Shown here: piece after piece, positions 1 through 64,000 of the stretch
How positions within the stretch are numbered: the stretch's first letter is position 1
Layout: the number at the start of each line of letters is the position of its first letter
NCBI GenBank assembly: GCA_000827325.1
Contig: KN832871.1
Span: 248,001-312,000, forward strand
Direction of reading: 5' to 3'
From: Oidiodendron maius Zn
Lineage: Eukaryota > Ascomycota > Leotiomycetes > Myxotrichaceae
Length of the DNA: 64,000 nucleotides
The notes under the pieces: generated by a model
The model's database searches: none
What the model saw: the letters and a program-made list of their open reading frames with translations, nothing else
Told to the model about the DNA's origin: nothing
Made by a program: the position numbers and the translations under genes

Positions 1-421
1 CCCCTTCAAGACAGGAACTTCCTCTCCTCCTCCTCCTCTCCCTCGCGATCGACTGTCCCTCTTTCCTCTCCGACCCCCCTCCTGTCTCTTTCACATAACT
101 TCCGTCTACACCCGTTCCTGCATCAATCCGCTGCCAGCACACCGCCCTCCTCATCGTCGCGCTCACCCCTTGTCTTCACCTCGACCTCCCCATCGAATGC
201 ACCGGTGACTGTTGCCAGCTCTTCCCCGAAGAGCTGATGAACTACAACTAATAGGTGAGAGCGAGCCGCCTTCCTCCGGTCCAGCCGTTGCGCCGTGGCA
301 GTCGAGACCGTGTGGCTAATCGAGCTCCTTCCTCAGTATCGTCGCCAATTGCCGCGTTCTACATCGACTTTCGAAGTCGTAGACGGACACACCTATCGGC
401 GACCCATCTTCACCCACAATC
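1..421. other. Upstream region of the Ime2-like kinase gene
   Basis: This stretch is strongly pyrimidine-rich on the + strand, especially over about 1-220, as is common in fungal promoters and 5' leaders. I see no convincing coding sequence. Short open frames here are low-complexity Ser/Arg/Pro translations. Confidence 0.5.
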
Positions 422-2867
422 ATGACGGTGCCTTACGATCTGACCCTTCGAGGGTCGACGACGACACCTCTGAGCTCGACTGGTTCGGCATTAGAAGATC
501 GTTTCGAGATTCTGAAGGATATTGGAGACGGCAGTTTCGGAAGCGTCGTTCTCGCACGAGTACGCTCTGCAGGTGCCAACGTCGCACGACGCGGCACTGT
601 GGTAAGTTACCTTTTTTTTACCCCGTACCCAGTCAGAGCTAACTCCTGCATTCTAGATTGCGATCAAGACTATGAAGAAGAATTTTGAATCTTTCGCACC
701 CTGTTTAGAGCTCCGAGAAGTCGTCTTCCTCAGGACCCTTCCTGCCCACCAGCACCTCGTTCCAGCATTAGATATCTTCCTCGACCCCTTCAGTAAGAAG
801 CTTCATATCTGCATGGAGTACATGGATGGCAATCTCTACCAGCTTATGAAGGCCCGCGACCATAAGTGTCTTGACACAGCCAGCGTTAAGAGCATCCTCT
901 ATCAAATCATGCAGGGCCTTGAGCATATTCATGCACATCACTTTTTTCATCGCGATATTAAACCCGAGAATATCCTCGTATCAACCTCATCGCAACAAGA
1001 ATCCGGCACCTCCTTCCGTCGGTACTCCGCCTTGGTCACCCCTCCTTCCACACCGCCAGCATACACAGTCAAGATTGCCGACTTTGGTCTTGCTAGAGAA
1101 ACCCATTCAAAGTTGCCCTACACTACCTACGTCTCGACTCGATGGTACCGTGCACCCGAGGTCTTACTTCGAGCAGGGGAATACTCCTCTCCAGTAGACA
1201 TCTGGGCAGTTGGTGCAATGGCTGTTGAAGTCGCGACGCTTAAACCTCTCTTCCCTGGTGGAAACGAGGTGGACCAGGTGTGGCGTGTTTGCGAAATCAT
1301 GGGAAGCCCGGGTAACTGGTATAACAAGGCCGGTGCCAGAGTAGGTGGTGGAGACTGGAGAGAAGGTAGTCGACTTGCCAGCAAACTTGGCTTCTCTTTC
1401 CCCAAGATGGCCCCTCACTCTATGGATACTATTCTACAGGCTCCACAATGGCCCGCTTCACTCAACCATTTCGTCACGTGGTGTCTGATGTGGGATCCTA
1501 AGAACCGACCTACCTCTACACAGGCTCTGAATCATGAGTTCTTCGCTGATGCCATCGACCCACTGAGGCCCAAATCGTCTGCCTCGAAAATTCTCGGTCG
1601 CAAGCAGTCAGATCTCAGCTACCGAGCCTCGAAGGACTCAACGGACAACACTCCAACATCGACCTCAAAACAATCCTGGTTCAGGAAGTCCCTAATCGGT
1701 CGATCGGACAGCTCCAGTGTTGTATCACAGGCTACCGGCAAGGAGAACATTGCACCCCGACCATCGCCTATCCACGCAGCTAGTGAGGTCTTGGTTGCTA
1801 AGACTCGCCCGCAAGCTGGCAAGCGGTCCACATGGGCCAGTGGCACTTCTAACATGCCTCCAATGCCCATCCTGCCAACAATCAGGCCAATCTCGCCGTT
1901 ATCCGACGCCGTCACTGCCCAGGCTAGCAGCAGAAATCCCTCGTATAGTGAGGCGTACTCCGGTGCTGGACAACGAACCTCAGGTATGGACGAGAAAGTG
2001 GCAAAGAAGATTGGCCGACAGCTCTCTGTCGCTTCAAGTAACAACCACTATGCTGAGATTCATCGACAGCAGGCCGAGATGGCGTTGACTGGTGGCAGTG
2101 GTCTGGCATCTCCTCCAAGTGGGCAAAAGGAAAGTTTCTTCTCACATCTCAGGAAGCGGGCGAGGCGCTTCTCCGGGCGTCAATCCCAGGCTCCAATGTC
2201 GCCAAAGTCAATCGACATTGAGGCTCAAGCCGGCTGTGGACCTTGGGCCAGCAACAGATCATCAATGATTATCGACGGCACCCAGCAGCCGGCCCAAAAG
2301 GTTGAGACGTACGAGGCTCTTGACAAGGCACTCCGGAACGTGCAACACAATCTGGACGCAACTCAGCCGACGAATGCACCCGCCCCGCCGACTCATACTA
2401 TCAGTCCGAGTAGCATACTGAAACGCCACCACTCTTTGCCCCATCAACAGCAAAGCCGTTCGGTGGATAATCTTCGTGGTCTAGGGCCCGTCTCGAGTAG
2501 AACCCGGCGAGGACAAGCTCATGGAGTACCTCAGTACGAAACGCCTGAGGAGGAAGATGAACTCCTCGACGAGGCCTTATCCGCTACCCACAAGGCAATG
2601 AAGCGTGTGGATCGAAACTCCATACACAATGACTCCCGACAGCCACTGCGACAATCGGCCAGCAACATGGCGATCTCCAACCCCTATCCCACTCCATCGC
2701 CCTCCGCCAGCGGCCACGCGATGCTCTTTGGTCATGAAGCCCACGTAACGCCTTCGAAGGTTCCCCAAAGCACCAAGCAATCTTCGACTCCCCCCTATGA
2801 CTACATGGAGAACGAATGGGCTTCTTCCGCATCTGCCAGCATATTTGCCGTGCAGAACCGATTTTAA
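422..2867 (+). CDS. Ime2/Crk1/MAK-type serine/threonine protein kinase
   Basis: Two exons, 422-601 and 657-2867, joined by a 55-base intron (gtaagt...ctag), give about 796 residues. The kinase domain fills roughly residues 25-330. It has a glycine-rich loop DIGDGSFGSVV, an IAIK lysine restored by the splice, HRDIKPEN (catalytic Asp), IADFGLARE, and an activation segment with T-T-Y before VSTRWYRAPE. The TxY signature and overall pattern fit the RCK/Ime2 family (yeast Ime2, Ustilago Crk1), which acts in meiotic entry, mating and nutrient signalling. About 25 extra Ser/Pro/Thr-rich residues lie between HRD and DFG. The C-terminal ~460 residues are low-complexity, rich in Ser, Gln and Pro, and probably regulatory. 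Family assignment is firm; the biological role in this species is inferred. Confidence 0.92.
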
Positions 2868-3868
2868 AATGTTGGAACTCACGAAACGTACATAATCATC
2901 ATCACTCGAGGAAAAGTTCTTATGGCATCTACATTGCATGGTGTTGGGGATCTCCGGGGGGCAATGTCTCCCCATGCTTTCAATCCGTTCTTTGGTACCG
3001 TCGTGCCTTTTTATACTTGTCACGTGGGGCCGCGATGCACACTTTTGGCGTTGCTTCCATTTCAATCACTCATTTCTTGCCAATTTTCTTGTATCTTCAT
3101 ACCCCAGCACAGAGCGCTACAGACAGCGATTCTTGTTTATTTGTCTTCTAAATACCCCCTATAGACTGCAGAATTAAATCGAGAAAGGGCAGAAGCTGCT
3201 TCACAGCAACCAATTTTTTCCTTTGTCCATTTCCTGACAGCAGGCCTTATCGGCCGGTGAGGGACATATTGTTCTATTAGGCAGAGATTTGTTTTTACAT
3301 GTACAATTCCGAAAGCTCAGATTGATCTAGCTGTATGGGTGAGCGGGATGGGCTACTCTTGTAACGGTACTAATAATTGAGTTTGGGGGATTCTTGACGT
3401 CACACCAGCCTGTGCAGGCACACATGTATCTTGGGATGTATTTAGAGGGAAGATCCAAATCCAAATATGGCACAACGCCTGATTTCATTAACCTTGTTCT
3501 CTATGCAATTGGTGAATTGTATTGGTGAATTGTGATATATTACATTTGTATGCTCAAGCGACCATCGACTCTCGCAGATCTTACTAGTCTTATGGTAAGG
3601 ATACGGGTCTACAGTATATGAATTATATGTCTCATGGCCCACCTAAAATACAAATAGGAAAGGCACGTAAACATGCAGTTGTGTGGTTGGGCCTCGCTGG
3701 CATGAGCCAGAAAGGTGCATGCATGCATTGGGTTAAAGCAATACGACAACCGCAGCTTCAAATTCTATATCAAAGCTCTCATTAACTGTCACACCCCCCT
3801 TCCCTCCTCCACTCCCTTCCCAAATTCCTCGTCGCACTTCGCTCATAGTCCTTAATCCACCGTACTCC
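2868..3868. other. Intergenic: kinase 3' region and Dicer-like 5' region
   Basis: About 1 kb between two + strand genes. No recognisable gene. The open frames are short and of random composition. A terminator for the kinase and a promoter for the Dicer-like gene must lie here, but I cannot locate specific sites. Confidence 0.5.
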
Positions 3869-6800
3869 ATGTCCTCCTCCTCCTCTTCATCTCCATCCCC
3901 ATCTCCTTCACTCAACCCCACCACCCTTGCCCCACACACAAACGCGTGCACGATCGACCCCACTAGCCCTCCTCTAAACGTCACAGAACTGGAAAATGCA
4001 TCCTCTAGTCCCAAAACCAGGCCGAGACGGTATCAGTTGGAGATGTTGGAGGAGAGTTTGAAGCACAATATTATTGTCGCGGTGAGTTTTTATCGTTTTG
4101 GTGGGGAGGGTCTTGGACATGAAGCTGACACTTTGTGAATTCGCCGATAGATGGATACGGGGAGCGGAAAGACACATATGTGAGTCTAATTCTATTCATT
4201 TATTGGCTTGATATTTGTGTTAGAGTGGTCTCTGCCCTTCGTCTAACCTCGCTCCTATATGCTGGTCGTAATGATATTTTGAACTTTTTATGCGTTTATT
4301 AGAGTGATGAGCATTGTATCCCGAAAACTATAAATTATGAACCTGTTGATTGTAAATTGTTTGAAGTAGTGCTGTCGAAAGTACGTTGTACTAAATACAC
4401 TCTTATTATAGTGCTGCCCTACGTATCCTCCACGAGCTTGAGAGAGCGCCCTGTGATCAGGTTCGAATACCATAGATCATAAGATTATCACTAAACTAGA
4501 TAGTTTGTCTGGTTCCTAGCACCAACGGTCTTCCTCTCTGCTCGCAACAGTTCGAGTATCTCCAGGCACAGCTCACCGCAGTTCAGGTAAAGTTCTTAAG
4601 CGGTAATGACGGGGTTGATCGCTGTAGGTGCATCACATTTCACATCAGGAAATGAGTCGTCTCTCTCTCCGGAAGTCTAGTCAGGTGCATATATGCGTTA
4701 CTGATTCTCATAGGGACCTTACAGAGCCTCTGGGATGCTGTTCTCCAGAATGTGAAGGTGGTCGTGTCAACATATCAGATACTCCTGGACGCACTGAGCC
4801 ACGCATTCGTTCGTATGGAATCAATATCTCTCATTGTGTTCGATGAAGGTTAGTGGTCTTCTCCTTGCATCTCTCGTAATACTCTTGGCAAGTACTAAAC
4901 TCACAAGCCCACAACTGTGTTGGCCGACACCCAGGCGCGAAGATAATGACAAACTTTTACCACGAGAGAAGGCAAAGGGTTCTAAGTGTGCCTTGCATAC
5001 TGGGACTCACAGCCAGCCCTGTCATGAGATCTGATCCACAGTCCCTAGTTAAAATTGAAGAAACTTTGGACGCGATATGTCGAACTCCTACGAAACACCG
5101 AGAAGAATTGAGGCTTCAAGTAAACTTACCAGTCTTATCACATGTTTACTACAAAGCCTCACCACCTGAGAGCTCGTTCTCTGGTTATACGAGAACAATT
5201 ACAAGCCTTGGCCAGGCATTTGGGCGTCTCAGGATTGAAGATGATCCGTATGTCATGGATCTCCTTAGTCAAGGCACAGAGAAGAGCCTCCGGAAACTAG
5301 AGAAAGTGCGACTGAATCACAAAACCTGGTGCCAACAGCAAATAAAGACTCTTCATGCAACCGGCCTCAAGATCTATCAAGAACTAGGCGCTTGGGCTGC
5401 GGATTACTATGTGTCGAGTGTGGTAACCAAGTTCATGACCATGGCGAACGACGAAAATAACTCTCAAGGAGTCTGGGATACCTTAAGCGCCGAGAAGCGG
5501 TATCTGGCTATGGTGCTAAAGGGTGTCGAGATCATAGATCCTGTGCATAGCTATCAGGAGACCCCACTGGTTTCCGACAAAGTCTCACAACTAATAGAGA
5601 CTATCCTCGCCGACGGCTCCGGATTCTCGGGCATCATTTTTGTTCAAGATCGAGCGCTTGTTGCAGTCCTTGCCCACCTCCTGTCCATTCACCCTTCTAC
5701 CCGCAATCGAGTAAAAGTTGGGACCATGATTGGCGCATCTATGTCTCCATTCCGACGCAACATCGGAGAGTTGGTGGATGTCGACCTGCAAAAGCAATCG
5801 CTCTCCCTCTTCAAATCCGGAGTCCTTAATCTCATTGTGGCAACTTCCGTACTGGAGGAAGGTATTGATGTTCCAGCTTGCAATTTGGTCATTTGCTTTC
5901 ATAAACCCGCAAATCTGAAATCGTTCGTACAGCGGCGGGGCCGTGCAAGGCATCAAGAGTCAAGGCTAATCCTGATGATGGACTCCCAGGTAGATAAGCT
6001 AACTGAGTGGGAAAGCCTCGAGCGACACATGAAAGCGTTCTATGAAGAAGAGATGCGCGTGCTTCAAGAGGTTTTGCAGCTCGAGGATAGTGAAGAGCAT
6101 GACCATAGGAAGTTCCGGGTCGAAAGCACAGGAGCGCTTTTGGACCTAGACAACGCGGTGCAACACTTGTATCACTTCTGTAGCACCCTGCCTGCTAAAG
6201 AATACGCAGACCTCACGCCGGAATTCATATGCTCTGAGGCCGGCCCAACGCATGTCAAAGCCAGAGTTATCCTCCCTCTTTCAGTCAACGACGCCGTACG
6301 CACTGCAGAGAGTCGAAGCGCCTGGATGAGCGAGAAAAACGCAATCAAAGACTGTGCATTCGAAGCGTATATCGCACTATACAAAGCGGGACTAGTCAAT
6401 CAACACCTATTACCTCTCCTCAGACAGGATTCTCTCTTGAATGAGCTGATATCCTCCCCCGTGGAAACTCGAGCTTCCATCATGGTAGTCCACAAACAAC
6501 TAAACCCATGGACTGATATTGCCAAAGCTTGGGATTCTCCTCACGATATCCATCAATACATAATACAATTTGGCGACCTGAAAGTTTGTTCATATCTCCC
6601 AATAATTTTACCATCAATAGCACCGTTTATATTGTACTGGGATTTGGATTCAGAAATCTCACTGCAAATGCAAAGACAGAATGTCATAACAGGCATGCAT
6701 ACAATTTCGAGAGCATGCGAAGAAACTTTATCCATGCTTGAGATTGCATTTGGCAGTAGATTTCTTATTGAACAGAAACAACCCATTATGCTGTTCGTCT

Positions 6801-8670
6801 CGATGGGGGACAGAAGCCTGAGAGGTCAAATGGGCCATAGGCCAGTCCTTAGCTCTCAGTCATCTTACAATGGGTTCATTAGAGATACTGTGAACAACAC
6901 ACCGTATCACTTTAGCCAATGGCTTGCGGAGAAACCACATATAGAGATGGTGCAGAAGCCTTACAAGGAATATATGGATGTGCCACAAGACACTCCCCAT
7001 CTGTCACTTACCCGCATATCTCGACGGAAGGACTTCCTCCACAAGATTCCAAGTAAAATGTCTCGCATTTCAACAAAACCATACGCTGTGGTCCTGCCGA
7101 CTTCCAGGTGTACTGTTGATGATTTTCCTGTTGAATATGCGCAATTCGCTCTGACTATTCCTTCAATTATGCGACGTGTAGAGGTCTACATACTCGCACA
7201 GCTGTTAGGCACTACCATACTTCGAGATGTTGGCATAAAGGACGTTGGCTTGATACTAAGTGCGATAAGTGCGTCAAGTGCACGAGAAGAGACAAATTAT
7301 CAGCGCCTAGAATTCTTTGGAGACATGACGCTGAAATTTTGCACATCGGTACAACTAGTGTCCAAATATCCCCTATGGCATGAAGGCTATCTCTCGGCCC
7401 AGAAAGACCGTTTGGTGGCCAACTCGCGATTGTCAAGGGCTGCTGTGGAAGTAGGATTAGACCGGTTCATACTGACAAAAGCATTCACAGGTCACAAATG
7501 GCGACCACTTTATGTCGATGACTTGCTTAATGAGCCAATAGAGGCCCAGAGAGACATGTCATCGAAAGTGCTTGCTGATGTTGTCGAGGCACTAATCGGC
7601 GCCGCCATGCTCGATGGAGGGTTCCCAGCAGCACTTGCTTGTCTCCGGATTTTCCTTCCGGAGATCGACTGGCAGCCTCTAGAGGTGAGACAGGTCTCAC
7701 TATTTGAACGGGTCCCGGATGTGGCGCTACCAGCAACCCTCCACCTATGCGAGGAGCTCTGCGGGTATAGGTTCAGTAAGAAGTCTTTATTAATCGAAGC
7801 TATGACACATGCTTCCTGTAACTCAGGAGCCGGTTCACTGGAGCGTCTGGAGTTCCTTGGAGACGGAGTTCTGGATCGAATCATCACGACTACTCTTTTC
7901 GAGCAGCAGCCACCGCTCTCTCACTTTCAGATGCATGTCATCAGGACCGCACTTGTTAATGCTGACTTTCTGGGTTTCATGTGCATGGAGTGGACGATCA
8001 CCGAAAGGGATGACAGAGATCGTGGAGACTGGCCATGTGGAAGGCGAGGATGAGCCTCACCAGCCGTTCCAAGTTATATATTCCAGAACCTGTCTGCCTC
8101 TGTGGAGGTTCCTCCGGCATCACTCCCCACGACTGGCTGCCGAGCAGGCCGCAACATCTCAACGGCACGCCCAACTACGGGTCCAGATCAAAGCAGAGCT
8201 CGAGGCGGGACGACGCTACCCCTGGGCACTCCTCGCTCGCTTACATGCCCCGAAATTCTACTCAGACATTGTGGAGAGTCTACTGGGGGCTATCTGGGTC
8301 GATTCTGGCTCGCTGGATGCTTGCCAGGATGTCCTTGAAGGGATCGGGGCCCTGCCGTACCTGAGAAGACTCGTCGCTGATGGCGTGCAGGCATGGCACC
8401 CCAAAGAGGAGATTGGCGTTTTGGCTGGTAACCTCCCAGTGCAATATGTGGTGGAGGCGCAGAAGAGCGGCGCCGTGGACGACGACAAGCGAGAGTTCAC
8501 CTGCAGCGTGTTGATGGGCGAGACGGTCGTCGTGCGCGTGGGGGGTGGTGTGAGCAGTGAGGAGGTCAAGACTCGGGGCCGATACTGCGGTGCGTGCGCT
8601 GGCCAGGCCCAGCATCAACGGCAGGCACATCACACGGGAGAGCGAGCTGGAGATGGAAGGTCTAGAATGA
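3869..8670 (+). pseudogene. Dicer-like protein 2, three frameshifts
   Basis: Clear homology to fungal Dicer-like 2, the RNase III enzyme that makes small RNAs from dsRNA in quelling and antiviral defence. Exons read as 3869-4081, 4151-4179, 4412-4460, 4504-4623, 4714-4848 and 4908 onward. Helicase motifs are MDTGSGKTH, FLAPT and FDEAHNC (across a splice). The C-terminal helicase half has EEGIDVPACN and QRRGRARH. A Dicer dimerisation domain and two RNase III domains follow (LEFFGD with DVVEALIGA; LEFLGD with DIVESLLGA). There is no PAZ domain, as usual in this family. Three breaks interrupt it: +2 bases near 4531-4541, between FLAPT and the next helicase sequence, with a stop at 4588-4590 in the old frame; +1 near 8001-8010, with a stop at 8051-8053; +1 in a GGGG run at 8575-8578. 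Homology resumes in the new frame each time and ends at 8668-8670. Catalytic acidic residues look kept, which suggests recent decay. Sequencing error is the alternative. Confidence 0.85.
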
Positions 8671-9870
8671 TGGCCACCCTGTGCTTGTCGGGGAGATGTG
8701 CCCTCCGCACCACGTTGGGCGGAACGGGGGACAACGGAAGACGGACAGTACCTCCTGGTACCTCAGGACCTCAGGAACGCCCATCCCATGTCCCAGCAAA
8801 AAGGGAAGTGCTCCGACGGCTTTGACATCTGACCGCCTCCCTGTCTCACAGAGACTCGCGTGCTTAGCCGGTGCACGCTGACGTCGAGAGGCCGTCTATG
8901 TGCGTCATTGTCCCACCTGGGCGCCCATCAGGAGGGTACGCTTCGTTGGCGTGTTTTGGGATTTGGATTTTATGGCTCTCCCTCTTGGCTCCTGCCAGCG
9001 AGATTGGTGGCCCCGCCTCCTCTCAAGCAAGAGCTGTCGTGGGTGGCGGGCGTCAGATCCCTCCTCGACAGAAGCGGCCGTCTGGTATCTCGACGCGCCG
9101 GCCACCCAAGGCTGCTGCTCTTTGGTCGTAGAGGGAAAGGCAGGTACATGGATCTGGCACCAGAGGAAATGGCCTCCACTCCATCTGGAGCTCCCCTTGT
9201 TCTCTGAACGGTTTGCATTTCCCCACCGGCCATCCACGTAGCCCACACAAAAACAAACATCGCGGGCAAGGCCTGAGGAAGTCGAGAAGGGTTGATCTGG
9301 AGGGCATCGATGGAGGGCATCGACCGCCCTCCGACGAGAGCGTATATAATAGCACCGCAAGCGAATCTCCATCCCATCCCACTGTATCGTAGGCCCGACT
9401 CGGACATGCTGCTATCTGCGGTGGTGCTACTGCTCGTCCTGGAGTAAAATTGTCAGGCGTCATCCCAAACACTGCTTGCTGGCGGCTGCTACCACCTCGC
9501 AATTTCTCATTATTTCATTTTCGTCCTCCGCCCTTTGCCTTTGGGCAGAACACCACAAACCCACCACGCAACCCCCTCTCACCCACCACTCTTGAGACGT
9601 CCCAGTTGTCGTCTAGATCGTGTATCTACCGACCTCTGCCCACCCGGCCAGGTCGTCATTCACCGCCTCTCTGCCTCTACTCTCCCCCTCGGGCGGCCAC
9701 GCTTTTTGGGCTCGTCAAAATAAGACGCCCCAGTAAATTTCCCCCATCTGCAGTCTGCAACCACCCAAATCTGCAATCGCCGCCGCAGTCTGCCTGCCGC
9801 CATCATTACCCTCTGGCCACGCTCCTGGGCTTCACCGCGACTACGGATCCCCGAGTGAGACCTATCCACC
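8671..9870. other. Intergenic: Dicer-like 3' region and YPD1 promoter
   Basis: About 1.2 kb. Several overlapping open frames of 110-150 codons occur on both strands, but they overlap each other and match no family I recognise, so I read them as chance. A 12-base sequence (ggagggcatcga) is directly repeated at 9299-9310 and 9312-9323, just before a TATA-like element. Confidence 0.5.
9343..9350 (+). promoter_or_regulatory. TATA-like element upstream of YPD1 homologue
   Basis: The sequence tatataat lies about 520 bases before the YPD1 start codon. It is followed by long C/T-rich tracts that would form the 5' leader. The role is inferred from position and composition only. Confidence 0.3.
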
Positions 9871-10536
9871 ATGCCGGAGCCAACACGACATGAAGCTGAG
9901 GACAGGGTGAGCCGGACCCTCCCGTCTATCCCCTTCCCCGGGGCTGAGCAGGTGGCTTTTTGCTGCTGGCACGCCCAAAAAAAATAAGTACATACTTATA
10001 CTGACGGAGCTGATGCGCATAGCAACAGAGCGAAGACGGTTCCATCGGCCTCCCTGACCTGGGCGACAGCATCGATGTGACGACGTTTGAGCAGATCTTG
10101 GAGATGGATGACGAGGAGGAGGGGCACGCGTTCAGCCGGTCCATTGTCTTCAGTTTCTTTGAGCAAGCCGAGCAGACCTTCACCAAGATGGACGACGCCC
10201 TGTAAGTCGACTTGCAATTTGACAGCTGCAATTCCACCTTCGGAGAAAATTGCATAGGCTAATAGTTTCATCTGGCTGTGCAGAAATGAGAGAGACTTGC
10301 CTGAGCTGTCCTCGCTTGGGCACTTCCTGAAGGGCTCATCGGCCACACTGGGCCTCACCAAGGTCAGAGACAGTTGCGAGAAGATCCAGCACTTCGGGCA
10401 GAAGAAGGACGAGGCGGGTACAACTGACGAGCCCGACGAGGCCAAGTGCCTCGCGCAGATCAAAGAGACGCTGGCCGCCGTCAAGGAGGAGTATGCCGAG
10501 GTCGAGAAGGTACTGAAGAAGTTCTACGAGCCTTGA
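9871..10536 (+). CDS. YPD1: Ypd1-type histidine phosphotransfer protein
   Basis: Three exons, 9871-9906, 10023-10201 and 10284-10536, encode 155 residues, the usual size for the family. The HPt signature is LGHFLKGSSATLG, with the phospho-accepting His near residue 85. An acidic N-terminal stretch precedes it and a helical C-terminus follows. Ypd1 relays phosphate from hybrid histidine kinases to the response regulators Ssk1 and Skn7, controlling the HOG osmotic and oxidative stress pathway in cytoplasm and nucleus. The start is chosen because ATG at 9871 is in a good context (ccaccATG) and splices in phase to the conserved body. Filamentous fungi usually carry one such protein, so loss would be expected to be severe. 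Confidence 0.93.
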
Positions 10537-11123
10537 GACCACCCGGAATCCGGGCGGGCGTATGGTGGGATATGTTCTCGTGGCTGGATGCCTCCGCGAC
10601 ACGAGCAACCGAATCGCTGTGGGGTGATGCCAGCTGCGACATTGAAGGTCTACTCGTGAGGAAGTGGCTTTCTCTTATAGCAATACTCTCCCCATAGCTC
10701 TGGCGCAAAAAGGGTTGCATTCACGGGTTTTCATGGCTTTCTCATGGCTGCTGGAAGAACCTTTTCTTCTACACGGCCCGGTTACATTATACCTTAGTGC
10801 AGGATGTGTTTTCTTTGGCACGGCTTGCGAGCTTTTCTCATTGTTGTACGAGAAACTCGACGTGCCTATCTCTGCAGTAGGACTTCTTTTCTGCCTCTCT
10901 GACCTAGAACCAGGAACTGCAAATGCAAGAGACTTCAAACAGATGGCTCAAAGTCCTTGGTGTATTGTGACTCCCTTCCACGAGGCTCTCCTGACAGACC
11001 ATGTTTCCTGTTATGCGAAAGCCCATAGTTCCTTATTAAACATCCGGACTACTCCCGAGGCTTGATACGTGGGACTCGATACTGCTATGACATACTTGCC
11101 AGCTCTGATCTACTTCGCCGTCG
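10537..11123. other. Intergenic between convergent genes
   Basis: About 590 bases between YPD1 (+) and the 2H phosphoesterase (-), expected to hold both 3' ends. A 133-codon open frame at 10664-11065 (+) has no recognisable domain and I do not call it. Confidence 0.45.
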
Positions 11124-11846
11124 TCAATATTCTGGGATAGCTACCTCACCTTCAACAACATACTCCTCATCCCCACCTTCCACTGCCCTTGCACCCATTC
11201 TGCAAATAGATACTCTCTCCACCCTCACGTCCCTCATCCACTCGAAAGCTTCATACTTCTGCAACATCTCTCTCGCGTCAATGGTCAACTTTGGCGCCCT
11301 CTTCCTCCCGTTCCCAGACCTTCTCCCAACTAAATAGATAGTATTAATAATCGTGGCGTGAAGCAGCAACGCCCTCGTATCGGGAACCAGAAGGTCAGCC
11401 GCCTCGAACGCCTCCCTGAGCTTAAGGCAGAATTCGGATAGCGTCCTGTCCTCATCCACCGGCGCCACATACAACACTGACGTCTTGGCTGGGTCATGCA
11501 TACTCTCCAAGCCACGTAGAGTGACGCTCAGTGGCGGCAGTCTCGAACTCGCCCCGTCGGTCGCCTGCCTCTCGCGAGAAGGCATCTGACCCCGCAGATC
11601 CAAGCTCCGCAGCAGTGTCAAGGCCGCCTCAACGCGCGCGGGCGTCAGCAGGCTCATGACGCCCAAAGTGAGATGCAGGGTGCCTACGGGGCGGACTGCT
11701 CGTTCGGGAATACCGTTTGGGTTCTGGGCGGTGGCCTGCGTGACCTCGGTGCGGAAGGTGGTGAGGTTTGCTTGGAGCTGGGGTCGGGAGACGGATGTGA
11801 CGAGAGGGACGCAGAGGAAGTGCGTCAGGCGCGGCGACGGCGACAT
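11124..11846 (-). CDS. 2H phosphoesterase, AKAP7/ASCC1-like
   Basis: A single exon of 240 residues with the two H-x-T motifs of the 2H phosphoesterase superfamily: LHLTLG near residue 58 and LLHATIINT near residue 165. The pattern matches the AKAP7 NLS-type domain found in AKAP7 and ASCC1. Family members hydrolyse or bind 2'-5' or cyclic phosphate linkages in RNA or nucleotides. Fungal copies are mostly uncharacterised, so the substrate here is unknown. The protein starts with MSPSPRLTHFLCVPL, which leads straight into the first beta strand, and nothing upstream suggests an extra exon. It is convergent with YPD1, with no obvious functional link. Confidence 0.8.
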   Translation of the reverse strand: MSPSPRLTHFLCVPLVTSVSRPQLQANLTTFRTEVTQATAQNPNGIPERAVRPVGTLHLTLGVMSLLTPARVEAALTLLRSLDLRGQMPSRERQATDGASSRLPPLSVTLRGLESMHDPAKTSVLYVAPVDEDRTLSEFCLKLREAFEAADLLVPDTRALLLHATIINTIYLVGRRSGNGRKRAPKLTIDAREMLQKYEAFEWMRDVRVERVSICRMGARAVEGGDEEYVVEGEVAIPEY

Positions 11847-12543
11847 GTTTGACAGGTGGGGGCAACAAGGAGCGGTGGCACCAGTGTGGTAAGTAGGGGT
11901 CTAGATAATGAGTGCAGCCTCACATTTTCGTAGTGATTATATGAGGAGGAGGCGGCTTGTGGTTGTAGATGGACCGGATCTGGGCTTGTTGCCTGAAACT
12001 GCTGGGCTTCGTGGAGTCAGGCACCACATCTACCTATATGCCGTTTGGCCTCCAGAGTTTGCCAAGCTATGGCTGTTGGTCAGAATTGGTAGCAGCTGGC
12101 AAGTATTTTTTGCTTACCATGCCCTGCAGCTTTGACTTCCACTCGGGCCAAGACAAGAGCAGATGGGGAAAGGCGCCTGGAGCAGAATATCCATTACCTT
12201 GCATACTGTACATAATACTGCCTCCCAGGCCGTCCACATCCCCATATGAACGCCTGACCTAGTAGGAGACAGTGTAAGATCTAGTACATAGGCAGATATG
12301 TAGTGATGTCGAAAGATTACCAAGACAGGAATCTCCCCCATCCTCTCCCGCGAGGCTGAGTTGCCGCCTTCAGCCTCTCCGTCTCGCTTGGCGCCGGGAG
12401 ATCTTCCACTAGGCAGCCATGAAAGTGCATCCAGTCTTTCAACCCCTCATTCCCTGCGCCGTGGGATGGTCCGAGATAGAACCCCCCCCATGTTTTAAGA
12501 TGTCGATACCTGGGCAATTGTCCACCTCGATACACCCAGAGCC
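11847..12543. other. Intergenic between divergent genes
   Basis: About 700 bases between the 2H phosphoesterase (-) and the coiled-coil gene (+), so it must hold both promoters. I see no gene and no clear TATA box or known operator. Confidence 0.45.
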
Positions 12544-14094
12544 ATGAGCGGTCACGAAAAGAAAGGGCGCCCTGTCCGCATGGCAGGAAGGGGGGTAATT
12601 GCCGCTCCGCCGCGCGTCGCCCTCAGCGGCCGCTCCAACAAAGCTGAGTCGCATGATGATGGAGCATCTGCTAAGAGTGCCGCGGATGGTAATGGCTCCG
12701 AGGCTGACGAGGCTGAATTGAGCACGAAGGACAAGCGTATCGCTGAGCTCGAGTCCAAAGTGGCAGATTACAATCGCGAGCTCACGCAGATGAGGGACGA
12801 GAAGCGGCAGGAGGAGTCCGAGACAGCGGCGCATTGGCAGCAGAAGTACTCGAGTCTCTACAAGACCTACCTCAATACCGATACGGACCTACGGCTTCTG
12901 CGGCAGGAGGCCAACTCGGTCCAGAAGGGCAGAGAAGACAGAGATAGGGATTACAAGACCACAATCTCTACCCTGATGCAGGAACGGGAGGGCTTCCGCG
13001 AGGCGTATAATCTGGCAATGGGAGAGAAGAATGTCAAGGATCTGGCAATCAAGGAGCTGCAGAGTCAGATCAAAGAGCTTCAGAGCCAGGTTTGGGGCTT
13101 GAAGAACTTTGTAAGTACGAGCTCCAAGATGGATGAGCAGGTCACGGACGAGTTCTTCGCCGAGCAGATGCAGCGATTGGGGAACTCATTGCAGAATTGG
13201 GTTATCACAAACTTCAGGAGGGTCAAGCTTGGTATGAACATTTTTCTGAATTATATTTCCATGCCTAGTGCACCTGCCGGGTCCTTCTCCCCTTTTATTG
13301 CCATTGGATCCGCCAATAGCTTCCCGCCGTCCCTAGTCGGAAGCGTTTAGCCTTCCTATTTATTCTGACATAATAAGTAGATACTGAGAAGGCCAGTGAG
13401 GAAATGAAAGCACAACTCCTACACTTGGTACCTACCTACGAGGCTCTAGCAGCCACATCCAAGGTCCACCTCATTCAGTCGATTGTGTCGCGGCTTTTCG
13501 TAAACTCTGTTTTCGAAGAATATTTCGTGGGCCTTCCCAAGGAGCAAGCAGACGAGCTCAAAAATGTCGAGAGATATCTCGGTAGTTTTGGTGAGCTCTA
13601 TAGACCTTGCCGACGTACAGGACTGATTGATCTTAGGCTCAACTGAGAGCATGAATCAATGGAGGTCTACGACCCTGGCTCTGCTCCGGAAAGAGGCGCC
13701 GCAGAAGCTGCAGAACCAGACAGCAGCTGTCGTAGAGGCAGCGGTAGTCCAAGTAAACAGCATATTATCTTCGATCAGCGACGCACAGAGCTCGGACCTG
13801 AGGGACCAGTCGTTACGGGCGCTGATTAATAGTTCGATTGACCTGTCTCGACTGCTCAGAGTTCAAAAGGCAATCTTCACCGTTATCATGCCATCGATCG
13901 AAGGCCATCAGAGAACGATGTTCGATGTTGAGAGTATGGAGGACATCGGCGGCGAGGATGAAGACACCTTACATGAGCGGGAAATCCGCTGCGTTACGTT
14001 TCCTGGAATCGCCAAGTCAGGAGACGAGAATGGGGGAAGCTCTCATCTAAGGAATATTGTCGCCAAGATTAGGGTGCTATGTGCACCAGACTGA
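12544..14094 (+). CDS. Coiled-coil protein of unknown function
   Basis: Exons 12544-13231, 13381-13590 and 13637-14094 splice in phase to 451 residues. The N-terminus is basic and proline-containing (MSGHEKKGRPVRMAGRG). Residues about 55-190 are rich in Glu, Lys, Arg and Gln with repeated 'KDKRIAELESKVADYNREL'-like heptads, which predicts a coiled coil. The rest is helical with an acidic patch (EDIGGEDEDTLHE). I do not recognise a named family. The coiled coil followed by a conserved-looking helical C-terminal half is reminiscent of uncharacterised Pezizomycotina proteins. The retained intron 1 would end the frame near 13350, so splicing is needed for the C-terminal half. Gene structure is well supported by phase; function is unknown. 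Confidence 0.75.
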
Positions 14095-15868
14095 AAAGGG
14101 GCGAGTAGGAAAAAAAGGGTGCAATTCGGGGACGATGCCGAGGAGGAGGCATCTGAGAATGGACGGCTCTTTTCTTGCAGGCACATGTTCATAATGTGAG
14201 GACGCAGAAGAGAGACCATGTTCTTCTCTATGAGGAGGGGTTCTCCGAGTCAATTTATTTGTCATTCTCATCAGAACCTCTTACTTTATTTACAACCGAT
14301 TTGGCAGATAAATCTCAAATTAGAGCCTAACGTGACCTAATACTCTGCACTCACTCTTCACCGCTCCACCGCTCCAGCACCAGAATGTGGCTTAGGGCGG
14401 CTCGTGGACAGTATTGCAGGAGGGAGGCTCCGCATGTCCAGTAGTAAGGATCCACAACGCAAGCAATATGATGTTGCAGGCGACCCCTGGCCGTGCATAA
14501 CACGATAGGAGAACGAGGGATAGCAGGAAGAAGAACGTGACAGAAACGACAATCATATCAACAAATGGGATTGATGATGGAATGAGATTGGAGGGATGAG
14601 AATAAGACACTCGCAAGTTGACATACGTTTAGAGGACTTCTCCGCCAGGATGAATGTCAGTTCATCGGCCAAATTTGTAGTACATTATTCCATGTTGCGG
14701 TACTGCGCATCAAGCGAATGAACTGTAGTTATAGAGATAGAACTGTAAGATGACTGTGCCTTGAACGCTGAATGTCAAGTCAAATCAGGCTGGTGCTACA
14801 GAGTGAAGAACGATGCGTAAGAATGTCCCGACTCACCATACCCCAGCATCAACAGCTTCCGTCAGGGACTCCCTCGCCTCCTCGTACTGCAGAGCAGGGC
14901 GAGTCTCGAATTTCTCTCCTTTTGTATTGCGGGGAGCGGTGAGGGCAGACATGAACATGTTTGCTCTAGGCATAATAGAGAAGGGAAGTGGCTGGCCGCC
15001 CGGGCAGGCGGTTGGTTGCACAATCGCACTGAGGGAGACACTCAGCCACGGCAACGGCCCCAGGTGTTACCCAAATTCTCCATATCCGCACTTCCGACTG
15101 CAGGAGATCCGACGACATGTATGGCTTGCAGGATCGGTGTTACAGGTAAAAGCTGGGGTGTTCGCGCTGTGTAAGTCTCTCGAGGCACGAACCACACAGG
15201 CGCGCGAGATGCTGCAATCCCAAGCCATTATCCCGCCCTATAATCTGACACTCAAGGGCGATATGCTCCGCGTTGGCCATTTCCACAGACAGGTAACTGA
15301 TGCTCGCGCGCTGGTGGTTGGCCGCGTCGCCCTGTGCCGACAAACTGCTGGCACCCAAAAACCCTTCATGGCGGAGCATCCACACCACATCCATCTGCAA
15401 ATATTGGGTGACGGGTCACTGACCGCCATTTATCTACGCTCAACAGCCTCCTGGACTTCCAGAATATTTTTGTGCAGCGAGATTTTGATCCTCATCTTCT
15501 CTGTTGTAGCATAGCGCGAAGACTTTCAATCTTGTCTCCTACAGGGGTTTAGGAGGGAAGCTTTGGTCTCGCGTCTCCACGTCCGCAAGAAGCGAAAAAG
15601 TTCGCCACCCGCTCTTTACTGCCCCCCTCCCTCTTGACAACCCGCAACACCAACGTTTCTCGACTGGTTCCCCCAGCCCGCCGCCGAAATCTGGGTGATT
15701 TTGGAGGCCGTCCTGCTCCACCGTCCTCTTTGACGCGGTTCTGGGAGCGGAGCGGCTTTCCGGAAACCCAGAAATCTACTCTCTGAGGACCCCCCTTTCT
15801 CTCCGCGTCATTTGCGCTGGTCGCCATTCGTACTCTCTTCCCACCGAGCAAAGGGAGTCTAAGCAATC
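14095..15868. other. Long intergenic region with only weak coding signals
   Basis: About 1.8 kb. A 233-codon frame at 14813-15514 (+) looks random in composition and lacks a domain. On the minus strand, 14392-14616 encodes two hydrophobic segments and is listed separately. The part before 15869 is C/T-rich and likely the leader of the next gene. Confidence 0.4.
14392..14616 (-). CDS. Possible exon of a small membrane protein
   Basis: A 74-codon frame with two adjacent hydrophobic stretches, VVSVTFFFLLSLVLLSCY and ACNIILLALWIL, which resemble transmembrane helices. It could be the last exon of a multi-exon membrane protein whose earlier exons lie in 14833-15400 on the same strand. I could not join these in phase to any family I recognise. 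It may equally be a chance hydrophobic frame. Confidence 0.2.
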   Translation of the reverse strand: MRVSYSHPSNLIPSSIPFVDMIVVSVTFFFLLSLVLLSCYARPGVACNIILLALWILTTGHAEPPSCNTVHEPP

Positions 15869-16726
15869 ATGGCGGACGGCAGTCTCAGGATCCAGATTTT
15901 ATTCGTGGATCGGACCGAGACGCGCCTGTTAGGAGAACAAAAGCCTAGAAACGTCCGTATCATCCAGACACGCAGCAACGCCGTTGCAGAATCTAATACC
16001 AACTGCCCCCCATCGTTGGATGGGTCTGGGAGCACCGTCTCCACTGGCTCTGGTGACACGGGACACAAGTTCAGTGATGCATCGAGCCAGAAATCCGCCC
16101 CAGCAACTTCCGTAACATCAATATCGGCTGCACCAACTGGAGTCGACGTGCCACGCACGCTGGACCAGCAACTGCAACAGATGTCCCTGCCAGACTATAC
16201 TCTCCCATGCGAGTTCTTGTTCACTGGCTGCACCGCAGTTTTCCGCCCTTCCGACCATGAAGACTGGATTGCTCACACTTTCGAGCATCTCACTCACGAT
16301 ATTTATCCCCCCTCGAAAACCGTCTGCATCTTCTGCGATACCAAGTTCGATTGTTCCGAGACCGAAACCGACCCGATGGATAACTGGCGACTGCGTATGG
16401 ATCACATCCATGATCATTTTCGGGGGGGCGAACTGGCCGCAACCGCACGGCCGGACTTTTTCGTCCTCAACCATATGCAGATGCACGGGTTGATCAGTCG
16501 TGAAAAACACGACCATCTGACGACATATTCCGAGAGGCCGTTCGTTGATGGGCTTAGGCCGCGTGGCTGGGAGCCAGACTCGAGGAGGTATCGGAGAGAG
16601 AGGGAGACCCAAGTGGAGCACGATCTCCAGAAAGAAAGACGCCTCCTGAAAAAAAATGGCAGAACAAAATTAAGGGCGCAAGGGCACATATATGTCCATG
16701 CATCCTCCGGAAAGCCTGCACTCTAA
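15869..16726 (+). CDS. C2H2-like zinc-binding protein of unknown function
   Basis: A single exon of 285 residues. Residues 1-105 are Ser/Thr-rich. From about 110 there is a Cys-x6-Cys pair (PCEFLFTGC) followed by histidines in DHEDWIAHTFEH. A second unit has CIFC and a downstream His-x3-His (HIHDH). Both resemble degenerate C2H2 zinc fingers, as in a widespread group of fungal proteins with such domains near the C-terminus. The tail is highly basic (RRYRRERETQ, RRLLKKNGRTKLR), which might bind nucleic acid or act as a nuclear signal. I cannot assign a target or pathway. The start is the first ATG after a C/T-rich leader. Confidence 0.7.
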   Translation: MADGSLRIQILFVDRTETRLLGEQKPRNVRIIQTRSNAVAESNTNCPPSLDGSGSTVSTGSGDTGHKFSDASSQKSAPATSVTSISAAPTGVDVPRTLDQQLQQMSLPDYTLPCEFLFTGCTAVFRPSDHEDWIAHTFEHLTHDIYPPSKTVCIFCDTKFDCSETETDPMDNWRLRMDHIHDHFRGGELAATARPDFFVLNHMQMHGLISREKHDHLTTYSERPFVDGLRPRGWEPDSRRYRRERETQVEHDLQKERRLLKKNGRTKLRAQGHIYVHASSGKPAL

Positions 16727-17317
16727 TTGCCGCGAGAGAAGCGGTGTGGACGTGCTTCAGGAATAGGCGATACCTCTCTGGAGGTCGATGACTTTTCCTA
16801 TCCCGAACCCACAACTCTATAAAGGATGCAGAGATAATTGCTTTTTACATGGCGGTGAAAATTCAATTGACCGGGCGTTGCAAGGACGCAAGTCGCCGAA
16901 ACCGCGGCTTAATCAAGAGTGGCGAAAAATTGTTTTTTTCATGGCCTGGTTGCCATCTGATTTACACTCCTCACCTTCTTGCTCTGTGTTTCTTGATCTT
17001 TGGCATTGCTGCCAGGGGGGTGTTTTGCTTATGTATTGTGATGTCGTGTGGGGTTCCGAAAACATGGTTCCGGAAGTTTCCTGGGTAAGGCAACCGCCAC
17101 AGGGCTGAGGCTACATGGTTGCTACTGATATTGGGTAAAACGTGTCGCGATTTAGCATGGATAAAGCGGGATTTTTTTGGTACTGTCGTTGATTATGATG
17201 GGACATGAAGATATAAGGATGCATTTTCGAGCCGTTGTGATTTAGGGACTTCTCGGCTCTTCGAAGCATTGCAGGTTTTATACACTCATGGAGGTGTATT
17301 GGGTAGTCCTGACACAT
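16727..17317. other. Intergenic, 3' of the C2H2-like gene
   Basis: About 590 bases before the duplicated contig end. Short open frames only. I see nothing I can name. Confidence 0.4.
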
Positions 17318-17814
17318 GTTAGCAATGTTACGAGAGCAATGGTTTCATCAGACTACTTATTATGGTTTGTGGCCATCTGGTGCGTCTGTGGCGTGAAAGT
17401 GATCCTCCTTCCAAATTTGACCTCCTGCCCTCTTCCATATATATCTCGCCAGGCACTCTATAATAAATGCTGGCTTGGTCCCGCGTTGTACTATTCGGGG
17501 TTCACCGAGAATGGATGGCCTGACTAGGTAAGACAAAAGGTGCATGTGCCCAATATAGTGAAATATGCTGCACATAAATAACGTCGCCTTGGATCCACGA
17601 AAGTGAGTCCTCTCGGCCTTCTCCTTCTCACAAATCTCACCCAGCCACTTTACGAATCAAACATCCAAAATCAAAAACAACACGACTCGCGAAAATACGA
17701 TAAATTATCAGATGGCCAATACTATTATCTTCCTAAAATGGATAGAGGAAGGATCTTGAATCCATTGGTTCGCACGAGGCGAATAAAGGGGTAATATGGT
17801 CCGCATTGTCTACA
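17318..17814. repeat. Left copy of a 497-base perfect direct repeat flanking the gap
   Basis: These 497 bases end exactly where the N run begins. As far as I can read, they are identical to 18708-19204, which starts exactly where the N run ends. The pattern is that of two contig ends overlapping the same locus and scaffolded without being merged. No gene is recognised inside. Confidence 0.9.
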
Positions 17815-18707
17815 NNNNNNNNNNNNNNNNNNNNNNNNNNNNNNNNNNNNNNNNNNNNNNNNNNNNNNNNNNNNNNNNNNNNNNNNNNNNNNNNNNNNNN
17901 NNNNNNNNNNNNNNNNNNNNNNNNNNNNNNNNNNNNNNNNNNNNNNNNNNNNNNNNNNNNNNNNNNNNNNNNNNNNNNNNNNNNNNNNNNNNNNNNNNNN
18001 NNNNNNNNNNNNNNNNNNNNNNNNNNNNNNNNNNNNNNNNNNNNNNNNNNNNNNNNNNNNNNNNNNNNNNNNNNNNNNNNNNNNNNNNNNNNNNNNNNNN
18101 NNNNNNNNNNNNNNNNNNNNNNNNNNNNNNNNNNNNNNNNNNNNNNNNNNNNNNNNNNNNNNNNNNNNNNNNNNNNNNNNNNNNNNNNNNNNNNNNNNNN
18201 NNNNNNNNNNNNNNNNNNNNNNNNNNNNNNNNNNNNNNNNNNNNNNNNNNNNNNNNNNNNNNNNNNNNNNNNNNNNNNNNNNNNNNNNNNNNNNNNNNNN
18301 NNNNNNNNNNNNNNNNNNNNNNNNNNNNNNNNNNNNNNNNNNNNNNNNNNNNNNNNNNNNNNNNNNNNNNNNNNNNNNNNNNNNNNNNNNNNNNNNNNNN
18401 NNNNNNNNNNNNNNNNNNNNNNNNNNNNNNNNNNNNNNNNNNNNNNNNNNNNNNNNNNNNNNNNNNNNNNNNNNNNNNNNNNNNNNNNNNNNNNNNNNNN
18501 NNNNNNNNNNNNNNNNNNNNNNNNNNNNNNNNNNNNNNNNNNNNNNNNNNNNNNNNNNNNNNNNNNNNNNNNNNNNNNNNNNNNNNNNNNNNNNNNNNNN
18601 NNNNNNNNNNNNNNNNNNNNNNNNNNNNNNNNNNNNNNNNNNNNNNNNNNNNNNNNNNNNNNNNNNNNNNNNNNNNNNNNNNNNNNNNNNNNNNNNNNNN
18701 NNNNNNN
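17815..18707. other. Assembly gap of 893 Ns
   Basis: Unbroken run of undetermined bases. Because its flanks are the same 497-base sequence, the gap is probably artificial and its length carries no information. Any open frame running through it is meaningless. Confidence 0.99.
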
Positions 18708-19204
18708 GTTAGCAATGTTACGAGAGCAATGGTTTCATCAGACTACTTATTATGGTTTGTGGCCATCTGGTGCGTCTGTGGCGTGAAAGTGATCCTCCTT
18801 CCAAATTTGACCTCCTGCCCTCTTCCATATATATCTCGCCAGGCACTCTATAATAAATGCTGGCTTGGTCCCGCGTTGTACTATTCGGGGTTCACCGAGA
18901 ATGGATGGCCTGACTAGGTAAGACAAAAGGTGCATGTGCCCAATATAGTGAAATATGCTGCACATAAATAACGTCGCCTTGGATCCACGAAAGTGAGTCC
19001 TCTCGGCCTTCTCCTTCTCACAAATCTCACCCAGCCACTTTACGAATCAAACATCCAAAATCAAAAACAACACGACTCGCGAAAATACGATAAATTATCA
19101 GATGGCCAATACTATTATCTTCCTAAAATGGATAGAGGAAGGATCTTGAATCCATTGGTTCGCACGAGGCGAATAAAGGGGTAATATGGTCCGCATTGTC
19201 TACA
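18708..19204. repeat. Right copy of the 497-base direct repeat
   Basis: Identical to 17318-17814. It continues without a break into unique sequence at 19205, as expected for the start of the second contig. Confidence 0.9.
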
Positions 19205-19720
19205 CAGCCTCGTTTCGCCATTCAGAAGGAGAATCCAATCGTGTGTTCGAAGGCCCATAAAATCACTAGGCTTCGACTGGCAAGCCGAAGTCCGATATAT
19301 ATAGGGACTTCTGTCCCGATCCAACCGGTCGATACGATATCTAGCTTGCCTTGGAATTCCGTGTGGTGAAATTGTGTGCCTCACCTTGATGCCCAAGAGC
19401 TGGTCCACGCAACAACACCACTAGAGAGGATGCTCTTGCGTCAGAATGCGCTGCCACGTATTTTCATGACGGTAGGGACGGTAAGTTATGCTTAGAATGT
19501 GTGTTGGGCACCCGGTTTTTTTCGGGCCTGTTTGCTGAGTTTCTTCATGCTATTGAATATTCGTCTGATATACCTCGTCTTCTCTCCATACATGTCATTT
19601 CTCAATCAGCGTGGATGAGATCTGCTATAAAATAACACCAGCCTAATATCCATCATAAGGCATCCATTTCCATGAACCTTATTCGTATATAAACACTGAC
19701 ACCTGCCGACGAACGGACGC
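19205..19720. other. Intergenic, 3' of the Hsp70-like gene
   Basis: About 515 bases with no recognisable gene. A small inverted pairing occurs near 19268-19290 (ggcttcgactggcaagccgaag), which could fold as a hairpin. I found no tRNA-like B box. Confidence 0.35.
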
Positions 19721-21975
19721 CTAGTGGAACTCAGCCTCCACACGACCGTATCTGTACCCATCGACTTTCAACTCAAACGCCAGCCCCGCACTCTCCACCA
19801 CCATCTCCAGGGTGAAGTCTAGATTATCGAATTCCACACCTCGTGTCGTTGTCAACCTCGTGAATAAACTTTTCGGAACAGCACCAAGGTCTGTCGTAAG
19901 TGTGCAAACATTGATGAGATCCTTGGTGTAAGAGGAAGGCGGATCTCCGTCAGCATCCGAAGCAATCAGGTCATCAGATACGATCTAGATAGCATATGTG
20001 AACTTTGGCATGTCATATTGGACTGGGGGGAGCCATACCAGTGACTGTCCGGGCCGAAAATTTCGTGTATAATGGAAGCTCACAGGCGTAGCTGCACTAA
20101 GAGCTTCTCCCTATGGCAAAGTTAGCGCAGTCAAAATAAATTTGGAACTTTGAGCCTCACTTTGGCAATGTGCCACTGCATTCTATCACTAACCATCCAT
20201 CGCTCCCACAAGGGGCTCCAGTATCGCTCACTGACTTGATGCTTATCTTCATCATAGACCGTTGCATATGATGTACCGTAGTGCATTCTCGCTTTACGAG
20301 AAATCACCATACTCCCTTCCAGGCCCCTTAACACAGCACCTCGCACGACGGCTGTCCATGCATTGACAGGCTGCATGACTTCGACAGAGCCATTTTCGAT
20401 CAAGCTATTCGCTTGTGCATGCGTTGGTCTCTCACTATAAGGAGGCGGTGCTGCAGTATTAAAGTGTGCTTTCAACCGTGTGTAAAGGTAGTTGCTTTGG
20501 CCGAACCCCCCCACAAGGACTATGCCTGATACTATCCCGCCCTTCTTCCTTATGCCATCGACCTGGCCCTGTACTAGATCACACACTTCCTTGATGACAG
20601 GTTCAAATATCTCCTTGACTTGTGCAGCAGTCATAACCAGGAATCCACTGTCTAGGCCGGCTTCTTCGTCATCCGGTAAACCGGGAAATGGCACATTGAC
20701 CTCTGCATGTTCCGCCTCGTTGAAGTTGCGCTTAACAAACTCTTCCCAATATCGCAAGCCCATTTGCCAGCTCTTGCTCTTCTTCATCTTCAGCTCCTCG
20801 AAGCGTTCTGCTCCGATACGCCCTCTTACATGCTCTTCGAACCGGTAGTTGAGGAAAGCGCTGCCGCAGAGCCCGCCGGTTCCGACTGCAGATTCTTCAA
20901 CCCGCAAAGGCTTCAACGAGATGATCTTATATGCTATCAGGTCCACAGTCCCTCCTCCAGCGTCGCAGACAACAAAATTATCGCCAGGACTTAGATGATT
21001 GGGCTGTATAGCTTTGAGAGTATAGACTGCAGCTGCTTCAGGTTCACTGATCATCTGTATCTCCGATTTTGCGCCCATTCCAGCCCTTTCAGCCGCTTGT
21101 AGGGTAGTATTCTTTGCGGCATCGGACCAGACAGCTGGGCATGTTAGGACAAAATCCACTTTTGTTGAGGCCATAAATGATTCGCCATAACGCCTCGTGA
21201 GTGTCTCTATGGTGTGATTGTATACTTGGGTCAAGTAGTCACTGACGGCATCTACGACATTTTTATTGTACTTCTTCAGCTGCGCAGCTGTCTCCAACGG
21301 ACTCACATAGAACGGCAGCTTCTGTGACCGGTCGAGAAACAGTTTGATGCATCGAAGGCGGGATTCTTCAGGTCGGAACTGGAAACCCCACTTGATATTA
21401 GGATCTGCCCCACTGGGAGCATTTGGAGTGAAGTCGTATGCGATTTCCGTAGGAACTTTGTCTGAAGTAATTCCATTCCCACCTGGCCAAGTCTTGATTA
21501 TCTCAACATCGTCGGGTGTTGAGGTGTATACGGCAGCCACGCTATTTGCTAGTCAGCAACAAGTATGTGTCGAAACAAGAGCTCAAGGATGCATATTTGA
21601 GAACAGGTTGACTGGGTATTGCAGACGCAATACCATGCGATACATAATTTCTAAACGGTTTGCAGTTGGCGGAGAGAAAGGCACCAGCCCTAACGCCGCT
21701 TTTGCGCCTCTAACCGGCAGCAGTTCGAATGGAGGGGTTTTGTAAATCCCTAGGGCGGGGTACTTGCTTGTGGCGGCGATCTATAAAAGTTCCACTTACC
21801 CTGAGTACGTAGTGCCAAAGTCAAGTCCGACAATTAATCGATCATTGGGAGGCGCTGGTTCTCGAACAGGGCCTGCAATCGCCTCAGTGGATGAGGGAGG
21901 AGTGTAGTTCATGAAATGAGCCCTACTTTGCTGATTACGTCCGGCTTTTGTGCTGACAGGAGGGTTGAGACTCAT
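19721..21975 (-). CDS. Atypical Hsp70-family ATPase, HSPA12-like
   Basis: Minus-strand exons 21975-21800, 21541-20161, 20110-20039 and 19984-19721 give 630 residues. The Hsp70/actin-fold ATPase signatures are present: GLDFGTTYSG near residue 50 (completed by the first splice), VVCDAGGGTVDL for phosphate 2, and GIVLVGGFGQSNYL for the adenosine site. The region after the ATPase domain is short and does not resemble the usual DnaK peptide-binding domain. A proline-rich tail of about 50 residues precedes the first motif. This architecture is that of the expanded fungal Hsp70-like group related to animal HSPA12, not the cytosolic Ssa or Ssb chaperones. Function is uncertain. It is divergent from the RCC1-like gene. 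Confidence 0.85.
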
Positions 21976-22769
21976 GATGCTAGTAATGGGATGGGCTCAA
22001 AGGAGGAGATTGTGGCCATGAATGGCCTCGCGCCTCAGCCGAGTGATATGAAGAGGCCTGCGCCGTGAATGAAATGACCTGTCTGACTCAATACCTCCTT
22101 TCAGGCCGGCGGTTTATGAACAGCTGGGACGCTCAGAGGAACATTGAGGAAGGCGAGAAGCGTCTTGAATGAAGTAAAAGATGCTCTCGGGGTCACCCCT
22201 TTGCAAGGAGCGTTCTGCGTCTGACTCTCCAAGGCCTGAAGATGGTGCAAAGGAGACGTGTTATACACAGAACGCAACTCCAGGACAGATTCCTCCGTAG
22301 GCGTGGATACGAGGATGCTGATAGCCTGCAGGTACAGGTGCACAATATTGCAGCCTGGGGCGCAGGCAGACACTTTGGAGCAGTCTGAGGTCTTTGGCGT
22401 CAGCGATTTAGGCGAGGCGGGGAGATAGAATAAGAGAGGAAGGTAAATCTGACAAGCCTACTCGAAATTGGAGCACTGTTCGTAACATGTAAAGCATATA
22501 CCAGCCCAATTCTTCTACGCAAAAGGCAGGTTCGACGTCGGCTGATGGGTGGAGGTAAGGAACGGCCGTCAAGCGAGCGAAGACCGTGTGGGGAGGAACC
22601 TTACAAGAAGACGATTGCACCGCCCACCGATTATCTTGGATCTCGGATCCTCCTAGGCAGACCTTTCCGCTCGACCTTGCCAAGCAGTCTCATGGCAGAT
22701 CTCTAGACGCATTCCCCGTGCATGACGCCTCAAGCCCAGGAAATCCCATTCCCGTCCCCCGTGCCCCTC
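21976..22769. other. Intergenic between divergent Hsp70-like and RCC1-like genes
   Basis: About 790 bases holding both promoters. Minus-strand frames at 22101-22373 and 22408-22683 could in principle be two exons, but the splice phase does not keep the longer frame open and I recognise no domain. I treat them as chance. Confidence 0.4.
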
Positions 22770-24318
22770 ATGGAGCTGTGGGCATCGGGATTCAATGCGT
22801 GGGGCAATCTCTGCTTTGACGACAACACTGAGAAGATATGGCCAGATTTGCACAATTTCAACCCTGTCTTGAGGGATGAGGAGATCTCGCCTAGGGCATT
22901 GTATCGATCTGCTACTCTAGGTAAGTAAATGGATCAGAATGTCCTCTATCCTACCCAGCTTGGACAGTTTTAAGATTTGTCACGTGTATATCGCGTGACT
23001 TTGTGGGTTCTCGATCAATGTCGTCTGCTACTGTTACCACCTGGAATTCTCCTCCCTGATTCCTATTTGCTCCATTTTATGTTCGTCATGCTTCAAAATT
23101 GCTGAGTTGGGCCTTTCACACTCTGTTCCATTATTCGATTAGCCTCGACTTCGTGCCCGAAAGCGCATCCCTTTGCGGGAGGTCTATTCTTGACTCTTTC
23201 CCCCCTCTCTCCTTCTCACATCAGATAACCCACCATAAAAAGGCTCGCAATATAAAAAGTCGATTGGCCTAAAAGTATCAAGGGTCTATTAAGACTTAAT
23301 CATCCATAGCCAGGTGGGTTAGTCCTTTCCTCGATTATTCTTTTTCTATAAACTTGTAATAAGCTACTACTGCAACTGTCGACATTCGAATTCCTGGGCA
23401 CTAACTCAAGCACTAATATCCTACAGTTGAGACATCTACAGGCATGAAGTTTGCTGGTAATCCACGTGAAATTAAGGGTATCCTGGCTGCTCTTGGTGAT
23501 CCGAGTGGTGGCACGTACTGGCCAACTGCTGTTGCGGGAAATGAGAGGGTCGCAGGTATGTCCTTTCTTAACTGAAACTACTTATAGAGATGAATGCTGA
23601 TTTAATTTTTAGCTCTCATATCTGGGGTTATCAAACAGTTTGATTCCTTGGAAGACGTCCGTATAGGTGCAGGGTCTGAGGGCCAAAAGAATTACCAGTT
23701 ATTAGACAATTTCGACGCGATTGTCACTCAGGTTGTTGCGAATTCAACATCTTTCACTGCTCTCACGGCAACTGGCACGGTGCACACTTGGGGAGATGGG
23801 AGAATTACCGAGCGTCTCGGCCGCGAAGTGTCCGACAAGTGGTAACAATAATTTCGTGCCATAACAGTCACAGAATGCATCATGCTGACTTCAAGTACAG
23901 CCCAGCAGATACTCCCTGTGTTGTTGAAGACCTTCAATCTATTGGGAAAGTTACGAAAATATCTTCTGGTGGCACCTTAACGGCTGCCTTGACCTCTGAA
24001 AATGACATCTATATTTGGGGCAATGGCAGCACAACAGAGCCGCTGAGTCGATTATGGAACCCAACACCATACCCCCTCGACCTGCACGGCCAAGACTTTC
24101 TTGACGTTGCTGTAGGCAATCACCATGTAATTGTACTTACAACTGAGCATAAAATTTTCGTCATTGGTGCCAATGAAAGTGGTCAACTTGGACGAAATGA
24201 CAGGCGCGACTACCCAGACTGGACGGAAGTCTCACTACCTTTGAAAGGGACGCAACATGTCACAAAGGTATTCGCAGGCCACAATAACTCATTACTCCTG
24301 GTTGAAAACATCGAATAG
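22770..24318 (+). CDS. RCC1-fold (RCCD1-like) beta-propeller protein
   Basis: Exons 22770-22920, 23427-23555, 23613-23841 and 23901-24318 splice in phase to about 308 residues. The start MELWASGFNAWGNL is the usual N-terminus of this fungal group; an in-frame ATG at 22722 would add 16 residues. RCC1 repeats are seen as VHTWGDGR, DIYIWGNGS and KIFVIGANESGQLG. Relatives include Ran exchange factors, Ats1-type proteins and RCCD1, with roles in nucleocytoplasmic transport, chromatin or tubulin biology. This copy has no known partner domain. Intron 1 is 506 bases, about ten times longer than the other two, and contains promoter-like elements. A second start at 23444 would give a shorter protein lacking the first blade. 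Confidence 0.82.
22979..22999. promoter_or_regulatory. Inverted repeat with an E-box inside RCC1-like intron 1
   Basis: gtcacg and its reverse complement cgtgac are separated by 9 bases. The left arm overlaps a CACGTG E-box (22981-22986), the core site of basic helix-loop-helix factors. It lies in the long intron, where it could serve an internal promoter. The role is inferred. Confidence 0.35.
23251..23258 (+). promoter_or_regulatory. TATA-like element inside RCC1-like intron 1
   Basis: tataaaaa lies 193 bases before the in-frame ATG at 23444. A C/T-rich tract precedes it at about 23186-23219. Together they look like a fungal core promoter for a shorter transcript. No transcript data are available here. 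Confidence 0.35.
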
Positions 24319-24486
24319 TACAGCAAACTCTACTAAACGAATAAGCAGCAGGAAGAATAGGGAGCAAAAAATAAATAAAAAAATATAAAAAATAAATAAG
24401 TCCTGGCATGTATCTTGATATCGTCACTTGCTTCCTATGCTATTCTATAATACACTGTCAAATGAACGGTACAGTATGGAAAAGGT

Positions 24487-25607
24487 TCATAGATTAGTGA
24501 GATAGTCCTCAATCTCTTGAGGGCTCAGCTTCCGGAATCGTGGACCCTGTGCTCCTTCAACTCCCTCAACGCCGAGTAAATGGTCGGCTGGAGGGCCGAC
24601 GATTCCTGTAGAGAATTAGTTGGATGTCAACTTAAAATAACAAATTGACTTACCAATCTCTACCGTCTCTCCACTCATCTCTCCTTCAATAGTCTCCTTC
24701 AGTGTCAAGAGTGCAATATGGACTGCATCCTCCAGCTCCAATCCTTCGGTGTATCGTTTCTCTAAGAATGTCTTAGCTGACGTAGCACTCTTGCCAATTG
24801 CTGTCGCCTTCCATGGAAAGTAACTCCCACTGGGATCAACCTGATACAACATAGGTCCGCCCTTAAGAATCCCGCCAGTCTTTCCAGAAGGCTTCTTCTC
24901 GCCAGCAGCCATCTCTCCACTGGCAGCAGTTTCCTCTGACTCAGGCTCAATGCCATCATCCCATCCCGCAATCAGCAAACTGACTCCATAAGGCCGTACA
25001 CCGCCAGACTGAGTGGCTTCTTGCATGACTCTTGCCACATCCTGCACTAATATTCTCGTGGGAGGATATTCGTTGTAGATGCGTTTGTAGCCCGTGTGCG
25101 AGACTTTTCTCGCTTTGTCAACCAGTACTCGATAGTCCGGCCCCATTCCAGAGTATACCATGCCAATATTTGGGGTGATGAGGCTGACTTTCGAGAGCGA
25201 AGGGGGATCGATTAACGGCGATGACGACTTCTTTTCAGTGGCGAGAACGATGCCATTTGTAGCTGCAAAGAGATTAGATTTCTGTGTAAATGAGATGAAT
25301 AGAACGATTAGCAACTCACCTTTGATGCCCAGCGCAGTAACACCTTGGTTGACTGCATTCAAAGCGTATTCTTCATTACAATGTCAGCATTTCGTGCTCT
25401 TAAGTTGCAGTTCCGAATCAGAAATTTGCCTCCAAGCAGAAGACAATTGAAGATTAACGGACCTATTTGAACCAGCTTTCCACTTTTTAAAAGTCAGCTT
25501 CAGTCTCTTCGCATTGAAAGTGTGCTTCGCTTGCGACTCGCAAAGCTGGAGAGGAGAGTTTACCTGGGGGAGAAGGTTGTCAACGAGAAGGAATATCTAT
25601 CCGCCAT
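24487..25607 (-). CDS. PRE8: 20S proteasome subunit alpha type 2 (Pre8)
   Basis: Five minus-strand exons, 25607-25564, 25482-25463, 25370-25320, 25262-24654 and 24605-24487, give 280 residues. The N-terminus [18 protein letters not shown] with QIEYAL is diagnostic for proteasome alpha subunits and, in this form, for alpha2. Exon 2 is only 20 bases yet is needed to complete the N-terminal motif. The subunit sits in the outer rings of the 20S core and helps gate the proteolytic chamber. An unusual acidic Glu/Ala/Gly/Lys-rich insert of about 30 residues follows LLIAGWDDG (around residue 145), making the protein longer than the roughly 250 typical. The rest is well conserved. Confidence 0.93.
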
Positions 25608-26039
25608 GATCACCGTTTACGCCGCGCGTTTCCCAGCAGTAACCTCAGTGATAGGTAAAGCTACAGGAGAGTACAGGAAGCCGTATGGTGTAGAGAAAGG
25701 TGGAAAGTTGAGCTGTGTTGTCGTTGCTAGGTGTTTGGAGACGAGCTACGAGACAAGGCAGCTCTGGACGCGAATTAGCCGTCTTAACCTTAAATATAAG
25801 GCACAAATATGGATACCTTCGACATGTTGGCGGAGTCTTTTTCATCCGTCTGAATAATGCCACATCTCATTCCCAGATGTAATTTTCTCCACATCAGTTC
25901 CCACTCTCTGCTGGGAGCTGTCTTGCACCTACCTATTTAATGAACCATCAAAGCTGATCCTCCCAGGAGGCAAAGACCTGGCACTGACTGATTTCAATGA
26001 CCACTGCATCTTTTAAAACTTGAGCGTCTTGCTTAAATT
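25608..26039. other. Intergenic between divergent proteasome and RING-CH genes
   Basis: About 430 bases with two promoters. A TATA-like tataaggcac occurs near 25796. I did not find a proteasome-associated control element with confidence. Confidence 0.4.
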
Positions 26040-27104
26040 ATGTCTTCTCCCCTCAACGAGACAGATACAGACCTGGGAAATCCAGAAAAGCCTCTCGAGG
26101 ATCTTGGAAAAAGGGAAGAAGAACTACGGTCAGAGCCTGGGGCGGATGATCAGAACAGGTCAGAAGAAGCGCCTATGCCGGACACAAAGGAATCGAACAC
26201 GACACCGAGGCCGCAGAGACACTATCCGCCACGAACTTGCAGGATATGTCTCGAGACAATATTTCCAACGTATGAACCTCCAAAGGAGGGTATTGCGGCG
26301 ATGCTGGACCCGACTCCAAGAGTAACTTACATCTCATCAGATCCACAGGCAGGCCGTCTCATCCGACCTTGCAAGTGCAGTGGTTCAAGTCGATATGTTC
26401 ATGAAGGCTGTTTGCAGGCATGGAGACATGCTGATCGGAAGTACTCGCGCAGAAATTACTGGGAGTGCCCGACATGCAGATTTCGATACAAGCTGGAACG
26501 GATGAGGTGGGCTCGCTGGATCAGCAGCACGGCCACCCAAATCTTGCTCACGTTTGTCATTATGGTTGCTGCTATCTTCATCTTTGGTTTCATTGCAGAT
26601 CCTATTATTGCTGTGTTGTTGGGGGATTTCGATCCGCTTGATGAGTTTCCCGAAGAGATGCAAGAAATTTATGATGCGCCATGGACAATACACTTTATCA
26701 AGGGAATGGCATCCATTGGCCTGCTTGGCTTTGTTAAAGTCGTCGCCTTGCCTTCGTTCATATTTAATGTGCGGCAAACTATTCCAGTGAGACTTGGTGG
26801 CCAGAGAGGTAGGACTGGGAGAGGCGACATACAGAACATCACCTTGATTCTGATTCTTACTGGGCTGGTGACTATCATGATGGTTCGTTGAGGGTCTTTG
26901 CCATATAAAGACGAGGCTTACTGATACATATAGGCTGTTTGGAACTGGGTTCGGCTTTGGAGTCGCAGAGGGCTCGAGAGAGCCGGTGAACGTGTTGCTG
27001 ATGTCCAGGGAGAAGACGATGACTTTGAAGACGAGCCAGTTTTCAATTCGTCAAATGCACAGGCACCTACGAAGCCGGAAGAGGAAACACGAAAGACACA
27101 ATAA
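26040..27104 (+). CDS. RING-CH (MARCH-type) membrane E3 ligase candidate
   Basis: Exons 26040-26882 and 26934-27104 give 337 residues. Residues about 1-60 are acidic and disordered. A RING-CH zinc domain follows, with CRIC, RPCKCSGSSRYVHEGC and CPTCR, which fits the C4HC3 pattern of membrane-associated ubiquitin ligases. A stretch of about 30 residues between the first two cysteine pairs is longer than usual. Three hydrophobic segments come next (TQILLTFVIMVAAIFIFGF; GMASIGLLGFVKVVALPSF; NITLILILTGLVTIMM), then a charged tail. Such proteins ubiquitinate membrane cargo in the ER, Golgi or vacuole system. The intron removes a TGA that would cut the tail short. Substrate unknown. Confidence 0.85.
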
Positions 27105-28572
27105 CACAGAAATAATCGTCAACCACACAGCACGTTTAGATCCTCTGGATAATTGTTGTATCAGTCCATAATATCCATTCATACTTAAGCTAAGCCTTTA
27201 TCTTATTTGGTCTGGTGACCCAATTATTGTAAGAATACTCTTCTCTCTTTGCACACTCTTAAGTTGCCACGATATCCTGCCTCAGTGGCGTGTCGACTAG
27301 TCTGTGTGCGTAGAACTACGGCTTAGCTGGAGCTTGAAACCTGAACGTCTTGTTCTAGTTTCTACACAGTGACCGCAGGCCTTGTCAGCAACTTGCCAAG
27401 CCTCCTTTTCGGATTGCTAGCGCTGGCTATCAGCCCCAGGGGCATACTTCTATGAAAACCAGCGGCAGCGGAGTTGATACATTATACTGCTGATCAGGCT
27501 TATCTATATATTGTAAATTATCTTGGGGTATCATTTCTCTTACGGAATGGCGATTATAAGGATGTGAGCCCTTTCAGGTCGCAAGGACAGAAATGTACAG
27601 CAAGAAGGTAAATATTTCACGACATTTGCCTCCAAAACTCCTCAACCTTGGATTTCAACATGTCACGCCTGCAAGCTAGAAGGATGGCCAATTGAAATTA
27701 AATTTCTGAGATCCGTCATCTATTTGGAGTGTAAGGACATGCAGCTTACATGCATGTAAGAGGCATGCCCGCAGAGTATATCCATGTTCAAATTACCCTT
27801 TGTATCTCTCGCAAGTTTGAGAACTTTCAATTTGATAACAGCCCTCTCTATGGCTATGAGTGGTACTGACAGATGGCATGGGGCATTGTTGGGGCAGCAG
27901 AACCTATGCAGAGTGGGTTTAGAGGCTGCATCTCAAATGCGGCTCTGCGGTACCGCCCAAGCACCCCAGTCCGAGAGATTACCGTAATTAAAGCTTCCCA
28001 TTCTGGCGTGATCAAACGTGGAACGCACATTACTATCGTAGGCAGCCCAGAAGTTGAGCAAAATCCGTTGACACTGGTTGTCTCGACACACGTCAGCCTC
28101 TGCTTGTGGCGTCCGTATTCGCTGTCAACCTTTTGCAGATGACATCCGTTGTGGGCAGTAAGTTATGGCGATAGGGCCCCCCTTATCTAGCCGTCGCTAA
28201 GAACTGAAGCCAAGCGACAACTGTTTGAAGCAATTATTAGTATTATTAGTCCGACAGGCTCATTTCCCAAATACGGTACGAGCATAGGTCGAAAAAAAAA
28301 GTCTGTTCAACGACTTTCGCCCTCACCGTCTGACTCTGTCGCAGACGGGCCAGTAGCCAAGCCTGCAACTCCAAAGTTTCGCAGTTTGCAGTTTTGCACC
28401 ATACGCGCGCCAGCCGCAAATACGAACCGGACACTCCAATCTCTAAAGGGCTTTCGCTGGGCTTTCCATCGGGGCGAAACACTTCACAGTCGCCAGACGC
28501 TGAGACTGCCCCTTCTCGCAGCTCTCTCGATACAGAGCTTCTGGTGCCGCAAGGCCCGCCAATTTTCGCAGC
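27105..28572. other. Intergenic with an uncertain small ORF region
   Basis: About 1.5 kb between two + strand genes. Frames at 27784-27987 and 27873-28142 (+) overlap in different registers. The first begins with a hydrophobic signal-like stretch (MFKLPFVSLASLRTF), but I could not join them into a recognisable protein. A lost or rapidly evolving small secreted protein is possible and not supported. The last 200 bases are probably promoter for the mannosyltransferase. Confidence 0.35.
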
Positions 28573-29632
28573 ATGCATATGGCGATGCCGTCGAGGAAAT
28601 CCTCGACCCCCCGACCCTATACGCCACGGTCGAGAGGAGTCCCAATGCTTCGCAGAAGCAGAGTACAGGCGATAGTGCTGGGCTTGTGCGCGTTGGCAAC
28701 GCTATTATTCACAATCTCACATATCTTTGGCTCATCAGAGAGTATTCCATCGGGGACGCCCCCGGTCGTGATCATCACGGTGCTTGATACGGACCACTAC
28801 AGCAAGGCATACCTCGATACTATCAAGCAGAACAGGAATGACTATGCAAAGAAGCATGGTGAGTGAGACTGAGCCAAAAATGTGAGCTGATTTGATGCTA
28901 ATGCTATGCTACCTAGACTACGCGACATTCTTCCCTGAGACGACCGACTACGATCTTGCTGGAGCACCGAGCTCATGGTCTCGTGTTCCCGCCGTACGTC
29001 ATGCCCTGACAAAATTTCCTCACAGCACATGGTTCTGGTTCCTGGAGCAGAACTCTCTTATTATGAACCCGGCGATGACGGTCGAGAGTAGCATTCTAGA
29101 CAAGGTCGAGGGTTTGATGCTCAAAAACCACCCTGTGGTACCGCCAGATAGCGTCATCAAAACATTCCCCCACCTTAAATCGCACCAGGTCGATCTCATC
29201 GTTACCCAGGATAATACCGGGCTGGCACAAGGCAGCTTCATACTCCGTCGAGGCGAGTGGAGCAAGTTCTTCCTCGACACCTGGTTTGATCCGCTGTACC
29301 GGTCTTACAATTTCCAAAAGGCAGACGCGCACGCTCTGGTACACCTTCCCACTCTGCTTCTTCTACTCTGCCACGCACGAGATTTAAAGACTGACCATGC
29401 TTAGGAACACATCGTGCAATGGCATCCTACCATCCTATCGAAACTTGTCATTATCCCACAACGGACCATAAACGCATATATCAAGGGAGGGCCAGCTGAC
29501 GAGTCCGGGCTATACAAAGATGGGGATTTCGTCATTCGGTTTGTGGGCTGCGAGACTGGTGGACGGGATTGTATAAAAGAGGCGGATCAGTTTTCGAAAC
29601 AATGGCGTGCAGTCTTCGACGCACGGTCGTGA
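28573..29632 (+). CDS. GT34 alpha-1,6-mannosyltransferase, Mnn10/Mnn11-like
   Basis: Exons 28573-28858, 28917-29338 and 29405-29632 splice to about 311 residues; an alternative ATG at 28579 removes two. A short cytosolic N-terminus is followed by one signal-anchor helix (AIVLGLCALATLLFTI), giving type II Golgi topology. GT34 motifs include VIITVLDTDHY, a WFWFLEQNSLIMNPAM segment, and a C-terminal HIVQWHP and FVGCE(T). Members are subunits of the M-Pol II complex that extends the alpha-1,6 mannan backbone of N-glycans. Relatives generally have Asp rather than Glu before the Gln of the EQN motif, a position linked to metal or donor binding. The substitution is conservative but worth noting. Activity otherwise seems intact. 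Confidence 0.85.
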
Positions 29633-30304
29633 TGCCTGGGCTCAACAGCATAATTGGAGATATGAATGCCTAACGGCCAGAGTGGGTCGATGATATACGA
29701 CTTTCGAGGAGATACTGAGGCCTGGCGTTCCTGGCGTAACAAATTTCACGGAGCTGGCGGGTTAGCAACGGTATAGAAGCTCTCGCTATGGCACTGGCGT
29801 TTCGTGATTCTGGGTAGACCTAGTCTGTGACCTTCTTGTATACTACTTTATCTACCTACCATGGTAGGATTCAATTTTGGGAGGATATGGCTGGTGCCGT
29901 TTGAGCAAAGAACAGCTTCACGAAGCCGAGATTGCCACAAAGAGGCAGATAAGAAGACACTTCTAAAGTAGTATTGATGGAGCTCAACTGCAGCCATTCT
30001 AACGGTGCAATGAAGCGTCCATTAACGAAGAAAGCTATATAAAAACAGACACTGCGGGGCATTGAGATCATTTTATGTGCCCGTGTTTGTAAATACCAGC
30101 ATGTGATAATAGTTGTTGGCTTCCTTCCTCGGCATCTAGATCCGAAGCGTGGATAACCAGGCTAGATGCCAGACTATTTGGTAGCCACCTTCCGATCTTC
30201 CCAGACCTCAGCATTATGCGCCGGTGACAAGCGCGTATTCAACAACATCATCTCCCCTGGGATCGCGATCGTCAACCGCAGATTCCAGACAAGCTCAACT
30301 AATA
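29633..30304. other. Intergenic, promoter of the sphingosine-phosphate lyase gene
   Basis: About 670 bases. An open frame at 30166-30351 overlaps the true first exon in a different register and ends at a TAA there, so it is a shadow. I see no other gene. Confidence 0.45.
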
Positions 30305-32127
30305 ATGCCGGGCAGTTCGCGCTTGCCAGTGAGCTTGCGGAACGGCTTTAAGGTCAAGAACAGCTCCGGCAGCCAACTACTATCTCTTAACATCGACCTG
30401 TAAGCTCAAACAACCCCACTATCGACAACGTTCATTCGGCGTGACCCAACTGACACATATTATACTCAGATTCCGGAACGCCATATTCTTTCTTTTCCTG
30501 TTGCGATGGACAAGAAAGGCACTGCTAAAGCTCAAGGGAAGAGGAGCATTAGGGACCCTGCTCGATACCTATAACTCCATCCAGAGAACACTTTATGGGC
30601 TCTTCCTCCGTGCCCCAGGCGTCCGATCACAGGTGCAGAAGCAGGTCGCAGAGGCCATCACGAAGCTGCAAGGAAAACTAGTTCCACAAGGACCTGGTGT
30701 TATCCGCTACGTGAATCTCCCTAAGGAAGGATGGTCCGAGGATACGGTGCGCAAAGAGCTAGATACGCTGGCGAACATGGACCACACGAGATGGGAGGAT
30801 GGCTTCGTCTCGGGAGCCGTGTATCATGGCGGGGATGAACTGATCAAACTACAGATTGAAGCCTTTGGGAAGTTTACAGTTGCCAATCCAATCCATCCCG
30901 ATGTGTTTCCGGGTGTTAGGAAGATGGAAGCCGAGATTGTAGCCATGGTCCTGGCCATTTTCAACGCCCCTCCTGGTGCAGCAGGCGTTACCACGAGCGG
31001 AGGCACCGAATCGATCCTTATGGCTTGTCTAAGTGCTCGGCAAAAGGCGTATGCCGAACGAGGGGTTACTGAACCAGAAATGTACGTATGGGTTAAGCCT
31101 CTTGTACAACCTAGCTGCTGACTCTAAATCTAGGATCCTCCCGGACACAGGACACACGGCATTCCACAAGGCAGGCGAGTACTTCGGCATCAAGGTGCAC
31201 CTCGTGGCCTGCCCAGCGCCGTCTTACCAGGTAGACATCCGGAGTGTCTCGCGGCTCATTAATAGCAACACTATCCTCCTTGTCGGTTCAGCACCCAACT
31301 TCCCACACGGCATCATCGATGATATCTCCGCACTCTCGAAGCTCGCTCTGAAGCGCAAGATCCCCCTGCACGTTGACTGCTGCCTGGGCTCATTCCTTGT
31401 CCCCTTCCTCGACAAGGCCGGTTTCGAGACAGAGCTCTTCGACTTCCGCCTCAAAGGCGTGACCAGTATCAGCTGTGACACGCACAAGTATGGCTTTGCG
31501 CCAAAGGGTAACTCCACGGTGTTGTACCGCACCGCCGCTCTGCGCACTTATCAGTATTTCATCGCGCCCAACTGGTCTGGTGGGGTCTACGCCTCGCCGT
31601 CCATCGCAGGCTCGCGGCCCGGCGCCCTGATCGCCGGATGCTGGGCAAGCTTGATGCGCGTCGGCGAGGCGGGCTATATCGACGCCTGCCACACGATTGT
31701 GGGCGCCACGAAGAAGATCATCGAGGCCATGCAGCAGAACCCGGGCCTGAACAGTGACCTGCAGATCATTGGCCGCCCGCTGGTATCCGTGGTGGCGTTC
31801 TCTTCCAAGACAATTAACGCCTATGACATTGCGGACGGCATGTCGGCGAAGGGATGGCACCTGAACGCCCTGCAGAACCCGCCAGCGATTCACGTCGCCG
31901 TGACGCTGCCGATTGCCAAGGTATGGGAGAAGCTGATCACGGATCTCGAGGCTGTGATTGAGGGGGAGAAGGAGAAGGAGAGGGTGCGTGTTGTTGAGGG
32001 TAAGGGGGCGAAGGGGAAGGCTGTAGGCGATAGTGCTGCACTGTATGGTGTTGCCGGGAGCTTGCCTAATAAGAGTGTGGTTGTTGATCTTGCTGCTGGG
32101 TTCCTTGATACCTTATATAAAGCATAA
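30305..32127 (+). CDS. DPL1: Sphingosine-1-phosphate lyase
   Basis: Exons 30305-30399, 30470-31081 and 31134-32127 give 566 residues. The start ATG at 30305 is chosen because it splices in phase into the membrane anchor that follows (FRNAIFFLFLLRWTRKAL). The PLP-dependent decarboxylase fold shows GVTTSGGTESILMAC, HVDCCLGSF and SCDTHKYGFAPKGNS, where the Lys of HKYG binds pyridoxal phosphate. The enzyme cleaves long-chain base phosphates to a fatty aldehyde and phosphoethanolamine on the ER membrane, the exit step of sphingolipid breakdown. A Lys/Glu-rich insert of about 25 residues lies near the C-terminus (around residue 520). Length agrees with the family (about 560-590). Confidence 0.95.
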
Positions 32128-32593
32128 GGTTTAGAAGAAGTAGAGTATTTGCGCATTAAAGCCGGCGTACGAATCGTAATACAATTAAACTATCAAACTG
32201 TTGTGGGTTGATGCTTAACCTCGTAGAAAATATCGCCGTTTGAACCAAAAAAAAATTAGATAATCTTAGATGCTTTTGATATAGCTATCCTCGCGCCATG
32301 ACGGCCATCGACACAGTATATACAAATCAGGGTTGCCCCCTTCGCCCCTTGCTCCTATCCCTAGAGTTGGTTAGCTTTTTACCTTACACCTCCCCTCCTT
32401 CGCCTTTGAAAAATCCATGATGACCCGACGCGCCCACGCCTTCATTTACCATGCTCTCCGCGTCGCCGACCTGTTTGCGCTCACTGATCTCCCTGTGCCT
32501 GAGCTTCAAATTCATCTGCTTCACTCGCATCGCCGTCAATCCTTGGGTTGTCGAGGCAGAGAAACCCGAAGCCCCCCTCATGACTGTTGATTG
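32128..32593. other. Intergenic between convergent genes
   Basis: About 465 bases between the 3' ends of the lyase (+) and the PDK-type kinase (-). A/T-rich after 32128, with an A9 run near 32249. No gene seen. Confidence 0.45.
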
Positions 32594-34094
32594 TTATTGC
32601 AGAGGTTCCGACGAGCTAGATAATCTATTTAGGTGGAGGTACACATCGGTTCCATAGCTGTTAATTGTCAGTATCACATATATCGTACGAAACATATGCG
32701 TCACTTACCCCTCCATGCTAATTAACTTCAGATCCCCTCCGAAATACCGCGCATACAATCGCGAGATTGGCAGCCCATAGCCGAATCCTGCCATCGGCGC
32801 TTTGAAATCACTCTTATCGAAGTCCGGATCCAAGCTAGGCGTCGCATCTACCGTGGTATACATATATGTCCACACAAGGGGTATTGCGCTTCGAGGAATC
32901 CCACCACCCTCGTCTGATATCTTTATCGTGATGTCCTCTTTACCCTCGGCAACCACAACCTTTGTCACTGGAAAATCCTCTTTGTCTTGGCCATGGGTCT
33001 CCACCACAGCTCTCAAGGAGTTCTTTAAGGTCTCGAACAGCATGTGGGACAGATGTCCTGGGACGTACATGAAATTCAGGTTTGGTGGACACACGAGTTG
33101 GACTTTCGGCGCGTCGAATAAGCCATAATGATCCTCGCACACAAACCGGGCATTCTCAATAGCCTCTTCGGCCAGGTCTCGGACGTTTGTCTTGGTGCAA
33201 ATGATCCCCACATACGTGGGGTCCTTGTTATGACTCTGGTCTGTTAGAGCAATATGTTGCCCAATTAACATGCGAATCCCGATGCGTGACATGTAGAACC
33301 GATCAAGGAAGGATTGTATGTTGTTGTCGATCTGCATACGTTGGCGGCGTCGTTTCCATTCCAGAATGCCTTGTGCTACTGTCGTCACAACCCCATCGTG
33401 CCTCCGCTTGATCTGATTTAAGGTCTGTGAGAATCTCTGATTGTAGTCGTGCAGCTCTGGTGGCCAATCCGTGCTATCCTCCACAGTTGCAAAGTATCTC
33501 CGTGCACTGGCCTTCTTTAAATCTCCATTCCCATTCGTCGCCCAAGGCGATGAGGTGTACTGGCCTTCTCTCACGCTCGGGTTGTGTGTAGCCTCTGTGA
33601 GGATCCTCGATTGCTTCGTCTGATGTCTTGCCGGCGCTGTAAGCCTATCTCGAATCTCCTTAGACAGAATTGGTCTTGGAAGAGTAGTGATTTCCTGAGT
33701 CACATGTCAACTACCGCCCAATGCATACCCAAGCATGGAGGCCTACCTCAAAGGACTGGGCATACCAATCCTGCACCCTCTTAATCGAGGGCATCTCATT
33801 CAATCCATCGGGTAGATTGCTCAGCTCCTGCACGCGGTGTGCCAGCCGTATAGGGAGTTCTTCAGATAGAAACTGCGAGGCTCGGAAGAGCGTTCCTATT
33901 ACTCACACCCCGAAATCAGCAAGTGCCGGCGAGCAAAAACATGCATATAGTCCGCAAGAGAGGGCGATGCATGGCATACCTGTAGACGGGCTCTCTCCGA
34001 ACTGTACCATCTGCCGCAGGCTCACGCCGGTAGCAGGGAAGCCCGAGTAATGCTTGATGGTGTCCATCAGCTTGTCCGACTTCTTCCACGACAT
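32594..34094 (-). CDS. Mitochondrial PDK/BCKDK-type protein kinase
   Basis: Minus-strand exons 34094-33980, 33895-33747, 33694-32709 and 32657-32594 give 437 residues. Conserved PDK features are the N-terminal KHYSGFPATGVSLRQMVQFG, the helical-bundle DRFYMSRIGIRMLIGQHIAL, and the GHKL ATP-binding motifs HMLFETLKNSLRA (N box), KISDEGGGIPR (G1) and GFGYGLPISRLYARYFGGDL (G2). These kinases inactivate pyruvate or branched-chain 2-oxoacid dehydrogenase by serine phosphorylation in the mitochondrial matrix. A basic region of about 45 residues between the first conserved block and the bundle is longer than usual (around residues 90-140). I cannot tell from sequence alone which dehydrogenase complex it serves. 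The last exon supplies YGTDVYLHLNRL, a normal PDK end. Confidence 0.93.
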
Positions 34095-35433
34095 CGTGAG
34101 AGTGCCGCGTGGACCCTGCGGGGTCTAGGTGATTCTGGCTGGGGTTTCAGGGAGAGTGCTCCATGTGTTTCTTGTGTAACAGAGAACGAGTCTTGACTTG
34201 TTCTCTGCGTCGTGGAGGTTGCGAGGTTCCAGGAGCTCTTGATGACGCAGGCGAGCAGAAAGCCGAGGTCAGGCGGAGCCAATTGGACTTGTCGCGTTAA
34301 GACGGTGACGAGCAGCAATTGAGCGCGAGCGGCAATTGCAAAGATGAACAGGAGAAGAACAAGAAGAGGAAGAATAAGGGCCTGTGTTGGAGAAGGTTGT
34401 GGGTTAGAGTGATGAGATATGCACCTGCTGGTTTGTGGGTTTGGGAGAGAGGGAGACAAGAGACAGGGCAACAATGGATCTCTTTGGGCCTTCGAGTCAC
34501 AGGGAAATCTCGCCCGACCCCGCGTGCTCTCTTACGGAGTCCAGTTACGCTGGGATTCCTGCTGACTGTGTTACCGTGCAATGCCGATTTGCTTGATGGC
34601 CGCGCTACTGACAACGCAGGGAAGAGGATTATGAGGTGGACGAGAGTCAACATCGACTTTCTTCATGAACATAGATCGGATTTTGTTATATTTCCCTCTC
34701 CCCTCTCCAATAATTCCACAGATACACCATAAAAGTATTCCTTTAACCACTCGCACCTGCTGGACATCCTGCAACTCTCACAACCTCGGACATTTTCGTT
34801 CTCCCCGGGACTCGCCAATGGCGGCGGGGAATACCGGGTCCCTCGTCCTGTACGCAAACCCATAGAATTGTGACAGCTGCCCCTGAGCGGCAGGCGTAGA
34901 TTCTAACTCCTCTTTTGAGTATTTTGGGTCCTTGTGACCTGCAAAGAGGAGGGATCACCACCTTGACGGGGACCGGATGGCTGGACATGTGAGCACGTGA
35001 CACAGCCTACCCTTTCTCCTTGCCAACTCGCAATTTATTGAGCCGAGGATGAAGGGCTTGATATCACAGCAGTATGACTTTAGCTATTGATGAGTGAGAG
35101 CTCTATTGGAGTTACAGGCATAGGTGGGGCTGCATAGTCCAGGTGTGGCCAAACGCTAAACAATATATATTCGCACACGTTCATTACCAATCCCCGTCAG
35201 CATGGTGAATGACCTACAAACACCAGGGTCTTATACAGATGCAGGAACGCCTAATATATGCTGTTGGATTCCTGGTTAAGAGTATAAAGTATTATCGGGC
35301 GCCGACCTGCGGGGCGGGCGTAGCCGGCCGCATGCTGCGAGAATCAACCAGCACCTCATGTCCTATGCGATGTCAAGAATTCCCGAAAAACGTGCTTCTG
35401 ATGGCACACGCCTGAAATCGAAGGTTAGGGGAT
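34095..35433. other. Intergenic, PDK promoter and Kre6-like 3' region
   Basis: About 1.3 kb. Open frames occur on both strands around 34067-34770, but they overlap one another and show random composition. No gene recognised. The first part, upstream of the kinase start at 34094, should carry its promoter. Confidence 0.4.
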
Positions 35434-36437
35434 TCATAACTTGCATTCATCGACTAAAGTATTCCTCGGCCAAGAATAACCTGCATCTTTCCAAAGAGTC
35501 AGATTAGGATTCTGGAAATAAATCAGCACATGTCCACTTGCGGAAACAATCTGCTTACATTGTACGCCTCTGAATGCCGTCTTATATATTCTGTCGTCTC
35601 ATATCCTTCTGGATCGCAGGTCAATGATACTTGAGAGGAGTCCTGATGGACACGGATATAATCGATTCTCATTGAGGCAGGGAGCAGCTCCGCGAGATTC
35701 GCCAAGAAAACTTGAGCAAAGCTGTTTGAGATACCGAAATTCATGATGATGGCCATTGGCTCCTGGGGCATAACTCTCTGGCCAACATTACCATTAGGTC
35801 GAAGGGATCGATGGTCTATCTTCCATGTATACTTGTCAGCGAGGAGCGAAAGAGAAATAACAAGATCATACAAAACGGGATAGGAAACAAATAGCGCCAG
35901 GACTCCGAGCGTAACAATTATCCAGCCCCCAACGTTCATCCCTCTCTTCGACCAGATATCGCATGTATTCCTGTCTGGCTCATTTGGATCCGGGTTGTGC
36001 AGGTAGTCGTCCATTTCTACATCTTCGGGATGTATTATCAGATCAGGCGACGGAATAATGTTGTATTTCTGTGAGGCCGTCTGTGTATTGATATCATCAC
36101 TGCCCTCACGCGACCTGGCATTCGCATCTCCGAAGGGTGAAAAAAAAAGGCCATTTAGGCCGTCTCTTCTTTTAGCTGATTCCCAGCTTGTTTTTCTCGA
36201 TGATAACGGGGAAGGAGACTCTGGAGAGTAATCATTGAATGACTGAGGTCCTCGCACCATCGCAGGTGTGAGGAAAGTCTTCGAGGACGGTAACACACTA
36301 GAGGAATTGTATATCGGATGGGCTACAGGTGCTCGTGCATATTGCGCAGTTGACGGTTGATACGGTAGTAAGTTCCTTAGGGATATTGGAGTTCCTGTTG
36401 TCGATGACGGATCATCGCCGCTCCCGCTTCTGGGCAC
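35434..36437 (-). CDS. Kre6/Skn1-like protein lacking the GH16 catalytic core
   Basis: Exons 36437-35559 and 35511-35434 give 318 residues, against roughly 650-750 for Kre6/Skn1 proteins, which act in beta-1,6-glucan assembly. Residues about 1-165 are the Ser/Pro-rich cytosolic tail (with FFSPFGDANARS), followed by one membrane anchor (GGWIIVTLGVLALFVSYPVL). The sequence then jumps, in frame, to the far C-terminal part of the family: DKYTWKIDHRSLRPNG, MPQEPMAIIMNFGIS, IDYIRVHQDSSQVSLTCDPE, and after the last intron NPNLTLWKDAGYSWPRNT. The central GH16-like domain of some 350-400 residues, with its conserved acidic pair, is absent. The join falls near residue 200 (35838-35850). Splice sites, frame and stop are intact, so it may be expressed, but it should have no glycoside-acting activity. 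An assembly deletion is the alternative. Confidence 0.82.
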
Positions 36438-37825
36438 ATCCCCGCGCTATCTGAGTGGACTGTAATTTGTGATGGCCGATGAGGACGCGGAGGACGGCAG
36501 CCGTCCATGATGAAAGTTAAAGATAGCCTAAATCAGGAAGTCGCCCAGGAATCTCATCTAAAGTTCTGGGTCTTAAGGTGACTCTCAAGTACACTCGGGG
36601 TGCGCTATCCAGATAGTGCTCCCTTGGATATCTTCTAGATGAGATTTAAGTAGACATACCAAATCTCATTCAACCAGTCAATCTATAACATCTCGTATAG
36701 GAGAAAGGTGTGCTTCAAAGCAGCAAAAGCAAGTCGAGCAAACACGAGCACACCAAAGACACGTAAAAGAGAGACGCAGCCAAGAGGCGAAAGATAGAAA
36801 TGAGGGTCTGATTTGAAGGTTCGAGAATCTCTGCAAGCCAAGTGACGATATAGAATGATAGAAGTCGCTTTTGACAGCACAAGAAAGACAATGCTCCAGA
36901 CTTCTGGAGAAGATGTATGTCTTCAAACGCATCAAAACGCGGCAGGCAAGTCCTAAATGAAGTCTCGTATAATCAAATACCGTACCCATCTACCTACCAA
37001 CACGGGTCCCGTCATATTCGCTGGTCCACAGTTCCGTCTGGCTCCATCCCGAGATCCACTGGGCGTTCGAACTGATTCATCCAGAGGGGCATACTAGGCC
37101 CAGGAAAATTCAAGACAGGAGTCCCGAGGCACTAAGGGCTGAGTTGGAAGGCATATTGGAAGATGGCAGCAGAGGACTATTCATATTATAGGATGTACGT
37201 TTATATTGTAGGGCGGGATGCATATCAATGTGGCTTGCACTGTTGTTGTTGTATATTTTTTTGGTGAGTTTTACTTTCGGAGGCGAGATATACCACTTCG
37301 ACCGCTGGAAATTTTGGAAGCGAGAGTTGGATCGGGGAGGAGGGGGGGTTGCAGTGCAAGTATGGCAGGATGGAATAGAGAAGAAACAGTTCTTGTTCAT
37401 GGTATGTTACAAATGTAGCGCCGATTTGCTACATTCCATTGACTACCCTTTGAATAATGATATACAAGTCCGTTTGTGGAATGGGGAGTCTAAAGCTGCC
37501 CATGAGGGGATATATGAAAATACGAATCCAAGGTATTATTAGATTAGCAAAATGCCAAAGCAGCGATTCTGGGCCCTAGACGCTCGATTATCATTCTCGT
37601 ATGAAATATGAAGTAAAATATCCAACCCGATTCCTAGTTGACTTTCTTTATGTTCGAATATAACCACGGCACATGTAAACCACCAGCAATAGGACATACA
37701 ACGTCGAGACCCATCATTCCATATGCCACTAGTCCTTCATGTATGATCATACTTATATATTCCGATATCCACTGCCATCATAATTTCACAAACCTAAAAC
37801 CCAAAATCCTATCTCCTCCCCAACT
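36438..37825. other. Intergenic without recognisable genes
   Basis: About 1.4 kb. A 104-codon frame at 37228-37542 (+) starts with a hydrophobic segment (MWLALLLLYIFLVSFTF) but has no known domain and its downstream composition looks random. I do not call it. Much of the region is A/T-rich. Confidence 0.4.
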
Positions 37826-38443
37826 CTAACTCTCCACAGCCAGCGCCTTAACCCCCAACATCTTCCCTCCCTCGACGCCCACAAGCCAGTATTCAAACCT
37901 CGCCCCGCCCGTCCCGATCCTATACACGATGACATCGCTGCCTTTCGTTGCTTCCCGCGTGGCATGCACGAGCTCCTTGTACTCCCCACGGGTATCCCAG
38001 TGCGCGACGTCCATGATCTCGACACTGGCCTCATCGGGATTGGGATGATTAACTAGACTGGCGAATTGCACTGGAATGAGAACCATTAGCTTCATTTCCG
38101 TGATTAATTATGCAAAGAATACAAGAACAGGAAGGGACAAAGGAGGAAGATCTAAAAGGTAAAACAAACCTTCGTCAGGCATCCCTTCTCCCTTCCTTTC
38201 CTGCTTCCCCTCGCCTCCTGGTAATCTCAAGCAAACGACCTCAAACGGCTCATCCGCATCACTCACATACAACTTATCCCTAATGGCCTCCTTTAACGAG
38301 ACAGGGACCTCCTCACCCTTCTCGACAGCCTTCAAGTTCACGCTGCCCCCAGCCTTGCTCTTGTTTTGCGTCTTCGTGAATCCTTCGTTCGGATCAGCGT
38401 TAGCCTTCTCAAGGAATGCGATGTATTCTTCATCGGTAGCCAT
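37826..38443 (-). CDS. Small conserved fungal protein of unknown function
   Basis: Exons 38443-38170 and 38070-37826 give about 172 residues from MATDEEYIAFLEKANADP, which looks like a family start. The frame stays open upstream, and an ATG at 38830 would add a Ser/Pro-rich extension of 129 residues, so a longer isoform is possible. The body has an N-terminal short helix, a Lys-rich linker, then a compact alpha/beta region (PFEVVCLRLPGGEG; SVEIMDVAHWDTRGEYKELV; FEYWLVGVEGGKMLGVKALA). I recall similar uncharacterised proteins across Pezizomycotina but cannot name a domain. The 99-base intron has a plain gt...ag. No context clue to function; it sits between the Kre6-like gene and RPL3. Confidence 0.65.
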
Positions 38444-39168
38444 TTTGCTCTGTTGCGTGGCGTGGGTGGCGGGCGTGGCTATAGATTGGCTTGGGCTGAT
38501 TGCGGTGCGGGGTGTAGGTGTGCTGTGGAAGGACTCAGTGATTATGCCACGAGGATGATGAGGGGGAGATTCGCTCGGGACATACGAGGTGAAAGCTGTA
38601 GGTTTTTGATTTATAGATGCTGCTCCAGCTCTGGAATCGAGTTCGACTGGATAAGTAGCTGATCCGATAGCTGGGTCTTGTGTACGCCCCTCCTTTGCTC
38701 GTTCTTCTCCCGACTGTGATAGAGCTTGTGGTGCAGATGTGCGAGGCTGTTCTTTGGATAATCTAGGGGTTCTAATTATCTGTCTGAGGTTTCGCGAGGA
38801 GGATTTGAGCGTAGAGGGGATGGAGCCCATATCATGTCTTTTTCTTTGACTTCCAAGGTCTTGATGTGGGGTTCGGTGAGCCCATGACGATTTTGCGTGC
38901 GTCGCTCGGGAATTATTCTGGTTCCTCTTTATGGGGAGCGCCACGACAGGGTAATTAGGCAATATTAATTGTATAGCTTATTATGATGAATCACAAGGAG
39001 TACGATAGTGCATGGATGGTGTATAAGTTTTCTTTTTTAACATATTCGCGGTATCAGACTAATCCACATCGTTCAGTCGCCACGAAGCAAATGCCAATAA
39101 TGTGCCTTCTACACCGGAAATCGCAAAGCCCCACAAGAAAACATATGCAACTGCAGACCAAACCCTTT
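38444..39168. other. Upstream region of the small unknown protein; RPL3 3' region
   Basis: About 725 bases. The minus-strand frame of the previous entry remains open to about 38962 and could be coding from 38830. The remainder, 38963-39168, is the 3' end region of RPL3. Confidence 0.4.
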
Positions 39169-40900
<1,732 letters not shown>

Positions 40901-43900
40901 TTAAGCAGGCTGCTCGACTTTCGTCTGGCCATTTGGCAAACTAACACCATTCGCAACACGACCATTAACGCCCGTTGGAGACCCTGTCTTACCCTCTCCA
41001 GAGGTCGACCCAGGCCCAGATTCACCTCCGAGCACGATTCCCTTCTTCTCATCCTCGCCATCGTCGTCATAATCTTCATCCACATCCATATTCCGTGCAG
41101 CCCGCTCTGGCTCTCCCACAGGTGCCGGGGGCGGTGGGGGGTTATCCTGCCGTTCTCGTTCGCGCTCTCTCTCGTCAGCTGGGTAGTCCTTGGGTGCTGC
41201 AGGAGGAGGCGGCGGGGGATGTTCATGAGAAGGGGAATGAGCGGGGGGAGGGCCTTGTTGCATCGGCGGCAGATGATTGGGCGCCGCGTGTGTTGGAGGG
41301 TGGTGGGCCGCCTCCGAAGGATGGTAATTTTCATTCGCACGGCGTTGATCATCCACACGCCTTTCCTCAGCGAGCCGCTGCTGCTCGGCGACACGGCGGG
41401 CCTCGGCCGAGTCCCGTCGGGAGACGGGATCGAGAAAGGGGCTTGATGCTCTGCGGTGATGTCTACTCTCCATCTGAGCTCGGGTTTCCTCTGAGGCCTG
41501 CTTCTTCATTGCGGTGTCCTCTTCCCACTCCCGATGCCTCTTGGGGCCCGCTGACCCAGGACGGTCTCCATTGCGCTCCGCAGCCGCAACCTCAGCCGCT
41601 AACGCGGACGGAGGCGGAGGAGCGCCGCCTTCGATGCCTCCAGGGTTGGAGATGTCTGCGTGGTGCTGCTGATATGGCATGCGGGGGTAACCAGACTTGG
41701 GTGAGGATGTCCGATTTTCCATGATGGGTCTCACCTCTGGGCGCGGGCTTCCACCTCGGCCAAACGGTGGTAGAGAGCCGGGCGCAGTGCCATTCACAGC
41801 AGCAGTAGCAGGAGGAAGCACGTTAGATGGGCCAGGAGCTGGATACCCTGTATTCGGTGCTCGTTGCTGCTGGGGTGGTGGTCCTTGAGATGGTGGTGGA
41901 GGAGGCTGTGGAAGACCCGTTCCGGGGTATGGCCCCATCTGGGAGTGGTGATCACGAGGGGGCGTTCTACGCGGCGGCGGTGGTGGTGGCGGTGGACGGT
42001 CAGAACTGGGGCCTTGATACTGCCTACCTTGGTGATCCAATCGGGGGCTGGGAGCGCCAGGAGGAGCCTGGATAGGACCGCGGGCAGGCTCACGATCGTA
42101 TGGGTTCGGCGGCTGAGGAGGGGGGTTGAGTTCTGCGAGTCTGCCGCCCCATCCATTGATCGAGGGGTTGCTTGGAGGGCCCTGGGGGGCTGGGGGTGCA
42201 GAATTTCCCCACTGAGGACCGGGAGGACCAACGGCTCCGCTGGCCTGGTACGCTTGGGGATGGACATCCTGAGGCAAGGGAGCGGTGGCCTGTGCCGCGC
42301 CACTCTGGCCGCTGCGCAACAACTGGAGGCGAGCCTTGATATGGACGTTGGTTGGGTCGAGCTCTGCTGCGCGTTGATATGCATCCAAGGCATCGTTGAC
42401 TTGATTATTACATGACTCGTACTAAAACAGACAGTCAGCGGTGCTGTGGAGTGAAAGATGCGTAGGATAGACAGCAAACGTACCAATGTTCCTAGGTCGT
42501 ACCAGACTTCGGAGATGTAAGGGTTGAGGCGTATTGCGCGGGAGTATGCATCAAGTGCATCTCGGTACTGGTTGATCTGGTAGTACAGGACGCCAATCGA
42601 GCACCAGAATGTTGGGTTCCGTCCGTCGCGATAGACGGCTTGTTGATAGGCCTCATACGCTTTGGGATACTTCTGCTGTGACATGTAACACCGTCCAAGC
42701 AGATACCAACTTTGCGCATCATTTTGGTCTGCCACGTGTTAGAGCAAGCAGTATAGGGGGGATCATTCATGATTCGTCTTACCGGAGGCGACAGACTTCT
42801 CGAGATACTCGATCGCGGTGTCTTGGCTGTCGCGGTTGTGCTCTTGGTGGTGCAGCCAGCCAAGCTGCTGGAGCACCTTGGCGTGATTGGGATCTCTGTC
42901 GAGCACACGCCTGTACGCCAGCTTGGCGTTCTCGTACTGTGGTGACGTTAGAGAGAGTTTATATCGCAGTATGCGTCGCTGCTTACATCCGTATTTTGCT
43001 CATAAACATGACCAATCTGGAACCAGATGTCCTCCTCCGTCAATGGGGAGGGGGGGATAGAGCAGATGTATCTAAAGCACTGGACGCTGTTAGCAACTAG
43101 GACCTCCACGATTCCATACCCTTCATAACATACCTCAAGACTTTGTTGATACTTCTTCTGCTGCTTGTAAATTATGCCAAGCCGGAAGTAGATCTCATTT
43201 GCCTTCTCGAAGTCGGGTGCCATGCGCATGACTTGCGAGAACGCCTCCTCAGCGTGCTCAAGTGAGCCATACCGATCATACAGGATACCAATTCCATACC
43301 AAAGCTTTGGTTCCTGCATTAACTACGCATTAGCTGTTGTCCTGCGACACTGCGCCGGAGGGACCCACCTTTGGATCTGGCATATGATAGAGGGCCTGCT
43401 GGTAGGCAGAATATGCCTGCTGGAGGTCATCGACCATCAGATAGCAGTGGCCTTTGCGATGTCAGCGGCGCAGAGATGTGAAGGGAAGAAAACTTACCGA
43501 GACTACCCCAGACTTCGCCATTATTCCCATCCAGCTTGAGGACGCTCTGGAGGTACTCAATCGCCTTGGCCCACTGGTTTGCGGCGCGGAGGATGCTACT
43601 CATGCCATTCATGGCCGGGATGGATCTTGGGTTTGCGCGGAGAGCATGCTGGTAGGCCGTGGAGGCCTCTTCAGGGTCACCTAAGAGTTCGGCAAGGCTC
43701 CCTAAACAAACAAAAACCCATATATCAGTACGATTTCCAGGTGTCGGCGGCGCACGATTGCCTACCTATCTGAAGCCAAACCGCTTCATTCATGGCCACC
43801 AGCTGTTGCGAAGCTGACCACTGCTGCGGAGGCGCCATCCCGGGTGGTGGAGGGCCGTTGGGAGGGCCATGGTGCAACTGCATAGCGGCGGGTGAGCCTG

Positions 43901-43916
43901 GATGACGAGAGGCCAT
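40901..43916 (-). CDS. SSN6: TPR transcriptional corepressor Cyc8/Ssn6
   Basis: Eight minus-strand exons, 43916-43766, 43701-43498, 43451-43369, 43313-43134, 43079-42987, 42936-42783, 42728-42484 and 42421-40901, give 876 residues. A Pro/Gln-rich start leads into about ten tetratricopeptide repeats over residues 40-410, for example LWYGIGILYDRYGSLEHAEE, DIWFQIGHVYEQN and SWYLLGRCYMSQQKYPKAYE. The last 460 residues are low-complexity, rich in Pro, Gln and Ala, then acidic (DVDEDYDDDGEDEKKG). Cyc8/Ssn6 pairs with Tup1 (RcoA in Aspergillus) and is recruited by DNA-binding repressors to silence glucose-repressed, stress and developmental genes. The TPR order and the linker after the last repeat match the family. 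It is preceded by an unusually long gene-free region. Confidence 0.95.
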
Positions 43917-45198
43917 GGCAGGCGCTATGCGGAAGCTGTGAAGAGAGGAAAAGGGTGGGCGCTGGGCGCAGGCGAGTGGTGGCCCCCGATATCACCACGA
44001 GGAGGACAGAGGGCGTGTCGCAGTGGTGGCCGCTCTCTTTCCTTTCCGGGGCGCTTCCAGGACCCTTTGTCGGGCGATGGGCGGCGGGCGAGGGAGCCGC
44101 ACCGGAGCAGCAAGGCGCGAGAGAGCGACGGGTGGTGGTAGTGGGCGGCGACGAGGGGAGGGGATTGTGACGTCGTGGTGAGGATGAAAGTGTTCAGGGA
44201 GCGAAGGGTGGGCGATGAAGCTGGTGATGGGAGGAGAAAAGGAGGGAATACGGCCAGACAGCAGGAAAGAGGAGAGAGAGGGAAGAGGGATGACCGAACA
44301 ACAGCCAGAAACCACCCAACCTTTTCTCGAGCACACAACCCTAACCCAGCGCCTGCCGTGGCGGAGAACTAGGTTCACCACTAGTGCATGACGCTAACCA
44401 CAACCGCGCAAGGGCTAAGAGCGCTGAGGGTTGATGTCAAGCCGAAGCGGAAAGGATGTCTGAGACCCACTTGGCGCCGGTTTTATATAGAAGACGCCAT
44501 GACGCAAGAGGGAATATCTGCAGCTGAGGTCATGCCCAGAGAGGCAAGCACGGGCCGGCGAGCACTAACCCAGATCGGGGCGCTTTGACCCCTGACTCTT
44601 TTTCTCCGTGGAGAGGCCCCGTCGCTCGCTCTCGTGTGTGTGCGTGCGTGTGTGTGAACGGGCGATCCACGGTGGGACGGGGGACCGTGATGATGCATAA
44701 CCAGGCCCACGCAGGACTGCCGTGCTAATTTGTACTCAGGGTCAGTACTATATATTTCGTATATTATATAGACATGCTTATATTCGTATATTATAAGTTT
44801 ATACAGTAAGTATACGCACATACACACATGTATACGTATCCCAAAAAAAAAAAGGTTATCTCCTAGCCTGTGTCTCGACACGCCCTGGTGGATCCGCCAG
44901 TACTCCCACGGCGTCGTCGCCGGGAGGCTGTACCGTCGTGTTTCCTCCTCCTGTGCCGACCGTGCTGAGGTCGTCCTCCTCAGCATCGAGGCGAGGAGGG
45001 ATCTGTGCCTACGCCCTGTCTGGAAGTATGCGTGTGAGTCGGTGCCATAGGCATGTGCTGCGACGCTGCAGCGGCACTGTGCTGTCCAGTGCCTCTCTTG
45101 GGGGGGGCGCACCAGGGCGCAAGGACGGTGGTAATGAGGTGAGTCGGGTGAGTAAGGTGAGATAATAGCCTAGCAGGAGGCATATGATATTGACCGTA

Positions 45199-45207
45199 GT
45201 ACTGTAC
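45199..45207. promoter_or_regulatory. GTAC-N-GTAC site 1
   Basis: gtactgtac, a near-perfect inverted repeat with one central base. The same 9-mer, in either orientation, recurs at three other places in the gene-free interval. Confidence 0.35.
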
Positions 45208-47201
45208 TGTATTGAATGATGACGGTAATCCAGCTGAGTGCAGGATCCCGTAGCACAACGCCATGGGGGATTGGGGAGTGGGTCGCCATCCGTCCTGCAT
45301 CCTGTCCTGTATTCTACTGTACCGTGCTGACGATCGGAGAGTACTTGCCTCTACAGCACGGGACTGTACTACCATCGACCACAGTAAAGGAAGCGCCGCG
45401 CACCTCAATGCATCTGGATCAGGGTCCACCCTCTCCACCGCGATCGGGGGGGCAGCGTGGCGTGGGTGGTTGCCGCATCACGTTAGCCCTCCGCAAATAA
45501 TCAAGGCACACAGGTACCCACTAATCTGAGGTTTGCTGCCTGGTCGGGCTTAGGGTGCCTGGGGCGGTTTTGTCATTTCTTCTTCCCTGCGCCCTTGCCG
45601 GCGTGTTTGATCTGCGGTTCTCCAGAACACCGCCGCGCTATTCCCGTTGCGGAGAAGCCCGACAGAGGTTGCTTTCGTGCAGGAAGGCCGCACCAAAGGA
45701 GTCTGGTGGAGTTCCCTCGCCAGATGACTAACCGTGTTTTCTCCTATCCTCCGGGGGGCGCACGCTGTTGCTTTGCACAGGTACCTCTCGCCGCTCTCCT
45801 GGCCACGGGGTACCGCCGAGCTCAGGTACCAGCTGCCTGCCATGATACTGTTTCCTGTACTCTAAGCAATGTAAGTAATCATGCGCTCTCGGGTTGCCCT
45901 CTTCTGCCTGCCTTGTGCCGTCGCCGTTGAGACCCACGCTGCTAGAGCCACGGTCCCCTCTACAAAAGTTATCTTCTCCCTACAATACCACAGCATCTAT
46001 CAGCGCCTATACTCAGAAGACTGTACGAAGTAATGCCGGCCTGTCACATTTCAGGGTGATGAAACAACTCGATGGTTCTCCCCCGGCGGCGCCTTCGCGG
46101 AGTGTGGAGTGCAGGCTTGGTCCCTCATTGCCACCTGATCCAGCACAACCCACCGCCAGCGCCAGTACCAGTGCCAGCGCAATGACAACATTATTATCCC
46201 GATAGACAGCGCCAGACTCCCATCTCGCGCCCTGTTCCCCAGTTCCTCGCAGCACCATTCCAATGCCTCCCCCATCCTCATCGACTATCCATGCGAGCGT
46301 CACCCGGCATGACAGCGTGACTCCGGAATATGCAACCGCGCTGCAGTCGCAGAGCACCTGCATCGTGGCCGTCTGGCGGTGGCAGCTCCGCGGCATCTGC
46401 ACGCAGCGCCTAGAGTGTGCCCGGCCCCATCAGCCACCCAACCGCTTGCGTCGAGGCCCTCCTCCCCTCAAATAAAACACTGACCGCCACCCCAGCACCG
46501 CAGCCCTTCCGCAGCTGAAGGGCCTGGCTCCTCATTGATCGCAACAATTGATTGAGTGCTGCTCGACCGAGTCTGCCGTACGTGATGCCCAAAGCGAGCA
46601 GCCTGCTGCGGCCATCCGAACCACGACGGGCTGCTATCGATAAAACCTGCACCGACCCTCCAGCCACCATCGCGCCCGGCCAGAACGTGGCTGTTCGATG
46701 ATGTAGAGTCCGCCGGTGGATCACGTAAGGCATGACAGTCCTGCTTGCGCTGGTCGGTCATGGACCCGGAAATCACCACGTGACATTGCCATCCACCCAT
46801 AACATTTGCACGAAGTGCCACCAGTCTGACTTACACCGACACCGGCGAAACAGGGCACCAGCACGGACGGTGTACATCCTTGCCCAGGTACACTTCCCTA
46901 GTGGCATGCCCAGCCATGGACCATGGATAACAGAGACATCCGCTGCTGTGGTCACGTGGCAGATCTGGGTCGTCGCTTGTCGGCTCATGGATCCCGCGGA
47001 AACGGAAGAAAGGGGGGCAGCGGGCCTCCAGGCAGGGCAGAAGAAGGAAGCATAGAAGGAAAAGGGGGCGAGGGGAGGAAGAGCGCCGCAACGTTCCTTC
47101 TGCCGGGCAGGCTCCACCCAATCCGCGATCCAGATACACGGGGATCTCTTTCAACCTTACCGTGTGTTGCGACCTTGGCTGAATGGCCTTCTTACGTATG
47201 T

Positions 47202-47210
47202 GTACAGTAC
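47202..47210. promoter_or_regulatory. GTAC-N-GTAC site 2
   Basis: gtacagtac, the reverse complement of site 1. Confidence 0.35.
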
Positions 47211-48065
47211 AAGAGCGCGTGCAGAGCTTCAGCCGGCCGACCAGGGGGAGGGGAGGAGAAGAGTGAGAAAGCGACGACAGAGAGAGGACGAGACGGGGGT
47301 GGAAAGGGAAACGGAAATCTACACGAGCGCGCATTACCCATCCGGCACCCAAGTTCTCCATATCCAACAGACGAGGTGACCAGCCCCGGGCGCTTGGCAA
47401 AGGACAAGCATTAGCTGGCCCCCCCCATCAACCCATCATCATGCCCGCCGACGGAGAAGGCGACGCGGCGCAGGCTCTGGCTTCCCAGCAGGCTGCTTAC
47501 TGCATGTCATGGGCTTGTCTACCTTGCCTTACCATACAGCGCCTCTACTACTGCTACTTCGTTCCGGGTCGCATCAAATTCCAACCCAGGCTCACCACCA
47601 CAGATACATCACACACTCGAACCCAGGTCCCCACTCCGTACCGCCGCCCGGAGCTACTTGTCCTTAGATTAGGCAGTGCTATCTGATTGTTTCCTTTCGC
47701 TGGCTGGCTCTCTTTCCTGGCCCCCTCTGACGACGCCCATTCTGAGCTTCCCCTTTGCTCATCTTTTTCTACTTGCCAGGGAGGGGGTTGATCAGCCCCT
47801 CCGCCGCCAAATGAGATCCTGCCCCCGATCCGCGTATGACGCCGGGCCTACCCTTCTTCCTCTCCCTAGCCTAACTCCCCGCCCCCAAACGCAAATCTCT
47901 TACGGTGGAGGCTGGAACGAGCGGCCTGCAGTGTGTCAGATGCACGCCCCCGGCCCTGTCGTGTCGCTCGTCGCTCTGCTCGTCCGCCGGCTGGGTCTGC
48001 AGAATGGAATGGGGGATAGGGTGTGAATGTGGAATGATGAGCGGTGATGGGGAGGTTTAAAGTGC

Positions 48066-48090
48066 GCTGGGCTGGGCTGGGCTGGGCTGG
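48066..48090 (+). repeat. Tandem GCTGG repeat, five copies
   Basis: Five perfect head-to-tail copies of gctgg, inside the gene-free interval. Such a G-cluster strand could form unusual secondary structure; a simple microsatellite is the plain reading. Confidence 0.9.
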
Positions 48091-49247
48091 GTGTTGGTGT
48101 TGGGGTTTGACGGGATGGACACATGTTCTCCGTCTTCCAAAAATATCCCTGGTCCAGTCAGGAGAGAGCCTCTCTTTTCTTCCTCATCTTCTCCTCCTCC
48201 CATCTACCTTGTGTGGTCCCGATTAGGATGTGAGTGGCATGGTATCCCTCCTCTTGTCTGCCATGGAGCCCTAAGGACCGCCCTAGATCTCACATTCTTT
48301 CTTTTTTAAATACATGTGGCCAACAAACCGCCCAGGATGAGAAAAAGCAAAACAGGCACGAGCACCGCCAAAAATGGGGTGGGCAAGTGTGCTTGTGCCT
48401 CCTTGCTCGGGTTTCTGTTTTTCCTTTCTTTTTTCGCGCCGCCGCTTCATCCCGTTGACCCCTACCCAATACCGGCCCAACTTACGAGCACCGCCCATGG
48501 AGGAGCCATGACGACCCGCACGCCGAGCCTGGTCCATGGCACCTCGGTGGCTTGTAGACGCTTGGTCGATGCTCTGCTGGCGCTCGTGTTCGTCACGTGG
48601 TATGTTCTACTTTCCACTTGTAGTACGGACGGTATCCTCGTTTCTTAGGCACCCTTCTCCGCACAGAAGAACGGTGGCGAGAGAACAGGAGAGCTCTCCC
48701 CTCCTTCTTCCCCTCCTTTCCCCCCTCGAGGAAGTCCCGCGATCGCCTCCCCATCGCCCGCCTAGACAAGTACCGGATGGGGGTGTGGAGAAAGGTTGCT
48801 CCTGGCGTGGAGGAGAGACATCTGGCTGAGCTGAGATCTTCCGAGGACAGCTGCGTTACGGTTGACATGAACATGAAGCTATAGAGAAGGTAAGATTATG
48901 TACTCGACAGCAGCAGCTACTTAGGTGAGGTCGGGTACGTCCTCCTCCCCTCTCTCGATTCCATAAACCGCACATACTAAACCACACGGTAAAAACCCGT
49001 CCATCCACCCTTCCGCACATGCGGCAGAGAACGTACGCACGTAATACGATAAGGGACGGGGCTGCATACACACGATTCATACTGGCGCCAGCATATCAGC
49101 ATTACTTACTCGCATACCAGCGGTACTCGATTCCTATCATCACTCACATATCACAAACGGCTCCAACCGCCCACCTTATGCTTCCTGCACGACAAACACG
49201 CTACACGACGCCACCGCTGCCTACCGACCTCACGCATCGACACGAAG

Positions 49248-49256
49248 GTACAGTAC
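49248..49256. promoter_or_regulatory. GTAC-N-GTAC site 3
   Basis: gtacagtac, same orientation as site 2. Confidence 0.35.
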
Positions 49257-49794
49257 TTGATCCCGTAGTTCTTGAACATCTCGATTTCCTGGCTCATGCA
49301 CACGTATGCAAGGGAGCTGTGGTCTCTGCTAGGACCTCCACAAGTCCGGTTTGACCTGCCCTCTCATCACTACGAGGTGACACATTGATCTACTTCATCG
49401 ATCGAGCTTATGCAAAGACGGCGGCCTTTCCTTTTAGCGGTGAGATCAGATACTTGAGATTACTCCCTGTATTATGACAGGTTGGGCCAGACTGAGGTAA
49501 TTGTAGATTATATGTAGAGTAGGTTCGGTTGCATGTACGCTAAAGAGATAGAGACGATTTTATCATATGTACTTGAAGTACAGCGCAGAATCATTTCCCG
49601 GGCAAATTAACCCATCATGATCTCTGTGCAAAACGGGACCTTTTCCTTTCCAACCATTCATGAGCATGCTGTAGAGCGCACTGCGCTCTTACATCTAATC
49701 CACGAAATCACTTCGCTCACACACTCGTCGTCCTTGGAGTATTTGGTCATGAAGAGGGGGTATCATTAATAATGTACCACTGGCTGTGTCTGCC

Positions 49795-49813
49795 TTCTCT
49801 CTCTCTCTCTCTC
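49795..49813 (+). repeat. CT dinucleotide microsatellite
   Basis: About nine and a half units of CT in a row. Confidence 0.9.
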
Positions 49814-49992
49814 AGACAAGCTCGTTCTCTCATACAGCATGAAGGAATTATACTCCGTACATAAGCCCCAGAACCGAAGTACCTAATACAGGTAAGGAGA
49901 TAAGGGCATAGCAAACCCAACCCGTATCGCCAAGTGAAAATGCATGGATCGCCCTGCATCGCACTGCATCGTGCTGTGCAAATACTGTCAAT

Positions 49993-50006
49993 GTACTGTA
50001 CTGTAC
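49993..50006. promoter_or_regulatory. GTAC-N-GTAC site 4, two overlapping copies
   Basis: gtactgtactgtac contains the 9-mer twice, at 49993-50001 and 49998-50006, sharing one GTAC. It lies just beyond the 3' end of the TMEM115-like gene. Confidence 0.35.
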
Positions 50007-50090
50007 TATATCATCAGCCATATCTCCTCCTCTTTCCTCTCCTCCTTCCGTATCATATCATGAATGGAAAAAGACAACGAGATGTCACGC

Positions 50091-51233
50091 TCACGGGCCC
50101 TGCTTCCCGTCCTCCCGCTCCGGCACGTACGACGTCTCCCCCAGCATCTCCGGCGGCGCGTTGGGTTGCGCCTGGACCTGTACGCTGGGCTGGGCGGAGG
50201 GCGGCGGTCCGGAAGGTTTGGGGCTCGGTCCCCCAGTGGCGGCGCTGAGTCTCTGGTCCAGGGCCTTCAGCGCGACTGCTCTTCTCCGCTCCGCTTCTGC
50301 CCTCGCGCCACCTCCGCCCCGCTGCATCATGCTCTCACCTCTTGACGCTGAGATATCTGCTGCTGAGAACGGGGTGCAGATACGCAGCGCGACGAGGAGA
50401 TCATATACCTGCCTCGCGAAGGCCGAGATCGTGGGCTTGACGGGGTCGGGGAAGAATTCCGCGAAGGCAAAGGACTCGGAGGGGTCGCCGCGCAAGGAGG
50501 AAGGCTGAGAACTCTCGAGGTCGGGGAGGGAAGACTTGTAGAAGCGCAGGTAGGTCCAGCTGGTCAAGAAGGCGGTGGTGACGAGCAGGAAGGATGCGAC
50601 GCTGAGGAGCCGGGTGAGGGAGAGGATGGTGATGGCGAGGATGTGAATCAAAGGGAAGCGCGGGACGCGCAGGGAGACGACGCCTCGGAAGAGGGTAACG
50701 GTGTGCGCGGGCAGGAGCTGCGAGAAGGCGACAAGAAAGGAGATCTGGAGGGGGATGGAGCCGTTGATGGATGTTAGGCTGCAAAGGAGCGCGAGTTAGC
50801 ATATATTTATATGGGAGCAGGAAAAGGGGGTTTGTGGGAGAGGAGAGCGTAAAACTCACGTCCAGTTCACATCCCCAGTTATAGCGAACAGGGCAACCAG
50901 TGTTCCAAACGTAATGAGGTTAGGGATCAAGGATACAATAAGGAGGAAGCGCGCAAACTCGGCCGACGTCCACGCTCGCTCGAGGTACCTACCCCCGTAG
51001 AACAGGGTCAGGACGGCTATGGCCAGCGTGAAGACATTGTTCTCGACCAGCGTGGTCACCAGAAAGGTCCATGGGAAGATAAGGGACAACTGCGGCACCA
51101 GTGCGAGGTACGGCACCAGAACCGCTTCGGCGGACGACTGTTGGTATCGGATGCCCGCGCAGAGGGTTGACTGGAAGACGAGGACGATGAGCGCGATACG
51201 CGTGATGGGGGGGATATTCAACCGGGGGGCCAT
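50091..51233 (-). CDS. TMEM115-like, rhomboid-related Golgi membrane protein
   Basis: Two minus-strand exons, 51233-50860 and 50778-50091, give 353 residues. Residues 1-210 hold about five to six hydrophobic helices (PITRIALIVLVFQSTLCAGI; LIFPWTFLVTTLVENNVF; LLIVSLIPNLITFGTLVALF; SIPLQISFLVAFSQLL). The motif set PWTFLVTTLVENN and LTLFYGGRYLERAW is that of the TMEM115 family (DUF1751), a catalytically inactive rhomboid relative linked to Golgi-to-ER traffic. No rhomboid catalytic Ser/His pair is evident. The C-terminal 120 residues are cytosolic, rich in Ala, Arg and Pro. The splice places AC|C in phase to give NWTLTSINGS, a conserved segment. Confidence 0.88.
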
Positions 51234-52460
51234 GATAGTGGAGGAGGGCTGGATCCCAGGTCGGATGAAGGGGAGGGGAGGGAGTTTTGGGTGGTGATCG
51301 AGGAGAGCTGTCTATAGAATTTTTTCGAATTCGGGTACCTGGCCTCGTGGAGATATTGGCCCAGGAAACAAAACCATCGCAAGTCAGGAGGACTTGGGAG
51401 CACGGACCATTTGACGATGCCTCGTATTAATGCCTTATATCTGGGGCATGCAGCGTGGCTTGTTCCAGGAGGCTATTTTAAAGTTCTCGAACCTTTTTTG
51501 TGGGCGCCAAGGGAGAAACCCATCCATCAGACAGGTAGCCACGACGGGAGCATGGCATCTGTCGTCCAGTTCAGGCTCCAAGACGGGAAGGTCAGCCATC
51601 ATCATTTATCGCCATCACCATCATCTAGCAGTATTATTATCCATCGATACATCCGTTGCCCAGTGTCGCAGCACCAGGATCCAGCTTACTGCCGCCCTGC
51701 GACGAGGACGAGATTACCGTGCGTGCGTGCCGGTACGTACCTTACCTGACAGGACCTTACCACGGCCAGGTTCCAACCGCAGCAGCCAGTCTTTGTACCC
51801 TCACCCCCCAACCACCCGCCATCATCCCCAGGCCTTCGGAGGTGCACGCTCGCGCGTCTGCTCCTATTCGCCGCTGATCGCGCACAGCGACGTCGATCTG
51901 CTGGAGGTGCCACGAAACAACAAAGGAGGACTGCAGCACCCACCCTGAACAAACACCCTGAACAGGCCAGGTTGGTTCGGAGGATCCGTGGCGGTGGACA
52001 GCCGGGTAGACAGACAGCTAGGCAAGTCAGCGACTGGCCCACCCATCTCGTGTCGTGGTGGTCCAGTCTTTCCGCCCTCCGCGAAACTCGGGGACCCCTG
52101 GCGTCGCCGGATGGGAGTCGCACGGAGTGGCTCTTGGTATTTCTGGGCCTTGCGTTTTGGTATCTTGGGGCTACGGACGGGGGGCTTGCTTTGCGCCTGG
52201 CCTAGGATTCTGGTCTCGCCTTGCCGCTTGTGTGTCTGTTCGTCCCCACACCCAGTCCATTCGACCAAATCTACGGCTCGTGGGATTAGATCTGCCTCGA
52301 CTACCACTTCGGTCTTCTTCTTCCGTTCTTCCTTCTCCTCCTTCTTCAACTCCTCATCCACATCCACCACCACCGCCATCCGCACCACCGCGACTCCCCC
52401 TCGCGATCACTCGCCACCGCACCACCATCGCGACGCCCAACCGCGTTGTGCTGCGCTGCC
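51234..52460. other. Intergenic between divergent TMEM115-like and WD40 genes
   Basis: About 1.2 kb with overlapping chance frames on both strands. The last 200 bases before 52461 are C/T-rich (cttcttccgttcttcc...), the usual look of a fungal core promoter or leader. No other feature identified. Confidence 0.45.
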
Positions 52461-54680
52461 ATGGCCAAGGAGCCTCTCGATTCTGACCGCCTGAACTATC
52501 TGGTCTGGAGGTACGTGTCACCCCTCGTGATCTTGTCCGCTCCTTGTGCTGGGCGCTCAGGTACGGCAACGCACGGCACTGCGCACCTTCGCTAACGCCC
52601 AGTTCCCTCGCCATGTAGGTATCTCGTGGAATCAGGTATGCTCCCACCCCAAACGCATCCAGGAGAGGTGAGGGAGTACCGAGAGGGAAGAGCTGACTGC
52701 GAGACTCCTTAGATTATCATGATGCGGCGGTTCACCTCCAAAAGCGGTGGGACATCCAGGATCCGCAGCAGCTGCCTTTTGCGCCCCATGTCACGAACCA
52801 CGCCCTAGTCACCGTCGTGAACAAAGGCCTGCTGTACAACGCATGCGAGAGAGAGACCGCACGAGTACGTATAATAATACCCAGCTACACTGACTGTACT
52901 TCCTGACGGCATGGATTTTATTTTCTGTCTATTTTATTCGCTACCGCTTTGTTGTTCCCGCTCTCCTCCCTCTGCCGCTGACCACCTCCCCCACAGGCCC
53001 GCGGTGTCGAAGAGCCCGTCTCAGGCTTCTTCGGCCCTCTGACGCTACCAGAACCTCGGCCAGGTCTGGACGAGGACGATCTGGAAAATGGTCGCAAACG
53101 CCAAATCGAGTTCGAACAACTCCAGATCCAGACCAACGGCCCCACCAAACGGCAGCGTCTGAGCAATGGCTACGTCGCCCACGGCAACGGTCTGGACTCC
53201 ACGCCGCGCTCGCCCATGGACGTTGAGGATGACCTCCAGCATGCCGAGGGCAACGCCTACCCGTCTCCGGAGCAGGTGCCGTCACCCGTCGCCGCCACCC
53301 AGGGCCCCGAACAAGGCACCCAGATTGACAAGGTGTCTGAACTGGCCACCGAGACGACCTTCCTCGACCTCACCGACGAGGCTGCTTGCGCTGGTGTTGG
53401 TGCCGGCGCTGGTACTGGCACCGTGAAACACAACGCCATCCTGTTGCAGTGCGAGTGGAATCCCCGAGACCCGACGATCCTGGCTGCTGCGGGAACCGAT
53501 GCGCTAGCCCGCATGTGGACGGTCTCGCGTACCAGCCCTACGGCGGCCGACACGGACGCAGATGTACAGTCTCAGGGTCAGCCTCGTGCCTCGGTGTATC
53601 ATAACCTCCTTGATGAGAGCGTTCCTCAGTCGACGACGGTCACTGGCCTGACCTGGACGTTGGACGGACGCCATATTGCGATAGCCAGCGAGATTCTCGA
53701 TGACGGGACTGCCAAGATCGAGGTGTGGAATACGGACGGCATGTCTCTGGCTTCATTCGTCGCCTTCGAATCCCCCATTGTCTGTCTGCGCTGGAACCCC
53801 ACCGGCACGCTCCTGCTGGCACTCTCCCCAGAAGCAGATGGCTGCCTCATCACTGTCATGTCCCCCTCAACCCAAGACTCTGTCCAAACCACCTTGCCGC
53901 GCCATTCACTGGTCGAACAATCCCTGGATGCCGCCTGGACGAGCATTGATGAGTTCGTTCTCTGTGGAGGCGACCTGCTCCAGGCCTTCCATTGCACTGC
54001 TGCAGGTATCTCTCCAGTCAGGAAGTATGAGACTCGCGAAGGCCATGCCCTGTCAAAAGTTGCCTTTGATTGGCCATCGCGACTCCTTGCCACGGCCAGT
54101 GACACCGGCATGATTGATGTAAGTGTACATCCCATTCTTCGTTGCTTCCGTTAACGATCTACAGATCTGGGGACAGCAGGGCCAATGCAACTCCTTCAAT
54201 GCTCATCAAGGCCTCATCACCTCATTGGTTTGGCAGCCTATGCAAAATCCTCAAGTCCTAGGTGATGACGCCGAACGCTTATTGGTGTCAGCTGGCGAAG
54301 ATGGTGCGATCAGTATCTGGAATGCACGCTCGACTGAGACCAAATCAACGGCATCTATGACTATGGGCTCAGGCGTCGTTGCTTTGGCATTCACACCTGA
54401 CGGTGCGTTCATTGCTGGAGCTACCAGCGAGCGCATCCTGATCTGGAAATTCGACGATGTGGGTGTACCTCGGGCATCCTGGGTTAGAGGACCCAAGATG
54501 GGCTGGCAGACTCCACAATCAAACGATTCTGCGCCCGAGGAGGACCAACATTGCCTATGCTGGGATGCGGAGGGCCACAAGCTTGCCTATGGGGTCAACA
54601 GTCAGGTATGTATTCTCAGTGCTTCTACATTACACAAGCTAACTTCAGCATAGTTGGCTGTAATCAGTTTCCGGCGATGA
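52461..54680 (+). CDS. TBL1/Sif2-like LisH-WD40 protein
   Basis: Six exons, 52461-52510, 52619-52635, 52713-52864, 52997-54118, 54165-54605 and 54654-54680, give 602 residues. Exon 2 has just 17 bases. The N-terminus (DRLNYLVWRYLVESDYHDAA) is a LisH dimerisation motif. An acidic and basic linker follows, then WD40 repeats from about residue 190, visible as ECEWNPRDPTILAAAGTDAL, VTGLTWTLDGRHIAIAS, ISIWNARSTE and VVALAFTPDGAFIAGATSE. This order is that of TBL1/TBL1XR1 and yeast Sif2, scaffold subunits of the SMRT/NCoR or Set3 histone deacetylase complex. The last exon adds LAVISFRR, closing the propeller. The propeller region is divergent, with few canonical WD pairs, but the LisH plus WD40 layout makes the family call solid. 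Confidence 0.88.
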
Positions 54681-55175
54681 TGACAATCATAATGTAGAGT
54701 AATGTATTATGATAATTACCGTGCTAGAAGCACAAATTGAGCAACTAGAAGTTGTTGAAGAACAACTACTATGGTACAATGGTACCACAACACATTTCCG
54801 CCAACAGAGCCGATTCGATTCAAGGCAGTTCTGCAGTGCAGGATCACAGGGCTTTTAGCGCCAATCGGAATCAAGTGGCAAAGAGCTGTTGATCAACGGA
54901 AGAAAATATACGCCGTGGGAATTGAAACCAGGAAAGGCCGCGCCGAATGGCCGTGCACTAGACTTTGGGGGCGGTCAGTCGGAATATGTATATTTGATAC
55001 TGATATGTAGAAGTATAGGAGACGGAAGCAAATAAAACGGTGCCTAATCTTCTTTCTATTTCATGGTCCATGTGGGACTAATGAAGAGTTCGATTGGGAT
55101 GTGTAGTACTGTGCTTGACCAAGTGGCCAGACTTGAATAGTTACACGAAGACGACTTTTTAACACAGGAGCTTCC
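54681..55175. other. Intergenic between convergent genes
   Basis: About 495 bases between the 3' ends of the WD40 gene and the arabinofuranosidase gene. Nothing recognisable beyond the expected 3' ends. Confidence 0.45.
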
Positions 55176-57182
55176 CTAACTCCATGCCAGTTTTCTAGTA
55201 TCTAACCGCAATCCATCTCCCTTTGAAACCTCAACCACTTTCTGCCCCGTCTGCCACCTCAGCATCGTCATCGAGTGTCTCGAGAACTTGAATTTCCCAA
55301 TCCCATCCCACTTCGTCTCTTTTATGCCCACCTCCTCCTTTCCAGCAGCATTCACGGCCTTAACATTGGGCCCCGTCACCGTATACACCGTAATATTCGC
55401 TCCCACATCACCAACTTCAATCTCATAATCCCTCTGATCATTAATATTCACCACAACCAGACTCACCACCCCCTCCTCGCTCACCGAAGCACTTACATCA
55501 AGCCAACTCGCGCCTTGCTCCAACACCCCCTGCAGCCACGCAGGCTCCGTCTCGCCATCGTACGCCCCGCACTGCACATGCGTCCCCAGCGTCCATCCAC
55601 GCATGTACCTACTAAAGAGCAGCAGCGGCCACCATGTCGCCTGTCTCACAATCCCTTCTTTAGTCGTCATCAGTGGACTGATCACATTGACCGTCTGCGC
55701 GATGTTCGCCATACCGACCCATTTGCTTTGGCGCACAAACACGTTCAGCCAAACTGCCACAGCCAGGGCGTCCGATAAGGTGTACAGTTCCTCGGCGCCC
55801 TGCTCCCCGGGCGCGCGCACAGGGTCCCATACATTCCATTCGTCGAAGCAGATCTTTGTCTGGGGCACACTGGGCGGGATCTTGTTCTCTATGCGAGCGA
55901 TATCGATCAGCGCTGCAGCAGTCTGGATCGCGCGCTCGGCAGACAGGGGTGCGATGGCGTTGGGGATGTGCGAGTTGGAGCTGGTGTACATGTGGATACT
56001 GTGCATATCGATGAAGGGGATGCAGGCGTTGAGCACAGCGTGATCCCAGGAAGAATGGCCCGTCTCGCCACAGAGGATGAGGCAGAGCGTCGGATCAAGG
56101 AGTTTGAGGGCCTTGGCCCATTGGGAGGCGCGCTTGGAATAGTCTTCCGCCGTCATCTGGCCGACTTGCCACGGTCCCCACATCTAGTGAGGGGGGTTTA
56201 GTTGGGAAGTTGTTTGGGGAGGGGTGTGAAGGGAAACGAACCTCGTTTCCTAGAGCCCAGTATTTGATATTGTATGGCTCTTCACGCCCATTCTTACGCC
56301 TTAGGTTGGCATAGTAGGTATTTTTGGTGCCATTACAGTATTCTACCCAAGCTAGGGCTTCGTCCAGAGTTCCCGTCCCGAAATTCAAACAGAAGTAAGG
56401 CTCCACTCGTTTCTCCAGTCCCAGGCTCAGTACTTCCAGCCATTGCATGAACTCATCCGTACCTGAGGTTTGTCAGCCTCTCAAATATAGGGACCTTGAA
56501 GAGTTATTCCAAACACATACCAAATTCATTAGTTTCGGTTCCAAGCCACGCAAGCTCAGGCCGCGCAGGTCGATTCTCTCTAGGGCCAACCCCGTCCTGC
56601 CAGTGATACGTAGCCACGAAGTTGCCTCCCGGATACCGAATCACGGGGATATCGAGCTCGCGCAGGGCCGAGATCACATCTGTGCGATAGCCGTGGGCGT
56701 CAGAGAGCGGATTGCCAGGATCGTATATCCCTCCATAGATGCAGCGGCCCATGTGTCTTAAACATGCATGTATCAGTTTATGTGAAAATAAGAAATATGG
56801 CTCGACATGTCAGAAATCAGATATCACGCTCGGCTTGTAAAAGCTGGCGCTGTAATGCTCGAATTCGGGGAGAGTTTTATGCAGGTATTTGAAAAAGCAG
56901 TTAAAAGAAAGATTTGTCTTGGTTTAAGGGAACATGCATGGTTAAGCCAAACTCGTGGCTTCGGCAGTAATAAAGGGCAAAGTGCAGTTGAGACGAGCAG
57001 AGGAGAAATATCTACGAACTCTGTAAATCCTCCATAGATATTGGGATCTGTACAAGGTGAGTCTTTGTTGTCTTAAAACCTCAGTTCTAAGCAGTAAACT
57101 CACCTATCTTCGACAATCTCCTCGATACATCCACGCTGATAGAGGGATTCTGGTCCTCATGAATCCTTGTGAAAGTCGTCAT
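55176..57182 (-). CDS. GH51 alpha-L-arabinofuranosidase, intracellular type
   Basis: Five minus-strand exons, 57182-57104, 57047-57020, 56756-56521, 56462-56242 and 56183-55176, give 523 residues. No signal peptide is seen ([14 protein letters not shown]). GH51 landmarks are [46 protein letters not shown] (acid/base Glu, across the last intron) and ICFDEWNVW (nucleophile Glu). The C-terminal beta domain follows. The enzyme releases L-arabinose from arabino-oligosaccharides, here likely inside the cell. Exon 2 ends at a gttcgt donor, chosen because only it gives FTEHMGRC in phase. The 263-base intron 2 is longer than the rest. It is divergent from a sugar transporter, suggesting joint pentose use. 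Confidence 0.93.
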
Positions 57183-57514
57183 CTTAACCAAATTTAAAAA
57201 AAATCTTTAATACTTCCAACAACAGCCTCTCTTAAAATTACCCTACTTTTTCAGATCTTCGAGAAAACACTGAGAGCACGCGTCCAGACGTACCTACGGG
57301 TAAGAGGTGGCCGTTTCCCCTTCGCCATGACGCTGCTGATTGGAGCGCATATACTCACCCAAAAAAAACCCACACCGTTCGACGGAACTACATTTCGCCG
57401 TACACAGTGGCCAAGCTGGACGGCCAAGATTTGCTCTACCTTCCCTGGTGCCACGAGTGATTGCCGCCAGATTGGTGCATCTTACTCATTCGGGACAGGC
57501 CATGGACTCAAGAT

Positions 57515-57520
57515 GCGGGG
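57515..57520 (+). promoter_or_regulatory. Candidate CreA site
   Basis: gcgggg matches SYGGRG. The motif is short and common by chance, so confidence is low despite the sensible context. Confidence 0.3.
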
Positions 57521-57545
57521 AGAGCTTGAATTTCCAGAGTCGCGA

Positions 57546-57551
57546 CCGGGG
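57546..57551 (+). promoter_or_regulatory. Candidate CreA site
   Basis: ccgggg matches SYGGRG and lies 26 bases after the first site in the same orientation. Closely paired CreA sites are generally the functional form in Aspergillus. Confidence 0.3.
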
Positions 57552-57683
57552 AAGGTCAACGTGGGCGGTTGTAGACTGCTCACTATATATTGGCGCGGGC
57601 CACCATGCGGCAGTTGCTCTGCATAGTTTCCTCCTGAGTGCTTCTCATCCTAGATAGCACCTGTCTCTTCAAAACGTGACAGT

Positions 57684-59760
57684 ATGGTGCTCAAACCGAA
57701 AGTTTACCAGGTATGTCCATTCTTGGCACGCAACTCGGAAGCCCTCTAATTATGTTTCTAGTTCCTGGTAGGCGTCTTTGCGTCCCTGGGTTCAGTTCTA
57801 TTTGGATATGATCTTGGTAAGGTCCCCTATTATAATATCTTTCTCAGCCATAGTTAGTGACTAAGTTTATAAGGTGTTATCGCTGAGGTGGTTGCATCGT
57901 CGTCGTTTATAAGCTTTTTCAACAACCCCTCCTCTACACAGACGTAAGATTCCTGTGTGTCTATTTAACTGGACGGTATAAACTGACAACGGGTAGGGGC
58001 ATTGTAGTCTCTTTCTTCACTGGAGGGGCCTTTTGTGGAGCTGGATTGGCTGGACCTATTGGTGATAGACTGGGACGAAGATGGAGTGAGCTCCGTTCCT
58101 TCTTAATTGTTTCTTGGCTCTAACTATATTGATAGCTATCATTATTGGATGTATAGTCTATCTCGTCGGTGGAGCCCTTCAGACAGGCGCGCAGAATCTG
58201 AACTACCTCTGGGCTGGCCGCTGGATTGCGGGCCTCGGTGTTGGATTCTTGGTTATGATCGTGCCTATCTATCAGTATGTATTCCCTGGCTGACTCATAA
58301 CTCTCAAATATCTTGACACCAGGACCTTCAATGGCCACTGGAACTTCTACCATGGTGATCCATTACTGACTTAGACAAAGATCTGAGATTGCCCATCCGT
58401 CCGTCCGAGGCACAATCACCGCCCTCCAGCAATTCATGTTAGGCATTGGTGCCTTTGTTGCGGGATGGGTTAGCTACGGAACATACATCGGATTGACTTC
58501 AACCGCACAATGGAGACTGCCCCTTGGGCTTCAGATGCTTCCAGCTGTTGGACTTGCCGCACTCATATTCCTGTTCCCGGAGAGTCCACGGTAAGCCAAC
58601 AGGACCATTATTTTCGACAGAAGTAAGGCTAATTACGTTTAACAAGTTGGCTAATAGACCACAATCGCCCTGACGAGGGTCTGTCAACTCTGGCTCGTCT
58701 CCATGCTCATGGCAATGAGCAGGATCCTTGGGTTAGGGCAGAGTTCGACCAGATACAGGAAAGCATCTCATATGAACACGATAATGAAGCGAAGTCCTAT
58801 GTTGAGCTCTTTACTAACCGATCGTCTTTCCGACGCTTGCTTATTGCCTGTACTCTGCAAGCATCTATTCAGATGACGGGTGTTTCGGCCATCCAATATT
58901 ACTCTGTGAAGATTTATGGGCAGATTGGAATTTCTGGATCAGATGCTCTGAAATACCAAGCTATCAATAATATCATTGCCCTTATAGGCGAAGCCTTGTG
59001 TATATTATTGATCGATAAGCTTGGAAGAAGACGGCCGCTCATTATTGGAAATCTTTGCAATATGGTACTACTATCTTTCTACGTATTTATCTCTATGCAT
59101 GTTAACAGAAGCTGTCTACTAGGTTTGCTTTCTTATTGCTTGTATATTGATTGCCAAGTTCCCGCCCGGGACAAACAACAACACTTCCGCGTCTTGGGGT
59201 TTCATTATCATGTAAGTTCAAGTCATAAAGTGTTTCACAATCATCTGACGACTCCAGGACTTGGCTATACAACTTCTCCTTCTCAGCGACCTGTGGTCCC
59301 TTATCTTGGATTATTCCCGCCGAGATCTTTGACACCCGCACTCGCTCCAAGGGTGTTTCCATCGCAACAATGACATCCTTCGCCTTCAACACCCTCATTG
59401 GCCAGGTCACTGGTGAGTCTCCCCAAGTTGCTTCGCGTACCTCGCATCCAGGGCTATCTGGTACAAATACTAACTAAGCTACTAGACACGGCAATGACCA
59501 ATGTCGGATACAAGTACTACTACCTCTTTATTATCTGCAATCTCACTAATGCGATAACATTCTACCTCTTCCTCCCTGAGACCGCGAGACTGCCCCTAGA
59601 AGAGATGAACTATCTCTTCACTAATGCGCCGTTCCTCGTTGCGGGCCACGACAAGAACCTGTACCAGGCAAACTATGCTGCTGACCTGGAGAGGAGAGCG
59701 CTCGAGATCCAGGAGAAGGGGAATGCAGTAGAGCAGCATGAGCAGGTGGCTACAAATTGA
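57684..59760 (+). CDS. MFS sugar transporter
   Basis: Ten exons, 57684-57710, 57762-57816, 57874-57943, 57997-58085, 58136-58274, 58381-58590, 58647-59064, 59123-59211, 59258-59412 and 59486-59760, all in phase, give 508 residues. Sugar-porter signatures are FGYDLG in helix 1, GDRLGRRW between helices 2 and 3, GRWIAGLGVGF, the PESPRWL motif after helix 6 (across a splice), IDKLGRRRP, and FLPETARLPLEEM after helix 12. Twelve membrane helices are expected. It moves hexose or pentose across the plasma membrane with proton symport. The head-to-head GH51 arabinofuranosidase makes arabinose or a related sugar a reasonable substrate guess. Intron 7 must be removed to avoid a stop. Nothing is truncated. 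Confidence 0.92.
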
Positions 59761-60140
59761 TTTGATCGACTTGGGTCTGGGCGGGTGTGATTATACTTAA
59801 TTTCCCAGACTGATGGAGCCACATATAGTCTGTTATTTAGTTCTTGTTTATTTAAATATTTCTCAAGCCCAGGTGCAAAAGTTCACTATATTTGTAGCTC
59901 TTCCCCCTTTAATTCTTCAATTCGCTTAAATGTCCTAAAGGGGAAAGAAAAGTGCTGGCAAAACATCACAGTGAGGACGGAGATTTGGTAATTGAGCTTC
60001 AATTGGATACCCTGCTACATACCAGAATGACGGGAGCAAAGTGGTAAGCGCTAGTAAACATAGGATACCCCACACTCAGAAGCAATGTGTTCGTAGTAAG
60101 CAAAGTGTCATATCGGAAGCGTGCCGAACGGATCCACGAT
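59761..60140. other. Intergenic between convergent genes
   Basis: About 380 bases, A/T-rich with ttatttaaatattt near 59847. Holds the 3' ends of the transporter and the CCHC gene. No gene seen. Confidence 0.45.
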
Positions 60141-61866
60141 TTACCAGTTGACAGAACCACCGGTAGAAGCGCCCCAATCACCACCCGCTGCAGCTGTAGC
60201 TGAGGCAGCCTCAGCTTCGTAGTTGCTAGTGGAGAAGTCGCCGCCACCGTCATTAGCTCCGCCAGAAGCACCAAAACCGTCCCCGTGGGAATTACCTCCA
60301 ATGCCAGAGTCTTCATCCTCAACGAGGGGCTTGTTGCAACGGACCTTGGTGTGACCCACTATTAAAAACAATTAGTTCTGAACCTGAATTTATCACATGA
60401 AGGAAATACTCACTCTCCTTGCAGTTTTGGCACTGAACACGAGACCCTTGGCTTTCGTTAGTGTCACCTCGTACATTTTGGTGATTGAAATAGCACTCAC
60501 AATCCTTGGGCTTTGGGCACTCCTTGGCAATGTGATCCTCCGCATCGCAGTTACGGCAAGTGCGAGGGCCTCCACCACCGGCGGAAGGGCAATCCTTGGC
60601 AAAGTGACCGGCTGGGACTCTGTTAGCAGCTGAAAGCCATCGAGAACCTTCGAGTTTCTTACTCTCGCCACACTTCTTACACTCAACACCTTCTGCAGAG
60701 CGAGGTTCGGGGCATTCCTTGGCGGTGTGACCAGACTGATGGCAGTTCCTACAGGCGAACTTGTCTTGGCGAGGATTGGGGCCTGAAATAGTTAGTTTAT
60801 GATTGATGACATAAAGATTGGTAGACATACAGTCGCGAACTCGATGACCTGAAGATAATTAGCTTAATTTACAGGAGAAAAGAATGAGCCTTACCAATAG
60901 AGTCACAGTTGAAGCATTTAACTTCAGCACGATCGGTGTTCTCTTGCTTTTCCTCGGGGCAGTTCCTCTTAGTGTGGCCTAAGGTCTCACAGTTGCTGCA
61001 CTTAGGAATGCCACGATCAACTGGCTCGCCGGCATCCTTCAGACGTTCTAGATTCTCCTCGGGAGAGGCTGGCCAGGCATCCTTCTCTTTGGGACGTTGG
61101 TGGTTAGGAGACAGGCGCCAAGAGATAGCATACTTCTTGTCCAAATTACCCTGGAGATCCATGTTGGTGTAAGTCAAGGCGAGCTCCTTCTCAATGGCAA
61201 TGAGGTAGATGTTCATTTTCTGGGCCCGGAAAGCGTTCTCGAGCTGGTGGTAGGTTGCATCAGGAGTAGCCTTGATGTACTTCATAGCGGCCTCCTTAAT
61301 GTCATCGAGGTCCCGCTCATCAGAGGCAACCTTTAGCTCAACCCAAGCATCCTCGGCTGGGACATCAGGAATATGAGAGCGGTCGATCTTGCGAGCATTT
61401 TTACAGTCAAGAGCAACATGGCCTATCAAAAGTGATTCAGTTTAATGTAGCTAGAGGCAGTGGAATCGCATACTGACCTTCCTCAGCACAGTTCTTGCAG
61501 ACTTTAGGAGGTGCAGTTGGGCAGTCCGCGGCACGATGTCCTACCATCTCACACAGCCTACAGGTGCCAGTGAATTCACGAGCAACAGCTGGATTGGGAC
61601 AGTCCGCCTTGTTGTGACTGGCAGGGTTAGTTAGATAATGTTCCAAACATATTTCCAAGTGTAGCTCACCCCTCTTCACCACAGTTGAAGCAGGCACCAC
61701 GGCTACCACCATCACCATCAATGCAACCACTGACTTCGTTGGCATTACCGCCATCACCAGCAAACTCCCCGATGAAGCCATTGCCAGAGGTATCGCCGTT
61801 CAAAGGGTTGGCTGCGGTGCCGACATCCCACTGGCCGCCTCCACTGCCAGAAGTCTCCCAAGACAT
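60141..61866 (-). CDS. Nine-knuckle CCHC zinc-finger protein (Gis2/CNBP relative)
   Basis: Eight minus-strand exons, 61866-61670, 61617-61478, 61422-60895, 60848-60831, 60782-60663, 60611-60501, 60467-60414 and 60358-60141, give 461 residues. A Gly-rich, acidic N-terminus precedes three CCHC knuckles. A helical, charged region of about 135 residues follows (DERDLDDIKEAAMKYIKATP, HQLENAFRAQ), then six more knuckles and a Gly/Ala-rich tail. Typical knuckles are CFNCGEEGHNKADC, CRLCEMVGHRAADC and CRNCHQSGHTAKEC, the C-x2-C-x4-H-x4-C type of CNBP, Gis2 and Byr3. These bind single-stranded RNA or DNA and affect translation. Exon 4 is only 18 bases. Introns fall at the same spot in knuckles 1, 3, 5, 7 and 9. 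Ligand and role in this species are unknown. Confidence 0.88.
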
Positions 61867-63446
61867 TTTGGGTGTTGGGCCTCTTGGGCTTCGTGCTTGA
61901 TTGAGATCTGTGGATGACTGAGAAGATATCAGCAAGGGTATAGCGTTGAAAGTGAGGCGCGGGAGAGAGTTTAAAGGATATAGGGGAAGAATGTTCGATG
62001 ATGACGTCCGCCATACTTGTTTTCCTTCGATGAAGATCGAGCCACGGAGCGATAAGGCGGTTTGATCGCAACTGCTGTGACTCCAGGTCTGAATTCTAGT
62101 GTAATCCTCTAAGAAGTCATGTGTGTACTGACTCTTGGTGTACTGGGCTAAGCGTCGATTTCTCTAGACGATGATTTGTCGAGGATTGGTAAAAGGAATT
62201 CCCAGTGAGGGAGATGAGAAGGAAAAGGCTATACGTACCTATGCAGGAGATAGGCAGGAGAGGTAAACCCGCGAAGGACTCACGAGTTTGCTTTGATATT
62301 CTTGATGTTGGTCAAAGAAAAAAAGATCGAAACAGGTTGATCCAGAGTGATGATCAGAAGTTGTTGATGGAAACGCGTCGCAGGAATATGAAGAAAGGAG
62401 TGACAAAGTGAAGTGTCGCCGTTAGGCACCCTTACACCAGACTATTGCCTCTATATCGCGAGTCGGGGTACCTACCTGCCATACCCTTTATTGAGCTTTC
62501 GCAGATTCACTCTCCGGCATGAAGAGAGATTAGAGAGTGTTCACTTTATTTTTGAAGTCGGCTGGGACTACTTTCTCCCTCTGCTTGGCCTCCAAGGCTT
62601 CTTACTTTTTAGACAATCATATAACAGGACTTGCACAACTAAAGAGAGCGCAATTGGTGATGTACATATTCCAATGTGCTCTAAATCGGAGCCACGAAGG
62701 AAAATATGATGCGCTATAGTTGAACTTTCAATGCTGATACCACGCTTGCTCATTCAAATACAATTACGGAGAGAAGAACATCTCCTCAGATAAAGTACTC
62801 ATGCTTAACTTACGGATACGAATCAGGCCAAACAGAGTGGGAATTAGTCCCAATTTAATCGTTCCTAGTAGCCTGCTTTGGGTCTCATTGATGCGGAAGT
62901 GCGATCATGGCTGTTGACCGAGAAGAATTGACCACATCCCGGGCTCATGATTTCGATTCAAGGACCGACGGAGCAAGGAGAAACACCAATATTAGAAATC
63001 TGCGACGGAGAATGATGGCTGGACTACACCTTGCTCGAGTGACCCCATGGACAATTGAGACGGTAGACCTTGACGCCAGGATACCCACGAGTCGGAGTCA
63101 GAACAACAGCTAGAATCGCATCTCTAGGACCTTGTACCAGGCATACAGTGTTGAGTGTTGTAGATACAGAGTGCTTACCGACCCTGAAATCAGGACAAGC
63201 TTCGCAATCAATTCGCCGATCCAGTCAGGGTACAGCTTGAAGTGACGGGGATATTTCCTCCGAGTTTTTGCCCCCCCCCCCTCCAAATTGCGTAGCTCGC
63301 TGACAGATACCCCCACTATCTAGCACCGTGTCCTATATAAACACTTCAGGTTGCTGGCTCATTCTATTTATCTCGAATAACCCCATTTTTGAAGTCAAAA
63401 AGATACCAATTGGATCACAGTACACTTACTGCGCTGTACTTTCAAA
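61867..63446. other. Intergenic between divergent CCHC and aldo-keto reductase genes
   Basis: About 1.6 kb with both promoters. No gene recognised; open frames are short. A ten-base C run lies at 63269-63278 and a tatataaac TATA-like element near 63334, about 110 bases before the reductase start. Confidence 0.45.
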
Positions 63447-64000
63447 ATGTCTGTTCCCGATGGTCTTCCCAAGATGGAATACAGGCTCCTTGGCCGCTCT
63501 GGCCTCAAAGTTTCTGCCATCTCCCTTGGAGGATGGCTCACATACGGAGGACACGTTGAAAATGGTACTATGGATGACTCAATTCGGGACATGTAAAATG
63601 CTGACGGGGTCGCAGAGAATACATTCGCTTGTATGAAAGCTGCCTATGATGTCGGGGTCAACTTTTTCGACTGTGCGGAGCAATACTCTGGAGGAGAATC
63701 CGAGAAAGTAATGGGCGACGCGATAAAGAAGTTTGGATGGAAGCGCAATGACTTGGTCATCTCAACGAAGGTAAGTCACTAGGACTACTAACCCTGTCGC
63801 TCGGCGGAAACATTACTTACATGAGGAGGCAGATCTACTGGGGCACTGCATTCGGTGACAACCCAGTCAACAATGTCGGTCTGTCTCGAAAACACATCAT
63901 CGAAGGAGTAAATAGCTCTCTCGAGCGTCTTGGCCTCGAGTATGTGGACCTGATATACGCACATCGGGCCGATCGAGAGACGCCAATGGAGGAGACCGTC
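63447..64000 (+). CDS. Aldo-keto reductase, Kv-channel beta-subunit type (5' part)
   Basis: Exons 63447-63564 and 63616-63770, and a third from 63833 that runs off the window, give the first 147 residues. The start [20 protein letters not shown] leads straight into the AKR beta barrel. Catalytic residues fit the family: Asp and Tyr in [15 protein letters not shown] and Lys in LVISTKIYWG. The sequence [32 protein letters not shown] is the pattern of the KCNAB (AKR6-like) group, NADPH-dependent reductases with unknown natural substrates in fungi. Only the N-terminal part is visible, so the C-terminal cofactor loop cannot be checked. Confidence 0.9.

What the first reader, a model, noticed from the sequence alone, without database searches (positions are those of the whole stretch)
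3869..8670. A Dicer-like 2 gene broken by three separate frameshifts
Seen: homology to Dicer-like 2 continues across the whole length, but it changes frame at about 4531-4541 (+2), 8001-8010 (+1) and 8575-8578 (+1). No intron of plausible size resolves the changes. The only gt...ag pair at the first break is 23 bases. Known: this enzyme is the main antiviral Dicer in several fungi, and some lineages have lost RNAi. Inference: the gene decayed recently, since the acidic RNase III residues and splice sites are still good, and the 20-odd neighbouring genes have no such breaks.
Basis: partly seen in the sequence, partly recalled or inferred. Interest (0 to 1): 0.75.

Follow-up and report, generated by a model that had tools for sequence, protein, structure and literature searches.

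The report
Broken Dicer and Argonaute gene pair
In this fungal genome the gene for one of two RNA-silencing Dicer enzymes is broken, and so, it appears, is one of the two Argonaute genes, while the other silencing genes look intact, so one arm of its RNA-based defence may have been lost recently.

Summary
The Dicer-like gene at 3869-8670 is real and single-copy. Break 2 (about 8000-8016) is well supported: the second RNase III domain is split between two reading frames. Break 1 (about 4531-4545, helicase motif Ia) has positional support. Break 3 (about 8575) is not confirmed by any test here. The claim that no intron could resolve the breaks is too strong: a weak 97-base GT-AG pair spans break 2, and a 51-base one bypasses break 1 but loses motif Ia.

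The searches found two Dicers, two Argonautes and three RNA-dependent RNA polymerases. Five of these seven genes are open after splicing (24 introns). The two damaged ones are this Dicer and the Argonaute that best matches Neurospora QDE-2, which has an in-frame TAA and an intron junction whose frame is off by one.

Best explanation: recent parallel decay of the DCL2/QDE-2 (quelling and antiviral) arm, with the DCL1, second-Argonaute and RdRP genes kept. This mirrors Aspergillus nidulans, where DCL-1 and SMS-2 orthologues are reported truncated. Sequence error or missed introns remain possible; no reads, transcripts or sister species were available.

The parts
3869..4081 (+). first coding exon (MSSSSSS...), ends before a GTGAGT donor
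   Evidence: no Pfam hit
4151..4179 (+). exon 2, Walker A motif (MDTGSGKTH)
4412..4460 (+). exon 3
4504..4623 (+). exon 4, contains break 1 (about 4531-4545): FVWFLAPTV and CSQQFEYLQAQL are in different frames
4453..4503 (+). alternative 51-base GT-AG pair that would keep exon 3 in frame with the downstream part of exon 4 but lose motif Ia
   Evidence: score 9.25; introns taken as real score 6.75-14.5
4714..4848 (+). exon 5, up to the DExD box (VFDE)
   Evidence: weak DEAD match, E 0.0058
4908..8008 (+). long exon in one frame: rest of helicase, Dicer dimerisation domain, RNase IIIa, first half of RNase IIIb
   Evidence: Pfam; PDB
8000..8016 (+). break 2: frame change inside RNase IIIb
7990..8086 (+). 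weak candidate intron (GTGGAC...TTCCAG, 97 bases) that would connect the two frames
   Evidence: score 8.5, reached at 23% of 360 random positions
8017..8578 (+). second half of RNase IIIb and C-terminal part, in another frame (open frame 7806-8822)
   Evidence: Pfam RNase III 53-102
8575..8670 (+). proposed break 3 and C-terminal tail; not confirmed

Best explanation
The locus is the fungus's only Dicer-like 2 gene. It has recently become a pseudogene through at least one, probably two, small frame-changing lesions (a third is possible) that split RNase IIIb and helicase motif Ia. Its presumed partner, the QDE-2-type Argonaute on contig C3, has decayed in parallel: an in-frame stop between the L1 and PAZ regions and a frame mismatch at the intron before the MID region. 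DCL1, the second Argonaute and the three RdRPs, including a QDE-1 type, are kept. The inferred result is loss of the vegetative quelling and antiviral arm with the DCL1 arm retained. Shown: split frames, one copy found of each broken gene, open partner genes. Inferred: loss of protein function, recency, and which process is lost.
For: Split RNase IIIb. One copy found. Two Dicers, two Argonautes, three RdRPs found. The MID-Piwi piece of the C3 Argonaute best matches Neurospora QDE-2 (E 2e-99), whereas QDE-2 gives the two weakest of 26 matches of a 122-residue piece of the C7 Argonaute. In the QDE-2-type gene the frame is interrupted by TAA, and its strongest intron at the next junction (score 12.25) leaves the frame off by one, the in-phase alternative scoring 2.75 against 6.75-14.5 for 24 introns taken as real. 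Open genes: C7 Argonaute 1,024 aa with 13 introns; DCL1 1,835 aa with 4, one RdRP 1,427 aa with 3, the QDE-1 type 1,352 codons with 1; the third RdRP 1,231 aa with 3. If five lesions fell at random by coding length, all five in these two genes has probability 0.0012; two extra lesions both in QDE-2, 0.015.
Against: No reads, transcripts or sister species. Break 1 rests largely on recalled motifs and could be bypassed by a 51-base intron of ordinary length and score (9.25). A weak 97-base intron could connect break 2; its length is not odd for this gene, whose own five introns are 43, 59, 69, 90 and 232 bases. Break 3 is unconfirmed. The QDE-2 stop could lie in a 60- or 81-base GT-AG pair (scores 7.75 and 10.0; reached at 26% and 12% of 360 random positions), though either would remove VTH, which is aligned to AGO10; a 30-base pair scores 6.25. 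The five-lesion probability counts unconfirmed break 3 as real, and the coding lengths of the two broken genes are my estimates.
Confidence: 0.57

Rival explanations
1. Sequence or assembly error: the genes are intact in the organism and the assembly carries local indel errors.
For: All three claimed DCL2 breaks lie in short runs (read); runs of N elsewhere suggest a gapped draft. No read data.
Against: Five other RNAi genes, about 20.3 kb of coding sequence as counted, are open; at the 95% upper limit of that error rate, three or more in DCL2 has probability 0.027. One QDE-2 lesion is a stop codon, not an indel. In four protein families no neighbouring pieces of one gene lie closer than 31 bases except in one HSP70-like gene (judged from coordinates only; in-frame stops inside 14 of their 59 matches were not examined).
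Confidence: 0.2
2. Missed or unusual introns: the genes are expressed intact, or nearly so, by splicing that the consensus rules do not favour.
For: In-phase GT-AG pairs exist: 4453-4503 (9.25), 7990-8086 (8.5), and in QDE-2 60- and 81-base pairs (7.75, 10.0). The introns of DCL2 itself (43, 59, 69, 90, 232 bases) are less uniform than those of the other genes, so 97 bases is not out of range.
Against: Random positions reach scores of 8.5 (break 2 type) or 7.75 and 10.0 (stop type) in 23%, 26% and 12% of 360 trials, so such pairs are expected by chance; the 4453-4503, 60- and 81-base pairs would remove conserved residues; the QDE-2 junction has only a 2.75-scoring alternative.
Confidence: 0.15
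3. Only DCL2 has decayed; the QDE-2 signs are misread and the Argonaute works with DCL1.
For: In N. crassa DCL-1 and DCL-2 are redundant against one virus while QDE-2 is needed (passages of PMC7648066), so DCL2 alone can be lost at little cost.
Against: Two independent signs in QDE-2.
Confidence: 0.08

Closest known systems
Aspergillus nidulans truncated RNAi genes
   Same: Paired loss of one Dicer and one Argonaute while another pair is kept (stated in a Discussion passage of PMC4182546; the original paper was asked for and is not held).
   Different: There the DCL-1 and SMS-2 orthologues are truncated and the QDE-1 orthologue is degenerate; here the QDE-2 type and the other Dicer are damaged and the QDE-1 type is open.
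Cryphonectria parasitica rdr4 pseudogene
   Same: One RNAi gene with premature stops beside intact paralogues (passages of PMC4182546).
   Different: It is an RdRP, and DCL2 and AGL2 work in that fungus (abstract in the listings).
RNAi loss in Ustilago maydis and Cryptococcus deuterogattii
   Same: Loss of Dicer and Argonaute genes (passages of PMC7763443).
   Different: There the core set is listed as lost; here five of the seven genes found are open after splicing and the two damaged ones are still nearly full length.

Membership tests
Fungal Dicer-like (DCL2 type) | Helicase C, Dicer dimerisation and RNase IIIa domains | tested here: met
Fungal Dicer-like (DCL2 type) | complete RNase IIIb in the same frame | tested here: not met
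   halves in two frames
Fungal Dicer-like (DCL2 type) | orthology to DCL2 rather than DCL1 | not tested
   no relatives could be fetched; inferred because the other Dicer (C8) has a long N-terminal part and a DSRM_2 domain, DCL1 features by recall
Fungal Dicer-like (DCL2 type) | C-terminal dsRNA-binding-like helix | tested here: inconclusive
QDE-2 Argonaute (contig C3) | closest solved relative is QDE-2 | tested here: met
QDE-2 Argonaute (contig C3) | one open frame after splicing | tested here: not met
   TAA and frame mismatch
Pseudogene | disabling lesions in the only copy found | tested here: met
   (given a correct assembly)
Pseudogene | relaxed selection or no functional transcript | not testable with these tools
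   no relatives, reads or RNA

The most novel reading that the evidence does not exclude
This fungus has lost the vegetative quelling and antiviral arm of RNAi by parallel recent decay of both DCL2 and QDE-2, while keeping the DCL1, second-Argonaute and RdRP genes (including a QDE-1 type): the mirror image of A. nidulans, and a natural case in which meiotic silencing would persist without the mitotic arm.
Probability: 0.48. Interest if true: 0.7.

Novelty: new variant of a known kind. Interest (0 to 1): 0.55.

Why it matters
If true, it shows that the two RNAi arms of filamentous fungi can be lost separately in either direction, and that a Dicer and its Argonaute decay together. It predicts a strain with little vegetative siRNA, more open to mycoviruses, and still able to silence during sex; the siRNA predictions can be tested by small-RNA sequencing.

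Tried and rejected
Looked for relatives of the Dicer in genome contigs and viral contigs: none confirmed. Codon-usage scoring of frames was too weak, and seven of the training stretches were out of frame, so it is not used. Pfam with the short pieces around breaks 1 and 3 and PDB with the left piece of break 1 gave nothing useful, as did a PDB search of the QDE-2 piece just after the stop. A second copy of the Dicer: not found. A hidden second QDE-2: only a short degraded fragment on C1. The HSP70-like gene on C1 was looked at as a control and itself looks decayed. Literature: six searches listed no paper that I recognised as a fungal DCL2 plus QDE-2 pseudogene pair; passages of five papers were seen (PMC7763443, PMC7648066, PMC5923508, PMC4290597, PMC4182546), the rest only as listings. 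The intron count was corrected from 22 to 24.

Full report
What was checked. The window lies on contig C2 of a 45.9-Mb genome in 58 contigs. The open frame 4880-8050 (1,057 codons) holds Helicase_C, the Dicer dimerisation domain and two RNase III stretches and matches solved Dicers. DNA of 7600-8700 was found once in the genome, and the protein has one full-length match; the next best is the second Dicer on C8.

Gene model. Exons were placed by eye and translated one by one: 3869-4081, 4151-4179, 4412-4460, 4504-4623, 4714-4848 and 4908 onwards. Introns start GTGAGT, GTGAGT, GTTCGA, GTAGGT and GTTAGT and are 69, 232, 43, 90 and 59 bases long. The phases agree apart from the change inside exon 4. 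The Walker A, DExD and RNase III acidic motifs can be read directly in the sequence.

Break 2. Comparison with DCL1 of the same genome places the first acidic motif of RNase IIIb (7835) and the following segment (7946-7999) in one frame, and the second acidic motif (8247) in another; 0 of 200 shuffled motifs reach each of these scores. Pfam RNase III positions 53-102 are found in that second frame. A 97-base GT-AG pair, 7990-8086, could connect the frames. It scores 8.5, against 6.75-14.5 for 24 introns taken as real (23 from the spliced genes, one from QDE-2), and 23% of 360 random positions have a pair at least as good. Of those 24 introns 22 are 44-56 bases long, but DCL2's own introns are more varied, so length does not exclude it. 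I judge it a chance match, not firmly.

Break 1. WFLAPTVFL (4510) and CSQQFEYLQAQL (4539) lie in different frames. They are tied best of 3,610 and third of 3,310 windows for the matching DCL1 segments and sit at the expected place, but shuffled motifs do as well gene-wide, so this is positional support and the rest is recalled motif knowledge. A 51-base intron (4453-4503, score 9.25, ordinary in both respects) would keep the frame open and lose motif Ia, so break 1 alone need not stop translation.

Break 3. No test supports it. The gene may simply end in a different C-terminus.

The rest of the pathway. The searches found two Dicers, two Argonaute genes and three RdRPs. Splicing in scripts gives open frames for the C7 Argonaute (13 introns, 1,024 aa), DCL1 (4, 1,835 aa), one RdRP (3, 1,427 aa), the QDE-1 type (1, 1,352 codons from position 2031 of L024, minus strand, not from an ATG) and the third RdRP (3, 1,231 aa): 24 introns in five genes.

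The QDE-2-type gene. The MID-Piwi piece of the C3 Argonaute has Neurospora QDE-2 as its best solved match (E 2e-99), whereas QDE-2 gives the two weakest of 26 matches of a 122-residue piece of the C7 Argonaute. Two signs of damage appear. First, an in-frame TAA at L020 minus-strand 3846-3848 (C3:1318152-1318154), shortly after a stretch aligned to argonaute 10 through VTH. In-phase GT-AG pairs of 60 and 81 bases exist (scores 7.75 and 10.0) but would remove VTH, and 26% and 12% of 360 random positions have as good a pair; a 30-base pair scores 6.25. Second, the intron at 4392-4441 (50 bases, score 12.25) leaves the frame off by one, and the in-phase alternatives score at most 2.75. The 509-codon MID-Piwi part is open. 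The Piwi search found no other copy; a protein search found, besides the gene itself and the C7 gene, only a 30-residue fragment on C1.

Controls. Coding length in the five open genes was counted as 20.3 kb. If five lesions fell at random over the seven genes, all five in DCL2 and QDE-2 has probability 0.0012; given those in DCL2, two more both in QDE-2 has probability 0.015. With the 95% upper error rate from the open genes, three or more errors in DCL2 has probability 0.027. The coding lengths of DCL2 (4,314) and QDE-2 (2,873) in that sum are my estimates, and it counts all five lesions as real, though break 3 is unconfirmed. In four protein families (19, 21, 13 and 6 matches; for Sugar_tr only 9 of 559 candidates were scored), neighbouring pieces of one gene are at least 31 bases apart except in one HSP70-like gene on C1. 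This was judged from coordinates, not sequence, and it speaks to frame changes only: 14 of these 59 matches (2, 6, 5 and 1) hold stops that were not examined, though many such stops lie in introns in the genes I did examine. In the window, 20 ORFs were scanned and 14 had a Pfam family; they were not examined for breaks one by one.

Mechanism. In N. crassa DCL-1 and DCL-2 act redundantly against one virus and QDE-2 is needed; two other viruses showed no such effect; quelling uses QDE-1, QDE-2, QDE-3 and the Dicers (passages of PMC7648066). In Sclerotinia single dicer mutants are unaffected and the double mutant is debilitated (abstract and passages of PMC5923508). In C. parasitica DCL2 and AGL2 are the antiviral pair (abstract of PMC4182546 in the listings). 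So DCL2 alone could be lost at little cost, but loss of QDE-2 too would be expected to end the vegetative arm. The kept genes resemble those listed for meiotic silencing (DCL1, SAD-1 to -5, SMS-2; table in PMC7763443), although SMS-2 and SAD-1 identity was not tested here by a tree.

Comparison with what is known. PMC4182546 states that A. nidulans DCL-1 and SMS-2 orthologues are truncated and its QDE-1 orthologue degenerate, and describes its own rdr4 pseudogene (passages). The present case is the opposite pair. Six literature searches listed no DCL2 plus QDE-2 pseudogene pair that I recognised; most papers of subscription journals are missing from that library.

Verdict. The Dicer gene is broken in this assembly with good support at one place and fair support at another. 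The more telling result lies outside the window: its presumed Argonaute partner is damaged too. Parallel decay is the best reading at about 0.57; reads and RNA-seq would settle it.

Noticed in passing
L025 (C1:4253210-4254808, minus): An HSP70-like gene with stops and overlapping frames, diverged; looks like an old pseudogene or a fast-evolving paralogue.
   Followed up: partly
L029:1648-1736 (C1 about 2491647-2491735): Two short collinear fragments (46 of 55 and 22 of 25 bases identical) of the QDE-2-type gene, with no long open frame there: perhaps a relic of a second QDE-2-like copy.
   Followed up: partly
window 7800-10000: G+C rises from about 50% to about 60% near break 2 and stays high downstream; the step roughly coincides with the frame change and is unexplained.
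   Followed up: no
window 20134-21552 (minus): A 473-codon open frame with a weak HSP70 match (E 7.5e-10), a distant HSP70-like ATPase.
   Followed up: no
L024 (C1:3772952-3774430, minus): QDE-1-type RdRP (E 7.5e-141 to 5fsw, named QDE-1), open apart from one intron.
   Followed up: yes
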